Below the pieces are notes generated by a model that was not told where the DNA came from, made no database searches, and saw only the letters and a list, made by a program, of their open reading frames with translations. A program made the position numbers and the translations under genes. DNA of 41,983 nt from NCBI GenBank assembly GCA_018667855.1, contig JABIRL010000367.1, positions 1 to 41,983 of the forward strand, read 5' to 3'. This DNA comes from Rhodospirillaceae bacterium (GTDB lineage Bacteria; Pseudomonadota; Alphaproteobacteria; GCA-2731375). Below, one piece after another: positions 1-41,983 of the stretch. Positions within the stretch are counted from its first letter, which is position 1, and each line of letters starts with the position of its first letter.

Positions 1-1
1 G

Positions 2-322
2 GGCCTGATTGAGTTGACCCGCCGACGCCGCCAACCGGCCCTGGCGCAACGCCTGGGCATGGTCTGCCCACTTTGCGATGGCGCCGGTCTAACATCAACG
101 GTCCGTTGGGTAGCCGACAATTTGCTCGACCGTATCCTGCGCGAAGCCCATGCCGCCAAGGGCCGCGCCCTGGCAGTGCGCGCGGCGGCGGCGGTGGCAG
201 CCGATTTGGGCGGCCCCGATGGTGATCTGCTGGCCCGCTTGGCCCGCGAACGTGGCTGCCGGGTGCAACTTACGGCGGATGCCGCCTTGGCCCTGGAGGA
301 ATTCCAGGTTACGGTTCTGTGA
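2..322 (+). CDS. rng: Ribonuclease E/G family protein, C-terminal part only
   Basis: Only the last 106 codons are present; the gene begins left of the window and reads in from base 2. RNase E/G is an endoribonuclease that processes rRNA precursors and starts mRNA decay. The visible start of the fragment, GLIELTRRRR, matches the conserved G-L-x-E-x-T/S-R-x-R stretch at the end of the catalytic DNase I-like subdomain. It is followed by CPLCDGAG, the CPxCxGxG zinc-link motif that joins protomers in this family. After the motif only a short tail of about 80 residues remains, so this is the short RNase G-like form without the long degradosome scaffold of RNase E. The stop overlaps the yacG start as TGATG, implying translational coupling. 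The family is secure; RNase G versus a short RNase E cannot be settled from the fragment. Confidence 0.85.
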   Translation, partial: GLIELTRRRRQPALAQRLGMVCPLCDGAGLTSTVRWVADNLLDRILREAHAAKGRALAVRAAAAVAADLGGPDGDLLARLARERGCRVQLTADAALALEEFQVTVL

Positions 323-507
323 TGACGACATCGAAATCCATTCGCACCTGCGCCAATTGCGACAAAGCAGCGGTTGCCGCATACAATCCCTTTTGTTCTA
401 AACGCTGTGCCGACATGGATTTGGGCCGTTGGCTGAACGAAAGTTACACCATTCCGGCCGTCGAACCCCCCGATGACTGGAGCGAAGATGGGAACGAGGA
501 ATATTAG
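322..507 (+). CDS. yacG: YacG, DNA gyrase inhibitor zinc-binding protein
   Basis: A 61-residue protein with four zinc-ligand cysteines at C10, C13, C25 and C29 (CANC and CSKRC). After these comes the family signature DLGRWLNESY and an acidic tail (DDWSEDGNEEY). In E. coli, YacG binds GyrB and inhibits DNA gyrase; the same role is assumed here. I chose the ATG at 322 because it overlaps the upstream stop as TGATG; a GTG one codon earlier (319) is possible. The RNase E/G - yacG order is common in alphaproteobacteria. The 3' end overlaps the convergent gene at 504 by a few bases. Confidence 0.9.
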   Translation: MTTSKSIRTCANCDKAAVAAYNPFCSKRCADMDLGRWLNESYTIPAVEPPDDWSEDGNEEY

Positions 508-1334
508 TTCTCGTTAGCACGCATAAACGGCGCGATTTCAGGGAACGTCGCCGCCCTGTCGAGGAATTTATAATTGCCCGTCTGAATTTCTTTTGCCGCA
601 TCCATGAATGCGCCAAGGGCGGCCCGGGCCAGGGCGCCGCCCAGGCTGATCCGCCGGACGCCGGCATCGGCCAGTTGCCCAGTTGTCAAATCGCTACCCG
701 ATAACCCCATTACTAGGTTAACGGGCTTGCCCACGGACTGGCAGACCGTGCGGATGGCATCCAGGCCCGGCAGGCCCGGCGCATAAAGCACATCTGCCCC
801 CGCCGCCTCGAACGCCTGCAGACGTTTGATGGTGTCGTCCAGATCCCGGTTGCCGCGGATAAAATTCTCGGCCCGGGCCGTCAATATGAAGGGGACCTCG
901 CTGGCCCGCGCCGCCGCCGCGGCGGCCGCGACCCGATCGGTGGCCAGGGACATATCATAAATCTTGCCGCCGTCATGGGGTGTGTAATCCTCGATCGAGC
1001 CGCCGGCCAGACCGGTTAGAGTTGCCAGCCGGATGGTTTCCCCCGCTGCCTCGGGGCTGTCGCCATAGCCGTTTTCCAGATCGGCGGTGACCGGCAAGTC
1101 CGTGGCGTCGACGATTTCGGTCACATGGGCCAGCATTTCATCCCGCCCGATGACACCGTCCATCCGCCCCCTGGAAAAAGCATAACCGGCCGAGGTGGTG
1201 GCCAAGGCCTTGAAGCCCATGCCGGTCAGGATCTGCGTGCTGCCGATGTCCCAGGGGTTGGGCATGACGAAGATATCCGGTCCGGCGTGCAAGGCGGCAA
1301 AGGCATCGGCTTTGCTTTGTGGTGTCTCGCTCAT
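504..1334 (-). CDS. Isocitrate lyase/PEP mutase superfamily protein (PEP phosphonomutase-like, no catalytic Cys motif)
   Basis: A 276-residue single-domain TIM-barrel protein of the isocitrate lyase/phosphoenolpyruvate mutase superfamily. Visible family landmarks are MPNPWDIGS near residue 24, TTSAGYAFSRGRMDG near 46, the metal-site strand ADLENGYGD at about 84-92, and SIEDY at about 113. The lyase signature K-[KR]-C-G-H, present in the paralogue at 2767-3648, is absent: the corresponding loop reads YTPHDGGK. This points to the PEP phosphonomutase-like branch, whose biological substrates are mostly unknown, rather than to isocitrate or methylisocitrate lyase. It is the last of three minus-strand genes with short gaps (22 and 9 bases) and is probably co-transcribed with the flavoprotein and the second superfamily member. 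Activity on a 2-oxo or phospho-oxo acid is inference. Confidence 0.85.
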   Translation of the reverse strand: MSETPQSKADAFAALHAGPDIFVMPNPWDIGSTQILTGMGFKALATTSAGYAFSRGRMDGVIGRDEMLAHVTEIVDATDLPVTADLENGYGDSPEAAGETIRLATLTGLAGGSIEDYTPHDGGKIYDMSLATDRVAAAAAAARASEVPFILTARAENFIRGNRDLDDTIKRLQAFEAAGADVLYAPGLPGLDAIRTVCQSVGKPVNLVMGLSGSDLTTGQLADAGVRRISLGGALARAALGAFMDAAKEIQTGNYKFLDRAATFPEIAPFMRANEN

Positions 1335-1356
1335 GTTTCCATTCCCCTATAGTTAG

Positions 1357-2757
1357 CTAGTTAGCCTTGATTTGTTCCCCCGCCGCCTGGCCCGCCAGGC
1401 GGCCCAGATTGACGGCGGTCAGCAACCCGTTGCCTGAAAGATACCCCCAAACTTGAGAGCCCGATACGCCGCAAGCCGCGCCGCCGCCGGCGTAAAGGTT
1501 CGGCAGGGCGCTGCCGTCGGGCCGCAGTACCCGCGCGTGTCGGTCAATCTCCAGACCGCCCTGGGTATGAAACAGCGCCCCGGTGACCTTGATGGCATGC
1601 AGCGGGGAGGTCAAAGCCGGTTGCGATGTAAAATCACGGCCGAACGGGTCTTCGCCATCTCCCTCCGCCCAGGCAGCGGTTTCCGCCAACGTACCGGTCA
1701 ACGCTTCCCCCGGCACGTCGATGGCCTGGGCCAGTTCCCGGGGGTCGGCACAGTGGCAGACGGCGCCCGCTGCCTCGGCCAGATTGAATTCTTCGAATTC
1801 ACGGCCCAGGGTCAAAAGGCGGTCATCGAACACCAGCCAGGCGATCCGCTCCGGTTGCGCCAGGACGTCCACCGCCTGTTCCGAATAGCCCCGATGTTCA
1901 TTGGAAAAGCGCAAACCTTGATTGTTGATCTGGATACCGCCGTTCATCATCAAGGCCCAGGTGATCAGAATGCCGTGTGGTGAAGCGACCGAGCCATGGC
2001 CCTGATAGGCGCCCATATGTTTGACGGCAGCCCCCAGCGCCGTGCCCCAGGCGACCGCATCGCCCTGGTTGCCGGGGTGGCCGAAATATTCGGCTGTCGC
2101 CATTTCGGGGATGTGCCGGCGGACCATGTCCGGATTACCGCCATAGCCGTTGCAGGCCAGGATCAGGGCCTGACAGCCGATGTCCTCGACCGTGCCGTCG
2201 GGGCGTTCGAGGGTCAATCCGGTGACCCGGCCATCGGCGCTGGCGAACAGTTCCGTTACCCTGGCGTTGGTCATGATATCGATCCCGGCGCCTTCCGCCG
2301 CGCGCAGCAGCCCGGCCATCAAATCCGCGCCCTGGCGGGACGGTGGTGCATGCATGCGCAGGGCCGAAAACCCCGGATAAAGAAAGCCGCCGACCAGGGT
2401 CAATTCCACGCCATGGTCCGCCACCAGCCATTCCACGGTAGGGCCCGACGCCTCCGCCACGGCCCTGGCGATGGCGGGGTCGGCCTGGCCCTTGGCCTTG
2501 GCCTGGATATCGTGGACCAGCATTTCGACCGTATCCTCGACATCCAACTGGCGTTGCATCGAGGTGCCGCAGGCCGGGATCATGCCCGAAGATAGCCCGG
2601 TGGAGCCTGACGGCATGGCGTCCCGCTCCAGCACCAATGGGGCGATGCCGGCATCAGCCAAGGTCAGAGCGGCGACCAGACCGCAGGCGCCGCCGCCGAT
2701 GATGGCGACGGGCACCTCGATCTCAAAGCTACGATTTTCCGCGCTGCGAATTCTCAA
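1357..2757 (-). CDS. FAD-dependent oxidoreductase, fumarate reductase/FAD_binding_2 family
   Basis: A 466-residue flavoprotein. The N-terminus carries the dinucleotide-binding fold (VAIIGGGACGLVAALTLADAG, then the acidic strand end VLERD near residue 45). The C-terminus has the second FAD contact, NLYAGGGAACG...GNGLLTAVNLGRLAG. The substrate-domain segment GGIQINNQGLRFSNE corresponds to the G-G-I-x-x-x-x-x-G-x-R-F-x-N-E pattern of fumarate reductase, urocanate reductase and 3-ketosteroid dehydrogenase relatives. There is no signal peptide and no heme or FMN-attachment domain, so it is a cytoplasmic, single-domain member. It lies between two isocitrate lyase/PEP mutase superfamily genes in one tight minus-strand run. 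This suggests a pathway that oxidises or reduces a C-C bond of an organic acid and then cleaves it. The substrate is not identifiable from sequence. Confidence 0.82.
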   Translation of the reverse strand: MRIRSAENRSFEIEVPVAIIGGGACGLVAALTLADAGIAPLVLERDAMPSGSTGLSSGMIPACGTSMQRQLDVEDTVEMLVHDIQAKAKGQADPAIARAVAEASGPTVEWLVADHGVELTLVGGFLYPGFSALRMHAPPSRQGADLMAGLLRAAEGAGIDIMTNARVTELFASADGRVTGLTLERPDGTVEDIGCQALILACNGYGGNPDMVRRHIPEMATAEYFGHPGNQGDAVAWGTALGAAVKHMGAYQGHGSVASPHGILITWALMMNGGIQINNQGLRFSNEHRGYSEQAVDVLAQPERIAWLVFDDRLLTLGREFEEFNLAEAAGAVCHCADPRELAQAIDVPGEALTGTLAETAAWAEGDGEDPFGRDFTSQPALTSPLHAIKVTGALFHTQGGLEIDRHARVLRPDGSALPNLYAGGGAACGVSGSQVWGYLSGNGLLTAVNLGRLAGQAAGEQIKAN

Positions 2758-2766
2758 GAGCGGATC

Positions 2767-3648
2767 CTAGTCATTTGCTTCAAATTTTCCTGCGTCATAA
2801 CGGTCGCCGGCGGCCAGCATCTCGGGCGTGCCGATCAGGGCATTCATCTCGTCGAAATCGATCATCTGGCCGCGGAACTGCGCGGTATCGCCATGGGTTT
2901 GCAGAGAGGCGAAATAGCGCCCCATGAGATGACCCACCGCGCGGGCGAGGCCGCCGGGGAAAATGACCAGGGAATATCCCACCTCCTGCAATTCACTGGC
3001 CGGCAACAGTGGCGTCTTGCCGCCTTCGACCATGTTCGCCAGCAAGGGTACGTCCTTGCCCAGGCGGGCGGTCACGGTACGCATGTCATCGACGGTTTGC
3101 GGTGCTTCCACGAACAGAATATCGGCGCCGGCCTCGCGATATCGCTCCGCACGTTCAAGCGTGGGTTCCAGCCCCTCCACCGCGATGGCATCCGTGCGGG
3201 CCATGATCAGGGTGTTTTCACTTTGCCTCGCGTCCAGGGCGGCCTTGATTTTGCCCACCATCTCCGACCCCGACACCAGGGTCTTGCCCGCCAGGTGGCC
3301 GCAGCGTTTGGGCAGGCTCTGATCTTCCAATTGGATGACGCCGGCGCCATTGCGTTCGAACAGCTTCACCGTGCGGATCACGTTCAGGGCGTTGCCGTAG
3401 CCGGTATCCGCGTCAACGATTAACGGTATCTCCACCCGCTCGCCGATAGCGGATAGCACGGCAGCGACCTCGTCCATGCCCACCAGTCCGAGGTCGGGTC
3501 GGCCATAGCGGGTGTAAGCGATGGAGGCACCCGACAGATATGCGGCGGGGAAGCCGGCGCGCTCCACCATTAAGGCGCCAAAGGCATCATAGATGCCCGG
3601 CGCCACGACTATTTCCGTGCCGTGAAGTTGCTCGCGAAGTTTGGACAT
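2767..3648 (-). CDS. Isocitrate lyase/2-methylisocitrate lyase family protein (oxaloacetate decarboxylase-like)
   Basis: A 293-residue lyase of the isocitrate lyase/PEP mutase superfamily. Visible are APGIYDAFGALM near residue 16, SGASIAYTRYGRPDLG near 39, and the metal-binding strand IVDADTGYGN (D79, D81). Next come QLEDQ (E108, D109) and the catalytic loop KRCGH at 114-118, with C116 as the general acid/base cysteine. That loop marks true lyases (methylisocitrate lyase, dimethylmalate lyase, or the oxaloacetate decarboxylase subgroup) rather than PEP mutases. The start is supported by GGGAG eight bases upstream. It is the first gene of the three-gene minus-strand unit and is divergent from the ABC ATPase genes. 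I cannot separate 2-methylisocitrate lyase from related activities. No citrate-synthase-like or dehydratase gene is nearby, which argues against a classic methylcitrate cycle here. Confidence 0.85.
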   Translation of the reverse strand: MSKLREQLHGTEIVVAPGIYDAFGALMVERAGFPAAYLSGASIAYTRYGRPDLGLVGMDEVAAVLSAIGERVEIPLIVDADTGYGNALNVIRTVKLFERNGAGVIQLEDQSLPKRCGHLAGKTLVSGSEMVGKIKAALDARQSENTLIMARTDAIAVEGLEPTLERAERYREAGADILFVEAPQTVDDMRTVTARLGKDVPLLANMVEGGKTPLLPASELQEVGYSLVIFPGGLARAVGHLMGRYFASLQTHGDTAQFRGQMIDFDEMNALIGTPEMLAAGDRYDAGKFEAND

Positions 3649-3665
3649 GGTCTTGCTCCCCTAGA

Positions 3666-3678
3666 AACCGAAACGGTT
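3666..3678. promoter_or_regulatory. Candidate operator, short perfect inverted repeat
   Basis: AACCG-AAA-CGGTT is a perfect 5+3+5 inverted repeat in the 117-base divergent region between the lyase gene (minus) and the peptide-importer ATPase gene (plus). It lies 18 bases upstream of the lyase start. The same half-site (CGGTT) recurs twice in tandem at 3732-3741, closer to the plus-strand gene. A repeated half-site in a divergent promoter region fits a shared local regulator, but no regulator gene is adjacent and the repeat is short enough to arise by chance. Confidence 0.3.
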
Positions 3679-3765
3679 CATTGGGGCAACGATAGGGCAG
3701 AAGGGGCGGTTGGCCTATTCCCAATGTTGTCCGGTTCGGTTAAACTTCATGGATAGCTCCGGGGG

Positions 3766-4776
3766 GTGTGTGTGATCGAAAATGGACCGCTTTTGCAGGT
3801 GGAAAACCTGCGCACGCACTTCGTGACGGAACGGGGCTTGGTTCGGGCTGTCGACGGCGTATCATTTAATCTGGATCAGGGCGTCACCTTGGGGTTGGTG
3901 GGAGAATCGGGCTGCGGCAAGACGATTTTGTGCCGCACCTTGATGGGGTTGCTACCGCCCAGCGCCAAAATTTCTGAAGACGCCCGCGTCGTATTTAATG
4001 GCCGTGACCTGCGCAATCTGAATGAAAAGGCCTTGCGCGCCATACGCGGGCGCGAAGTGGCGATGATTTTTCAAGATCCCATGACCTCGCTCAATCCCGT
4101 CATGAAAGTCGGCGCACAGATATCGGAAACCCTGATCCATCATATGGGTACTTCCAAGCAGGAGGCGCGGGAACGGGGCATCGAGCTGTTGCGGGCGGTG
4201 GGCATTTCCGCGCCCGAGCGGCGGATCGATGAATATCCCCACCAGCTTTCGGGCGGTATTCGCCAACGGGTGGCCATCGCCATCGCCCTGGCGTGCGAGC
4301 CTAAATTATTGATCGCGGACGAGCCGACCACGGCGCTGGATGTGACCGTGCAGTCAGGTATTCTTGATCTGTTGCGCGAACAGCAGCGCGAACGGAACAT
4401 GTCCATGATCCTGATCACCCATGATCTTGGCGTCGTCGCCGGGCGCACGGATGAAATCGCGGTGATGTATGCGGGTAAGATGGTCGAACGCTCCGCCACC
4501 AAGCAGCTGTTCGGCAATACCCGCATGCCCTACACCCAGGCGCTGATGGAGAGTATTCCGCAATTGGATCACCCGACCCATACCCGCCTGAAGACCATAT
4601 CAGGCCAGCCGCCGAACCTGATTTATCCGCCACCGGGCTGCCGTTTCGCGCCCCGTTGCAGCCGGGCCGAGGAACGGTGCCGGGCCGAGGAGCCTCAATT
4701 AGGTGCCGATGGCGCCGGCGATCACATATTTGCCTGTTGGCGCCCGGTCGGCGCGGCTGAAGGGGAGGCCGCGTAA
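3766..4776 (+). CDS. Dipeptide/oligopeptide ABC transporter ATP-binding protein (DppD/OppD-like)
   Basis: A 336-residue ATPase of a peptide/nickel-type importer. Walker A is GESGCGKT near residue 46, the ABC signature is LSGGIRQR, Walker B is LLIADEPTTALD, and the switch histidine is in ILITHDLG. The C-terminal oligopeptide-transporter extension carries the Cys pattern PPGCRFAPRCSRAEERC, which in relatives can hold an Fe-S cluster. Start is GTG at 3766 or GTG at 3772; neither has a strong ribosome site. The stop overlaps the next ATPase start as TAATG, so the two are coupled. The ATPases converge on the permease genes instead of following them, an unusual layout for this transporter class. 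The substrate is unknown; peptides, opines or other small solutes are possible. Confidence 0.93.
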   Translation: MCVIENGPLLQVENLRTHFVTERGLVRAVDGVSFNLDQGVTLGLVGESGCGKTILCRTLMGLLPPSAKISEDARVVFNGRDLRNLNEKALRAIRGREVAMIFQDPMTSLNPVMKVGAQISETLIHHMGTSKQEARERGIELLRAVGISAPERRIDEYPHQLSGGIRQRVAIAIALACEPKLLIADEPTTALDVTVQSGILDLLREQQRERNMSMILITHDLGVVAGRTDEIAVMYAGKMVERSATKQLFGNTRMPYTQALMESIPQLDHPTHTRLKTISGQPPNLIYPPPGCRFAPRCSRAEERCRAEEPQLGADGAGDHIFACWRPVGAAEGEAA

Positions 4777-5771
4777 TGTCGCAAGCGGAACAACAGCGCG
4801 ATGCGATGGCGAAACCGGTCTTGCGGGTCGAGGATATGGTGGTGGAATTCCGCCTCAGCAAGCGGGAGGTGGTGCATGCGGTTTCCGGTGTCAGTTTCGA
4901 TATTTATCCGGGCGAAACCCTGGGTCTGGTCGGCGAGTCCGGTTGTGGGAAGTCGACCACCGCGCGCTCTGTCATGCAGTTGCCGGTGCCGACATCCGGC
5001 AAGGTCATACTGAACGGCACCGATTTGACCGCCCTGAGCGGCGAGGAACTGCGCCGCCAGCGGAAAGATTTCCAGATCATCTTTCAGGACCCCATTTCAT
5101 CTCTCAATCCCCGGCGCAAGGTTAAAGACATCGTTGAAATGCCCCTTGTGGTCATGAAAGAGGGCACGCCGGAGGAACGCGCCGCCCGTGTGCGGGAGGT
5201 GCTGACCGCCGTCGGGCTTGATCCCGACTATGCGCTGGACCGCCGGCCGTTTCAGTTTTCGGGCGGGCAATGTCAACGTATCTCCATCGCCCGCGCCCTG
5301 GTTTCGGAGCCATCCGTGCTGATCTGCGACGAGCCGGTCTCGGCCCTGGATGTCTCGATCCAGGCGCAGATCATCAACCTGCTGCAGGACATGAAGGAAC
5401 GTTATGACCTGACCATGCTGTTCATCTCCCACGATCTGTCCGTAGTGAAGGTGGTCTGCGACCGGGTTGCGGTGATGTATCTGGGACGGATCTGCGAATT
5501 GACGGATTCCGAAACACTGTATCGTAAGCCGGCCCATCCCTATACGGCGGCCTTGTTAAGCGCCATCCCCGAGGCGGATCCGAACCGCGCGCCGCAGCCC
5601 ATCGCTATGAAGGACGGGGAGTTGCCCTCGGCCACCAATCCGCCGCCCGGTTGCCGGTTCCATACCCGCTGTCCCAGAGCGCAGCAAATCTGCACCGAAG
5701 TAATCCCGCCATTGGAAGAGATCGCGGCGCGCCATCAGGTCGCCTGTCATTTTCCTCTGTCTGACGATTGA
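4776..5771 (+). CDS. Dipeptide/oligopeptide ABC transporter ATP-binding protein (DppF/OppF-like)
   Basis: A 331-residue second ATPase of the same importer. Walker A is GESGCGKST near residue 48, signature FSGGQCQR, Walker B LICDEPVSALD, and H-switch LFISHDLS. It ends in the family's Cys-containing tail NPPPGCRFHTRCPRAQQIC. The signature has Cys in place of the usual K/R in SGGQxQR, a mild variation. The ATG at 4776 overlaps the stop of the first ATPase and is preceded by AGGGGAGG, a strong ribosome site. Only 12 bases separate its stop from the end of the convergent permease gene, and I see no terminator there. It should form a heterodimeric ATPase with the 3766-4776 product. Confidence 0.93.
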   Translation: MSQAEQQRDAMAKPVLRVEDMVVEFRLSKREVVHAVSGVSFDIYPGETLGLVGESGCGKSTTARSVMQLPVPTSGKVILNGTDLTALSGEELRRQRKDFQIIFQDPISSLNPRRKVKDIVEMPLVVMKEGTPEERAARVREVLTAVGLDPDYALDRRPFQFSGGQCQRISIARALVSEPSVLICDEPVSALDVSIQAQIINLLQDMKERYDLTMLFISHDLSVVKVVCDRVAVMYLGRICELTDSETLYRKPAHPYTAALLSAIPEADPNRAPQPIAMKDGELPSATNPPPGCRFHTRCPRAQQICTEVIPPLEEIAARHQVACHFPLSDD

Positions 5772-5783
5772 CGGCGTTCTGTC

Positions 5784-6704
5784 TTAAAGCGCGCTTTCCC
5801 GCAAATCCGCCAGCTTGCTGCGCAGGGTATCTCCAACCAGATTGAAGGACAGCACGGTTAGGAACATGAAGATCGCCGGGATGAAACTGACATGCGGGCT
5901 GTCATCCAGGTTTTCCCGGCCTTCTGCGATCATGCCGCCCCAGCTTGGCGTGGGCGAGGGGACGGAGAGACCCAGGAAGCTCAAAGCCCCCTCGATGACA
6001 ATAGCGAGAGCGACAAGGACCAGCGCATAAGCCGCCACGGGCAGCACCACATTGGGCAGAATTTCGAATACGATAATGCGGAAATCCCGTGCCCCCATGG
6101 CCTTTGCCGCGACGACGAATTCCCGTTGTGCGAAATTCAGGGTGTTGGCCCGGCTGATCCTGGCGAAAGGCGGAATCAACAAAATCCCCAAACTGACGCT
6201 GACGATAGTCAGACTGCCGCCGAATATGACAGAAGCCAGCAACAGCACGACGAGGCCCGGCAAGGCGAGCAAGGTATCAAGACCAAGGGTGATCGCCGTT
6301 TCGACCCGGCCGCGATAGTAGCCGGCCAATAACCCGATCATCAGACCGAACGTCATGCCGATGGCGGTTGCCACCATGCCAACCGTCAGGGAAACTCGGG
6401 CGCCGTATAAAATACGGGAGAGTATGTCTCTGCCTTGTAGATCGGTACCCAGGAAATGTTCTTCCGTGGCCATGGGGGGGGCGGCGAGGGCGAGAAAATC
6501 CATTTCGTCATTCGGCAGCAACGGCAAAAGATCCGCAAAGACAGCACAGAAAATAATGAACCCGAGCCAGGCGGAGGGAATCCAGAAGAACAGCCCAAAA
6601 CGTCCTCGTTTTCGCGCGGCCTCCTGGGCGGCCCGATTTTCCTGATCCTGGGCGGAAGCCTGGGGAGTCTGGAGGGACTGATCCTGTAGCGGCGTATCAG
6701 CCAT
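5784..6704 (-). CDS. Dipeptide/oligopeptide ABC transporter permease (DppC/OppC-like)
   Basis: A 306-residue inner-membrane permease. After a Q/A-rich cytoplasmic N-terminus there is a first membrane segment (SAWLGFIIFCAVFADLL). A periplasmic part with FLGTDLQGRDILSRILYGAR follows, the typical DppC/OppC N-terminal signature, and then about five more membrane segments. The ATPase-contact region is FVVAAKAMGARDFRIIVFEILPN, followed by GALSFLGLSVPSPTPSWG. I start it at the ATG at 6704, which overlaps the upstream permease stop by eight bases. Longer in-frame starts would run into the DppB-like gene and add a non-family sequence. It pairs with the 6697-7650 product. Confidence 0.92.
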   Translation of the reverse strand: MADTPLQDQSLQTPQASAQDQENRAAQEAARKRGRFGLFFWIPSAWLGFIIFCAVFADLLPLLPNDEMDFLALAAPPMATEEHFLGTDLQGRDILSRILYGARVSLTVGMVATAIGMTFGLMIGLLAGYYRGRVETAITLGLDTLLALPGLVVLLLASVIFGGSLTIVSVSLGILLIPPFARISRANTLNFAQREFVVAAKAMGARDFRIIVFEILPNVVLPVAAYALVLVALAIVIEGALSFLGLSVPSPTPSWGGMIAEGRENLDDSPHVSFIPAIFMFLTVLSFNLVGDTLRSKLADLRESAL

Positions 6705-7650
6705 GAGACCGCGCCACCCTGATCCGTGGATCCAGCAGGGCATAGCAGATATCAATGCTGAAGTTGATAACCACATAGGCCATCGCGATGAAGGTGACAC
6801 AGCCCTGGATGACCATGAAATCCCTCAGGAATATGGCCTGGATCAATAGCCGACCGACGCCGGGCAGGGCGAAGATCGACTCAATAATGATTGAACCGCC
6901 GATCAAGGCGCCGACCTGCAACCCGAAAATCGTAATCAGCGAAAAAGATGACGGCCGCAGGGCGTGCACCCAAAGAATCCGCCGCACCGGCATGCCCTTG
7001 GCCCGGGCCATGGAAATATAATCTTCCTGCAAGACGCCAATCATGTCCGAGCGCAGGACCCGAGCCAGGATGGTCCATTCGGCAAGGGCGAAACTGGCGG
7101 AGGGCAGGATGAAGTTTCTAAGGTTTGCCCACAACCCCTCGGACAGGGGCTCATAGCCGGTGACCGGCAGCCAATTGAGCCAGAGGCCAAAGACATAAAT
7201 TAGGATAATCGCCATCATGAAATTCGGCACGGAGAGGCAGAAAAATCCACCCACCGCGACCACCCGGTCAAAGCGGCTGTTGACACGCAGGGCCGAAATG
7301 ATGCCCAGGGGCAGGGCCAGCAGCAGGGCCATGATCTGGGCTACGATGACCAGTTCCAGGGAAACCGGAAAGCGGGTTTTGATAGCGTCCCATACCGGCT
7401 CCGATGTGATGAAGGATTTGCCCCAATCCCCCGTCAGGATGCCGCCCAGCCACTCCACATAACGCAGCAAAGCGGGGCGGTTGAGGCCGATTTCCTCGCG
7501 GATGGCTTCGACCTCTTCCTCGGACGCATCCAACCCGGCCATATCATAAGCGACATCGCCGGGCAGGACGTTGACCAGCATGAAGGTCAGAAAGGTAACG
7601 GCAAACAGTACCACCAACAGATGCCCAAACCGGGCTGTCAGATACCGCAT
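6697..7650 (-). CDS. Dipeptide/oligopeptide ABC transporter permease (DppB/OppB-like)
   Basis: A 317-residue permease with the family's N-terminal membrane anchor (LLVVLFAVTFLTFMLVNVLPGD, about residues 11-32) and the periplasmic IREEIGLNRPALLRYVEWLGG stretch. About five further membrane segments follow. The EAA loop that contacts the ATPase reads YISMARAKGMPVRRILWVHALRP, and ESIFALPGVGRLL follows. It lies downstream of the binding-protein gene (44-base gap) and overlaps the DppC-like gene by eight bases, so binding protein - DppB - DppC form one minus-strand transcript. Confidence 0.93.
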   Translation of the reverse strand: MRYLTARFGHLLVVLFAVTFLTFMLVNVLPGDVAYDMAGLDASEEEVEAIREEIGLNRPALLRYVEWLGGILTGDWGKSFITSEPVWDAIKTRFPVSLELVIVAQIMALLLALPLGIISALRVNSRFDRVVAVGGFFCLSVPNFMMAIILIYVFGLWLNWLPVTGYEPLSEGLWANLRNFILPSASFALAEWTILARVLRSDMIGVLQEDYISMARAKGMPVRRILWVHALRPSSFSLITIFGLQVGALIGGSIIIESIFALPGVGRLLIQAIFLRDFMVIQGCVTFIAMAYVVINFSIDICYALLDPRIRVARSHG

Positions 7651-7694
7651 TGGTTACGCCGTTCAGCCGTGACCTCTACAGCCTATCGAGCAGT

Positions 7695-9230
7695 CTAGCC
7701 CTTGTCCTTCCACAGGTACCAGACATAGGCCGTGCCGCCGGTAAAGCCACGCATGCCCTTGATATTTTTCTGTAGCAGGATGTGGTAGCGGTTGCCGGGA
7801 CCGAACGCCATGTTGCCGTTCTGATTGATCATGGAGACCAGATCGCACTGCAACTGCTCGCGGGATTCCATGGTTTTCGCCATGCGCATGGCAAGAGACA
7901 GCTTGTCCAGCTCCGGTGTCTTCAGCCGGGTGATGTTGTAGGGGCTCTTCGAATGGGACAGACCGAAAAGCTGCGGACCCACGTCAAGCGCATCGGCGAC
8001 GCGCCAGCCGCTGATCTGGTACTTGTTGGTGAACACACGCTTGACCAAAATGCTTTGATCTACCGGGATCAGGTCCAACTGCATACCGGCCTTTTTCATC
8101 AATTGCTGGAAAATTTCCCCCAGCTCCTTGCCGCGCGGCGTGGTGGTGTGGATCATCTGCAGCTTGATCGGCTTGCCGTATTGTGCCGCCAGCTCCTTGG
8201 CTTTCGCGGTGGAGAAATTGGGGTAGCTAACATCCTTGCACTTGAAGGGCATGGGATGTTCCGCTTTGTAGCGAGTCCCTTTCCACAGAACCTTGTTGAC
8301 GATCTCCTGGCTGAGGGCATGTCGCACCGCATTGCGGACAACCTTGCTGTCCAGAGGCGGGGCGGAAGCATTAAACAAGACCAGTCCGGAACCGCCACCG
8401 TCCTGTTTATAGACAGTGACCTTACCTTCTTTCTCCGCCTGGTGAATGGAATTCGCGCGATCGGTCCAGATCAGATCGATATCACCGGCAATTAGGCTTG
8501 CAAAACGGGTCTGGGTGTCGGGCAGGATGCGATAGATAATTTTATCCAGATGGATTTTATCCTTGTCCCAATAATTCGGGTTCTTGGTGACAATGATACG
8601 GTCGCCACCGCGCCATTCCTGGAAAATGTATGGACCGGTGCCGATGGGGGAGCGGTTTTGCTTGCCCGATGCAGTTTGCTCCTGGGATTCCATCAAGCCG
8701 CCCATATCGCGGCCCGCCATGGTGGGCAGAAAGGCTTGCCAGGGATGTTTCAGCGTGAAGCGGACAGTATTGCCGTCCACGGCTTCCGCGCCCTTGATGG
8801 CGGACATGAAGCCGCGAGAGCGGGATTTGTTCTTCGGATCCAGGATCCGATTGAAATGCGCCGCAACGTCACTGGATTCAAAATCACTGCCGTCGTGATA
8901 CTTCACGCCCGTGCGCAGTTTCAGGGTCCAGGTCAGGCCGTCGTCGCTGTTCGACCATGAGGTCGCCAAATGAGGCTCGTACTTCCGATCGGGTGTCACC
9001 ATGATTAATGGTTCTTCAAGCGCGCCCGCCACGGTGCGGCCCGAGATGCCGTAGACGCCGCCCTTGACGGTATCGAAACCGCGAACGTCGGTTTCCAAAC
9101 CAACGGTCAAGGTGCCGCCCTTGACCGGGTCGGCGGCCTGGGCATTGCCGGCAACAGCCGCCAGCGATGCCGCCAGAACGAGTGCCGCGCCGCGGCGCAG
9201 ACGGATCGATGCATGATCTTTGTTCAACAT
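7695..9230 (-). CDS. ABC transporter substrate-binding protein, family 5 (DppA/OppA-like)
   Basis: A 511-residue periplasmic solute-binding protein of the peptide/opine/nickel family. It starts with a Sec signal peptide: basic RLRRG, a hydrophobic stretch AALVLAASLAAVAG, and a likely cleavage after NAQA. Then come GGTLTVGLETDVRGFD, the family signature WTLKLRTGVKYHDG near residue 105 (the W-x-F-x-L-R-x-x-V-x-F-x-D/H-G pattern), and TGPYIFQEWRGGDRIIV near 200. GGGAG lies eight bases before the ATG. It is the first gene of the importer's minus-strand half and is divergent from the CoA-transferase/ligase pair, so the ligand may be an organic acid or conjugate rather than a peptide. That is inference only. 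Confidence 0.92.
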   Translation of the reverse strand: MLNKDHASIRLRRGAALVLAASLAAVAGNAQAADPVKGGTLTVGLETDVRGFDTVKGGVYGISGRTVAGALEEPLIMVTPDRKYEPHLATSWSNSDDGLTWTLKLRTGVKYHDGSDFESSDVAAHFNRILDPKNKSRSRGFMSAIKGAEAVDGNTVRFTLKHPWQAFLPTMAGRDMGGLMESQEQTASGKQNRSPIGTGPYIFQEWRGGDRIIVTKNPNYWDKDKIHLDKIIYRILPDTQTRFASLIAGDIDLIWTDRANSIHQAEKEGKVTVYKQDGGGSGLVLFNASAPPLDSKVVRNAVRHALSQEIVNKVLWKGTRYKAEHPMPFKCKDVSYPNFSTAKAKELAAQYGKPIKLQMIHTTTPRGKELGEIFQQLMKKAGMQLDLIPVDQSILVKRVFTNKYQISGWRVADALDVGPQLFGLSHSKSPYNITRLKTPELDKLSLAMRMAKTMESREQLQCDLVSMINQNGNMAFGPGNRYHILLQKNIKGMRGFTGGTAYVWYLWKDKG

Positions 9231-9326
9231 TTAAATTCTCCCTGCCTCATTTGTTTTTTGCCATGGCCGGTTCTTCCCAATTGACCAACCAATATCGAGA
9301 CTGGGAATATGATAGCGGTCGATGCG

Positions 9327-9338
9327 TATTGCGCAATA
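9327..9338. promoter_or_regulatory. Candidate operator palindrome in divergent promoter
   Basis: TATTGCGCAATA is a perfect 12-base palindrome in the 157-base gap between the binding-protein gene (minus) and the CoA-transferase gene (plus), 50 bases before the latter. Such symmetric sites are bound by dimeric regulators (AsnC/Lrp-, GntR- or TetR-type). The position would allow control of both directions. No regulator gene is adjacent, so this is a candidate only. Confidence 0.35.
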
Positions 9339-9387
9339 GTGTGACGGGAAATTTTTGTACAAAGTAATACCGGGTAGAAGTGTCGAG

Positions 9388-10593
9388 ATGGGTAGGCCTT
9401 TTGAAAATGTTCGTATCGTTGATCTGACACGGGTCCTAGCCGGGCCATATAGTACTTATCAATTGGCCTTGTTGGGGGCAGATGTGCTGCGGGTCGAACA
9501 GCCGGGCAGGGGGGACTTCGTACGCTTTGGTGGTGGCGATCCGGACCTGGCTGCGGCGGGGCTGGGGCCTGGGTTTCTGGCCCAGAACGCCAACAAGAAA
9601 TCCATCGCCGTGGACCTAAAAGACCCGCGCGGCAAGGAAATCGTGCGCAAGCTGGCCGCGAGCGCGGACGTGCTGACCGAAAATTTCCGACCCGGCGTGA
9701 TGGAGCGCCTTGGCCTGGGCGCGGAAAGTCTGGCGGCCACCAATCCCCGGCTGATCTACTGTGCCATTTCCGGCTACGGTCAGGACGGGCCCATGGCCAG
9801 GCGCCCGGCCTATGATCACGTGGTGCAGGCCGTGTCCGGCATGATGACCACCAATGGGGATGACAGCGGCCGGCCGCGCCGGGTCGGGTTTCCCATGATC
9901 GATTATGTGGCCGGACTATCGGCCGCCTTTGCCATATCCTCCGCCTTGTATCAGCGGGAACGCTCGGGTGCGGGGCAGATTATCGACGTCGCCATGATGG
10001 ATGCCGCCGTGGCCATCATGGCGCCGGCCATGGCGCCTCATCTACAGGGCATCACGCCACCGCAACGGACCGGCGACCGCGCCGCCAGCGGCAGTCCGTT
10101 CTCGGGCATGTTCGAAACCGCTGATGGGTTGTTGGCCTTGGCCGCCAACGCGCCGCATCAGGCCAAGGCCTTGGCCCTGGCGATTGATCGCGAGGACTTG
10201 GTGACGGACCCGCGCATGGCGGAATGGGGCGGCAACAGCGACTATGTTGCCTTGGTGCAGGATGCCCTGGCCCGGACCTTTGCCGACGCCCCCGCCCTGG
10301 AGTGGGAGGAACGCCTGGGCGCCGTCGACGTGCCGGCGGGTAAGGTGCGCGGTCTGGCCGAGATCATGGGCAGCGACCAACTGGCCGCGCGCGGCATGAT
10401 CCATACCGTCAAGGACCCTTCCATGGGCCGGGATTACAGGGTGCCCGGCGTCGGCTTCAAGATGGCCCATGATGGCGCCGACGTCACCACGCCGCCGCCG
10501 CGCCTGGGTCAAAATACAGATGCGGTTCTGGCCGAGCTAGGCTATGACCAGGAACAAATCGCGGGCCTGCGGACCGACGCGGTCGTGGCCTAA
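9388..10593 (+). CDS. CaiB/BaiF family CoA transferase (class III)
   Basis: A 401-residue class III CoA transferase, which moves CoA between acyl-CoA and a free carboxylic acid. Family landmarks are VRIVDLTRVLAGPYSTYQLA at the N-terminus and GADVLRVEQPGRGDFVR. Then come NKKSIAVDLKDPRG, NFRPGVMERLGLG, and AISGYGQDGPMARRPAYDHV, whose Asp (AYD) is the expected catalytic aspartate that forms the acyl-aspartyl-CoA anhydride. I chose the ATG at 9388 because MGRPFENVRIVDL matches the family N-terminus; an in-frame TTG at 9355 would add unlikely residues. It is 20 bases upstream of an acyl-CoA synthetase in the same direction, so the pair likely activates the same acid. The substrate is unknown. Confidence 0.92.
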   Translation: MGRPFENVRIVDLTRVLAGPYSTYQLALLGADVLRVEQPGRGDFVRFGGGDPDLAAAGLGPGFLAQNANKKSIAVDLKDPRGKEIVRKLAASADVLTENFRPGVMERLGLGAESLAATNPRLIYCAISGYGQDGPMARRPAYDHVVQAVSGMMTTNGDDSGRPRRVGFPMIDYVAGLSAAFAISSALYQRERSGAGQIIDVAMMDAAVAIMAPAMAPHLQGITPPQRTGDRAASGSPFSGMFETADGLLALAANAPHQAKALALAIDREDLVTDPRMAEWGGNSDYVALVQDALARTFADAPALEWEERLGAVDVPAGKVRGLAEIMGSDQLAARGMIHTVKDPSMGRDYRVPGVGFKMAHDGADVTTPPPRLGQNTDAVLAELGYDQEQIAGLRTDAVVA

Positions 10594-10613
10594 CATTGCC
10601 TTGAGGGATGGAA

Positions 10614-12476
10614 ATGATGCGGAGCCCGATCCGGAACAATGCCGATGCCAGAGCTTTGGAAACAACCCCGCTCAGCGAATTGATTCCCGCCGGCAATACA
10701 TTTGACGCCATCCGTCTGCGCGCCGCCGAGGATCCCGACAACATCGCCTTGAAGTTCCTGGTACCGGGCGAGGTGGAAGCACCGCCCCGGAACGTCAGTT
10801 TCGGCGATTTCATGGCCGGCTGCTACCGGGCGGCAAATATGTTTCACGATCACGGTCTGCGCCCGGGCGATGTGGTCTCGTTCCTGCTGCCGTTATGCGA
10901 AGAGGCCTATTGCACCATCGTGGGCGGCGAGGCGGCGGGTATCGTCAACGCCGTTAATCCCATGCTGGAGGATTGGCAGATCGTCAAAATCCTCAAGGCG
11001 GCCAATACCAAGATTCTGGTTGCCGCCGGGCCCGAACTGAACGCGGAAATTTGGGACAAGGTCGAGACATTGCGCGCGGAGCTGCCCGAGCTGGCCGTGG
11101 TCTTTCAGGTCGGTGGCGGGCCGTTGGGTGATGGCGTTAAGTCATTCGCCGCGACGCAGCGGAGCCATTCCGGCGACCATCTGATCAGCGGTCGTCAAAT
11201 TCAGCCCGAAGACATCGCATCCTATTTTCATACCGGCGGCACCACGGGCACGCCAAAGCTGGCCCAGCATACCCATGCCATGCAGGCGGGGCAGATCTGG
11301 AGTACCGCTTATGCCTTGGACTACGGACCGGAAGACAGCCTGACCACGGGCCTGCCGCTGTTTCATATCGGCGGTTCCATCGTCTGCGGTATCGTACCGC
11401 TGGCCCATGGCACGACCCTAGTCATCGTCAGCCCCGATGGTTTCCGCGATCCCACCAGCGTGCGGGATCTATGGCAGATCGTGCATCATCACCGCATCAC
11501 TATCATGGGTACGGTGCCGACCGTCTTCGGCGCCCTGCTGAATATCCCCGTGGGCAATGCGGATATCTCGTCCGTTCGCTACGGCTTCACCGGTGGCGCG
11601 CCGCTGCCGACCGAGGTGGGCAAGGCGTTGATGAAGACCTTGGGCAAGCCATTGCTGGAAGGCTACGGCATGACCGAGACAACATCGTTCGTCACCATGC
11701 TGCCCCGCGACGGCAAACCGGCGGTTGGTAGCGCCGGTATCGTCCTGCCCCATTGCCAGGTAAGAACGGTGGCGTTGGACGACGACGGTCAGGTTCTGCG
11801 CGATTGCGAGATCGACGAAATCGGCGTTGTTCTGATGGGCGGGGCCGGCATCACGCCTGGCTATGTACAGGAACAATACAACGAAGGCGCTATTTTAGCC
11901 GATGGATGGCTCAATTCAGGCGATCTTGGCCGTTTTGATAGTGACGGCCTGTTGTGGCTGACGGGGCGGGCCAAGGATCTGATTATCCGCGGCGGACACA
12001 ATATCGACCCGGCGGTGATAGAGGAGACTTTGCATCAACATGAGGCGGTGGAGTTGGCCGCGGCCGTGGGCAAACCGGATTCCTATGCCGGCGAAATACC
12101 CATTGCCTATGTTCAATTGAAACCTGGCGCACAAGCCAGTGCCGAAGAACTGCAGGCATTCGTACGTGAGCATATTCCGGAACGGGCCGCCAACCCGGCC
12201 AATATTTTCCTCCTCGATACCATGCCGCAAACCGCCGTGGGCAAGATCTTCAAGCCGGCCCTGCGTTGGGATGCAATCGAAAGAGTCTATAGTGAATTGC
12301 TCCAGCCTATGTCTAAGGAGATAGGCGCAAAGTTTATGATTGCTGCAAGTGCCAGCGATGTGCATGGAACTATTGTGAAAATTAATATCGGGAATATAAA
12401 TATAAATGAGGAAATTGAAAAGAAAATATCGAAACTACTTTCATCATTTAGTATAAAATATGAAATAATTAGCTAA
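10614..12476 (+). CDS. Acyl-CoA synthetase (AMP-forming, ANL superfamily) with AT-rich C-terminal extension
   Basis: A 620-residue acid-CoA ligase. The ATP-binding loop is HTGGTTGTPK near residue 210. The adenylate motif is GYGMTET near 351. The hinge region reads NSGDLGRFDSDGLLWLTGRAKDLIIRGGHNI, and the C-terminal catalytic lysine is in QTAVGKIFKP. Of three nearby ATGs (10608, 10614, 10617) I used 10614, six bases after GAGGG. After the usual end of the fold there is an extra tail of about 55 residues (HGTIVKINIGN, then INEEIEKKISKLLSSF, then IKYEIIS). It reads like beta-beta-alpha-beta, and I think similar tails occur in this long subgroup. This tail is encoded in DNA that turns abruptly AT-rich, unlike the rest of the gene. 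Paired with the CoA transferase upstream. Confidence 0.9.
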   Translation: MMRSPIRNNADARALETTPLSELIPAGNTFDAIRLRAAEDPDNIALKFLVPGEVEAPPRNVSFGDFMAGCYRAANMFHDHGLRPGDVVSFLLPLCEEAYCTIVGGEAAGIVNAVNPMLEDWQIVKILKAANTKILVAAGPELNAEIWDKVETLRAELPELAVVFQVGGGPLGDGVKSFAATQRSHSGDHLISGRQIQPEDIASYFHTGGTTGTPKLAQHTHAMQAGQIWSTAYALDYGPEDSLTTGLPLFHIGGSIVCGIVPLAHGTTLVIVSPDGFRDPTSVRDLWQIVHHHRITIMGTVPTVFGALLNIPVGNADISSVRYGFTGGAPLPTEVGKALMKTLGKPLLEGYGMTETTSFVTMLPRDGKPAVGSAGIVLPHCQVRTVALDDDGQVLRDCEIDEIGVVLMGGAGITPGYVQEQYNEGAILADGWLNSGDLGRFDSDGLLWLTGRAKDLIIRGGHNIDPAVIEETLHQHEAVELAAAVGKPDSYAGEIPIAYVQLKPGAQASAEELQAFVREHIPERAANPANIFLLDTMPQTAVGKIFKPALRWDAIERVYSELLQPMSKEIGAKFMIAASASDVHGTIVKINIGNININEEIEKKISKLLSSFSIKYEIIS

Positions 12477-12540
12477 TATATTAGTTATAACACTAATATC
12501 ATAAGCATTATATTCGTGATTTTTAACTAATTATCAATTT
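12361..12540. other. AT-rich island spanning the 3' end of the ligase gene and the intergenic gap
   Basis: By hand count these 180 bases contain 37 G/C (about 21%), while the flanking genes are near 60%. The island covers the last 39 codons of the acyl-CoA synthetase, its stop, and the following intergenic DNA. It includes the 12-base perfect palindrome CTAATATATTAG at 12473-12484 over the stop codon. The shift is abrupt on the left side. It may be a promoter/UP-like or nucleoid-protein-binding region, a remnant of inserted DNA, or local relaxation of codon use. Nothing in it identifies a mobile element. Confidence 0.6.
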
Positions 12541-12584
12541 TTACTGTCAAAAATGCATCAAATTGGTTCATTTTGGTGGCAACC

Positions 12585-13166
12585 ATGCGAATTAATCGCA
12601 GGCAAAATTCGGCTGAGAAAGCCGGTGCGCTGCACCAGGAGTTGTCTGGTTTATGCGCCACGACATTCCAGCAATGGCCCGTGTGCGGACCGCGCTGTCC
12701 CAGTTCCGATCCGCGACCTTGCCGAAGTGACTGTCCTGATATTCCCAGGGCGTTGTCCGATGATCCTGATGCCAACCCGCTCGAGGCACTTGTCGCGCCT
12801 TTGGTTTATGAATTGCATCGCCTTGACGGCTATCAAACCTGTTGGTCCTGTGAAGGGCACGATAGATTTGGCGAGCTTTGGAAAAAGCCTCAGGTTTGGT
12901 TCTACACCGAGCATCAGGTACACGTGCGTGTTTTGTCCGAAGCCCTGACTGCATTGCATCTGAAAAAAGCCTTGCGGGCCGAATGGGAAGTCGTCGTGAC
13001 GTATTCCGATCCGGACAATCCCGATACCACCTATGCGCTGCGGCCAAGGCAGGATGGTGCGCCGGCGCGGCTCGACGAACTGCGGATAGATTTGGCGACG
13101 ATGGCAAAAGTATTGGTTGATCAATGCCGTCGTTCGGCGGCGGATTTGCGCGCCTCGGCCGCCTGA
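12585..13166 (+). CDS. Conserved-looking hypothetical protein with clustered cysteines
   Basis: I do not recognise this 193-residue protein. It has a Cys-rich N-terminal part (C24, C34, C38, C46, C50) and then PDANPLEALVAPLVYELHRLDGYQTCWSCEGH, which adds the CWSC pair at C86/C89. The C-terminal half is alpha/beta-like without Cys clusters except near the end (DQCRR). The regular spacing CxxxC-x7-CxxxC and CxxC could bind zinc or an Fe-S cluster, but this is inference. The C-terminal part shows good codon structure and GC-rich third positions, so it is very likely a real gene. The ATG at 12585 follows GGTGG; an in-frame TTG twelve bases upstream is the alternative. It sits alone between the AT-rich island and the MscS gene and has no evident partner. 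Confidence 0.65.
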   Translation: MRINRRQNSAEKAGALHQELSGLCATTFQQWPVCGPRCPSSDPRPCRSDCPDIPRALSDDPDANPLEALVAPLVYELHRLDGYQTCWSCEGHDRFGELWKKPQVWFYTEHQVHVRVLSEALTALHLKKALRAEWEVVVTYSDPDNPDTTYALRPRQDGAPARLDELRIDLATMAKVLVDQCRRSAADLRASAA

Positions 13167-13299
13167 CTAATTTTCGATCCACGGGAAACTAGGCGCCCAA
13201 AATCCAGAATACTGTTGGACGGTTCCGGTCAAAAATACCAGGATGGCGCTGTAACGTCTGATATGTCCCCATAACTTCTTGCGGTAAGAGAACCGGCCC

Positions 13300-14148
13300 A
13301 TGCAAAATCTAAACGTTGACGTATCCGCGCTGGCGGAAGACATCTATGGTCTGATCCTGGCCTATGGTCTGGACATCCTGGGCGCCATTGTCATCCTCGC
13401 GGTCGGCTGGTGGATTGCCGGCAAGTTGGAGCGGACGGCGGACGCGGCCTTGGCCCGGGTGCCGCATATGGATGCAACCCTGCGGCCGTTTGTCTGCGCC
13501 CTGTTGCGGTATGCTGTTATCGCCGTCACCCTGGTGGCGGTTCTATCCCAGTTCGGGGTCGAGACCACCTCCATCATCGCCGTTCTGGGCGCGGCCGGGT
13601 TGGCCATCGGCCTGGCTTTGCAGGGCACATTGCAGAACATCGCGGCTGGCGTGATGCTTCTTTTGCTGCGACCTTTCAAGGTTGGCGACTATATCGATGC
13701 CGGGTCCATTGATGGGACAGTGGAAAAAATTGGCCTGTTTATCACGAACCTGAAAACAGTGGGCGGTCTGCACGTATCGGCGCCAAATAGTCAGCTTTGG
13801 AATACCGCCATCACCAATTATTCCCGCAACACAACCAGGCGCATCGATATCACGGTCGGCATCGGCTATGACGACGACATGGATCAGGCGCTGGCGCGGC
13901 TCCTCGCCCTGATGGCTGACGATGCGCGTACCCTTGACGATCCGGGCCCTCAGACCAAGGTCGTGGCCCTGGGCGCGTCATCGGTCGATCTCAGCATGCG
14001 GTGTTGGTGTAATTCCGGCGACTATTGGGAGTTGTTCTGCGATTTGAACAAGGCCACCAAGGAAACCCTGGACCAGGCCGGCATTTCCATACCCTACCCG
14101 CAACAGGATGTGCACATCCATCAGGTCGCTGCATTGCCACCCGATTAG
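13300..14148 (+). CDS. mscS: Small-conductance mechanosensitive ion channel, MscS family
   Basis: A 282-residue membrane protein, close to the 286 residues of E. coli MscS. It has a first membrane helix (LDILGAIVILAVGWWIAGKL, about residues 24-43) and a second (LLRYAVIAVTLVAVLSQFG). The pore-lining TM3 is Gly/Ala-packed (AAGLAIGLALQGTLQNIAAGVMLLLLRPFKVGDYI), which is the family hallmark. The cytoplasmic beta domain follows with GTVEKIGLFIT and VSAPNSQLWNTAITNYSRN, and then the alpha/beta vestibule. It opens under membrane tension during hypo-osmotic shock to release solutes. It is single, flanked by an unknown gene and a convergent adenylate cyclase gene 32 bases away. An osmolyte (betaine) catabolic cluster lies further right in the window. 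Confidence 0.93.
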   Translation: MQNLNVDVSALAEDIYGLILAYGLDILGAIVILAVGWWIAGKLERTADAALARVPHMDATLRPFVCALLRYAVIAVTLVAVLSQFGVETTSIIAVLGAAGLAIGLALQGTLQNIAAGVMLLLLRPFKVGDYIDAGSIDGTVEKIGLFITNLKTVGGLHVSAPNSQLWNTAITNYSRNTTRRIDITVGIGYDDDMDQALARLLALMADDARTLDDPGPQTKVVALGASSVDLSMRCWCNSGDYWELFCDLNKATKETLDQAGISIPYPQQDVHIHQVAALPPD

Positions 14149-14180
14149 CGCATGTCGCGTTCAATTGACCGCGAGTTGCT

Positions 14181-15458
14181 CTAGATTTTGTCGAGGCGTT
14201 TTTCGAAATCCAGCTGGATGGATCGCAACTCCTCGATCGCGGCGCGGATGTCGGAGCTGTCGATGATATTGACTTCCACCCGTTCACCGGCCTGATAGAG
14301 CAATTGGCGTTGGTCGATATGGTCGATGGAACGGAAATCCTCAACCTGGTAAATTTGCACGGGGCGGACGAAGCCCTTGGGCAGGATCTGGTCCGCTTCC
14401 CGGCATTTGACCAATTCGCCGACCAGACTGTGGGTCGCCTCGTCAATCAGGATACAGTCCGGCTCGGCCATGGCCTGCAGGCGTGCGGCAAGGTTCACCG
14501 GGCTGCCCAGAACCGTGTAATCCAAGCGTTGTTCGGAACCGAAATTACCCACCGTGCAATAGCCGGTCGTAATGCCCATGCGAACATGCAGGCCGCGGGA
14601 AACACCTTGCTTTTGCCAATATTTCTGTAATTCCGCCACGCGGAGCTGCATGCGAATGGCCATTTCCAGGCATTTCAGGGCGTCCTCGGTCTCACCATCG
14701 CTTTCCGGATCGCCAAAGAAAACCAAAATAGCATCACCGATAAACTTGTCGATGGTGCCGCCGCAGTCCAGGGCGATGGAGGCCATTTCGGAAAGATAGG
14801 AATTGATCACCAGGGCCAGGCGCTCAGGCTCGAGGGTGTCACTTAAATCCGTGAACTGCACGATATCGGAGAAGAATACGGTCAAGTTTTTCCGGGCATG
14901 GGCCGTGCTTTGCCCCGGCGCCTCCGAGAACAGACTTTGATAGATCTGCGGTGACAGATACTTGGCCAGTTTGGTCGCCAGATCTTCCAGCTGGCGGCTC
15001 TTTTCCTCGATGATTTCGCGGTCGAGCAGCTTTTGTTCCAGCAGTTGCTCCCGCTCTTTCTTCAATTCCCATTCCGCCGTGCGGTCAACGAATTGACCCT
15101 GGACGCCGTTGAGGTAGGAAAACGCATCGTCGTTGGTTCGTGTCGAAAGAAGCGAGAAGACACGCTGTCTGCCTTCGATCGTAATGTGAACTTCCGGTAT
15201 CAGGACTGAACCTTTTTCCGAAATGTTCTTGACGAATTCCTCAATTTGGCTGCCGGAGACGCCTAGCTGCTCCAGCACATGGGGGAAATAGACGTTGGTG
15301 ACATTGCCCAGAACCGGGAAAAAGCTTTGGAAATTGTCGTTGACCTTTTGTACTTCCAAGCCTTCGTTGGCGAAATAGGCTGCCGTGATCGCGTTGCGAA
15401 AATTGAAGAAACTGAGATCAACAATGTTGCGCTGATTGAAGAATTCTTCGATTTTCAT
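14181..15458 (-). CDS. Class III adenylate cyclase with N-terminal sensor-like region and coiled coil
   Basis: A 425-residue soluble nucleotidyl cyclase. Residues 1-125 look like a PAS-type sensor fold (KVNDNFQSFFPVLG, then VHITIEGRQRVFSLL). Residues about 130-170 form a charged coiled coil (ELKKEREQLLEQKLLDREII). The catalytic domain starts at NLTVFFSDIV and has both metal aspartates (D198, D242), the purine-selecting pair K238 and D313, and the transition-state residues N322 and R326 in VNLAARL. The K/D pair indicates ATP, hence cAMP. A second short helical tail follows the catalytic domain. I start at the ATG at 15458 because longer starts add a non-homologous leader that overlaps the next gene. 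It is 23 bases downstream of the NrtS-like gene in the same direction, so the two are probably co-transcribed. Confidence 0.9.
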   Translation of the reverse strand: MKIEEFFNQRNIVDLSFFNFRNAITAAYFANEGLEVQKVNDNFQSFFPVLGNVTNVYFPHVLEQLGVSGSQIEEFVKNISEKGSVLIPEVHITIEGRQRVFSLLSTRTNDDAFSYLNGVQGQFVDRTAEWELKKEREQLLEQKLLDREIIEEKSRQLEDLATKLAKYLSPQIYQSLFSEAPGQSTAHARKNLTVFFSDIVQFTDLSDTLEPERLALVINSYLSEMASIALDCGGTIDKFIGDAILVFFGDPESDGETEDALKCLEMAIRMQLRVAELQKYWQKQGVSRGLHVRMGITTGYCTVGNFGSEQRLDYTVLGSPVNLAARLQAMAEPDCILIDEATHSLVGELVKCREADQILPKGFVRPVQIYQVEDFRSIDHIDQRQLLYQAGERVEVNIIDSSDIRAAIEELRSIQLDFEKRLDKI

Positions 15459-15481
15459 GAAGTGGCTTTCCCAATGAACGA

Positions 15482-15754
15482 TCAGGTGCCTTGATCGCGC
15501 AGCCATTGCGCCCGCTTACCCATGATTGCGCCCCAGGTGGTGACGCAATAAGGCACGCAATAGGTCAGCACGACTTTCAAAAGCGGTGGCGCGCCGCCGG
15601 CCAGGATGACGTCGCCATGGTTGATGGCCGTCAGAACGGTGCCAACGACAAGGGCCGTCAGGAATGCCTTCTTCGGCGTGCTATCGCCGAACATCAATTG
15701 TGCCAACGGTGGCGCGGACATTTCGTTGATACTTTGAGACATTGATGAACCCAT
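15482..15754 (-). CDS. nrtS: NrtS-type nitrate/nitrite transporter, small membrane protein
   Basis: A 90-residue protein with two predicted membrane helices (KAFLTALVVGTVLTAINHGD and LLKVVLTYCVPYCVTTWGAIMG). The pattern A-L-x-V-G-x-x-L-x-x-I-N-x-G-D followed by L-T-Y-x-V-P-Y-C-V-x-x-x-G-A matches my memory of NrtS, a small transporter for nitrate and nitrite described in cyanobacteria and proteobacteria. The start is either 15754 or the ATG at 15742 (MSQSINE); neither has a clear ribosome site. It precedes the adenylate cyclase by 23 bases, which suggests that nitrate/nitrite flux and a cAMP signal are linked here. The family call rests on motif recognition only. Confidence 0.7.
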   Translation of the reverse strand: MGSSMSQSINEMSAPPLAQLMFGDSTPKKAFLTALVVGTVLTAINHGDVILAGGAPPLLKVVLTYCVPYCVTTWGAIMGKRAQWLRDQGT

Positions 15755-15828
15755 ATTGTAACGACCCCTACGATTTGCCGGATAATGGCCTAAAACTCTT
15801 ATTTAATCCATAACACTTGGATCACAAT

Positions 15829-17235
15829 CTAGCGGGTTGCGGATACCAGCTTCCATACTTTGCCGGTGTTGCCGACCGGAATGCCCAGCGCCGTGGTCAG
15901 CAAGTACAACTCGCCGTTTTCATCCTCGGACAGGCTATGCAGGCGCACGTCGAGTTGATGCAGCCTGTCCACAGTCCATAGCGCCCCCCAAGCCGGCGTC
16001 GGCGTGCCGACGAATAGTTGGCCAGACGGTTTTTGCACGATGGAGCTGAAATCACCGAAGATAAAGCGGCCGTATAGTTCGGGAATAGCCTTGCCCCGGT
16101 AGAGGAAGCCGCCGACGTTGGCGGTGCCCTTGGGTTCCACCTTGACCTTCGACCAGGGCCGTTTCACGGACCAGTTGGGATATTCGATGATGGGGTCGTT
16201 GATGCGCTCGCCCAGGGGGCCGTGGCGGGGACAGGTTTTCGGTGGATCAAAGGCGCGTTCGCGCAGATAGCAATGGCGGCCCTCCCGAATGGACCAACCG
16301 TAATTGCCCTGGCGGTTAACCAGGTAGACCGTCTCCCAAAATGACTCCGCGACACCGCTGACGAAGATATCGCCATTGCCGATACGGTCGAACGAAAGCC
16401 GGAACGGATTGCGGAAGCCCCAAGCATAGATCTCGTCCCGCCCCTCGGTTTTGCCGCGAAACAGATTGCTTACCGGTATGCCATAGCCCGGATGACCGCT
16501 GTTGACGTCAATACGCAGGATCTTGCCGTTCAGGCGGGCTGTGTCCTGGGCGTATTTGTCATATTTGTGAAACCGCTTCGGAATCTTGAACGGATCTTCC
16601 GAGATTTTCTTGCTGTGGCGGTATTTGTCATCCTTGTCGATCTTGGGCGGGATATAGACATCCGGCACCCCGTGGGCCCCGCCGCCATCGCCTACGCCGA
16701 TATAAAGATAGCCGTCGGGACCAAAGGCCAGGCCGCCGCCGTTATGCTTGCGGTTGACCCAGTCAAGTTGCAGCAGCACCCGTTCGGACGCCGGGTCGGC
16801 ACGATTGGGATTTTTCGGATCGATGCGGAATTCGGAGGTGCGCCAAGTGTAGGCGGTCTTGCCCTTGAACGGTGAGTCGGGGCGACGCTTGGCGCTGTAG
16901 TTCACATAGAACAGGCCGTTCTTGGCAAAGTCCGGGTGGAAGGCCAGGGCCAGCAGGCCCCGTTCGTCGAAGGCCCGTAACAGCGGCACGATCTTGTCCC
17001 GTAAATCCAGAAAAGGCGCCTTGCCCAAGTTGCCATTCGTATCCAAGACATAAGCCACCCCCATCTGTTCGCCAATGATGCGCCGACCGCTGCCATCGGG
17101 CGGGGATACGAGGAAAATGGGCGCGTTCAGCCCCTTGGCCACCAGTTCAAGCCGGACCTCCGGCAAGGCACCGCCGACGGCGGTTTGGCTCGCGGTCCAG
17201 GCCATCAATGCAACGAATGCCAACCACCAACGCAT
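15829..17235 (-). CDS. Secreted PQQ-dependent sugar dehydrogenase family protein (glucose/sorbosone dehydrogenase fold)
   Basis: A 468-residue six-bladed beta-propeller of the soluble aldose/sorbosone dehydrogenase family (PQQ-dependent in characterised members). The ATG at 17235 starts a Sec signal peptide (MRWWLAFVALMAWTASQTAVGG). Family features follow: GLNAPIFLVSPPDGSGRRIIGEQMG and DERGLLALAFHPDFAKNGLFYVNYS. Then comes NRKHNGGGLAFGPDGYLYIGVGDGG, with the catalytic-type His in the N-H-N/K-G-G region, and after that IYAWGFRNPFRLSFDR. It contains long lysine-rich insertions (IDKDDKYRHSKKISEDPFKIPKRFHKYDKY) not typical of the minimal enzyme. A longer in-frame start at 17295 would bury the signal peptide. 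It is a stand-alone gene, and no PQQ biosynthesis gene is in the window. The electron acceptor and substrate are unknown. Confidence 0.85.
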   Translation of the reverse strand: MRWWLAFVALMAWTASQTAVGGALPEVRLELVAKGLNAPIFLVSPPDGSGRRIIGEQMGVAYVLDTNGNLGKAPFLDLRDKIVPLLRAFDERGLLALAFHPDFAKNGLFYVNYSAKRRPDSPFKGKTAYTWRTSEFRIDPKNPNRADPASERVLLQLDWVNRKHNGGGLAFGPDGYLYIGVGDGGGAHGVPDVYIPPKIDKDDKYRHSKKISEDPFKIPKRFHKYDKYAQDTARLNGKILRIDVNSGHPGYGIPVSNLFRGKTEGRDEIYAWGFRNPFRLSFDRIGNGDIFVSGVAESFWETVYLVNRQGNYGWSIREGRHCYLRERAFDPPKTCPRHGPLGERINDPIIEYPNWSVKRPWSKVKVEPKGTANVGGFLYRGKAIPELYGRFIFGDFSSIVQKPSGQLFVGTPTPAWGALWTVDRLHQLDVRLHSLSEDENGELYLLTTALGIPVGNTGKVWKLVSATR

Positions 17236-17374
17236 CGCAATCACCCCCAAAATATAAGCTTGCCGCAGTGTCCCTGCTCTCTGGCTCAATTTCAAGCATC
17301 GCCTCCGTCCCTATGGCAACGACGGGGCAGGCGGGATAGACTTCTCGCCGTTTCAAGCGGGGCGGTCCAAACCA

Positions 17375-19063
17375 ATGAGCCAAGATAAATCTGACAAAGA
17401 GAGCGATAGGCTTTCGCCCGAAACCCTGAGTGCCCAAGCCTTGGGCCGGGTCGACCCGGTCACCCGCGCCCTGGTTCCATCCCTGCATCCTTCGACCACG
17501 TTCGAGCGGGACGCGGACGGCGGCTACAGCTCCGGCCGCGGCTACAGCCGGCCGCACAATCCGACCTATGACGAGGCCGAGGATCTTTTGGCGGCGTTGG
17601 AAGGCGGCCACGACTGCCTGTTGTTCGCATCCGGCATGGCGGCGGCAAATGCAGTCTTTCAGGCACTGCTGCCCGGCGACCATGTGGTGGCGCCCAAGGT
17701 GATGTATTGGGCCCTGCGCAAATGGCTGGTGGATTTCGCCGTGTCCTGGGGATTGGAGGTCGAATTCGCCGATACCCATGATCTCGACGCCCTGGCCGCC
17801 GCCATGCGGCCGGGCAAGACCAAGCTGGTCTGGCTGGAAACGCCTGCCAATCCCACCTGGCAAATTACCGATATCAAGGCGGCGGCGAATATCGTCCACG
17901 ATGCCCGGGCCCGTCTGGCGGTGGACAGCACCGTGGCCTCGCCCGTGCTGACCCGGCCCATTGAATTGGGTGCTGATCTGGTGGTGCACTCGGCCTCAAA
18001 ATATCTGAACGGTCATGGCGATGTGCTGGCCGGCGCTATTGTCGGGGCGCGCGACGACGGTTTTTGGCAGCGTATCCGGGCCTGGCGGCGGGACGGCGGC
18101 GCCATGTTGGGAACGTTGGAGGCCTGGCTGCTGCAGCGGGGCATGCGGACCTTGTTCGTCCGCGTCGCCCGCTGTTCGGAAAGCGCCCTGGCCGTGGCCA
18201 GCCATTTCCAGGACCACCCGCGTATTTCCCACGTGCTTTACCCCGGCCTGCCGGATCATCCCGGCCACGACATCGCCGCCCGTCAGATGCAGGGCGGCTT
18301 TGGCGGCATGCTGTCCCTGCGCATTCGGGGCGGGGAGGCGGCTGCCATGGCGGTGGCGGCGCAGGTGAAAGTATTCAAGCGGGCAACATCCCTGGGCGGC
18401 GTGGAAAGCCTGATCGAACATCGCGCCAGCATCGAAGGCCCGGCAACTCCGGTGCCCGATGATCTGTTGCGTCTGTCCATTGGCTTGGAAAATGTCCACG
18501 ACCTGATCGCGGATCTGGAGGCGGCGCTGTCGAACCTCCCCGAAGAGATACTGGCGGATGCGCCTGAATTGGAGGCGGCGCCGTTGTCGCCAATCGAACA
18601 GGTGTTGGAGGATCACGTATCGGCCATGGTGCGCGAACGCGGCGGCGACCTTGTGGTCCGCTCGTTTGACGACGGGGTTCTGGTGCTGGGTATGCAGGGC
18701 TCCCCCGGCGCGTCGATCCCATTGGCGACGACCATCGGCAACACCATTCGCCACTATCTGCCCCATGTCCAAGAGGTGCGAATTGACTGCGGAACCGGCG
18801 ACGATGTGCAGGGGCTGCTGGATACCTTGATCAATCCCGCGGTCGCCGATCACGGTGGTAAGGTTGTCCTGGACCGCGTCGATGGTGATGCCGCCTTCCT
18901 GCGCTTTGAAGGCGGTTGCCAGGGTTGCGCCATGGCGGAATTGACCCTGCGCCAGGGGATTGAGCCGATTCTAGTCCGGGAGGTCGCGCAGATTGTCGCC
19001 GTGATTGACGAAACCGATCATGGCGCGGGTAACATGCCCTACTACAAGACAAAAAAGACGTGA
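17375..19063 (+). CDS. Fusion: Cys/Met-metabolism PLP enzyme (cystathionine gamma-synthase-like) + degenerate NifU domain + NifU/NfuA domain
   Basis: A 562-residue three-part protein. Residues about 20-395 are a complete fold-type I PLP enzyme of the cystathionine gamma-synthase/lyase family. It shows YSRPHNPTYDEAEDLLAALEGG, the phosphate-site SGMAAANAV (86-94), SASKYLNGHGDV with the Schiff-base lysine K209, and SLGGVESLIEHRASIEG. Residues about 405-472 resemble a NifU C-terminal domain whose CxxC is replaced (GSPGA, with S443 and A446). Residues about 485-557 are a second NifU/NfuA domain with an intact GGCQGC (C515, C518) and the family-like end NMPYY. NfuA-type domains carry and hand over [4Fe-4S] clusters; the PLP part could act on Cys or another sulfur amino acid. 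A Rieske oxygenase alpha subunit starts 48 bases downstream. A role in Fe-S or sulfur supply for that enzyme is inference. Confidence 0.85.
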   Translation: MSQDKSDKESDRLSPETLSAQALGRVDPVTRALVPSLHPSTTFERDADGGYSSGRGYSRPHNPTYDEAEDLLAALEGGHDCLLFASGMAAANAVFQALLPGDHVVAPKVMYWALRKWLVDFAVSWGLEVEFADTHDLDALAAAMRPGKTKLVWLETPANPTWQITDIKAAANIVHDARARLAVDSTVASPVLTRPIELGADLVVHSASKYLNGHGDVLAGAIVGARDDGFWQRIRAWRRDGGAMLGTLEAWLLQRGMRTLFVRVARCSESALAVASHFQDHPRISHVLYPGLPDHPGHDIAARQMQGGFGGMLSLRIRGGEAAAMAVAAQVKVFKRATSLGGVESLIEHRASIEGPATPVPDDLLRLSIGLENVHDLIADLEAALSNLPEEILADAPELEAAPLSPIEQVLEDHVSAMVRERGGDLVVRSFDDGVLVLGMQGSPGASIPLATTIGNTIRHYLPHVQEVRIDCGTGDDVQGLLDTLINPAVADHGGKVVLDRVDGDAAFLRFEGGCQGCAMAELTLRQGIEPILVREVAQIVAVIDETDHGAGNMPYYKTKKT

Positions 19064-19111
19064 ATAGAGTAACCTGGAAACTGCCAACGTTCAGCGTACG
19101 AAAGGTCCATC

Positions 19112-20368
19112 ATGACATTATCGACCGTGGATGATTTGAATGAACCATTGAAATGGCCCGAGGGCGGGATCACCCGCATCCCCTATCGTCTGTATGTGGA
19201 TCCTGAAATTTATGCGCTGGAGCAACAGCGCATCTTTCGCGGCCCGGTTTGGAATTTTCTCTGCCTGGAGATCGATATTCCCAATGCCGGCGATTTCAAG
19301 ACGTCCACGGTTGGTGAAATCCCGATCATCGTCACGCGGGACGAAAATGGCGATGTCCATGCCATGGTCAACCGCTGTGTTCACAAGGGCGCTCTGGTCT
19401 GCCTCAAGGAGAAGGGCAATGCCAAGCTGCTGAATTGCATCTACCATTCCTGGTCCTACGATCTGCAGGGGCGCCTGAAGGGTGTTGCCTTTCGCAACGG
19501 CCTGAAGGGCAAGGGCGGATTGCCGGACGATTTCGACGCCAGCCAGCATAGCCTGGAGCCGTTGCGGGTTGAGTTATTCTGCGGCCTGGTATTCGGCACG
19601 TTTTCGGAGGAGACGCCCTCGGCCGAGAGTTATTTCGGCAAGCCCATGTCCGATTTCATGCGGCGCAATCTGGACCGGCCCTTGAAACCCTTGGGTATGC
19701 ATAGCCAGATCATTCACAACAATTGGAAGCTTTATGCCGAGAACGTGCGCGATTCCTATCACGCGACCTTGCTGCATACCTTTTATTCCACCTTCAAGAT
19801 CAATCGATTGGACATGGATGGCGGCATAATCCTGGCCGAGGATAAATGGCACAGCATCAGCTACGCCAAGCGCGCCACATTCGACGAAGCGCCGGAATAC
19901 AAGCAGGAGAAAATCCATTCCGTGCAATACGACGACAGCTTGGCCGGACCCCAACTGCTGAATTCCTGGCCCGAGTTCGAGGATGGCATAACCCATTCGA
20001 TCCAGGCGCTGTTTCCCAACCTTGCCGTACAATTCACCCTCAATTCCCTGGCCGTGCGGTTCTTTGTACCGCGTGGCATAGACAAGACGGAATTGTTCTG
20101 GTTCTACGTGGGCTATGAACGGGATGACGAGGCCCAGACCGCCATGCGGGTGATGCAGGGCAATCTGACCGGCGCGTCGGGGCTGGTGTCCCTGGAGGAT
20201 GGCTGCATCAATGAGTTCGTGCAACGGGGCACGAAGGGCAGCGCGGATGGAATGGGTCTGGCGGAGATGGGTGGACGGGAGGTTGAATCCTCCGATCAAA
20301 GCCGCGCCACCGAAACCGCGATCCGAGGTTTCTGGACCGGCTATCGCCGGATCATGGATATTGCCTGA
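19112..20368 (+). CDS. Rieske-type aromatic-ring-hydroxylating dioxygenase, alpha subunit
   Basis: A 418-residue catalytic subunit of a two-component Rieske non-heme iron oxygenase. The [2Fe-2S] Rieske site is visible as CVHKG and CIYHSW (Cys-x-His ... Cys-x2-His) in residues about 88-115. The mononuclear iron site is DSYHATLLH near residue 214 (D-x2-H-x4-H, with a distal acidic ligand expected in the C-terminal half). The sequence around NNWKLYAENVRDSYHATLLHTFYSTF resembles anthranilate/benzoate-type dioxygenases. The start follows GAAAGG. It is one base upstream of the beta-subunit gene and 48 bases downstream of the PLP-NifU fusion. The ferredoxin/reductase partner is not in the window. 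The substrate is probably an aromatic or heteroaromatic acid, by family. Confidence 0.92.
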   Translation: MTLSTVDDLNEPLKWPEGGITRIPYRLYVDPEIYALEQQRIFRGPVWNFLCLEIDIPNAGDFKTSTVGEIPIIVTRDENGDVHAMVNRCVHKGALVCLKEKGNAKLLNCIYHSWSYDLQGRLKGVAFRNGLKGKGGLPDDFDASQHSLEPLRVELFCGLVFGTFSEETPSAESYFGKPMSDFMRRNLDRPLKPLGMHSQIIHNNWKLYAENVRDSYHATLLHTFYSTFKINRLDMDGGIILAEDKWHSISYAKRATFDEAPEYKQEKIHSVQYDDSLAGPQLLNSWPEFEDGITHSIQALFPNLAVQFTLNSLAVRFFVPRGIDKTELFWFYVGYERDDEAQTAMRVMQGNLTGASGLVSLEDGCINEFVQRGTKGSADGMGLAEMGGREVESSDQSRATETAIRGFWTGYRRIMDIA

Positions 20369-20369
20369 C

Positions 20370-20846
20370 ATGGCGGGCGAGATGACGGCGCGGACGGAAA
20401 TCGAGGATTTCATCGTTTCCTACGCCCACGACATTGATGACGGCGCGGTTGAGCGGTGGCCCGGCTATTTTGCCGAAGACGGGATTTATCAGATCATCAC
20501 GCGGGAGACCTTCGAGGCAGGGCTGCCCCTGGGCATCATGTATTGCGAGGGCCGGGGTATGATGTCGGATCGCGTCAAGGCCATGCAGACGGCGAATATC
20601 TACGAGGCGCACACCTATTGCCACATGCTCGGACGCAGTCAGATCGGCTCCGGCGACAACGGCCGTTATGGCGTCCGTACCAATTTCAACATTGTCCGTA
20701 CCATGCAGGATGGCGGCAGCAAAATGTTCGCGGTCGGCAAATATCTCGACGTCATCGAAATTCAGGATGGTCGGCCCCTGTTCAAGGAGCGCAGGGTGGT
20801 ATTGGAGTCCCGGCGGGTTGATATTCTTTTGGTCTATCCGTTGTAG
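20370..20846 (+). CDS. Aromatic-ring-hydroxylating dioxygenase, beta subunit
   Basis: A 158-residue protein of the SnoaL/NTF2-like cone fold used by Rieske dioxygenase small subunits. Family features are IEDFIVSYAHDIDDGAVERWPGYFAEDGIYQI, then GIMYCEGRGMMSDRVKAMQTANIYEAH, and the end RVDILLVYPL. The subunit stabilises the alpha3beta3 hexamer. The ATG at 20370 is one base after the alpha stop; an ATG at 20382 is an alternative. A longer reading into the alpha gene is not credible. Co-transcribed with alpha. Confidence 0.9.
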   Translation: MAGEMTARTEIEDFIVSYAHDIDDGAVERWPGYFAEDGIYQIITRETFEAGLPLGIMYCEGRGMMSDRVKAMQTANIYEAHTYCHMLGRSQIGSGDNGRYGVRTNFNIVRTMQDGGSKMFAVGKYLDVIEIQDGRPLFKERRVVLESRRVDILLVYPL

Positions 20847-21147
20847 CGGGAAAACGACGCAATCCATACTGAACCTTGAAACAGCAGCCTGTCGGTACTT
20901 GATACCTAAACAATTGCCTTGAACGCCCAGAGCGCATGCGAAGACAAAGCGCCCGGACTCTTAAGAATAGAGCAATTGAACCAACCGCTTAGATCGAGAT
21001 TTTGATTTAGACGCCGGACGTTGAGATATCCCGGCGCTTTCTGACCAAGGCATCGGGCCGCCGCGCGATTCCCGTAATGTTTTATGAATGTTTCCATGGC
21101 AATTTTGGGTCTGTTTCAAATCTTAACAGGTGCGATTGGGCCGCAAT
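20847..21147. other. 301-base intergenic region between the dioxygenase and the hybrid kinase
   Basis: I found no convincing gene here. Short open frames lack a ribosome site and recognisable sequence. It contains the hairpin at 21012-21036 and presumably the promoter of the downstream kinase. I could not find a clear -35/-10 pair. Confidence 0.5.
21012..21036 (+). terminator. Possible weak terminator hairpin
   Basis: CGCCGG (21012-21017), a 13-base loop and CCGGCG (21031-21036) form a six-pair GC stem, followed by CTTTCT. The position, about 165 bases after the dioxygenase beta stop and 110 bases before the kinase, fits transcription termination. The T-tract is poor, so this is tentative. 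Confidence 0.3.
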
Positions 21148-23865
21148 ATGAGGTTTAACGGCGTAGCCGTTCAGTACTTCTTCAAATTTCTGGATGGGTT
21201 CATCCCGGAAGAGCTGAGGGAGAGTGAGGAGGAGCATCTTCGGCTGCGCGCCTTCGTGGTCAGCCACGTCTGCGGTCCGCCCTTTGGCGCCATCATCGCG
21301 TTGTCGCTGATCGTGCAATATCCCAGTTCGACCGCCTGGACTTTGCTGGTCGGCGTTCTTCTATTCTTGACGTTCCCGTTCCTGCTGCGTTGGACCAAAG
21401 CCAAACGCGAAGTCGGCTTGGGCTCACTTCTGCTTTTCGTCGTCCTGATCTTTTTCGCCTCCTATCACTACGGCGGGGTTCAGTCTCCAGGCCTGTCGTG
21501 GACGCTGACAGTGCCAATCGTCGCCATGTTCTTTGTCGACGGCATTTATCGCCTGATTGGTTTCTTAAGCTATGCCCTGGGCTTCGTGATCCTGGGCGGT
21601 CTCCACCTTTCCGGCCATGAATTTCCAAGCGCTTTTGGAGACGGTGATACGGGTGGGATCACGTTGATTCTACTGATCTGCGCCGCCGGATATGTCACCG
21701 CCATGGCACTTACCTACATCGGACTTTACGAATCATCCATCGCGCGGATCAGCCTGGCGAAGGAGGATGCGGAGGCCGCCAACCGCGCCAATACCGAACT
21801 TCTGGAACAGGCACAACAGGCGGATCGTTCCAAACGGGAAGCTGAAATTCAGCTAAAAGTCAAAGATGCCATTTCGACGGAATTGATTGCCGTGATGGAC
21901 GCTATTGATTACGGCATATTGCTTTTGGATTCGGATCTGAATATTCGATTGGCCAATCGCGCCTATCGGAAAATTTGGGGAATTCCGTCCGAGATATTGG
22001 TGCCCGGCCGGCCGAGTCGCGATTTGATGGAGTTTAATCGTCACAAGGGTGTCTACAATGTTGCCGACGAAGATTGGGATAATTGGCTGGAAACCCGCGA
22101 ATTACCCATGCAAGCCGGCGGTTTTCCACCAACAGAGTTGAAACGGGCAGATAGCGTGGTGTTGCTGATCCAGTGCACGGTCATGCCTGATGGTGGGCGA
22201 ATGCTAACCTATCTGGACATCACCAGTATCAAACAGCACGAAGTGATGCTGTCGGAAGCCAAGGCGGCTGCAGACGCCGCCAACGAGAGCAAATCGCAAT
22301 TTCTGGCGTCAATGAGCCACGAAATCAGAACACCCATGAATGGTGTTCTCGGATTGTCGAACCTGTTGCGCGAAACGGATTTGGACGATGATCAAAGTCA
22401 ATACGTTGATGCCATTAAGCACTCGGCGGATTGCCTGACCACGATCATCAATGACATCCTGGATTTCTCGAAACTGGAAGCCGGGAAGCTGGAACTTGAA
22501 CTCGTCGATTTTGATCTTTCCCACGCCGTACAAAGCGTCGCGGATCTTTTAAGCCCTCAGTTAACCGCCAAAGGTCTGCGTTTCGAGGTCACTATCGGGC
22601 CTGACGTACCTGCCTTTATCAACGGCGATCCAGGCCGGCTGCGGCAGATTCTGCTCAACCTGACAGGGAACGCGCTAAAATTCACCGACAAAGGTTCGGT
22701 CGGAATTTCAGTTGAAATGCAAGATCGCGACGACAGCTACGATGACAGTTACGACGAGATGGGCGTGCGGTTGCGGTTTGAAGTCACCGACACGGGCATT
22801 GGAATACCCGATGATATTCAACCCAGCCTGTTTGAGAAATTTATTCAGGTGGACGCGTCAACCACGCGCGATTTTGGCGGCACTGGTTTAGGGCTGGCAA
22901 TCTGCAAACAACTCGTGGAGATAATCGACGGCGAGATTGGCATGCACAGCACCGTTGGCGAAGGCACGACCGTTTGGTTTACAGGCCGGTTTGGCAGGCA
23001 ATCAAAGGCGGTTGATTTATCCTCTGCCTCGTCCCCAGTGCTGCATGAAGATGACACCTTGTCTCGGCTGGAAATTCTGATCGTAGAGGACAATTATGTA
23101 AATCAGCTATTGGCTACCAGAACGCTACAGAAAATCGGACACCGTACCAATATAGCCTGCGACGGTATCGAGGCGATTAAGGCCGTTGAGACCATGCGGT
23201 TTGATTTAATCTTGATGGATGTCAATATGCCCGTGATGTCCGGCCTTGAGGCGACCAGGCTGATCCGCCGCATGCAAGGTGACCGGGCGCGGATACCGAT
23301 CATCGCATTGACTGCCAATGCCATGAAGGGTGACAGGGAAAGATTTCTTGCGGCGGGCATGAGCGACTATGTCTCGAAACCGCTGGATCGGGACAAATTA
23401 ATTGCCGCTGTAAACAACTGGGGGAAGCGAAAGCACGAACCCCGCCCTGACCCGTCTCGCCAAGACAGTTGGGATGCGGAAAATATTGATGACGGCGAAA
23501 ACAAAGCTGAAGAAGACGTGGAAGCTATCCTGGATGGCAAGGTTTTGGATGACTGGGAGAGTTTTCTGCCGGCCGAACAGTTCCGGGAGTTAATCGATGC
23601 TCAGGTCCTTGGCGCCCGGGAATGTCTTCAAAGCCTGAAGATTGCCGTGGAAAATGGTGCCTTGGATGAGGTCGGAGAACTGGCGCATGTTATGAAAAGC
23701 ACCAGTGGAAGTCTGGGCATGTCCCAGGTTCAAGCCGTTGCCGCCGATCTGGAGGCTGCCTGTGGCGAAGGGCATGGGGCGATTGCACTTGAAATGGCGC
23801 CGAATATCGACGAAGCCATGACCAAGGCCATTGATGCGCTTGATAAACGATACGGTGTACAATGA
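21148..23865 (+). CDS. Membrane-bound hybrid sensor histidine kinase (7TM-like, PAS, HisKA, HATPase, REC, Hpt)
   Basis: A 905-residue hybrid kinase. About six membrane segments occupy residues 30-210 (for example [17 protein letters not shown] and [21 protein letters not shown]). A short coiled coil and a PAS domain follow ([24 protein letters not shown]). HisKA carries H391 in [10 protein letters not shown]. The HATPase has N ([11 protein letters not shown]), G1 (DTGIGIP) and G2 (GGTGLGLAI) boxes. The receiver has D691 in [11 protein letters not shown], and the C-terminal Hpt domain has H847 in AHVMKSTSG. All phosphorelay residues are present. I used ATG 21148; GTG 21130 is an alternative. 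The PAS-to-kinase part resembles BarA/TorS-type kinases. An acidic duplication (DDSYDDSY) sits inside the ATPase domain. The signal is unknown. A receiver-only protein follows 48 bases downstream. Confidence 0.92.
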
Positions 23866-23913
23866 GGGGTATGAACTCCGCAGCCTTTATTCAGATGGAA
23901 CCGGGCTAGCTGA

Positions 23914-24303
23914 ATGGCGATAGCGATGAACAAATTGAGCGTCTTGGTCGTGGATGACACAGCCCATGCCAGGGAACTCACATTGTTATTTTTGACCCGA
24001 CTAGGGGTGCATCAAGTCCATGCGGCAGCTGACGGTCACGAAGCTCAGAAGTTTCTGCAGTCCTCCGGTGAACGGGTCGACCTTATCATCTGCGACTGGC
24101 ACATGCCCGGCATGACCGGTCTGGAGTTGTTGCAAAGGGTCCGTGCGGCCGATCCTGACATGCCATTCATAATGGTTACAGGCAATTCAGATATGGATGC
24201 CGTCAAGGCGGCTGGAGATTTGGATGTCAGCGCCTATATCCGAAAACCGTATTCACCGCAGCAGTTCGGGGAAAAGCTGATGGCCGTGTTGGACAAGCTT
24301 TGA
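23914..24303 (+). CDS. CheY-like single-domain response regulator
   Basis: A 129-residue receiver-only protein with all key residues: the acidic pair in VLVVDDT (D14, D15), the phospho-acceptor D61 in ICDWHMPGMTG, T89 in MVTGN, and K111 in IRKPY. It has no DNA-binding or enzymatic output domain, so it acts by protein contact, as CheY does, or as a phosphate carrier. It lies 48 bases after the hybrid kinase, whose Hpt domain could phosphorylate it. The start is 23914 or the ATG at 23926. It is convergent with the small membrane protein gene. Confidence 0.93.
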   Translation: MAIAMNKLSVLVVDDTAHARELTLLFLTRLGVHQVHAAADGHEAQKFLQSSGERVDLIICDWHMPGMTGLELLQRVRAADPDMPFIMVTGNSDMDAVKAAGDLDVSAYIRKPYSPQQFGEKLMAVLDKL

Positions 24304-24341
24304 ACCGAGCCAAACCGGTCTAATGACGGCTCAACATCATT

Positions 24342-24644
24342 TCACGCCAAAGTCAGGCCGATCATCCAGATGCCAACGCCTATGCGCGCCAAATCGGCCC
24401 ACTTCCCGGGACCCGCAAAGGAATCTGCGCTTCGCCAAACAGCCACCACAACGAAAATATTGTAGGGAATGGGCGTGACGAAAGTCAAAGCCAGCAAGGC
24501 CGTGTTAGCTTCGTTTGCCAGCATGGCAAGAAACAGGAGACTGGTGACAAGATTCAGCAACAGGCCGTAAACGACCGCGTACAGCCAGAAAGTTTCCTCG
24601 AGCGGGCGTCTGCCGTCCCAAAGCTCCTTGGTAAGGGTTATCAT
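24342..24644 (-). CDS. Small integral membrane protein of unknown function
   Basis: A 100-residue protein with three probable membrane helices (FWLYAVVYGLLLNLVTSLLFL, LLALTFVTPIPYNIFVVVAVW and LARIGVGIWMIGLTLA). A short N-terminal amphipathic part reads LTKELWDGRRPLEETFW. I recall small uncharacterised proteobacterial proteins with the same layout (LWxGxxPLxxxFW, then VAVWRSA), but no function. I start at the ATG at 24644; the upstream in-frame extension has no membrane or family character. It lies 113 bases downstream of the P450 gene on the same strand and may or may not belong to that operon. Confidence 0.7.
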   Translation of the reverse strand: MITLTKELWDGRRPLEETFWLYAVVYGLLLNLVTSLLFLAMLANEANTALLALTFVTPIPYNIFVVVAVWRSADSFAGPGKWADLARIGVGIWMIGLTLA

Positions 24645-24757
24645 AAAAGGAGCTCTATCATGCAGTTCGACTATGGACCAACGAATTCCGCCAAACCTGA
24701 GCAATTCACGATGATCTGATGTTGCACCCTGACGTTTCCGTTGCGCCGGGTGGCAAC

Positions 24758-25960
24758 TCAAAAGCGTATCGGTATGTTCCTTGGCCCGCGGACCTGACCG
24801 CCGGCCCAGGTGACGGCATCGGGGTCGGAGAGTTCGAATTCCGGTATCCGTTCCATCCAGACCCGCAGCGCCACATCCATTTCCATGCGCGCCAGGTTTG
24901 AACCTGCGCAGCGGTGAATACCGACACCAAAGGCGATATGACGATTTTTCTCCCGATCCAGCACCACTTCGTCGGCGCGATCAAAGGCTGCCGGGTCGTG
25001 GTTGGCGGCGGGGAAGTTCATCAACACCCGGTCGCCTTCCTTGAAGGTGACATCGCCGACCTCGATATCCTTTTGGCAGACCCGGGCCATGGTGACCGGG
25101 GAGTAAAAGCGCAGCAATTCTTCGATCGCGGTTGGGAACAGGTCCGGCTCGTTGACCAGACGGCTGCGGTCATCGGGACTGCCGGCCAGATGCCAAATGG
25201 CCGAGCCGATGGAGCTCCACGTGGTATCGATACCCGCGATCAGCAGCAGGTTGCACATGCCGATGACGGTTCGATCCGTCACGGGTTCACCTTCCAGTTC
25301 ACAAGCGATCAATTGAGAAATTAGATCGTCTCCGGGATTTTGCCGCCGCTCCTGCACCAGATCACTGAAGAAATTAAGAATGATGCTGCGATATTTAAGT
25401 CGAATTTCCGGATCCGTCAGGCCAATTTCAAGTATGCCGCGAACCCATTCGACAAAATCGGCCGATCGGTTGGGATCAATTCCCATCATGTTGGCGATCA
25501 CCCGGGGCGGGATTTGCTGGGCATACTGCACCGCGCCGTCGCAACTGCCTTTGTCGATGAATTCGTCAATCAATCCGTGACACAGGGCCTCCGTATCGGG
25601 CCGATGCAGGGCGACGGCTTTCGGTGTGAAAAACGGCAATATCATCCGGCGGATGGGTATCTGCGTCGGTGGGTCCGAGGTAATGGGTGGGGCGGCGACC
25701 TCCGCATGTTCGGAGTCGGGATCGAGCTCCTGCGGCGGCACCACCAGGGGTTCTTTCGAGGACAGTTCCGGCACCATGCGGACAAAGGCCTGCATATCCT
25801 CGTACCGGGTTGGCAGCCAACTGCCGCCCCAGCGGTCCGTATGGGCGATGGGACATCCTTCGCGCAATTCATTCCAGACCGGCAGGGGATCGCGCACATA
25901 GCCGGGATCGAAGATATCGTAGTCGGTTTTCCAATCGTTTACCGGGGGTGTCTTGGCCAT
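24758..25960 (-). CDS. Cytochrome P450
   Basis: A 400-residue soluble bacterial P450. The heme-ligand loop is FGVGIHRCAG with C351. The I-helix oxygen-activation motif is AGIDTT (A242-T247). The K-helix ExxR is E281-R284 (ELLR). It begins with a typical class I N-terminus and has no membrane anchor. The start at 25960 follows GGAGG. Monooxygenation of a small hydrophobic or cyclic substrate is expected, using ferredoxin and reductase supplied from elsewhere, since none is in the window. It is the last gene of a tight minus-strand unit PhyH - HyuA - HyuB - P450 and starts 19 bases after the hyuB stop, so it probably acts on the same compound or a product of the hydantoinase. Confidence 0.95.
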   Translation of the reverse strand: MAKTPPVNDWKTDYDIFDPGYVRDPLPVWNELREGCPIAHTDRWGGSWLPTRYEDMQAFVRMVPELSSKEPLVVPPQELDPDSEHAEVAAPPITSDPPTQIPIRRMILPFFTPKAVALHRPDTEALCHGLIDEFIDKGSCDGAVQYAQQIPPRVIANMMGIDPNRSADFVEWVRGILEIGLTDPEIRLKYRSIILNFFSDLVQERRQNPGDDLISQLIACELEGEPVTDRTVIGMCNLLLIAGIDTTWSSIGSAIWHLAGSPDDRSRLVNEPDLFPTAIEELLRFYSPVTMARVCQKDIEVGDVTFKEGDRVLMNFPAANHDPAAFDRADEVVLDREKNRHIAFGVGIHRCAGSNLARMEMDVALRVWMERIPEFELSDPDAVTWAGGQVRGPRNIPIRF

Positions 25961-25979
25961 GGAAAGTGAACCTCCAGAA

Positions 25980-27680
25980 TTAGGATTTGATGCCGTAGTC
26001 GCGCCGGGCGGCCTCTTCGCTGACGTAGCCGTTCTTCAGATCGTCGGCCAGGCTGGCGGGGTCCCGCTCCGATGCCGGACCATAGCCGCCCGAACCGGGA
26101 ACTTCAAAGACAATGCGGCCATCCGCCGGCACGGTAAATGCGCCTTTGGACAAAGGATGGCGAATACCGCCATCGGGATCTTCCAAGGAAATCCGCATGG
26201 GCGAGCCGGCCTGACCACCGGCCAAACCAAAGGGCGGCGATTTGCTGCGTTCGCAGCAGACCGCGCCGCGCGTGACATTTCCCAGCACCCGCCAGACCCG
26301 GCGGGCGCCGCAACCGCCCCTGAATTGCCCCGCGCCGCCGCTGTCGGTCAGCACCGAATATTCCTCGACCCGGACCGGGAAGCTCATCTCCAATACCTCG
26401 ATGGGGGTGTTCATCATGTTCGAGATACCGGCGGCGACACAGTTGATGCCGTCCTTGGTGGGACGGGCGCCAAAGCCGCCCTTGATGGATTCATAGCTCA
26501 CATATGGCTCGCCGCTGCGGTAATCGATCCCGCCCAGGGTCAGCACCGAGGACGTGCCTTGGGAACACGCCATGACCCGCTCGGGCAGGAATGAATACAA
26601 CGCGCCGAACAACATGTCCGATACCCGATGGGACATTTCATGATTGGCATAGACCACCGGTGCCGGAAAGGATGCATTGACCACCGAGGCTTCCGGCGCG
26701 GTCACCGTGATGGCGCGCCAACAGCCCGAGTTGGGCGGGATCATGCCGTTGGGATCGACCACCATCTTGACCGCCGTATAGATCCCCGATGCGGTCACCG
26801 ACAGCGGCGCGTTCATGGGCCCGGCCACTTGCGGGTCGGAGCCGGTGAAATCCACCGCCAGGGTATCCCCCGATTTGATTGCGTGCATGCGGATGGTGAA
26901 GGTTTCATCATCCTCCTCGCCGGGCTCCAAAATCCCGTCGCCGTCGCAAAAATCCTCGAACGAGCCTTCGCCGTCGGGCAATTCGGCGAGGAATTTGCGC
27001 ATCATGATCTCGGAATAATCCATCACCTCGACCATGATCCGGCGCAGGGTATCGACGCCGTATTTCTCGGCCAATTCCGATAGCCTTGCACTGCCCCGGC
27101 GATTTGCCGCGATCTGGGCATTCATGTCGCCCCGGCGTTCGTCCGGCGTGCGCACGTTGGTGAAAATGATCGCGTCCACGCCCTGGTTCAAAACCCCGGC
27201 CTCGTACAGGCGGATGGGCGGCAGGCGCAGGCCCTCGCCAAACACTTCCGTGACGGCGCCGTAGCTGCCCGGCGTGGCACTGCCGATGTCCGGCCAATGG
27301 GCCCGCACGCAGGCAAAACCCAACAGATCACCTTTGTGGAAGGACGGCGAGACGATGTTGACGTCCGGCAAGTGTGAGCCGCCAAAGTAAGGGTCATTAT
27401 GGATGAAGACATCGCCTTCCTCGAACGTGCCAAAGGCCTGGATCACCGCCTTCACCGCGTCCGGCATGGAGCCAAGATGGATCGGCAGATCGGGACCTTG
27501 CGCGATCATCTCTCCGTCCGCATCGAACAGCCCGCAGGAATAATCGCCCGCGACTTTCAGCAGCGGCGAATAGGCCGTCTTGGCCAATACGATCTTCATC
27601 TCCTCGGCCGCCGCGTATAGAGCGTTCTTGACCACTTCGAACGTGGCCGCATCGGTCCTTATGGCAGTGGCATCATTCAT
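25980..27680 (-). CDS. hyuB: Hydantoinase/oxoprolinase/acetone carboxylase family, subunit B
   Basis: A 566-residue HyuB-type subunit. It carries the family landmarks AAEEMKIVLAKTAYSPLLK, the long conserved GDVFIHNDPYFGGSHLPDVNIV near residue 90, RAHWPDIGSATPGSYGA and NSGCWRAITVTAPEASVVNA. The tail reads GRIVFEVPGSGGYGPASERDP. With HyuA it forms an enzyme that hydrolyses a cyclic amide (N-methylhydantoin, 5-oxoproline or similar) with ATP, or carboxylates ketones in the acetone carboxylase branch. The start overlaps the hyuA stop by eight bases and follows GGAG. No third (gamma) subunit of acetone carboxylase is present, which favours a hydantoinase/oxoprolinase reaction. Confidence 0.92.
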   Translation of the reverse strand: MNDATAIRTDAATFEVVKNALYAAAEEMKIVLAKTAYSPLLKVAGDYSCGLFDADGEMIAQGPDLPIHLGSMPDAVKAVIQAFGTFEEGDVFIHNDPYFGGSHLPDVNIVSPSFHKGDLLGFACVRAHWPDIGSATPGSYGAVTEVFGEGLRLPPIRLYEAGVLNQGVDAIIFTNVRTPDERRGDMNAQIAANRRGSARLSELAEKYGVDTLRRIMVEVMDYSEIMMRKFLAELPDGEGSFEDFCDGDGILEPGEEDDETFTIRMHAIKSGDTLAVDFTGSDPQVAGPMNAPLSVTASGIYTAVKMVVDPNGMIPPNSGCWRAITVTAPEASVVNASFPAPVVYANHEMSHRVSDMLFGALYSFLPERVMACSQGTSSVLTLGGIDYRSGEPYVSYESIKGGFGARPTKDGINCVAAGISNMMNTPIEVLEMSFPVRVEEYSVLTDSGGAGQFRGGCGARRVWRVLGNVTRGAVCCERSKSPPFGLAGGQAGSPMRISLEDPDGGIRHPLSKGAFTVPADGRIVFEVPGSGGYGPASERDPASLADDLKNGYVSEEAARRDYGIKS

Positions 27681-29754
27681 TGTCGTTCTCCATAAGAATG
27701 TGACCTGTGGGGTTCATGCGGGCCCGCCAGCCGGGCGGAATGACGATTGTGGTATCCACGGCTTCGATCACCGCCGGTCCGACAACTTCGGTCCCTATAC
27801 CGAGGCGCGCGCAGTCGTGAACGGCGCAATCGCATCGGCCCCCCTGGCGGAACCAAACGGACCGGCTGCCTTTCAGGGACGAGCCCTCCGTCTTTCCGGT
27901 ATAACTCAATTCAATATTCTCGAACCGGCCAATGGCGGTCACACGCAGGTTGACCAGCTGTATGGTTTCATCCGGGTTGTCATGACCATAGGTTTGGCGG
28001 TGTTTCTCATGAAACAGGCGGGCCAATTGATCCAGGGTTTCCGTTGTCACCGCGCCGGTTTGGGCCGGGATCGTCAGCTCGTAGGCTTGCCGGCCATAAC
28101 GCAGATCGGCGGCCCGCTCCAAAACCCAATCCTGTTCGGGGATTTTCGCAGCCCGCAACATCCGTTGCGCGGAAGCCTCCATCTCGCTGAAGGCGGCCGA
28201 CACGGCATCCGTATCCGCCTGGTCCAGGGAAATGAAATGCGTCTTCACATAGTCCCGTTTTAAATCCGTCGCCACCAGCCCCAGGGCCGAGAAACCACCC
28301 GGTATGGGCGGGACGATCACTTCCCGTATACCCAGTTCAGCGGCAAGTTCGGCGGCGTGCATGGGCCCCGCGCCGCCAAAGGCAACCAGACTGAATTCCC
28401 GGGCGTCATGGCCGCGCTCCACCGAAACGATGCGCAAGGCCTCGGCCATTGCCGCATTGACCACGTTCAGGACCCCCGCCGCCGCCTCGTCCACGCCAAT
28501 GCCCAGGGGGCTGGCCAAATGTTCCTCAATCGCCGTCATGGCCTTGTCGGCCCGGATTGCCAGACGTCCGGCCAGCAATGCTTCCGAATCCAAATAGCCC
28601 AGGGCCAGATTGCAGTCGGTGACAGTGGGCCTGGTGCCGCCGGCGTCATAGCAGACCGGTCCCGGCTCGGCGCCGGCGCTTTGCGGCCCGACCTTCAGGG
28701 CGCCACCGGGATCGATCCAGGCGATGGAGCCGCCTCCGGCGCTGACCTCGGCCAAATCGATCACTGGAACCCGGATCGGATGGCCGGTGCCATTCATCCA
28801 GCGGTTGGCGTTGCCGTCGCCGCCCACTTCGTACTCGGACGTGGTTTCAACCACGCCGTCCTTGATCAGACTGGCCTTGGCCGTGGTGCCGCCCATATCG
28901 AAGGATAGTAAATTTGGTTTGTCCAGTTGCCGGCCGATCATGGCGGCGGCGATGACGCCTGCGGCGGGTCCGGATTCGATAGCCATGGCCGGCATTTTCA
29001 GCCCTTCGCCGACATCGAACACCCCGCCAGACGAACCCATGACATATAATCCCGGCAGCCCCATTTCCCCCGTCGCACCCTCCAGACGGCGCAGATAGGA
29101 TTCCAGTATGGGCCCCACGTAGGCGCAGACAGCGGTGGTCGAGGCCCGTTCGAATTCGCGAATTTCCGGCAATACCTCGGATGACAAAAATACCGGGATA
29201 TGGGGCAGGGCGGCCCGCAGTTTCTCGCCAATAATGCGTTCATGGACATCGTTCAGGAACGAGAACATCAGGGATACCGCGATGGCCTCGATCTCATTGT
29301 CCTTGGCGAAGGCGATGACGGCGTCGATATCCGCTTCATCAAGGGAGGTGACAACATCGCCCGCGGCATCCAGCCGTTCATCGACTTCCAGGCGGCAATA
29401 GCGCGGGATCAGCAGGCCGGGCGCGTCCTGGAACATATCGTACAGGCTGGAACGGGAGGATCGCCGCAGCTCCAACACATCGCGGAATCCCTTGGTGGAG
29501 ACCAGCATGGCGTTGGCGCCCTTGCCCTCCAGTATGGCGTTGGTGACCACGGTTGTCGCATGGGAGAGCAGGGAGACATTGCTCGCGGCGATATCGTGCT
29601 CCCCTAGGGCGATCGTCAGGGCCTGGACCACGCCCTGGCCGAAATCACGGGGGGTGGTGGGAACCTTGGCAATGCCGATCTGGCCGGTTTCCTCGTCCAC
29701 CAAGGCGACATCCGTAAATGTGCCGCCGATATCCACGCCTACACGCCAACTCAT
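27673..29754 (-). CDS. hyuA: Hydantoinase/oxoprolinase family, subunit A
   Basis: A 693-residue ATP-binding subunit of the actin/hexokinase-like fold. Phosphate-1 motif is VGVDIGGTFTDVALVDE at the N-terminus and phosphate-2 is LSFDMGGTTAKASLI near residue 280. Other family segments are LLSHATTVVTNAILEG, YVGPILESYLRRLEG, SSGGVFDVGEGLKMPAMAIESGPAAGV, and AFGGAGPMHAAELAAELGI. Start at the ATG at 29754, nine bases after GGGAG; the longer frame overlaps the upstream gene. It lies 34 bases after the PhyH-type gene stop and overlaps hyuB, so it is in the four-gene unit. The N-methylhydantoinase versus oxoprolinase choice cannot be made from sequence. Confidence 0.92.
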   Translation of the reverse strand: MSWRVGVDIGGTFTDVALVDEETGQIGIAKVPTTPRDFGQGVVQALTIALGEHDIAASNVSLLSHATTVVTNAILEGKGANAMLVSTKGFRDVLELRRSSRSSLYDMFQDAPGLLIPRYCRLEVDERLDAAGDVVTSLDEADIDAVIAFAKDNEIEAIAVSLMFSFLNDVHERIIGEKLRAALPHIPVFLSSEVLPEIREFERASTTAVCAYVGPILESYLRRLEGATGEMGLPGLYVMGSSGGVFDVGEGLKMPAMAIESGPAAGVIAAAMIGRQLDKPNLLSFDMGGTTAKASLIKDGVVETTSEYEVGGDGNANRWMNGTGHPIRVPVIDLAEVSAGGGSIAWIDPGGALKVGPQSAGAEPGPVCYDAGGTRPTVTDCNLALGYLDSEALLAGRLAIRADKAMTAIEEHLASPLGIGVDEAAAGVLNVVNAAMAEALRIVSVERGHDAREFSLVAFGGAGPMHAAELAAELGIREVIVPPIPGGFSALGLVATDLKRDYVKTHFISLDQADTDAVSAAFSEMEASAQRMLRAAKIPEQDWVLERAADLRYGRQAYELTIPAQTGAVTTETLDQLARLFHEKHRQTYGHDNPDETIQLVNLRVTAIGRFENIELSYTGKTEGSSLKGSRSVWFRQGGRCDCAVHDCARLGIGTEVVGPAVIEAVDTTIVIPPGWRARMNPTGHILMENDNE

Positions 29755-29788
29755 ACCGCTATCTCCCGGAAAAACTGTTGCTGGAAAC

Positions 29789-30628
29789 TTAGCCGTTGCC
29801 CGGGCCGGCGGCAACGTTCGGGACATAGGATTGTTTGGTGAAATGTTCCTGATCCTGGCTGGAGAATTTCAGGCCGGCCTGTTTGACGGCCTCATCCCCC
29901 ACCCTGCCCAAGGGTACGAAGGAGCGGTCATCGCCGGCGACCAGGGCATCATTGGTGATGGCGTTGTAACAAATGATCAGGGTCCAGCGCCGATTGTCGG
30001 ACAGGTTCTTGTCGGAACGGTGCAGCATGTTGCTATGAAAAACCAGGACGTCGCCTGGCTCCAGCGCCGGCGCCACGGTTTCATGGGCGGCGAGAATATG
30101 TTTCATGCGCTCCGGGTCGGCTTCGTTCTGTTTATCAGTTAGGGGCACATGATCAATGCGGCCCAGCTTGTGCGAACCCTTAACCAGTTGCAGGCAGCCG
30201 TTGTCCCGATCAGCGCGGTCCAGGGCGATCATGCAGCTCAACATATCCGGGCGCAGGCAGCCGTTGTAGTACCAATAGCCATAGTCCTGATGCCATTCCC
30301 AGGCCCCGCCCGCGCGAGGCTCCTTGGCGGTCAGCTTCGATTGGAAATGATAGACTTCTTCCCCGATCAACGTTGTCGCCGTATCCACCATGCGGTCACA
30401 GCGCGCCGCCATGCCGTAGACGCTGTCGCCGGCCCGGTTCCACAAACTGATCCGGGTGCCGAAACCCTCCTGATCCGGCCGGATCAGGGAATGGGCGGCT
30501 ATGGCCGGATCCTCCTCCATGGCGCGGCGCAGCAGGTCGATTTCCTCGCCGTCAAATAAGCCGCGCAGGACGACAAAGCCGTCTTTTTCATAGTCTGCCT
30601 GTTGCTCTGGGGATAGTTGGAAAGGCAT
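29789..30628 (-). CDS. Phytanoyl-CoA dioxygenase (PhyH) family Fe(II)/2-oxoglutarate oxygenase
   Basis: A 279-residue non-heme iron oxygenase with a double-stranded beta-helix core. The proximal iron ligands are H113 and D115 in WHQDYG. The distal His is H203 in FHSNMLHRSDKN, and R213/R214 (NRRW) can bind 2-oxoglutarate. WALDRADRDNGCL-type text after the HxD (ALDRADRDNGCLQLVKGSHK) is typical of PhyH. It hydroxylates an aliphatic or cyclic substrate and is cytoplasmic. It is the first gene of the PhyH - HyuA - HyuB - P450 unit and is divergent from the homocysteine methyltransferase gene. Ectoine hydroxylase and many catabolic enzymes share this fold, so the substrate is open. Confidence 0.9.
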   Translation of the reverse strand: MPFQLSPEQQADYEKDGFVVLRGLFDGEEIDLLRRAMEEDPAIAAHSLIRPDQEGFGTRISLWNRAGDSVYGMAARCDRMVDTATTLIGEEVYHFQSKLTAKEPRAGGAWEWHQDYGYWYYNGCLRPDMLSCMIALDRADRDNGCLQLVKGSHKLGRIDHVPLTDKQNEADPERMKHILAAHETVAPALEPGDVLVFHSNMLHRSDKNLSDNRRWTLIICYNAITNDALVAGDDRSFVPLGRVGDEAVKQAGLKFSSQDQEHFTKQSYVPNVAAGPGNG

Positions 30629-30800
30629 CGGCGGCGGTCCTTTTTGGATCCATGGTGTGGGGGCGTAAGCCTACTCAGTATTGGCCATGAATGGCTACGT
30701 AATTCGTCCGCGACCAGGGCGTAAAATCCCGCTATCCACGGTCAAAAATATCTGCCAATGTCCGCTCCGGAACGTTGTTCTTCTGGGTGAAATTTTGCAT

Positions 30801-30806
30801 GGAGGA
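30801..30806 (+). promoter_or_regulatory. Ribosome binding site that fixes the start of the methyltransferase gene
   Basis: GGAGGA, seven bases before the ATG at 30814, is a near-ideal Shine-Dalgarno site. It lies inside the alternative upstream reading (TTG 30775, ATG 30799), so 30814 is preferred. Confidence 0.75.
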
Positions 30807-30813
30807 CGGAACC

Positions 30814-31866
30814 ATGGCTGCTTTGGATAAGGGTTTGGGATTGCTTGAAAGGCTGGCCGAAGGGCCGGTCATATGTGCCGAAGGATACTTGTTTGAACTG
30901 GAGCGCCGGGGCTATTTGCAGGCCGGCGCCTTCGTTCCCGAAGCGGTGCTGGATCACCCTGAAGAAGTACGCCAATTGCACCGGGAATTTGTCCATGCGG
31001 GCTCGGATGTAGTGGAGGCTTTCACTTATTATGGCCACCGGGAAAAGCTGCGTATCATCGGCAAAGAACACCTGCTGGAGGAGCTCAACCGAGAGGCTTT
31101 GCGCATAGCCGGCGAGGTAGCGGCGGAAAGCGGCACCTTGCTGGCCGGCAACCTCTGCAACACCAATCTTTTTGAGCCCGACAGCAATGAAAGCGCCATG
31201 CAGGTCCGCGCCATGTTCGAGGAACAGGTTGCCTGGGCGGTCGAGGCGGATGCGGACCTCATCATCGGCGAAACCTTTTCTTATACGGCGGAAGCGTTGA
31301 TCGCCCTTGATGTGATCAGGCAGACCAAGCTGCCGTCTGTCATCACCATGGCGTTCCATCGGGCTGATGTGACGCGGGAGGGGCATACGGCGGGCGAATG
31401 CTGCAGGCTGATCGCCGATGGCGGCGCCGATGTGGTGGGCCTGAACTGTTGCCGGGGGCCATGGACCATGCTGCCGTTATTGGAAGATGTCTGCGCCAGT
31501 GTGGATTGCCATGTGGCCGCCTTGCCGGTGCCCTATCGTACCCATGCGGACGAGCCTACATTCCAGTCCCTGCGCGATCCCGGCTGCAATTGTCTGCCGA
31601 CAGAGATGCCGTTTCCCACGGCGCTGGATCCCTTTACCTGCAACCGGTTTGAAATCTCCGATTTCACGAAAAAGGCGCAGGATCTGGGTGTGAACTATTT
31701 CGGCGTCTGCTGCGGCGGTGCCCCGCACCACGTGCGCGCCATCGCCGAAGCACTTGGGCGCACACCGCCCGCCTCGCGCTATTCGCCGGATATGTCCAAG
31801 CATGCCTTCTTTGGCACCAACGCCATGTTGCAGGACCACAACACGGATGCCAGCGACCAGATTTAG
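30814..31866 (+). CDS. Homocysteine S-methyltransferase family protein (betaine-homocysteine methyltransferase-like)
   Basis: A 350-residue zinc-dependent methyltransferase of the homocysteine-binding TIM-barrel family. The three zinc cysteines are C212 (GLNCC) and C299/C300 (GVCCGG), with spacing like that of human BHMT (217, 299, 300). The N-terminal strand AEGYLFELERRGYLQAG takes the place of the usual D-G-x-x-x-x-x-L-x-x-R-G start. The single-domain length and lack of a cobalamin domain fit use of glycine betaine or a similar small methyl donor rather than methyl-folate. The start is fixed by GGAGGA. It is convergent with a dimethylglycine-dehydrogenase-like gene, the enzyme that would consume the product of a betaine reaction. 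Donor identity is inference. Confidence 0.88.
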   Translation: MAALDKGLGLLERLAEGPVICAEGYLFELERRGYLQAGAFVPEAVLDHPEEVRQLHREFVHAGSDVVEAFTYYGHREKLRIIGKEHLLEELNREALRIAGEVAAESGTLLAGNLCNTNLFEPDSNESAMQVRAMFEEQVAWAVEADADLIIGETFSYTAEALIALDVIRQTKLPSVITMAFHRADVTREGHTAGECCRLIADGGADVVGLNCCRGPWTMLPLLEDVCASVDCHVAALPVPYRTHADEPTFQSLRDPGCNCLPTEMPFPTALDPFTCNRFEISDFTKKAQDLGVNYFGVCCGGAPHHVRAIAEALGRTPPASRYSPDMSKHAFFGTNAMLQDHNTDASDQI

Positions 31867-31883
31867 AGGCGGATTAAAATCGG

Positions 31884-31955
31884 CGTCATTCCCGCGAACG
31901 CGGGAATCCATGCCTGAATGCTCTGGAGTGGACTCCCGCGTTCGCGGGAGTGACG
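31884..31955. repeat. Palindromic repeat pair (REP/MITE-like), possible bidirectional terminator
   Basis: Two 20-base perfect palindromes, ATTCCCGCGAACGCGGGAAT (31888-31907) and ACTCCCGCGTTCGCGGGAGT (31932-31951), stand head-to-head. They lie in a larger inverted repeat whose 27-base arms (31884-31910 and 31929-31955) differ at only two positions. Both differences are compensatory within each palindrome, so the stems are kept. I recall that units with the core ATTCCCGCG...CGCGGGAAT are dispersed repeats in many proteobacterial genomes (REP/MITE class). It lies between convergent genes and can fold as a strong hairpin on either strand, so it may also end both transcripts. Confidence 0.8.
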
Positions 31956-31984
31956 AAGCAGTTGCCGTTTACGTGAATTCCGAT

Positions 31985-34399
31985 CTAACCCCGTAGCCGT
32001 TCGCCCTTGGGATCGAACAGGGGCTCCGTGATCAATACGGCGGGGCGTAAATCGCCAAGGATTTCGATCTCGAAGGCAGCGCCCGGCGCGATCATCTCGA
32101 CCGGCACGAAGCCAAGGGCGACACTCTTGCCCGCATAATGGGCGTAACCGCCGGAGGTGACGAAGCCGACAACCTCGCCATCTTTCCAGATCGGCTCGTC
32201 AGCCCAGACGTCGGCGTCTTCGGCTTCCACGACCAGAGTGACGAGACGCCGGTTCGGCGGGTTGTCCCGCTCCGCCAAGGCAGGGTCACGGCCGATAAAA
32301 TCACCCTTATCGAAGTTTATGAAGCGGTCCAGCCCGGTCTCGGCCGGCGTGTAGTCGGGTTTGTATTCCAGCAACCAGGAACCAAAACTCTTTTCCAGCC
32401 GCAGGGACATCATGGCCCGCATGCCGAAGGGGCGCAGATCAAACTCCTGCCCGGCATCGTTGAGAAGATGATACAGCGCCGCCTGATCAGCCTTGGCCAC
32501 GAAGATTTCATAGCCCAGGTCACCGGTATAGGAGACGCGGTTGACGATGGCCTGCAATTCGCCCACCGCCATTTCCCGCACGCCAAGAAAGGGAAAAGTT
32601 TCGGTCGACAGATCCTGATTGGTGATCCGGGCCAGCAGATCACGGGCCCGCGGCCCGGCGATCTGAAAGCCGATGCGTTCGTCGGATATATTGCGTAAAT
32701 CCACACCGGAGTTGGGCAGATGAGATTGAAACCAGCGCATGTGATAGGCCTGGGCGCCGTAGGAGCCAACGATCTGATAGCGACCCGCGCTGATGTGGGA
32801 AACGGTCAGGTCTCCGATCAGTTTGCCATTCGGATTCAACATGGGGCTCAAGGTAATGCGGCCCGGCTTCGGCATGCGGTTGGCCAAAATGTAACTCAGC
32901 CATTCTTCCGCACCCGCTCCCGTGACTTCGAATTTGGAAAAATTATGAATTTCGTTCAGGCCGACGGCGGTACGGACGGCGTGGCATTCCGACCCGACGA
33001 CCGCGAAGGCGTTGGATCGGCGAAAGCTGGGGATTTCGTATGGCTCTTCGCCGGTGGGAGCGAAGTAATTGACAACTTCCATGCCATGGGCGGCGCCAAA
33101 CACCGCGTTCTGTTCCTTCCAGATGTCATAGGCCGGCGTGGTGTGCAGGGGCCTGGCGGCGGGCAGCTCCTCGTTCGGGTAGGTGATGGCGAAACGGCGC
33201 TGGTAATTTTCCATCGCCTTCAGGCGGGTGTAGTCCTTGTTGGTATAGTCACCAAAGCGGGCCACATCCATGGCGAAGACGTCCGATGACGGCTCCCCCT
33301 CGATCATCCATTCCGCCACCGTGCGGCCCACGCCGCCGCCCTGGCTGAAACCGGCCATGACGGCGCAGGCGCACCAATACCCCGGCAGGCCCGGCATGGG
33401 CCCGACCAGGGGGTTGCCGTCGGGGGCAAAGGTGAAGGGACCGTTGATGACCCGCTTGATGCCGGCGGTCCCGAGGCAGGGATAGCGGTGATAGGCCTCG
33501 GCCAGGGGTACCTCGATCCGGTCCAGATTGTCGGGCAGCAGTTCGGCGCCGAAATCCCATGATGTGCCGTCCACCGCCCAGGGCTCGCAGGCCTGTTCAT
33601 AAATCCCGATCACCAGGCCCCGGCCTTCCTGGCGAAAATAGGTCTCTCCGGCCGGGTCCATGATGTGGGGCAACTCGCTCTCCCGCTCGTACACCTCGGG
33701 TATGTCGTCGGTCACCAGATATTGATGCTCCATGGGATGCAGGGGCAGATAGACCCCCGCCATGGCGCCCACTTCCCGTGCCCATAACCCGGCCGCGTTG
33801 ACCACGTATTCGCAATTTATGGTGCCCTGTTCCGTGACCACGTCCCAGCTGTCATCGGGCTTGCGCACCAGTTCCACGACCCGGTTGCGCAGGGAAATCT
33901 CGGCCCCGCCCTGGCGCGCGGCCTTGGCATAGGCCTGCGTTGTGCCGGATGGATCGAGATGGCCATCCAGGGGGTCGTACAGGCCGCCGACAATGTCATC
34001 GATATTCAGGACCGGGCACAGCTGCTTTATCTCTTCCGGCGTGACCAATTCGGTTTCCAGATCCATATGGCGGTGTTTGGCGCGCTCCGCCTTGAGGAAA
34101 TCCATGCGGTCGGGATCGGTCGCGATAGTCACACCGCCCACGTGGTGCAGGCCGCACGACTGCCCGGTCAGGGCTTCCAGCTCCCGATACAGGCGGATGG
34201 TGTAGCCCTGCAGCGCGGCGATGTTGGGATCGGCATTCAAGGTATGGAAACCACCCGCCGCATGCCACGTGGAGCCGGAGGTCAGCTCCGCGCGTTCGAC
34301 CAAAATCACATCATCCCAACCCAGTTTGGTCAGATGATAGAGCACGCTGCAGCCCACGACGCCGCCGCCAATAACCACCACGCGAGCCTGGGATTTCAT
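31985..34399 (-). CDS. FAD-dependent dimethylglycine/sarcosine dehydrogenase-like protein with GcvT domains
   Basis: An 804-residue two-part enzyme. The N-terminal half is a DAO-type FAD domain: VVVIGGGVVGCSVLYHLTKLGW, VLVERAELTSGSTWHAAGG (the His of this motif is the covalent FAD attachment site in dimethylglycine and sarcosine dehydrogenases), then HLDPSGTTQAYAKAARQGGAE. The C-terminal half is the folate-binding GcvT/aminomethyltransferase module (GYEIFVAKADQAALYHLLNDAG, FGMRAMMSLRLEKSFGSWLLEY). Such enzymes oxidise N-methyl groups and pass formaldehyde units to tetrahydrofolate. Start at the ATG at 34399, with GGAG upstream. Convergent with the BHMT-like gene, and consistent with glycine betaine -> dimethylglycine -> sarcosine. 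Whether dimethylglycine or sarcosine is preferred is not determinable. Confidence 0.92.
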   Translation of the reverse strand: MKSQARVVVIGGGVVGCSVLYHLTKLGWDDVILVERAELTSGSTWHAAGGFHTLNADPNIAALQGYTIRLYRELEALTGQSCGLHHVGGVTIATDPDRMDFLKAERAKHRHMDLETELVTPEEIKQLCPVLNIDDIVGGLYDPLDGHLDPSGTTQAYAKAARQGGAEISLRNRVVELVRKPDDSWDVVTEQGTINCEYVVNAAGLWAREVGAMAGVYLPLHPMEHQYLVTDDIPEVYERESELPHIMDPAGETYFRQEGRGLVIGIYEQACEPWAVDGTSWDFGAELLPDNLDRIEVPLAEAYHRYPCLGTAGIKRVINGPFTFAPDGNPLVGPMPGLPGYWCACAVMAGFSQGGGVGRTVAEWMIEGEPSSDVFAMDVARFGDYTNKDYTRLKAMENYQRRFAITYPNEELPAARPLHTTPAYDIWKEQNAVFGAAHGMEVVNYFAPTGEEPYEIPSFRRSNAFAVVGSECHAVRTAVGLNEIHNFSKFEVTGAGAEEWLSYILANRMPKPGRITLSPMLNPNGKLIGDLTVSHISAGRYQIVGSYGAQAYHMRWFQSHLPNSGVDLRNISDERIGFQIAGPRARDLLARITNQDLSTETFPFLGVREMAVGELQAIVNRVSYTGDLGYEIFVAKADQAALYHLLNDAGQEFDLRPFGMRAMMSLRLEKSFGSWLLEYKPDYTPAETGLDRFINFDKGDFIGRDPALAERDNPPNRRLVTLVVEAEDADVWADEPIWKDGEVVGFVTSGGYAHYAGKSVALGFVPVEMIAPGAAFEIEILGDLRPAVLITEPLFDPKGERLRG

Positions 34400-34471
34400 G
34401 CTGTCTCCATCCTGGCGCGGATGCGCCGTTTCCGCGTTTCCATTACCTCTCAATTAAGCTAGAAGAATGCC

Positions 34472-35182
34472 ATGTTGGTCAATGGGGCAGCTTTGGTGGC
34501 GCATCATTCGGGGGCTTTGTTCTGGCCGGAGCAATCCCTGTTGATGGTTGCCGATCTGCATCTGGAAAAAGGCTCCTCCCGCGCACCGCGAGGACGATTT
34601 TTGCCGCCCTACGACACGGCGGCGACTTTGCGCCGGCTACGGGAGGTCGTGGCGGAATTCGATCCGGCCACGGTGGCCTGCCTTGGCGACAGTTTTCATG
34701 ACTTGGATGCTGAAAATCGTTTAAGTCCGGGCAATGCGGCGGCCATTCAGGAACTGACGGGTTCCCGTGAATGGCTATGGATCGGCGGCAACCATGATCC
34801 CCGGCCACCGGCCTATTTGGGCGGTCAAGGCATGGGCGAAATCAACAGGGGGCCGCTAACTTTGCGCCATATGGCGGGCGGAGGGCTGGCCGGCGAGGTT
34901 GCCGGTCATCTGCATCCCAAGGCCAGTGTGCGCCTGCGGGGCCGGCGCCTCACCCGGCGGTGCTTTGTTACCGATGATTTGTGTCTGATCCTGCCGGCCT
35001 TCGGCGCCTATGCCGGCGGACTGGATGTGGCTGATCCGGCCTTCGGCGCTCTATTTCCCGGTCCCTTCCGGGTCTATCTATTGGGCCAGGACAAGGTTCA
35101 TGCCTTCCCGTCCCGTCGCCTTGCGGTTCATTCAGGCGAGGGTGATGTCATGCACAATCTAGCCCCCGAACAGCCGCGATAA
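34472..35182 (+). CDS. pdeM: PdeM, ligase-associated DNA damage response metallophosphoesterase
   Basis: A 236-residue calcineurin-like phosphoesterase of the PdeM group. Metal-binding motifs in order are ADLHLEKG (D-x-H), LGDSFHD (G-D), GGNHDPRP (G-N-H-D) and AGHLHPKASVRLRGRR (G-H-x-H). The phrase LEKGSSRAPRGRFLPPYDTAATLRRL after the first motif is typical of PdeM. Members usually sit with an Lhr-type helicase, an exonuclease-like protein and an ATP-dependent DNA ligase in a repair operon. None of these is here, so it is an orphan copy. It is divergent from the dehydrogenase gene (72 bases) and its last 24 bases overlap the convergent coiled-coil gene. Confidence 0.9.
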   Translation: MLVNGAALVAHHSGALFWPEQSLLMVADLHLEKGSSRAPRGRFLPPYDTAATLRRLREVVAEFDPATVACLGDSFHDLDAENRLSPGNAAAIQELTGSREWLWIGGNHDPRPPAYLGGQGMGEINRGPLTLRHMAGGGLAGEVAGHLHPKASVRLRGRRLTRRCFVTDDLCLILPAFGAYAGGLDVADPAFGALFPGPFRVYLLGQDKVHAFPSRRLAVHSGEGDVMHNLAPEQPR

Positions 35183-36172
35183 CAGGCCGCGCCGGGGTGG
35201 GTGATTTTCCTGTTGGGGCTCCCGTTCCCGTTCGCGTTCCTGCTGCCGCGGGCGTTCATGAATTGGTTCGGGCTCCCGTTGCTCCAATTGCTGGGACAGG
35301 CGCATGACCTTGCGTTCCAGGGGGGCCAGGCTAAGGCTGGCGCGTTCCGCTTTGGCTTCCGCCTCGCGCATACGCTCCTGAATGGGGCCGACCTCATCGC
35401 CCAGGTCCAGGGCCTCGAACTTGGCCTCGACGCTTTCTTCCAGCTTGCGGACTGTTTCCAGCACGGGCGCCATGGATTCCTCGATTTCCCCCCGATCCAC
35501 ACCGCCGCCCGCCGCCATGGGGCGTGAGCGTTGGTTCCTCAGGGATTCATCCAGGGCGTCCAATTTGGCCTCGACATTTTCTTCCATCCGCCGGACGCTT
35601 CTAACCATGGGGGCCATGGTTTCCTCAATTTCGTCCCGCTCGAATTCAGCGCTTTTACGGGACCGCGCTTCCTGCCGTTGAATGGACTCGTCCAGGGCCT
35701 CGAACTTGGCCCCGACGTTTTCCTCCAGCTTGCGGACGCTTTTGACCATGGGGGCGATGGTCTCTTCCATCTCGTCCCGATCCAGACCGCCGCCGGCTCC
35801 GCGGCTCTGAATTGTCTCGCCCAGGGCTTCAAAATCCTCTTCCAGTTTCCGCACACCCTGCAGCACCGGCGCGATGGTCTGTTTGATCTCGGCCCGGTCA
35901 AGACCGGCCTTTTCCTCGGACCTCTCGCTCTGTTTTTGTATGTGCTTGCCCAGGGCCCCGATGGCCTGTGCCAGTTCATTGAGCGGCAAGGCGGGTAATT
36001 GATTGCTGACCGGTGTGTCCGGTGATCCTTGAACAGATTGTTTCGCCGCATCCATAATGGCGCGGTTCAGCCATTCACCGATCGTCACGCCGGCACGACG
36101 AGCGGCGACCTTCGCCGCGACGCGGCATTCGGGACGGACACCTTTGACACTCCAGGGAGATTGTTGCGCCAT
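35159..36172 (-). CDS. PodJ-N-like protein with four tandem coiled-coil repeats
   Basis: A 337-residue protein of unknown function. The N-terminus (WSVKGVRPECRVAAKVAARRAG, then VTIGEWLNRAIMDAA, residues 7-42) matches the short helical motif that begins PodJ-like polarity proteins and SEL1-repeat relatives in alphaproteobacteria; it resembles a ribbon-helix-helix. Residues about 90-256 hold four related units built on D-R-x-E-[IM]-x-x-[ST]-[IM]-A-P-[MV] and V-R-K-L-E-E-x-x-x-A-K-F-E-A-L. Their AP pairs are at 101, 140, 187 and 235 (periods 39, 47, 48). A further coiled coil (260-300) follows, then a basic/Pro/Glu-rich stretch and the end RRGLLSRLFGG, a possible amphipathic or docking tail. It overlaps pdeM by 24 bases at the 3' ends. 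A structural or polar-localisation role is inference. Confidence 0.8.
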   Translation of the reverse strand: MAQQSPWSVKGVRPECRVAAKVAARRAGVTIGEWLNRAIMDAAKQSVQGSPDTPVSNQLPALPLNELAQAIGALGKHIQKQSERSEEKAGLDRAEIKQTIAPVLQGVRKLEEDFEALGETIQSRGAGGGLDRDEMEETIAPMVKSVRKLEENVGAKFEALDESIQRQEARSRKSAEFERDEIEETMAPMVRSVRRMEENVEAKLDALDESLRNQRSRPMAAGGGVDRGEIEESMAPVLETVRKLEESVEAKFEALDLGDEVGPIQERMREAEAKAERASLSLAPLERKVMRLSQQLEQREPEPIHERPRQQEREREREPQQENHPPRRGLLSRLFGG

Positions 36173-36187
36173 GAAATTTGAGCCTAT

Positions 36188-36219
36188 TCTAATACGAACT
36201 TAATCTAGTGCGAACCCAA
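36188..36219. promoter_or_regulatory. Two adjacent 16-base direct repeats in the promoter of the PodJ-N-like gene
   Basis: TCTAATACGAACTTAA (36188-36203) is followed directly by TCTAGTGCGAACCCAA (36204-36219); 12 of 16 positions agree and all four differences are transitions. On the minus strand they cover a possible sigma-70 promoter, TTCGCA (36209-36214), a 17-base spacer, then TAGAAT (36186-36191), ending 13 bases before the ATG at 36172. Tandem half-sites over a promoter suggest an operator. Evidence is the sequence pattern alone, and the leader would be very short. Confidence 0.4.
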
Positions 36220-36371
36220 ATTATGGTCCGCCAGCTGGTAATACTTCCTTAATGTAACTGCAAAAAATTCATGATGCAACATTTCTAATGAATATATAAA
36301 AACACTTTAAAAACAATTGTTTATTACGATTATCTCCAGTAGTGCCTTGGGTCATACCGCGAAATTGAATT

Positions 36372-37349
36372 TTATGTGCCAATTTGTGACACAACTGTGG
36401 AAAGAATTTTTTCCGGCGTGATCCGCAACAGATCCTCCAACGGCTTGGCATAGGAGATCGGCGCGCGGGGGGCGCCGAGCCGACGGATGGGCGCGATTAA
36501 TTCATGGGCCATATGCTCCGCGACCGTGGCCGCGATCTCGGCGCCAAAGCCGCCGACCTGAACCGCTTCATGCACCACCAAAAGCCGTTTGGTTTTTTCC
36601 AGCGAGGCGAAAACCATGTCCTGATCCCAGGGCCATAACGTACGCAGGTCGATGATTTCGATCCCGATGCCTTGCGCCGCCGCCAGCTCCGCCGCTTGGG
36701 CCGCGACCCCAACCATTTTCGACCAGGTGACAAGGGTCAGATCCTTGCCCTCCCGTGCCAGACGGGCGGCGCCAAGGGGGACCAGATAATCGTCTTCGTC
36801 CGGCACTTCGCCCTCCAGGGCCCAGTTATCCTTGTGCTCGATATAGATCACCGGGTCGTCACAACGTATGGCGGACTTTAGCATGCCCTTGTTGTCGGCG
36901 GGTGTGTAGGGCGCCGCGACAACAAGGCCCGGAATATGGGTGTACCAGGCCTCCAGCGATTGAGAGTGCTGCGCGGCGGATGACCGCCACATGCCGCTGG
37001 GCTGTCTGATGACCAAGGGCACCCTGGCCTGACCGCCGAACATGAACCGTGCCTTGGCCGCCTGGTTGACCATTTCATCCATGGCGCAAAGGGCAAAATC
37101 GGCAAAGCGCATCTCAACCACCGGGCGGGTCCCCGCCAATGCCGCACCGACAGAGGCACCCATGATGGTGGCTTCCGAAATCGGCGTATCGGCAATGCGT
37201 TCGGGGCCGAATTCTTCCAGCAACCCTTTATATTGGCCGAACACGCCGCCACGGCCCAAATCCTCGCCCAGGGCCCAGACCCGGCCATCCCGGCGCATTT
37301 CCTCGGCCACGGCCTGACAGCCGGCTTCCTGATAGCTGAGAACGCTCAT
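36372..37349 (-). CDS. 2-Oxoacid (acetoin/pyruvate-type) dehydrogenase E1 component, beta subunit
   Basis: A 325-residue transketolase-like E1 beta subunit. Family features are VWALGEDLGRGGVFGQYKGLLEEFG, then ADTPISEATIMGASVGAALAGTRPVVEMRFADF (with the TPP-activating Glu of this stretch), RVPLVIRQPSG, the HSQSLEAWYTHIPGL loop, and the C-terminal domain DLRTLWPWD and HEAVQVGGFGAEIAA. It overlaps the alpha gene by four bases (ATGA) and has GGGAGG upstream. No E2 acyltransferase or E3 gene follows: the next 200 bases are AT-rich and non-coding. The complex must borrow E2/E3 from elsewhere or act differently. Acetoin dehydrogenase (AcoB) and pyruvate or branched-chain enzymes cannot be separated here. 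Confidence 0.9.
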   Translation of the reverse strand: MSVLSYQEAGCQAVAEEMRRDGRVWALGEDLGRGGVFGQYKGLLEEFGPERIADTPISEATIMGASVGAALAGTRPVVEMRFADFALCAMDEMVNQAAKARFMFGGQARVPLVIRQPSGMWRSSAAQHSQSLEAWYTHIPGLVVAAPYTPADNKGMLKSAIRCDDPVIYIEHKDNWALEGEVPDEDDYLVPLGAARLAREGKDLTLVTWSKMVGVAAQAAELAAAQGIGIEIIDLRTLWPWDQDMVFASLEKTKRLLVVHEAVQVGGFGAEIAATVAEHMAHELIAPIRRLGAPRAPISYAKPLEDLLRITPEKILSTVVSQIGT

Positions 37350-38350
37350 GACCCTGCCTCCCAGACCGGTGCACCGATATCCTGAATATCATCATATGCA
37401 TGGGCCAGATCCGGATGATCGGCGGCGTCCGCTGTCTCTGATACCCGCCGCATCTCGCCCTCGGCGGCACTGTCAATGGCGGACAGCTCGTCATCGCTCA
37501 GGCCAAGGCGGCGCAGTTCCTCGCCGGCGCGTTTTAGGGGATCATGCCGCCATTGGTCCGCCGCGTGGTCCTGGTCCCGATACAGGGCCGGATCAACCGA
37601 TGTGTGCCCCTTTAGGCGATAGGTTCTGGCGCTCAGGAACAACGGCCCTCCGCCAGCCCGAATGCGCGGCACCAGATCACCCACCAGACCATCCACGGCG
37701 GCGACGTCGTTGCCGTCGATCTCGAATGCTTCAATACCCATACTCTCGGCCCTGGCATTGGCCCCGGCGCCGGCAGTGACCGCGTCGGAATGGGTGGTGG
37801 AGGCAAAGCCGTTCTGCTCACACACGAACAACACCGGCAGTTTGAAGATGGCGGCCCAGTTCAGGCCTTCCATGAAGGGGCCGCGGTTGATGGCGCCGTC
37901 GCCGAAAAAACAGACAACCACCCGGTCCTCGCCCAGCAATTTGGCGCCATGGGCCGCGCCGACGGCAATGGGGATGCCGGCCGCGACGACGCCATTGGCG
38001 CCCAACATGCCGACCTCGAAATCCGCGATATGCATGGAGCCGCCCTTGCCGCCGCAGGTGCCACCCTCCTTGCCGAATAATTCCAACATCATGGCGCCGG
38101 GATCGGTGCCCTTGGCGATGCAATGGCCGTGGCCACGGTGTGTGGTGGTAATCTGATCACTCAGGCGCAAATTGGCGCAGACGCCGGCGGCGATCGCCTC
38201 CTGGCCGATGGAAAGATGCACGGCACCGCCGATCTGGCCGGACAGTGAGGCCGCTTCGGCGGTCTCTTCAAAAGCACGGATACGGCGCATGGTACGATAG
38301 AGGTCGACCAGGCGGTCCCGGTCGATATTATGGCTGGAGTTGTTGGACAC
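37346..38350 (-). CDS. 2-Oxoacid (acetoin/pyruvate-type) dehydrogenase E1 component, alpha subunit
   Basis: A 334-residue TPP-binding E1 alpha subunit. It shows MRRIRAFEE, the GGAVHLSIGQEAIAAGVCANL stretch, TTHRGHGHCIAKG, and GGKGGSMHIAD. The TPP motif starts at GDGAINRG and ends at CEQN (G-D-G-x(~26)-N), and phosphorylation-loop-like TYRLKGHTSVDP follows. Start is a GTG at 38350 with GGGAG six bases upstream; longer frames extend into the divergent gene. It overlaps the beta gene. The length and GHGHCIAKG style resemble AcoA-type enzymes. It is 63 bases from the divergent SHG/ARIGD protein gene, which hints that both sides serve one pathway. Confidence 0.92.
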   Translation of the reverse strand: MSNNSSHNIDRDRLVDLYRTMRRIRAFEETAEAASLSGQIGGAVHLSIGQEAIAAGVCANLRLSDQITTTHRGHGHCIAKGTDPGAMMLELFGKEGGTCGGKGGSMHIADFEVGMLGANGVVAAGIPIAVGAAHGAKLLGEDRVVVCFFGDGAINRGPFMEGLNWAAIFKLPVLFVCEQNGFASTTHSDAVTAGAGANARAESMGIEAFEIDGNDVAAVDGLVGDLVPRIRAGGGPLFLSARTYRLKGHTSVDPALYRDQDHAADQWRHDPLKRAGEELRRLGLSDDELSAIDSAAEGEMRRVSETADAADHPDLAHAYDDIQDIGAPVWEAGS

Positions 38351-38393
38351 GTTTTTCTCCCACAAGTTTGGCGCACTTGTATCGGGTTTTTGG

Positions 38394-38405
38394 CTTCTAT
38401 AGAAG
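38394..38405. promoter_or_regulatory. Candidate operator palindrome between divergent TPP-enzyme units
   Basis: CTTCTATAGAAG is a perfect 12-base palindrome in the 63-base gap between the E1 alpha gene (minus) and the duplicated SHG/ARIGD gene (plus), nine bases before the latter's ATG. It overlaps that gene's ribosome site (AGAAGGG). A protein bound here could block both promoters or translation. It is short, so chance is possible. Confidence 0.3.
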
Positions 38406-38413
38406 GGCAGGCT

Positions 38414-39214
38414 ATGGATATTCAAATCGTCACGGCGGCCTCGGTCACCAAGCTGGGGCCGGAGCATGTGGACCAGGTTCTTATCGGCGGCAGTCATGGC
38501 GGCGTTTATGCCGGCTATCTGGCCGCCAAGGCGGGCGCCCGGGCCATTATCTTGAATGATGCGGGTGGCGGGCTTGATGGTGCTGGCTATGCCTCGATGG
38601 TTTATCTTGATGATCTGGGCCGGCCTGGCGCCACCGTATCCCACGACAGCGCCCGCATTGGCGATGGCGAGGACATGGCCCGGCGCGGCGTGATCAGCCA
38701 TGTCAATGAAGTCGCTGCCGCTTTGGGCTGCGCCGTGGGCCAAACGGCCATGGCCTGCGCCGAGGCCATGCGCGGGGCGCCCGCGCCGTCGGGCGAAGCA
38801 CCGGCATACGAAGAGGCGCGTTTTTTGTTTTCCGAGGAAGGCGAGAACCCGGCCATCTGGGGTGTTGATTCCGCATCATTGTTGCGGGCCGAAGATGCGG
38901 GGCAGGTGGTTCTGACCGCCTCCCATGGTGCGCTGTTGGGAGGCGAGGCGGCCTCGGCCATAAAATATGACGTCTTGGCCTGCGCCTTTAACGATGCCGG
39001 CGTGGGTATTGATAACATCGGTATCAGCCGCCTGCCGGCCCTGGATCAACGCAAGATCGCCGCCGTGACCGTCGATTGCCAGACCGCGCGCATCGGTGAT
39101 GCCCGTTCCATGTGGCAGACTGGCGTGGTGTCTCACTTTAACGAAGCCGCCGCCGCCCTGGATGTGGCCGCCGGCGACAGTCTGCAATCCTTCGCAAAAA
39201 AAGCCCGCCAATAA
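38414..39214 (+). CDS. Internally duplicated protein of unknown function (SHG / NDAG / ARIGD / SHxNE motifs)
   Basis: I do not recognise a named family for this 266-residue protein. It is made of two homologous halves (about residues 21-120 and 165-263). The same motifs return with a constant offset: SHG at 27 and 170, NDAG-x-G at 48 and 193, ARIGD at 80 and 225, and GV-[IV]-SH-[VF]-NE at 92 and 237, followed by AAAL. Each half looks like an alternating beta/alpha fold. The invariant Ser-His, Asn-Asp, Arg-x-Gly-Asp and His-Asn-Glu residues look like active-site or ligand-binding positions present in two copies. There is no signal peptide or membrane segment. ATG 38414 follows AGAAGGG. A TPP-dependent enzyme starts 24 bases downstream in the same direction and E1 alpha/beta are divergent, so a role in 2-oxoacid or related metabolism is possible but unproven. 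Confidence 0.8.
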   Translation: MDIQIVTAASVTKLGPEHVDQVLIGGSHGGVYAGYLAAKAGARAIILNDAGGGLDGAGYASMVYLDDLGRPGATVSHDSARIGDGEDMARRGVISHVNEVAAALGCAVGQTAMACAEAMRGAPAPSGEAPAYEEARFLFSEEGENPAIWGVDSASLLRAEDAGQVVLTASHGALLGGEAASAIKYDVLACAFNDAGVGIDNIGISRLPALDQRKIAAVTVDCQTARIGDARSMWQTGVVSHFNEAAAALDVAAGDSLQSFAKKARQ

Positions 39215-39238
39215 GTCCGACCGAGAGAGAGTTAAAGC

Positions 39239-40990
39239 ATGTCCGATCAAAATCTAAGCAATCAACCGCCCCGCACCATGTCCGGCGGCCGCGCCCTGGC
39301 CGAAATGTTGAAGCTGCATGATGCCGCGCCCATGTTCGGCATGGGCGGCTTCCAGTTGCTGCCATTCTATGACGCGGTGGGCGATGTGGGCCTGCAGCAC
39401 ACTCTTATCAATGATGAACGCTGCGGCGCCTTCGCGGCGGATGCGTTTGCCCGGGTTTCGGGCCGCCCCGGCGTTTGCGATGCCACCTTGGGGCCGGGCG
39501 CGACCAATCTGACCACGGGGTTGGTGGAAAGCCTGAACGCCGGCGTTCCCATGGTCGCCGTGGTCGGCGATTCCAACCGGGACTATTCATGGCGGAATAT
39601 GACCCAGGAATCCCGGCAGTTGGAAATTTTGGCGCCGGCGGTGAAGGAAGTCATTCGGGTCGAGGCGATCCAGCGGCTGCCGGAACTGGTGCGCCGGGCC
39701 TATGGCGTGGCGACATCCGGGCGAGCGGGCCCCGTATTGCTGGACGTGCCGGAAGATATTGCTCACGGTGAGTATGATTTCCCCGAGGATGACCTGCATG
39801 CCGATCTTTCCGCCATCCACGCACCAGCCTTTCGCAGCCGTCCGGACCGGGATGATCTGGCCCGCGCCGTCGCGCTGTTGGCCAAGGCCAAACGGCCGAT
39901 CATACTGGCCGGCGGCGGTGTGCATCTTTCGGGCGGGCAGGCGGCCCTGACCGAGTTGGCGGAACGTTGCAATATTCCCGTCGCCCATACCCTTAGCGGC
40001 AAGGGCGCCATTGCCTGTACGCATAGTCTGGCCCTGGGTTTGTTCGGACGCTATTCCCGCATCGCCAATGACGTGCTGGAACGTTCCGACTGCATTCTGG
40101 TGGTGGGTTGCAAGATGGGCGAGATCGCGACCAAGCGCTATACCTTGCCGCCGAAAGGCATTCCGCTGATCCATCTGGAGATTATGGCCGAGGAAATCGG
40201 CCGCTGCGTGCCCTGCGATGTGCCCTTGTGGGGCGATGCCAAGGCCGGGTTGGAAGATTTGATCGCCGAATTGTCGGATAGTGCCGCGGCCCAGCACGCC
40301 GCCCGCGGTGAATATGCGGCCGAGGTCGTCACTCGCATGACCACCTGGCGCATGGAGGTGCAGGAACGCCTGACCTCGAACGAGCGGCCCGTCAACATGG
40401 CGCGCATGTGCCAGGAATTGAACAACACCATGCCAGAGGACGGCATCCTGGTCGCCGATGGCGGTTTCGCCGCCCATTGGACAGGCCTGTTGTGCGAGAC
40501 CAAGGCGCCGGGCCGCCATTACATCGCCAACCGGGGCTTCGCCTCCATCGGCTACGGCTTGCCGGGCAGCATGGGCGCGCAACTGGCGGCGGGCGACCGC
40601 CCCGTTGTTGGCGTCACGGGCGATGGCGGCTTCAACATGGTCCTTGGCGAGCTGGAGACGGCTGGTCGTTTGAACAGCGGCCTGACCATCCTGATCGTCA
40701 ACAATGCGGCCTCCGGTTACGTCAAGGCCTTGCAGCAGGCACAGTTCGACGGTCGGTTCCAATCCTCGGACCTGAACGAGATGAATTATGCCAACATCGC
40801 GGAAAATCTCGGCTGTCAGGGCATCCGCGTGGAGGATCCCGACGATCTGGCCGGCGCCATTACCACTGGCATGGCCGAGCGCGGCCGGCCCACGGTGATC
40901 GATGTGGTCGTCACCCGTGATCCCAAGAAAATGCTGCCGGGCGTCGACAACCGCGCCGCACCCATCAAGAAAGGCGACCGTATCGCGTAG
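39239..40990 (+). CDS. Thiamine-pyrophosphate-dependent enzyme, acetolactate synthase large-subunit-like
   Basis: A 583-residue three-domain TPP enzyme. The N-terminal pyrimidine-binding domain has the TPP-activating Glu in NDERCGAFAADAFAR (near residue 60) and GPGATNLTTGLVES. The central domain has AKRPIILAGGGVHLSGGQAAL and VAHTLSGKGA. The C-terminal domain carries the TPP/Mg motif GDGGFNMVLGELETA to NNAASGY (G-D-G-x(~27)-N-N). The start follows GAGAGAG. The family includes acetolactate synthase, benzoylformate decarboxylase, sulfoacetaldehyde acetyltransferase and oxalyl-CoA decarboxylase; no signature here picks one. No acetolactate synthase small subunit is present, so a catabolic decarboxylase or lyase is more likely than isoleucine-valine synthesis. 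It forms an operon with the duplicated SHG/ARIGD gene. Confidence 0.9.
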   Translation: MSDQNLSNQPPRTMSGGRALAEMLKLHDAAPMFGMGGFQLLPFYDAVGDVGLQHTLINDERCGAFAADAFARVSGRPGVCDATLGPGATNLTTGLVESLNAGVPMVAVVGDSNRDYSWRNMTQESRQLEILAPAVKEVIRVEAIQRLPELVRRAYGVATSGRAGPVLLDVPEDIAHGEYDFPEDDLHADLSAIHAPAFRSRPDRDDLARAVALLAKAKRPIILAGGGVHLSGGQAALTELAERCNIPVAHTLSGKGAIACTHSLALGLFGRYSRIANDVLERSDCILVVGCKMGEIATKRYTLPPKGIPLIHLEIMAEEIGRCVPCDVPLWGDAKAGLEDLIAELSDSAAAQHAARGEYAAEVVTRMTTWRMEVQERLTSNERPVNMARMCQELNNTMPEDGILVADGGFAAHWTGLLCETKAPGRHYIANRGFASIGYGLPGSMGAQLAAGDRPVVGVTGDGGFNMVLGELETAGRLNSGLTILIVNNAASGYVKALQQAQFDGRFQSSDLNEMNYANIAENLGCQGIRVEDPDDLAGAITTGMAERGRPTVIDVVVTRDPKKMLPGVDNRAAPIKKGDRIA

Positions 40991-41014
40991 GCCAAATTGG
41001 CTTGGTTCGCGGGA

Positions 41015-41698
41015 TCAAGCCTTCAAGCGCATACGGGTTTTCCTATCGCGCAGCTCCCGCAGGGCATCCTTGGCGATCCAGCGCGCTGCTCGGGTATCCC
41101 GGGCCAAGATTCGCTCGGCCGCCCGGATCGCTTCGCCGTTCAGGGCCTGGTTGCGCTTGCCGATCTGACGCAGGGCCCAGTTGACGGCCTTTCTGACGAA
41201 GTTCCGGTTGTCGTCGCTATGGGCTTCGATGAGGGACAGCAGGGCGATAAACCGTGCATCGGGCTCGGCCTTTTCATGCACCGACAGCGTGGCGATCAAG
41301 GCGAATGCGGCCCGGCGGACGAATTCCTCTTCCCGGGGCGCCCAGGCCGCGACCTTGTCCCAGGCCAGGGGCAGGCGGCGGAACAGGTTCATGCAGCATT
41401 GGTCGCAGATATCCCAGGAATCAAATCCCGCGACCCAGTGATCCATCAACGCACCGTCCACCTTGGCCGGTTGCGCCAGCATGGGGGCGAGGATGCGCGC
41501 TTCGTGAATCTCGCTGGCCCATAGACCGAGGGCCAGATCATGATCGCGGCCGATTTTTTTCGCCATTGCCCTGATCTCGGGCATTTTCAAACCCAGCCGC
41601 CGCTCGATATTGATGCCGTAACGCGCCATGCCATCCAGGCGCCCGGGATCGGCGGTCTTTTTCATCTCCGCCAGAACCGACTTGACGGAATGTATCAT
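41015..41698 (-). CDS. DNA alkylation repair protein, AlkD-like HEAT-repeat family
   Basis: A 227-residue all-helical HEAT-repeat protein. It begins with IHSVKSVLAEMKKTADPGRLDGMARYGI and then LGLKMPEIRAMAKKIGRDHDLALGLWASEIHEARILAPML, the standard AlkD-type layout. Later come HWVAGFDSWDICDQCCMNLFRRLP and NFVRKAVNWALRQIGKRN, where the W/D and R-K-x-x-x-W-x-L-R positions sit on the DNA-binding face in AlkD. AlkD-type proteins excise positively charged alkylated bases without base flipping; several family members bind DNA without glycosylase activity. It is convergent with the TPP-enzyme gene. It is likely followed on its left by no co-transcribed gene. Confidence 0.88.
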   Translation of the reverse strand: MIHSVKSVLAEMKKTADPGRLDGMARYGINIERRLGLKMPEIRAMAKKIGRDHDLALGLWASEIHEARILAPMLAQPAKVDGALMDHWVAGFDSWDICDQCCMNLFRRLPLAWDKVAAWAPREEEFVRRAAFALIATLSVHEKAEPDARFIALLSLIEAHSDDNRNFVRKAVNWALRQIGKRNQALNGEAIRAAERILARDTRAARWIAKDALRELRDRKTRMRLKA

Positions 41699-41717
41699 TG
41701 ATCGTGTCTGTGCGGTC

Positions 41718-41983
41718 TTATCCGGCGGCGACGGTTTCTTCCGTGAAGGTCAATTCCAGCTTCAGTCCGTCGGGGCTTTGCAGAAACAATTGGGTCAGGT
41801 TGAATTTCGGCACCACGCGCTCATCATATTCCACGCCCGCGGCCTCCAGCCGTTGCTTGATATCGCCATACCCGGTGCAGCGAAAGGCGACATGATCAAC
41901 GCGGCCGGTGCCGTCGGGAACCTGGTCCCGTTCGATCAGATGCAGAACCGGATGGTCACCGGCATAGACCCAGGCGCCGGGAA
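41718..41983 (-). CDS. VOC (glyoxalase/dioxygenase) family protein, partial
   Basis: The C-terminal 87 residues of a minus-strand gene whose start lies beyond the right edge. Visible are WVYAGDHPVLHLIERD, GRVDHVAFRCTGYGDIKQRLEAAGVEY and LTQLFLQSPDGLKLELTF. These are the second beta-alpha-beta-beta-beta module of the vicinal oxygen chelate fold, with the His of VDHVAF and the Glu of LKLELTF as the usual metal ligands. The stop is TAA at 41718-41720. It lies 19 bases upstream of the AlkD-like gene on the same strand and is probably co-transcribed with it. The reaction is unknown; a glyoxalase-like or fosfomycin-resistance-like fold is possible. Confidence 0.8.
   Translation of the reverse strand, partial: PGAWVYAGDHPVLHLIERDQVPDGTGRVDHVAFRCTGYGDIKQRLEAAGVEYDERVVPKFNLTQLFLQSPDGLKLELTFTEETVAAG

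Follow-up and report, generated by a model that had tools for sequence, protein, structure and literature searches.

The fused gene and its parts

The window, that is, the whole stretch of 41,983 nucleotides that was analysed, carries a gene encoding a PLP enzyme and two NifU domains in a single chain, followed by two oxygenase genes. The relevant features are:

17375..19063, + strand: fused gene of 562 amino acids, PLP enzyme, degenerate NifU domain and NfuA-type NifU domain in one frame; same frame in 13 genomes
17423..18529, + strand: Cys/Met-metabolism PLP enzyme domain, residues 17-385 (Pfam PF01053, 2.6e-107; best Foldseek match 8sf4, TMt 0.93)
17999..18001, + strand: codon of K209, the PLP-binding lysine (K in 13/13 fusions and 22/22 near standalone rows)
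18386..18388, + strand: T338 codon, in the position that Glu339 occupies in the human cystathionine gamma-lyase (T in 13/13 fusions, Glu in the five solved relatives shown)
18587..18787, + strand: degenerate NifU domain, residues 405-471, CxxC deleted (phmmer alignment to 1veh and 2m5o with a four-residue gap at CTSC; predicted model)
18806..19006, + strand: intact NifU domain of the NfuA type, residues 478-544 (Pfam NifU; best PDB match by sequence 2z51)
18917..18928, + strand: CxxC cluster motif, C515 and C518 (in 13/13 fusions)
19112..20368, + strand: large subunit of a Rieske oxygenase, adjoining the fusion, a conserved neighbour in the genus
20370..20846, + strand: oxygenase small subunit, start taken from the ORF (Pfam Ring_hydroxyl_B, 6.3e-8; NCBIfam AndAd, 8.8e-41, below cut-off)

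The PLP domain matches PF01053 with 359 bits (cut-off 27) over profile positions 2-380 of 381. The class V aminotransferase family PF00266 also matches, with 21.9 bits (cut-off 21.5), over residues 89-211; given the PF01053 score over residues 17-385, we rejected an IscS/SufS-type cysteine desulfurase. No Pfam match to an N-terminal A-type carrier domain was found in the fusion, the PLP domain being there instead. The predicted model of the full-length protein (pTM 0.76, linker pLDDT ∼61) does not firmly give the arrangement of the domains.

The first-pass annotation had read here one 562-residue frame with a PLP enzyme (K209), a first NifU domain without CxxC, and an intact NfuA-type domain (C515, C518). 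The open reading frame and the Pfam domain search confirm the first of these, the gap at CTSC relative to 1veh and 2m5o the second, and the CxxC of all 13 fusions the third. It had also considered that the tail might fail to match NifU by HMM and that the frame might be broken elsewhere; the tail does match NifU in Pfam, and none of the 13 genomes found with the fusion has a break in the frame.

Distribution, origin, and selection

Within the order (one family), the fusion is present in 10 of 15 genomes, namely, in nine of the eleven genomes of the window's own genus and in G011 from a sister genus. A draw of 385 genomes of the class yielded one further fusion genome, G317. A scan of 84,980 species genomes returned 12 fusion loci, of which ten had already been counted and two were new, UBA2966 (L118) and B21D1T1 (L119), bringing the total to 13 genomes. 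All 12 fusion records from this collection are metagenome-assembled and bear the name Rhodospirillaceae, Alphaproteobacteria or Proteobacteria.

All fusions group together as a single clade, supported at 100/100, in the tree of the PLP part (42 rows, 29 of them standalone) and likewise in the tree of the NifU tail (25 rows, 12 of them three-domain Nfu proteins). The 29 standalone rows comprise 22 near relatives (21 different, as L022 and L049 are the same protein), four middle ones (L034-L037), and three distant paralogues (L003-L005), with L033 left out. Alignment A3 (37 rows) contains the 13 fusions, 17 of the 29 standalones (all but L004, L005, L021, L027, L030, L031, L032, L034, L035, L049, L055, and L085), and seven of the 12 three-domain Nfu tails; alignment A4 (18 rows) contains 11 of the 13 fusions and the same seven tails. 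In four pairs of own-genus fusions, dN was 0.05-0.07 at dS of 0.55-1.05 for the PLP part, and 0.12-0.25 at 0.59-2.29 for the NifU tail. As dN is well below dS in all four pairs, both parts are under purifying selection.

The unbroken frame in 13 genomes, the catalytic lysine and the CxxC in all of them, the single origin, and the selection mean that the fusion is not an assembly artefact. It is real, rare, conserved, of single origin, and built from known kinds of components. As far as our literature searches could tell, the architecture is new.

The NifU tail and the three-domain Nfu proteins

The window's genome also encodes a 294-residue protein (L007) composed of an Nfu_N domain, a CxxC-less NifU domain, and a live NifU domain (Pfam, alignment). 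In the alignment, the entire tail of the fusion is homologous to this protein (residues ∼110-294), and Nfu_N is matched by Pfam in L007 and not in the fusion. TIGR03341 from NCBIfam matches the NfuA-type NifU domain of the three-domain relative below the cut-off. Since the tail matches the three-domain Nfu of the same genomes, the fusion resembles an Nfu carrier with the N-terminal domain replaced. In the simplest history, a standalone PLP gene would have replaced the Nfu_N part of a three-domain Nfu, once. We consider this structural and evolutionary account, based on sequence comparison, very probably correct. As a separate case of swapping Nfu parts, in G030 (L080:7380-8438) Pfam finds Nfu_N joined to a membrane protein of the DUF2189 type.

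Three-domain Nfu proteins are encoded in all 11 own-genus genomes and in 12 of the 13 fusion genomes, the exception being G011. An ATP-grasp gene of the L-amino-acid-ligase type follows the Nfu gene in 11/11 own-genus genomes and likewise in G012, G021, and G030:

L007:1180-3341 (own genome); L071:7537-9837; L075, L076, L077-L079, L081: three-domain Nfu gene, then ATP-grasp ligase gene

In G030, which has no fusion, the pair closes an operon with genes for an Rrf2-type regulator, SufB, SufC, SufD, SufS, SufU, and more SUF-type genes (assigned by eye). In G317 (L120:2115-5725) and G043 (L072:5333-8854), the two are separated by a radical SAM gene of the CUAEP/CCAEP-tail type (above the cut-off of NCBIfam NF040546). 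The two three-domain Nfu copies of G055 have no ATP-grasp partner. In G011, where no three-domain Nfu was found, the fusion itself stands directly before the ATP-grasp gene. Our literature search found no paper joining three-domain Nfu and ATP-grasp ligase in Alphaproteobacteria.

Relatives and site residues of the PLP part

Standalone relatives of the PLP part are common in the class, with 56-69% identity to it; matches at E ≤ 1e-140 occur in 64 of 385 class genomes, four fusion genomes among them, and the window's genome has its own standalone relative (L002, 64% identity). At L033 and G048:C18:27674-29932, two PLP enzyme domains of this family share one 791-residue open frame.

Residues Y57, R59, Y111, R115, D184, K209, T338, S339, and R366 are found in all rows read, that is, in 13 fusions and 22 near standalones (21 different), and S206 in 13/13 fusions and 18/22 near standalones. 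Thus, the eight PLP-site residues (Y57, R59, Y111, R115, D184, S206, K209, and R366) are kept in all fusions. Among the cysteines of the PLP part, C81 alone is fixed across the 13 fusions. The best NCBIfam model, NF005871, scores 385.6 bits at a cut-off of 513, and the 25 models listed, of 49, are all below their cut-offs.

At the place where the five solved relatives shown have a pair of glutamates (E59/E339 in the human enzyme), 13/13 fusions have G56 and T338; compared to the same relatives, the loop after H349 is five to eight residues shorter. The lack of the pair and the missed NCBIfam equivalog cut-off led us to reject a cystathionine gamma-lyase or synthase proper. According to a paper on the Toxoplasma gamma-lyase, the E59/E339 pair has been proposed to decide between gamma- and beta-elimination; the paper also reports that replacement of human E339 by a hydrophobic residue yields more H2S from cysteine (PMC6073527). 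PDB entry 5eig is described as human gamma-lyase E59T/E339V, engineered for cysteine depletion. From these reports and the absence of the pair, we infer that the PLP part is not a cystathionine gamma-lyase but a lyase with a cysteine-type substrate. The loss of the pair is not specific to cysteine lyases, as the near standalones of the same subfamily share it (T338 in 22/22, no Glu at 56) with no NifU part. Methionine gamma-lyases generally lack the pair as well.

Proposed function

The fusion may be an Nfu-type Fe-S cluster carrier that, in a single event, received a PLP carbon-sulfur lyase instead of its N-terminal domain. The PLP domain would beta-eliminate a cysteine-type substrate (L-cysteine, cystine or other S-substituted cysteine), giving off sulfide or persulfide in the vicinity of the C-terminal CxxC; there a cluster would be held between two chains, to be handed over to clients. 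The CxxC-less NifU domain could be a spacer or a dimerisation or docking module. That the PLP domain may free sulfur from such a substrate beside its own carrier domain is the reading we favour, tentatively and at somewhat short of an even chance. There are partial precedents: C-DES, a C-S lyase, is reported to take part in ferredoxin cluster formation and so provides a case of a lyase feeding a cluster (PMC8300815), and Nfu proteins that combine a live domain with a dead one have been described (PMC3721309).

Of 16 genomes tested, 15 have a SufS-type gene; the fusion genomes covered were the 11 other than UBA2966 and B21D1T1, and 10 of these have it. Therefore, the fusion would be a side route beside SufS, not a replacement for it. 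As nearly all fusion genomes have both a SufS-type gene and a three-domain Nfu, there is no evident need for a second sulfur route.

It is less likely, though still a serious possibility, that the PLP domain acts on another thio-amino acid (e.g., S-conjugates), while the role of the NifU domains is limited to binding or repairing clusters in the vicinity of the released sulfide, the two sharing a chain and working in separate pathways. A hint of work on S-conjugates comes from the standalone relative, which by eye adjoins glutathione-S-transferase-like genes in at least four of the 15 standalone loci listed (L049, L052, L053, and L055), three of these four own-genus, the gene listings for L094 and L047 being incomplete. 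Moreover, at 17 positions all fusions agree on a residue that is rare (≤20%) among the near standalones. Seven of these positions (49, 50, 52, 56, 60, 61, and 113) lie a short way along the sequence from the site residues Y57, R59, and Y111; hence the substrate may have changed. On the other hand, the fusion arose once, has long been retained, and is under selection in both parts, which suggests that sharing one chain matters and argues against separate pathways.

A bolder reading is a self-contained sulfur donor and carrier, in which a gamma-family PLP lyase, belonging to a different subclass from IscS/SufS, would build clusters on its own Nfu from a cysteine-type substrate and iron, making the protein a scaffold independent of any cysteine desulfurase; we regard it as rather unlikely.

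By analogy with E. coli NfuA, whose degenerate N-terminal domain is reported to serve substrate recognition (PMC3721309), the PLP domain, standing where the three-domain relative has Nfu_N, could be a recognition or assembly module: its oligomer would gather the carrier domains and dock them on clients, the chemistry being incidental. This seems improbable, as all eight PLP-site residues checked are kept in all 13 fusions, unlike the dead domain of NfuA.

Gene neighbours and the Rieske oxygenase

In all nine own-genus fusion genomes, a Rieske gene is located 3' of the fusion, on the same strand and within 3.2 kb. The gap is 48 bases in the window, the same as given in the first-pass annotation, 26 in G008, 40 in G006, 43 in both G005 and G009, and 321 in G002, as measured via a 141-base overlap of two contigs. 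The interval in G002 (L042:1-279, L124:4060-4253) holds a short element with ends resembling inverted repeats on visual inspection. In G003, G004, and G007, the gap is 3,124-3,171 bases, with nitrile hydratase genes in between:

L040:10488-13511; L041:10504-13549; L043:10871-13897, other strand: nitrile hydratase genes (alpha; N- and C-type pieces of beta; assigned with Pfam in the L040 copies)

Near the oxygenase, window positions 24758-29826 encode a cytochrome P450 (Pfam), a caprolactamase-beta-like protein (below cut-off), and a hydantoinase-like frame, which suggests a catabolic island.

Elsewhere the two genes come apart. In G010, the Rieske gene (89% identity) is surrounded by the same genes, but the fusion is absent. 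G012 also encodes the enzyme (75%), and no fusion turned up anywhere in its genome; in G011, the Rieske gene and the fusion are on different contigs. In G001, the Rieske gene is cut by the contig start, so the fusion missing there may reflect an assembly gap. Inspection by eye showed no oxygenase near the fusions of G317 and UBA2966, which have dehydrogenases and other genes beside them; in B21D1T1, the fusion is likewise beside dehydrogenases and others, and a Rieske-domain protein is encoded ∼5.9 kb away on the other strand. The whole-genome Rieske search covered the fusion genomes other than UBA2966 and B21D1T1. No Fe-S assembly genes were seen by eye beside the fusions except for the ATP-grasp gene of G011, several contigs being short and some neighbours unannotated.

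Hence, the link to the Rieske gene is real but local. The first-pass annotation had suggested a dedicated maturation factor for the adjacent oxygenase, to be weakened by a scattered genomic context. The context proved half scattered, because the pairing is conserved in 9/9 own-genus genomes, yet elsewhere the Rieske gene occurs without the fusion (G010, G012), and the fusion has other contexts (G011, G317, UBA2966, and B21D1T1). The close same-strand pairing speaks for a dedicated Rieske maturation factor, and these exceptions make such a role quite improbable.

Least probable of all is a reverse flow, in which a cluster on the NifU part would be a sacrificial sulfur source for a sulfur-adding reaction at the PLP domain: the family includes sulfhydrylases (NCBIfam list), and Nfu proteins resupply clusters to sulfur-inserting enzymes (LipA and NfuA), but by eye no acceptor-activating gene is present at the fusion loci, and none of the 25 models listed of 49, O-succinylhomoserine ones among them, gave a sulfhydrylase equivalog above its cut-off.

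Comparison with known systems

The sulfur of biological Fe-S clusters is thought to come mainly via class V cysteine desulfurases. With a natural chain of a gamma-family PLP enzyme and Nfu, one can ask directly if a different lyase is able to supply a cluster carrier in cis. Judging from its sequence, one protein, carried by a small group of uncultured bacteria, may both supply sulfur and hold the cluster. From the fusion it is also clear that Nfu carriers can have their N-terminal part exchanged.

The closest system is the NFU1-type, three-domain Nfu, whose dead and live NifU domains are homologous end to end with the fusion tail; the fusion differs in that a PLP enzyme of 385 residues stands where the other has Nfu_N. 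E. coli NfuA similarly has an extra domain ahead of a C-terminal NfuA-type NifU, but this N-terminus is described as a degenerate A-type carrier (PMC3721309), whereas that of the fusion is a PLP enzyme whose site is intact. Plastid NFU1-3 (Arabidopsis CnfU, 2z51, the best Foldseek match) also have one live and one CxxC-less NifU domain per chain (PMC3721309). The domain order is reversed, the dead domain being first in the fusion, and plant NFU1-3, as described there, have no PLP enzyme. The same paper reports an algal NFU form fused to a nuclease-type domain (PMC3721309).

On the enzyme side, C-DES is a PLP lyase as well, releasing sulfide from cyst(e)ine with a role in ferredoxin cluster formation; unlike the fusion, it is described as a monomer with no carrier attached and counted as a further class of cysteine desulfurase (PMC8300815). 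Cystathionine gamma-lyase and synthase (Thermobifida 8sf4, Mycobacterium MetB 3qhx) share the fold and the PLP site with the fusion, which lacks their Glu pair, has the loop after H349 shortened by five to eight residues, and carries the added NifU tail.
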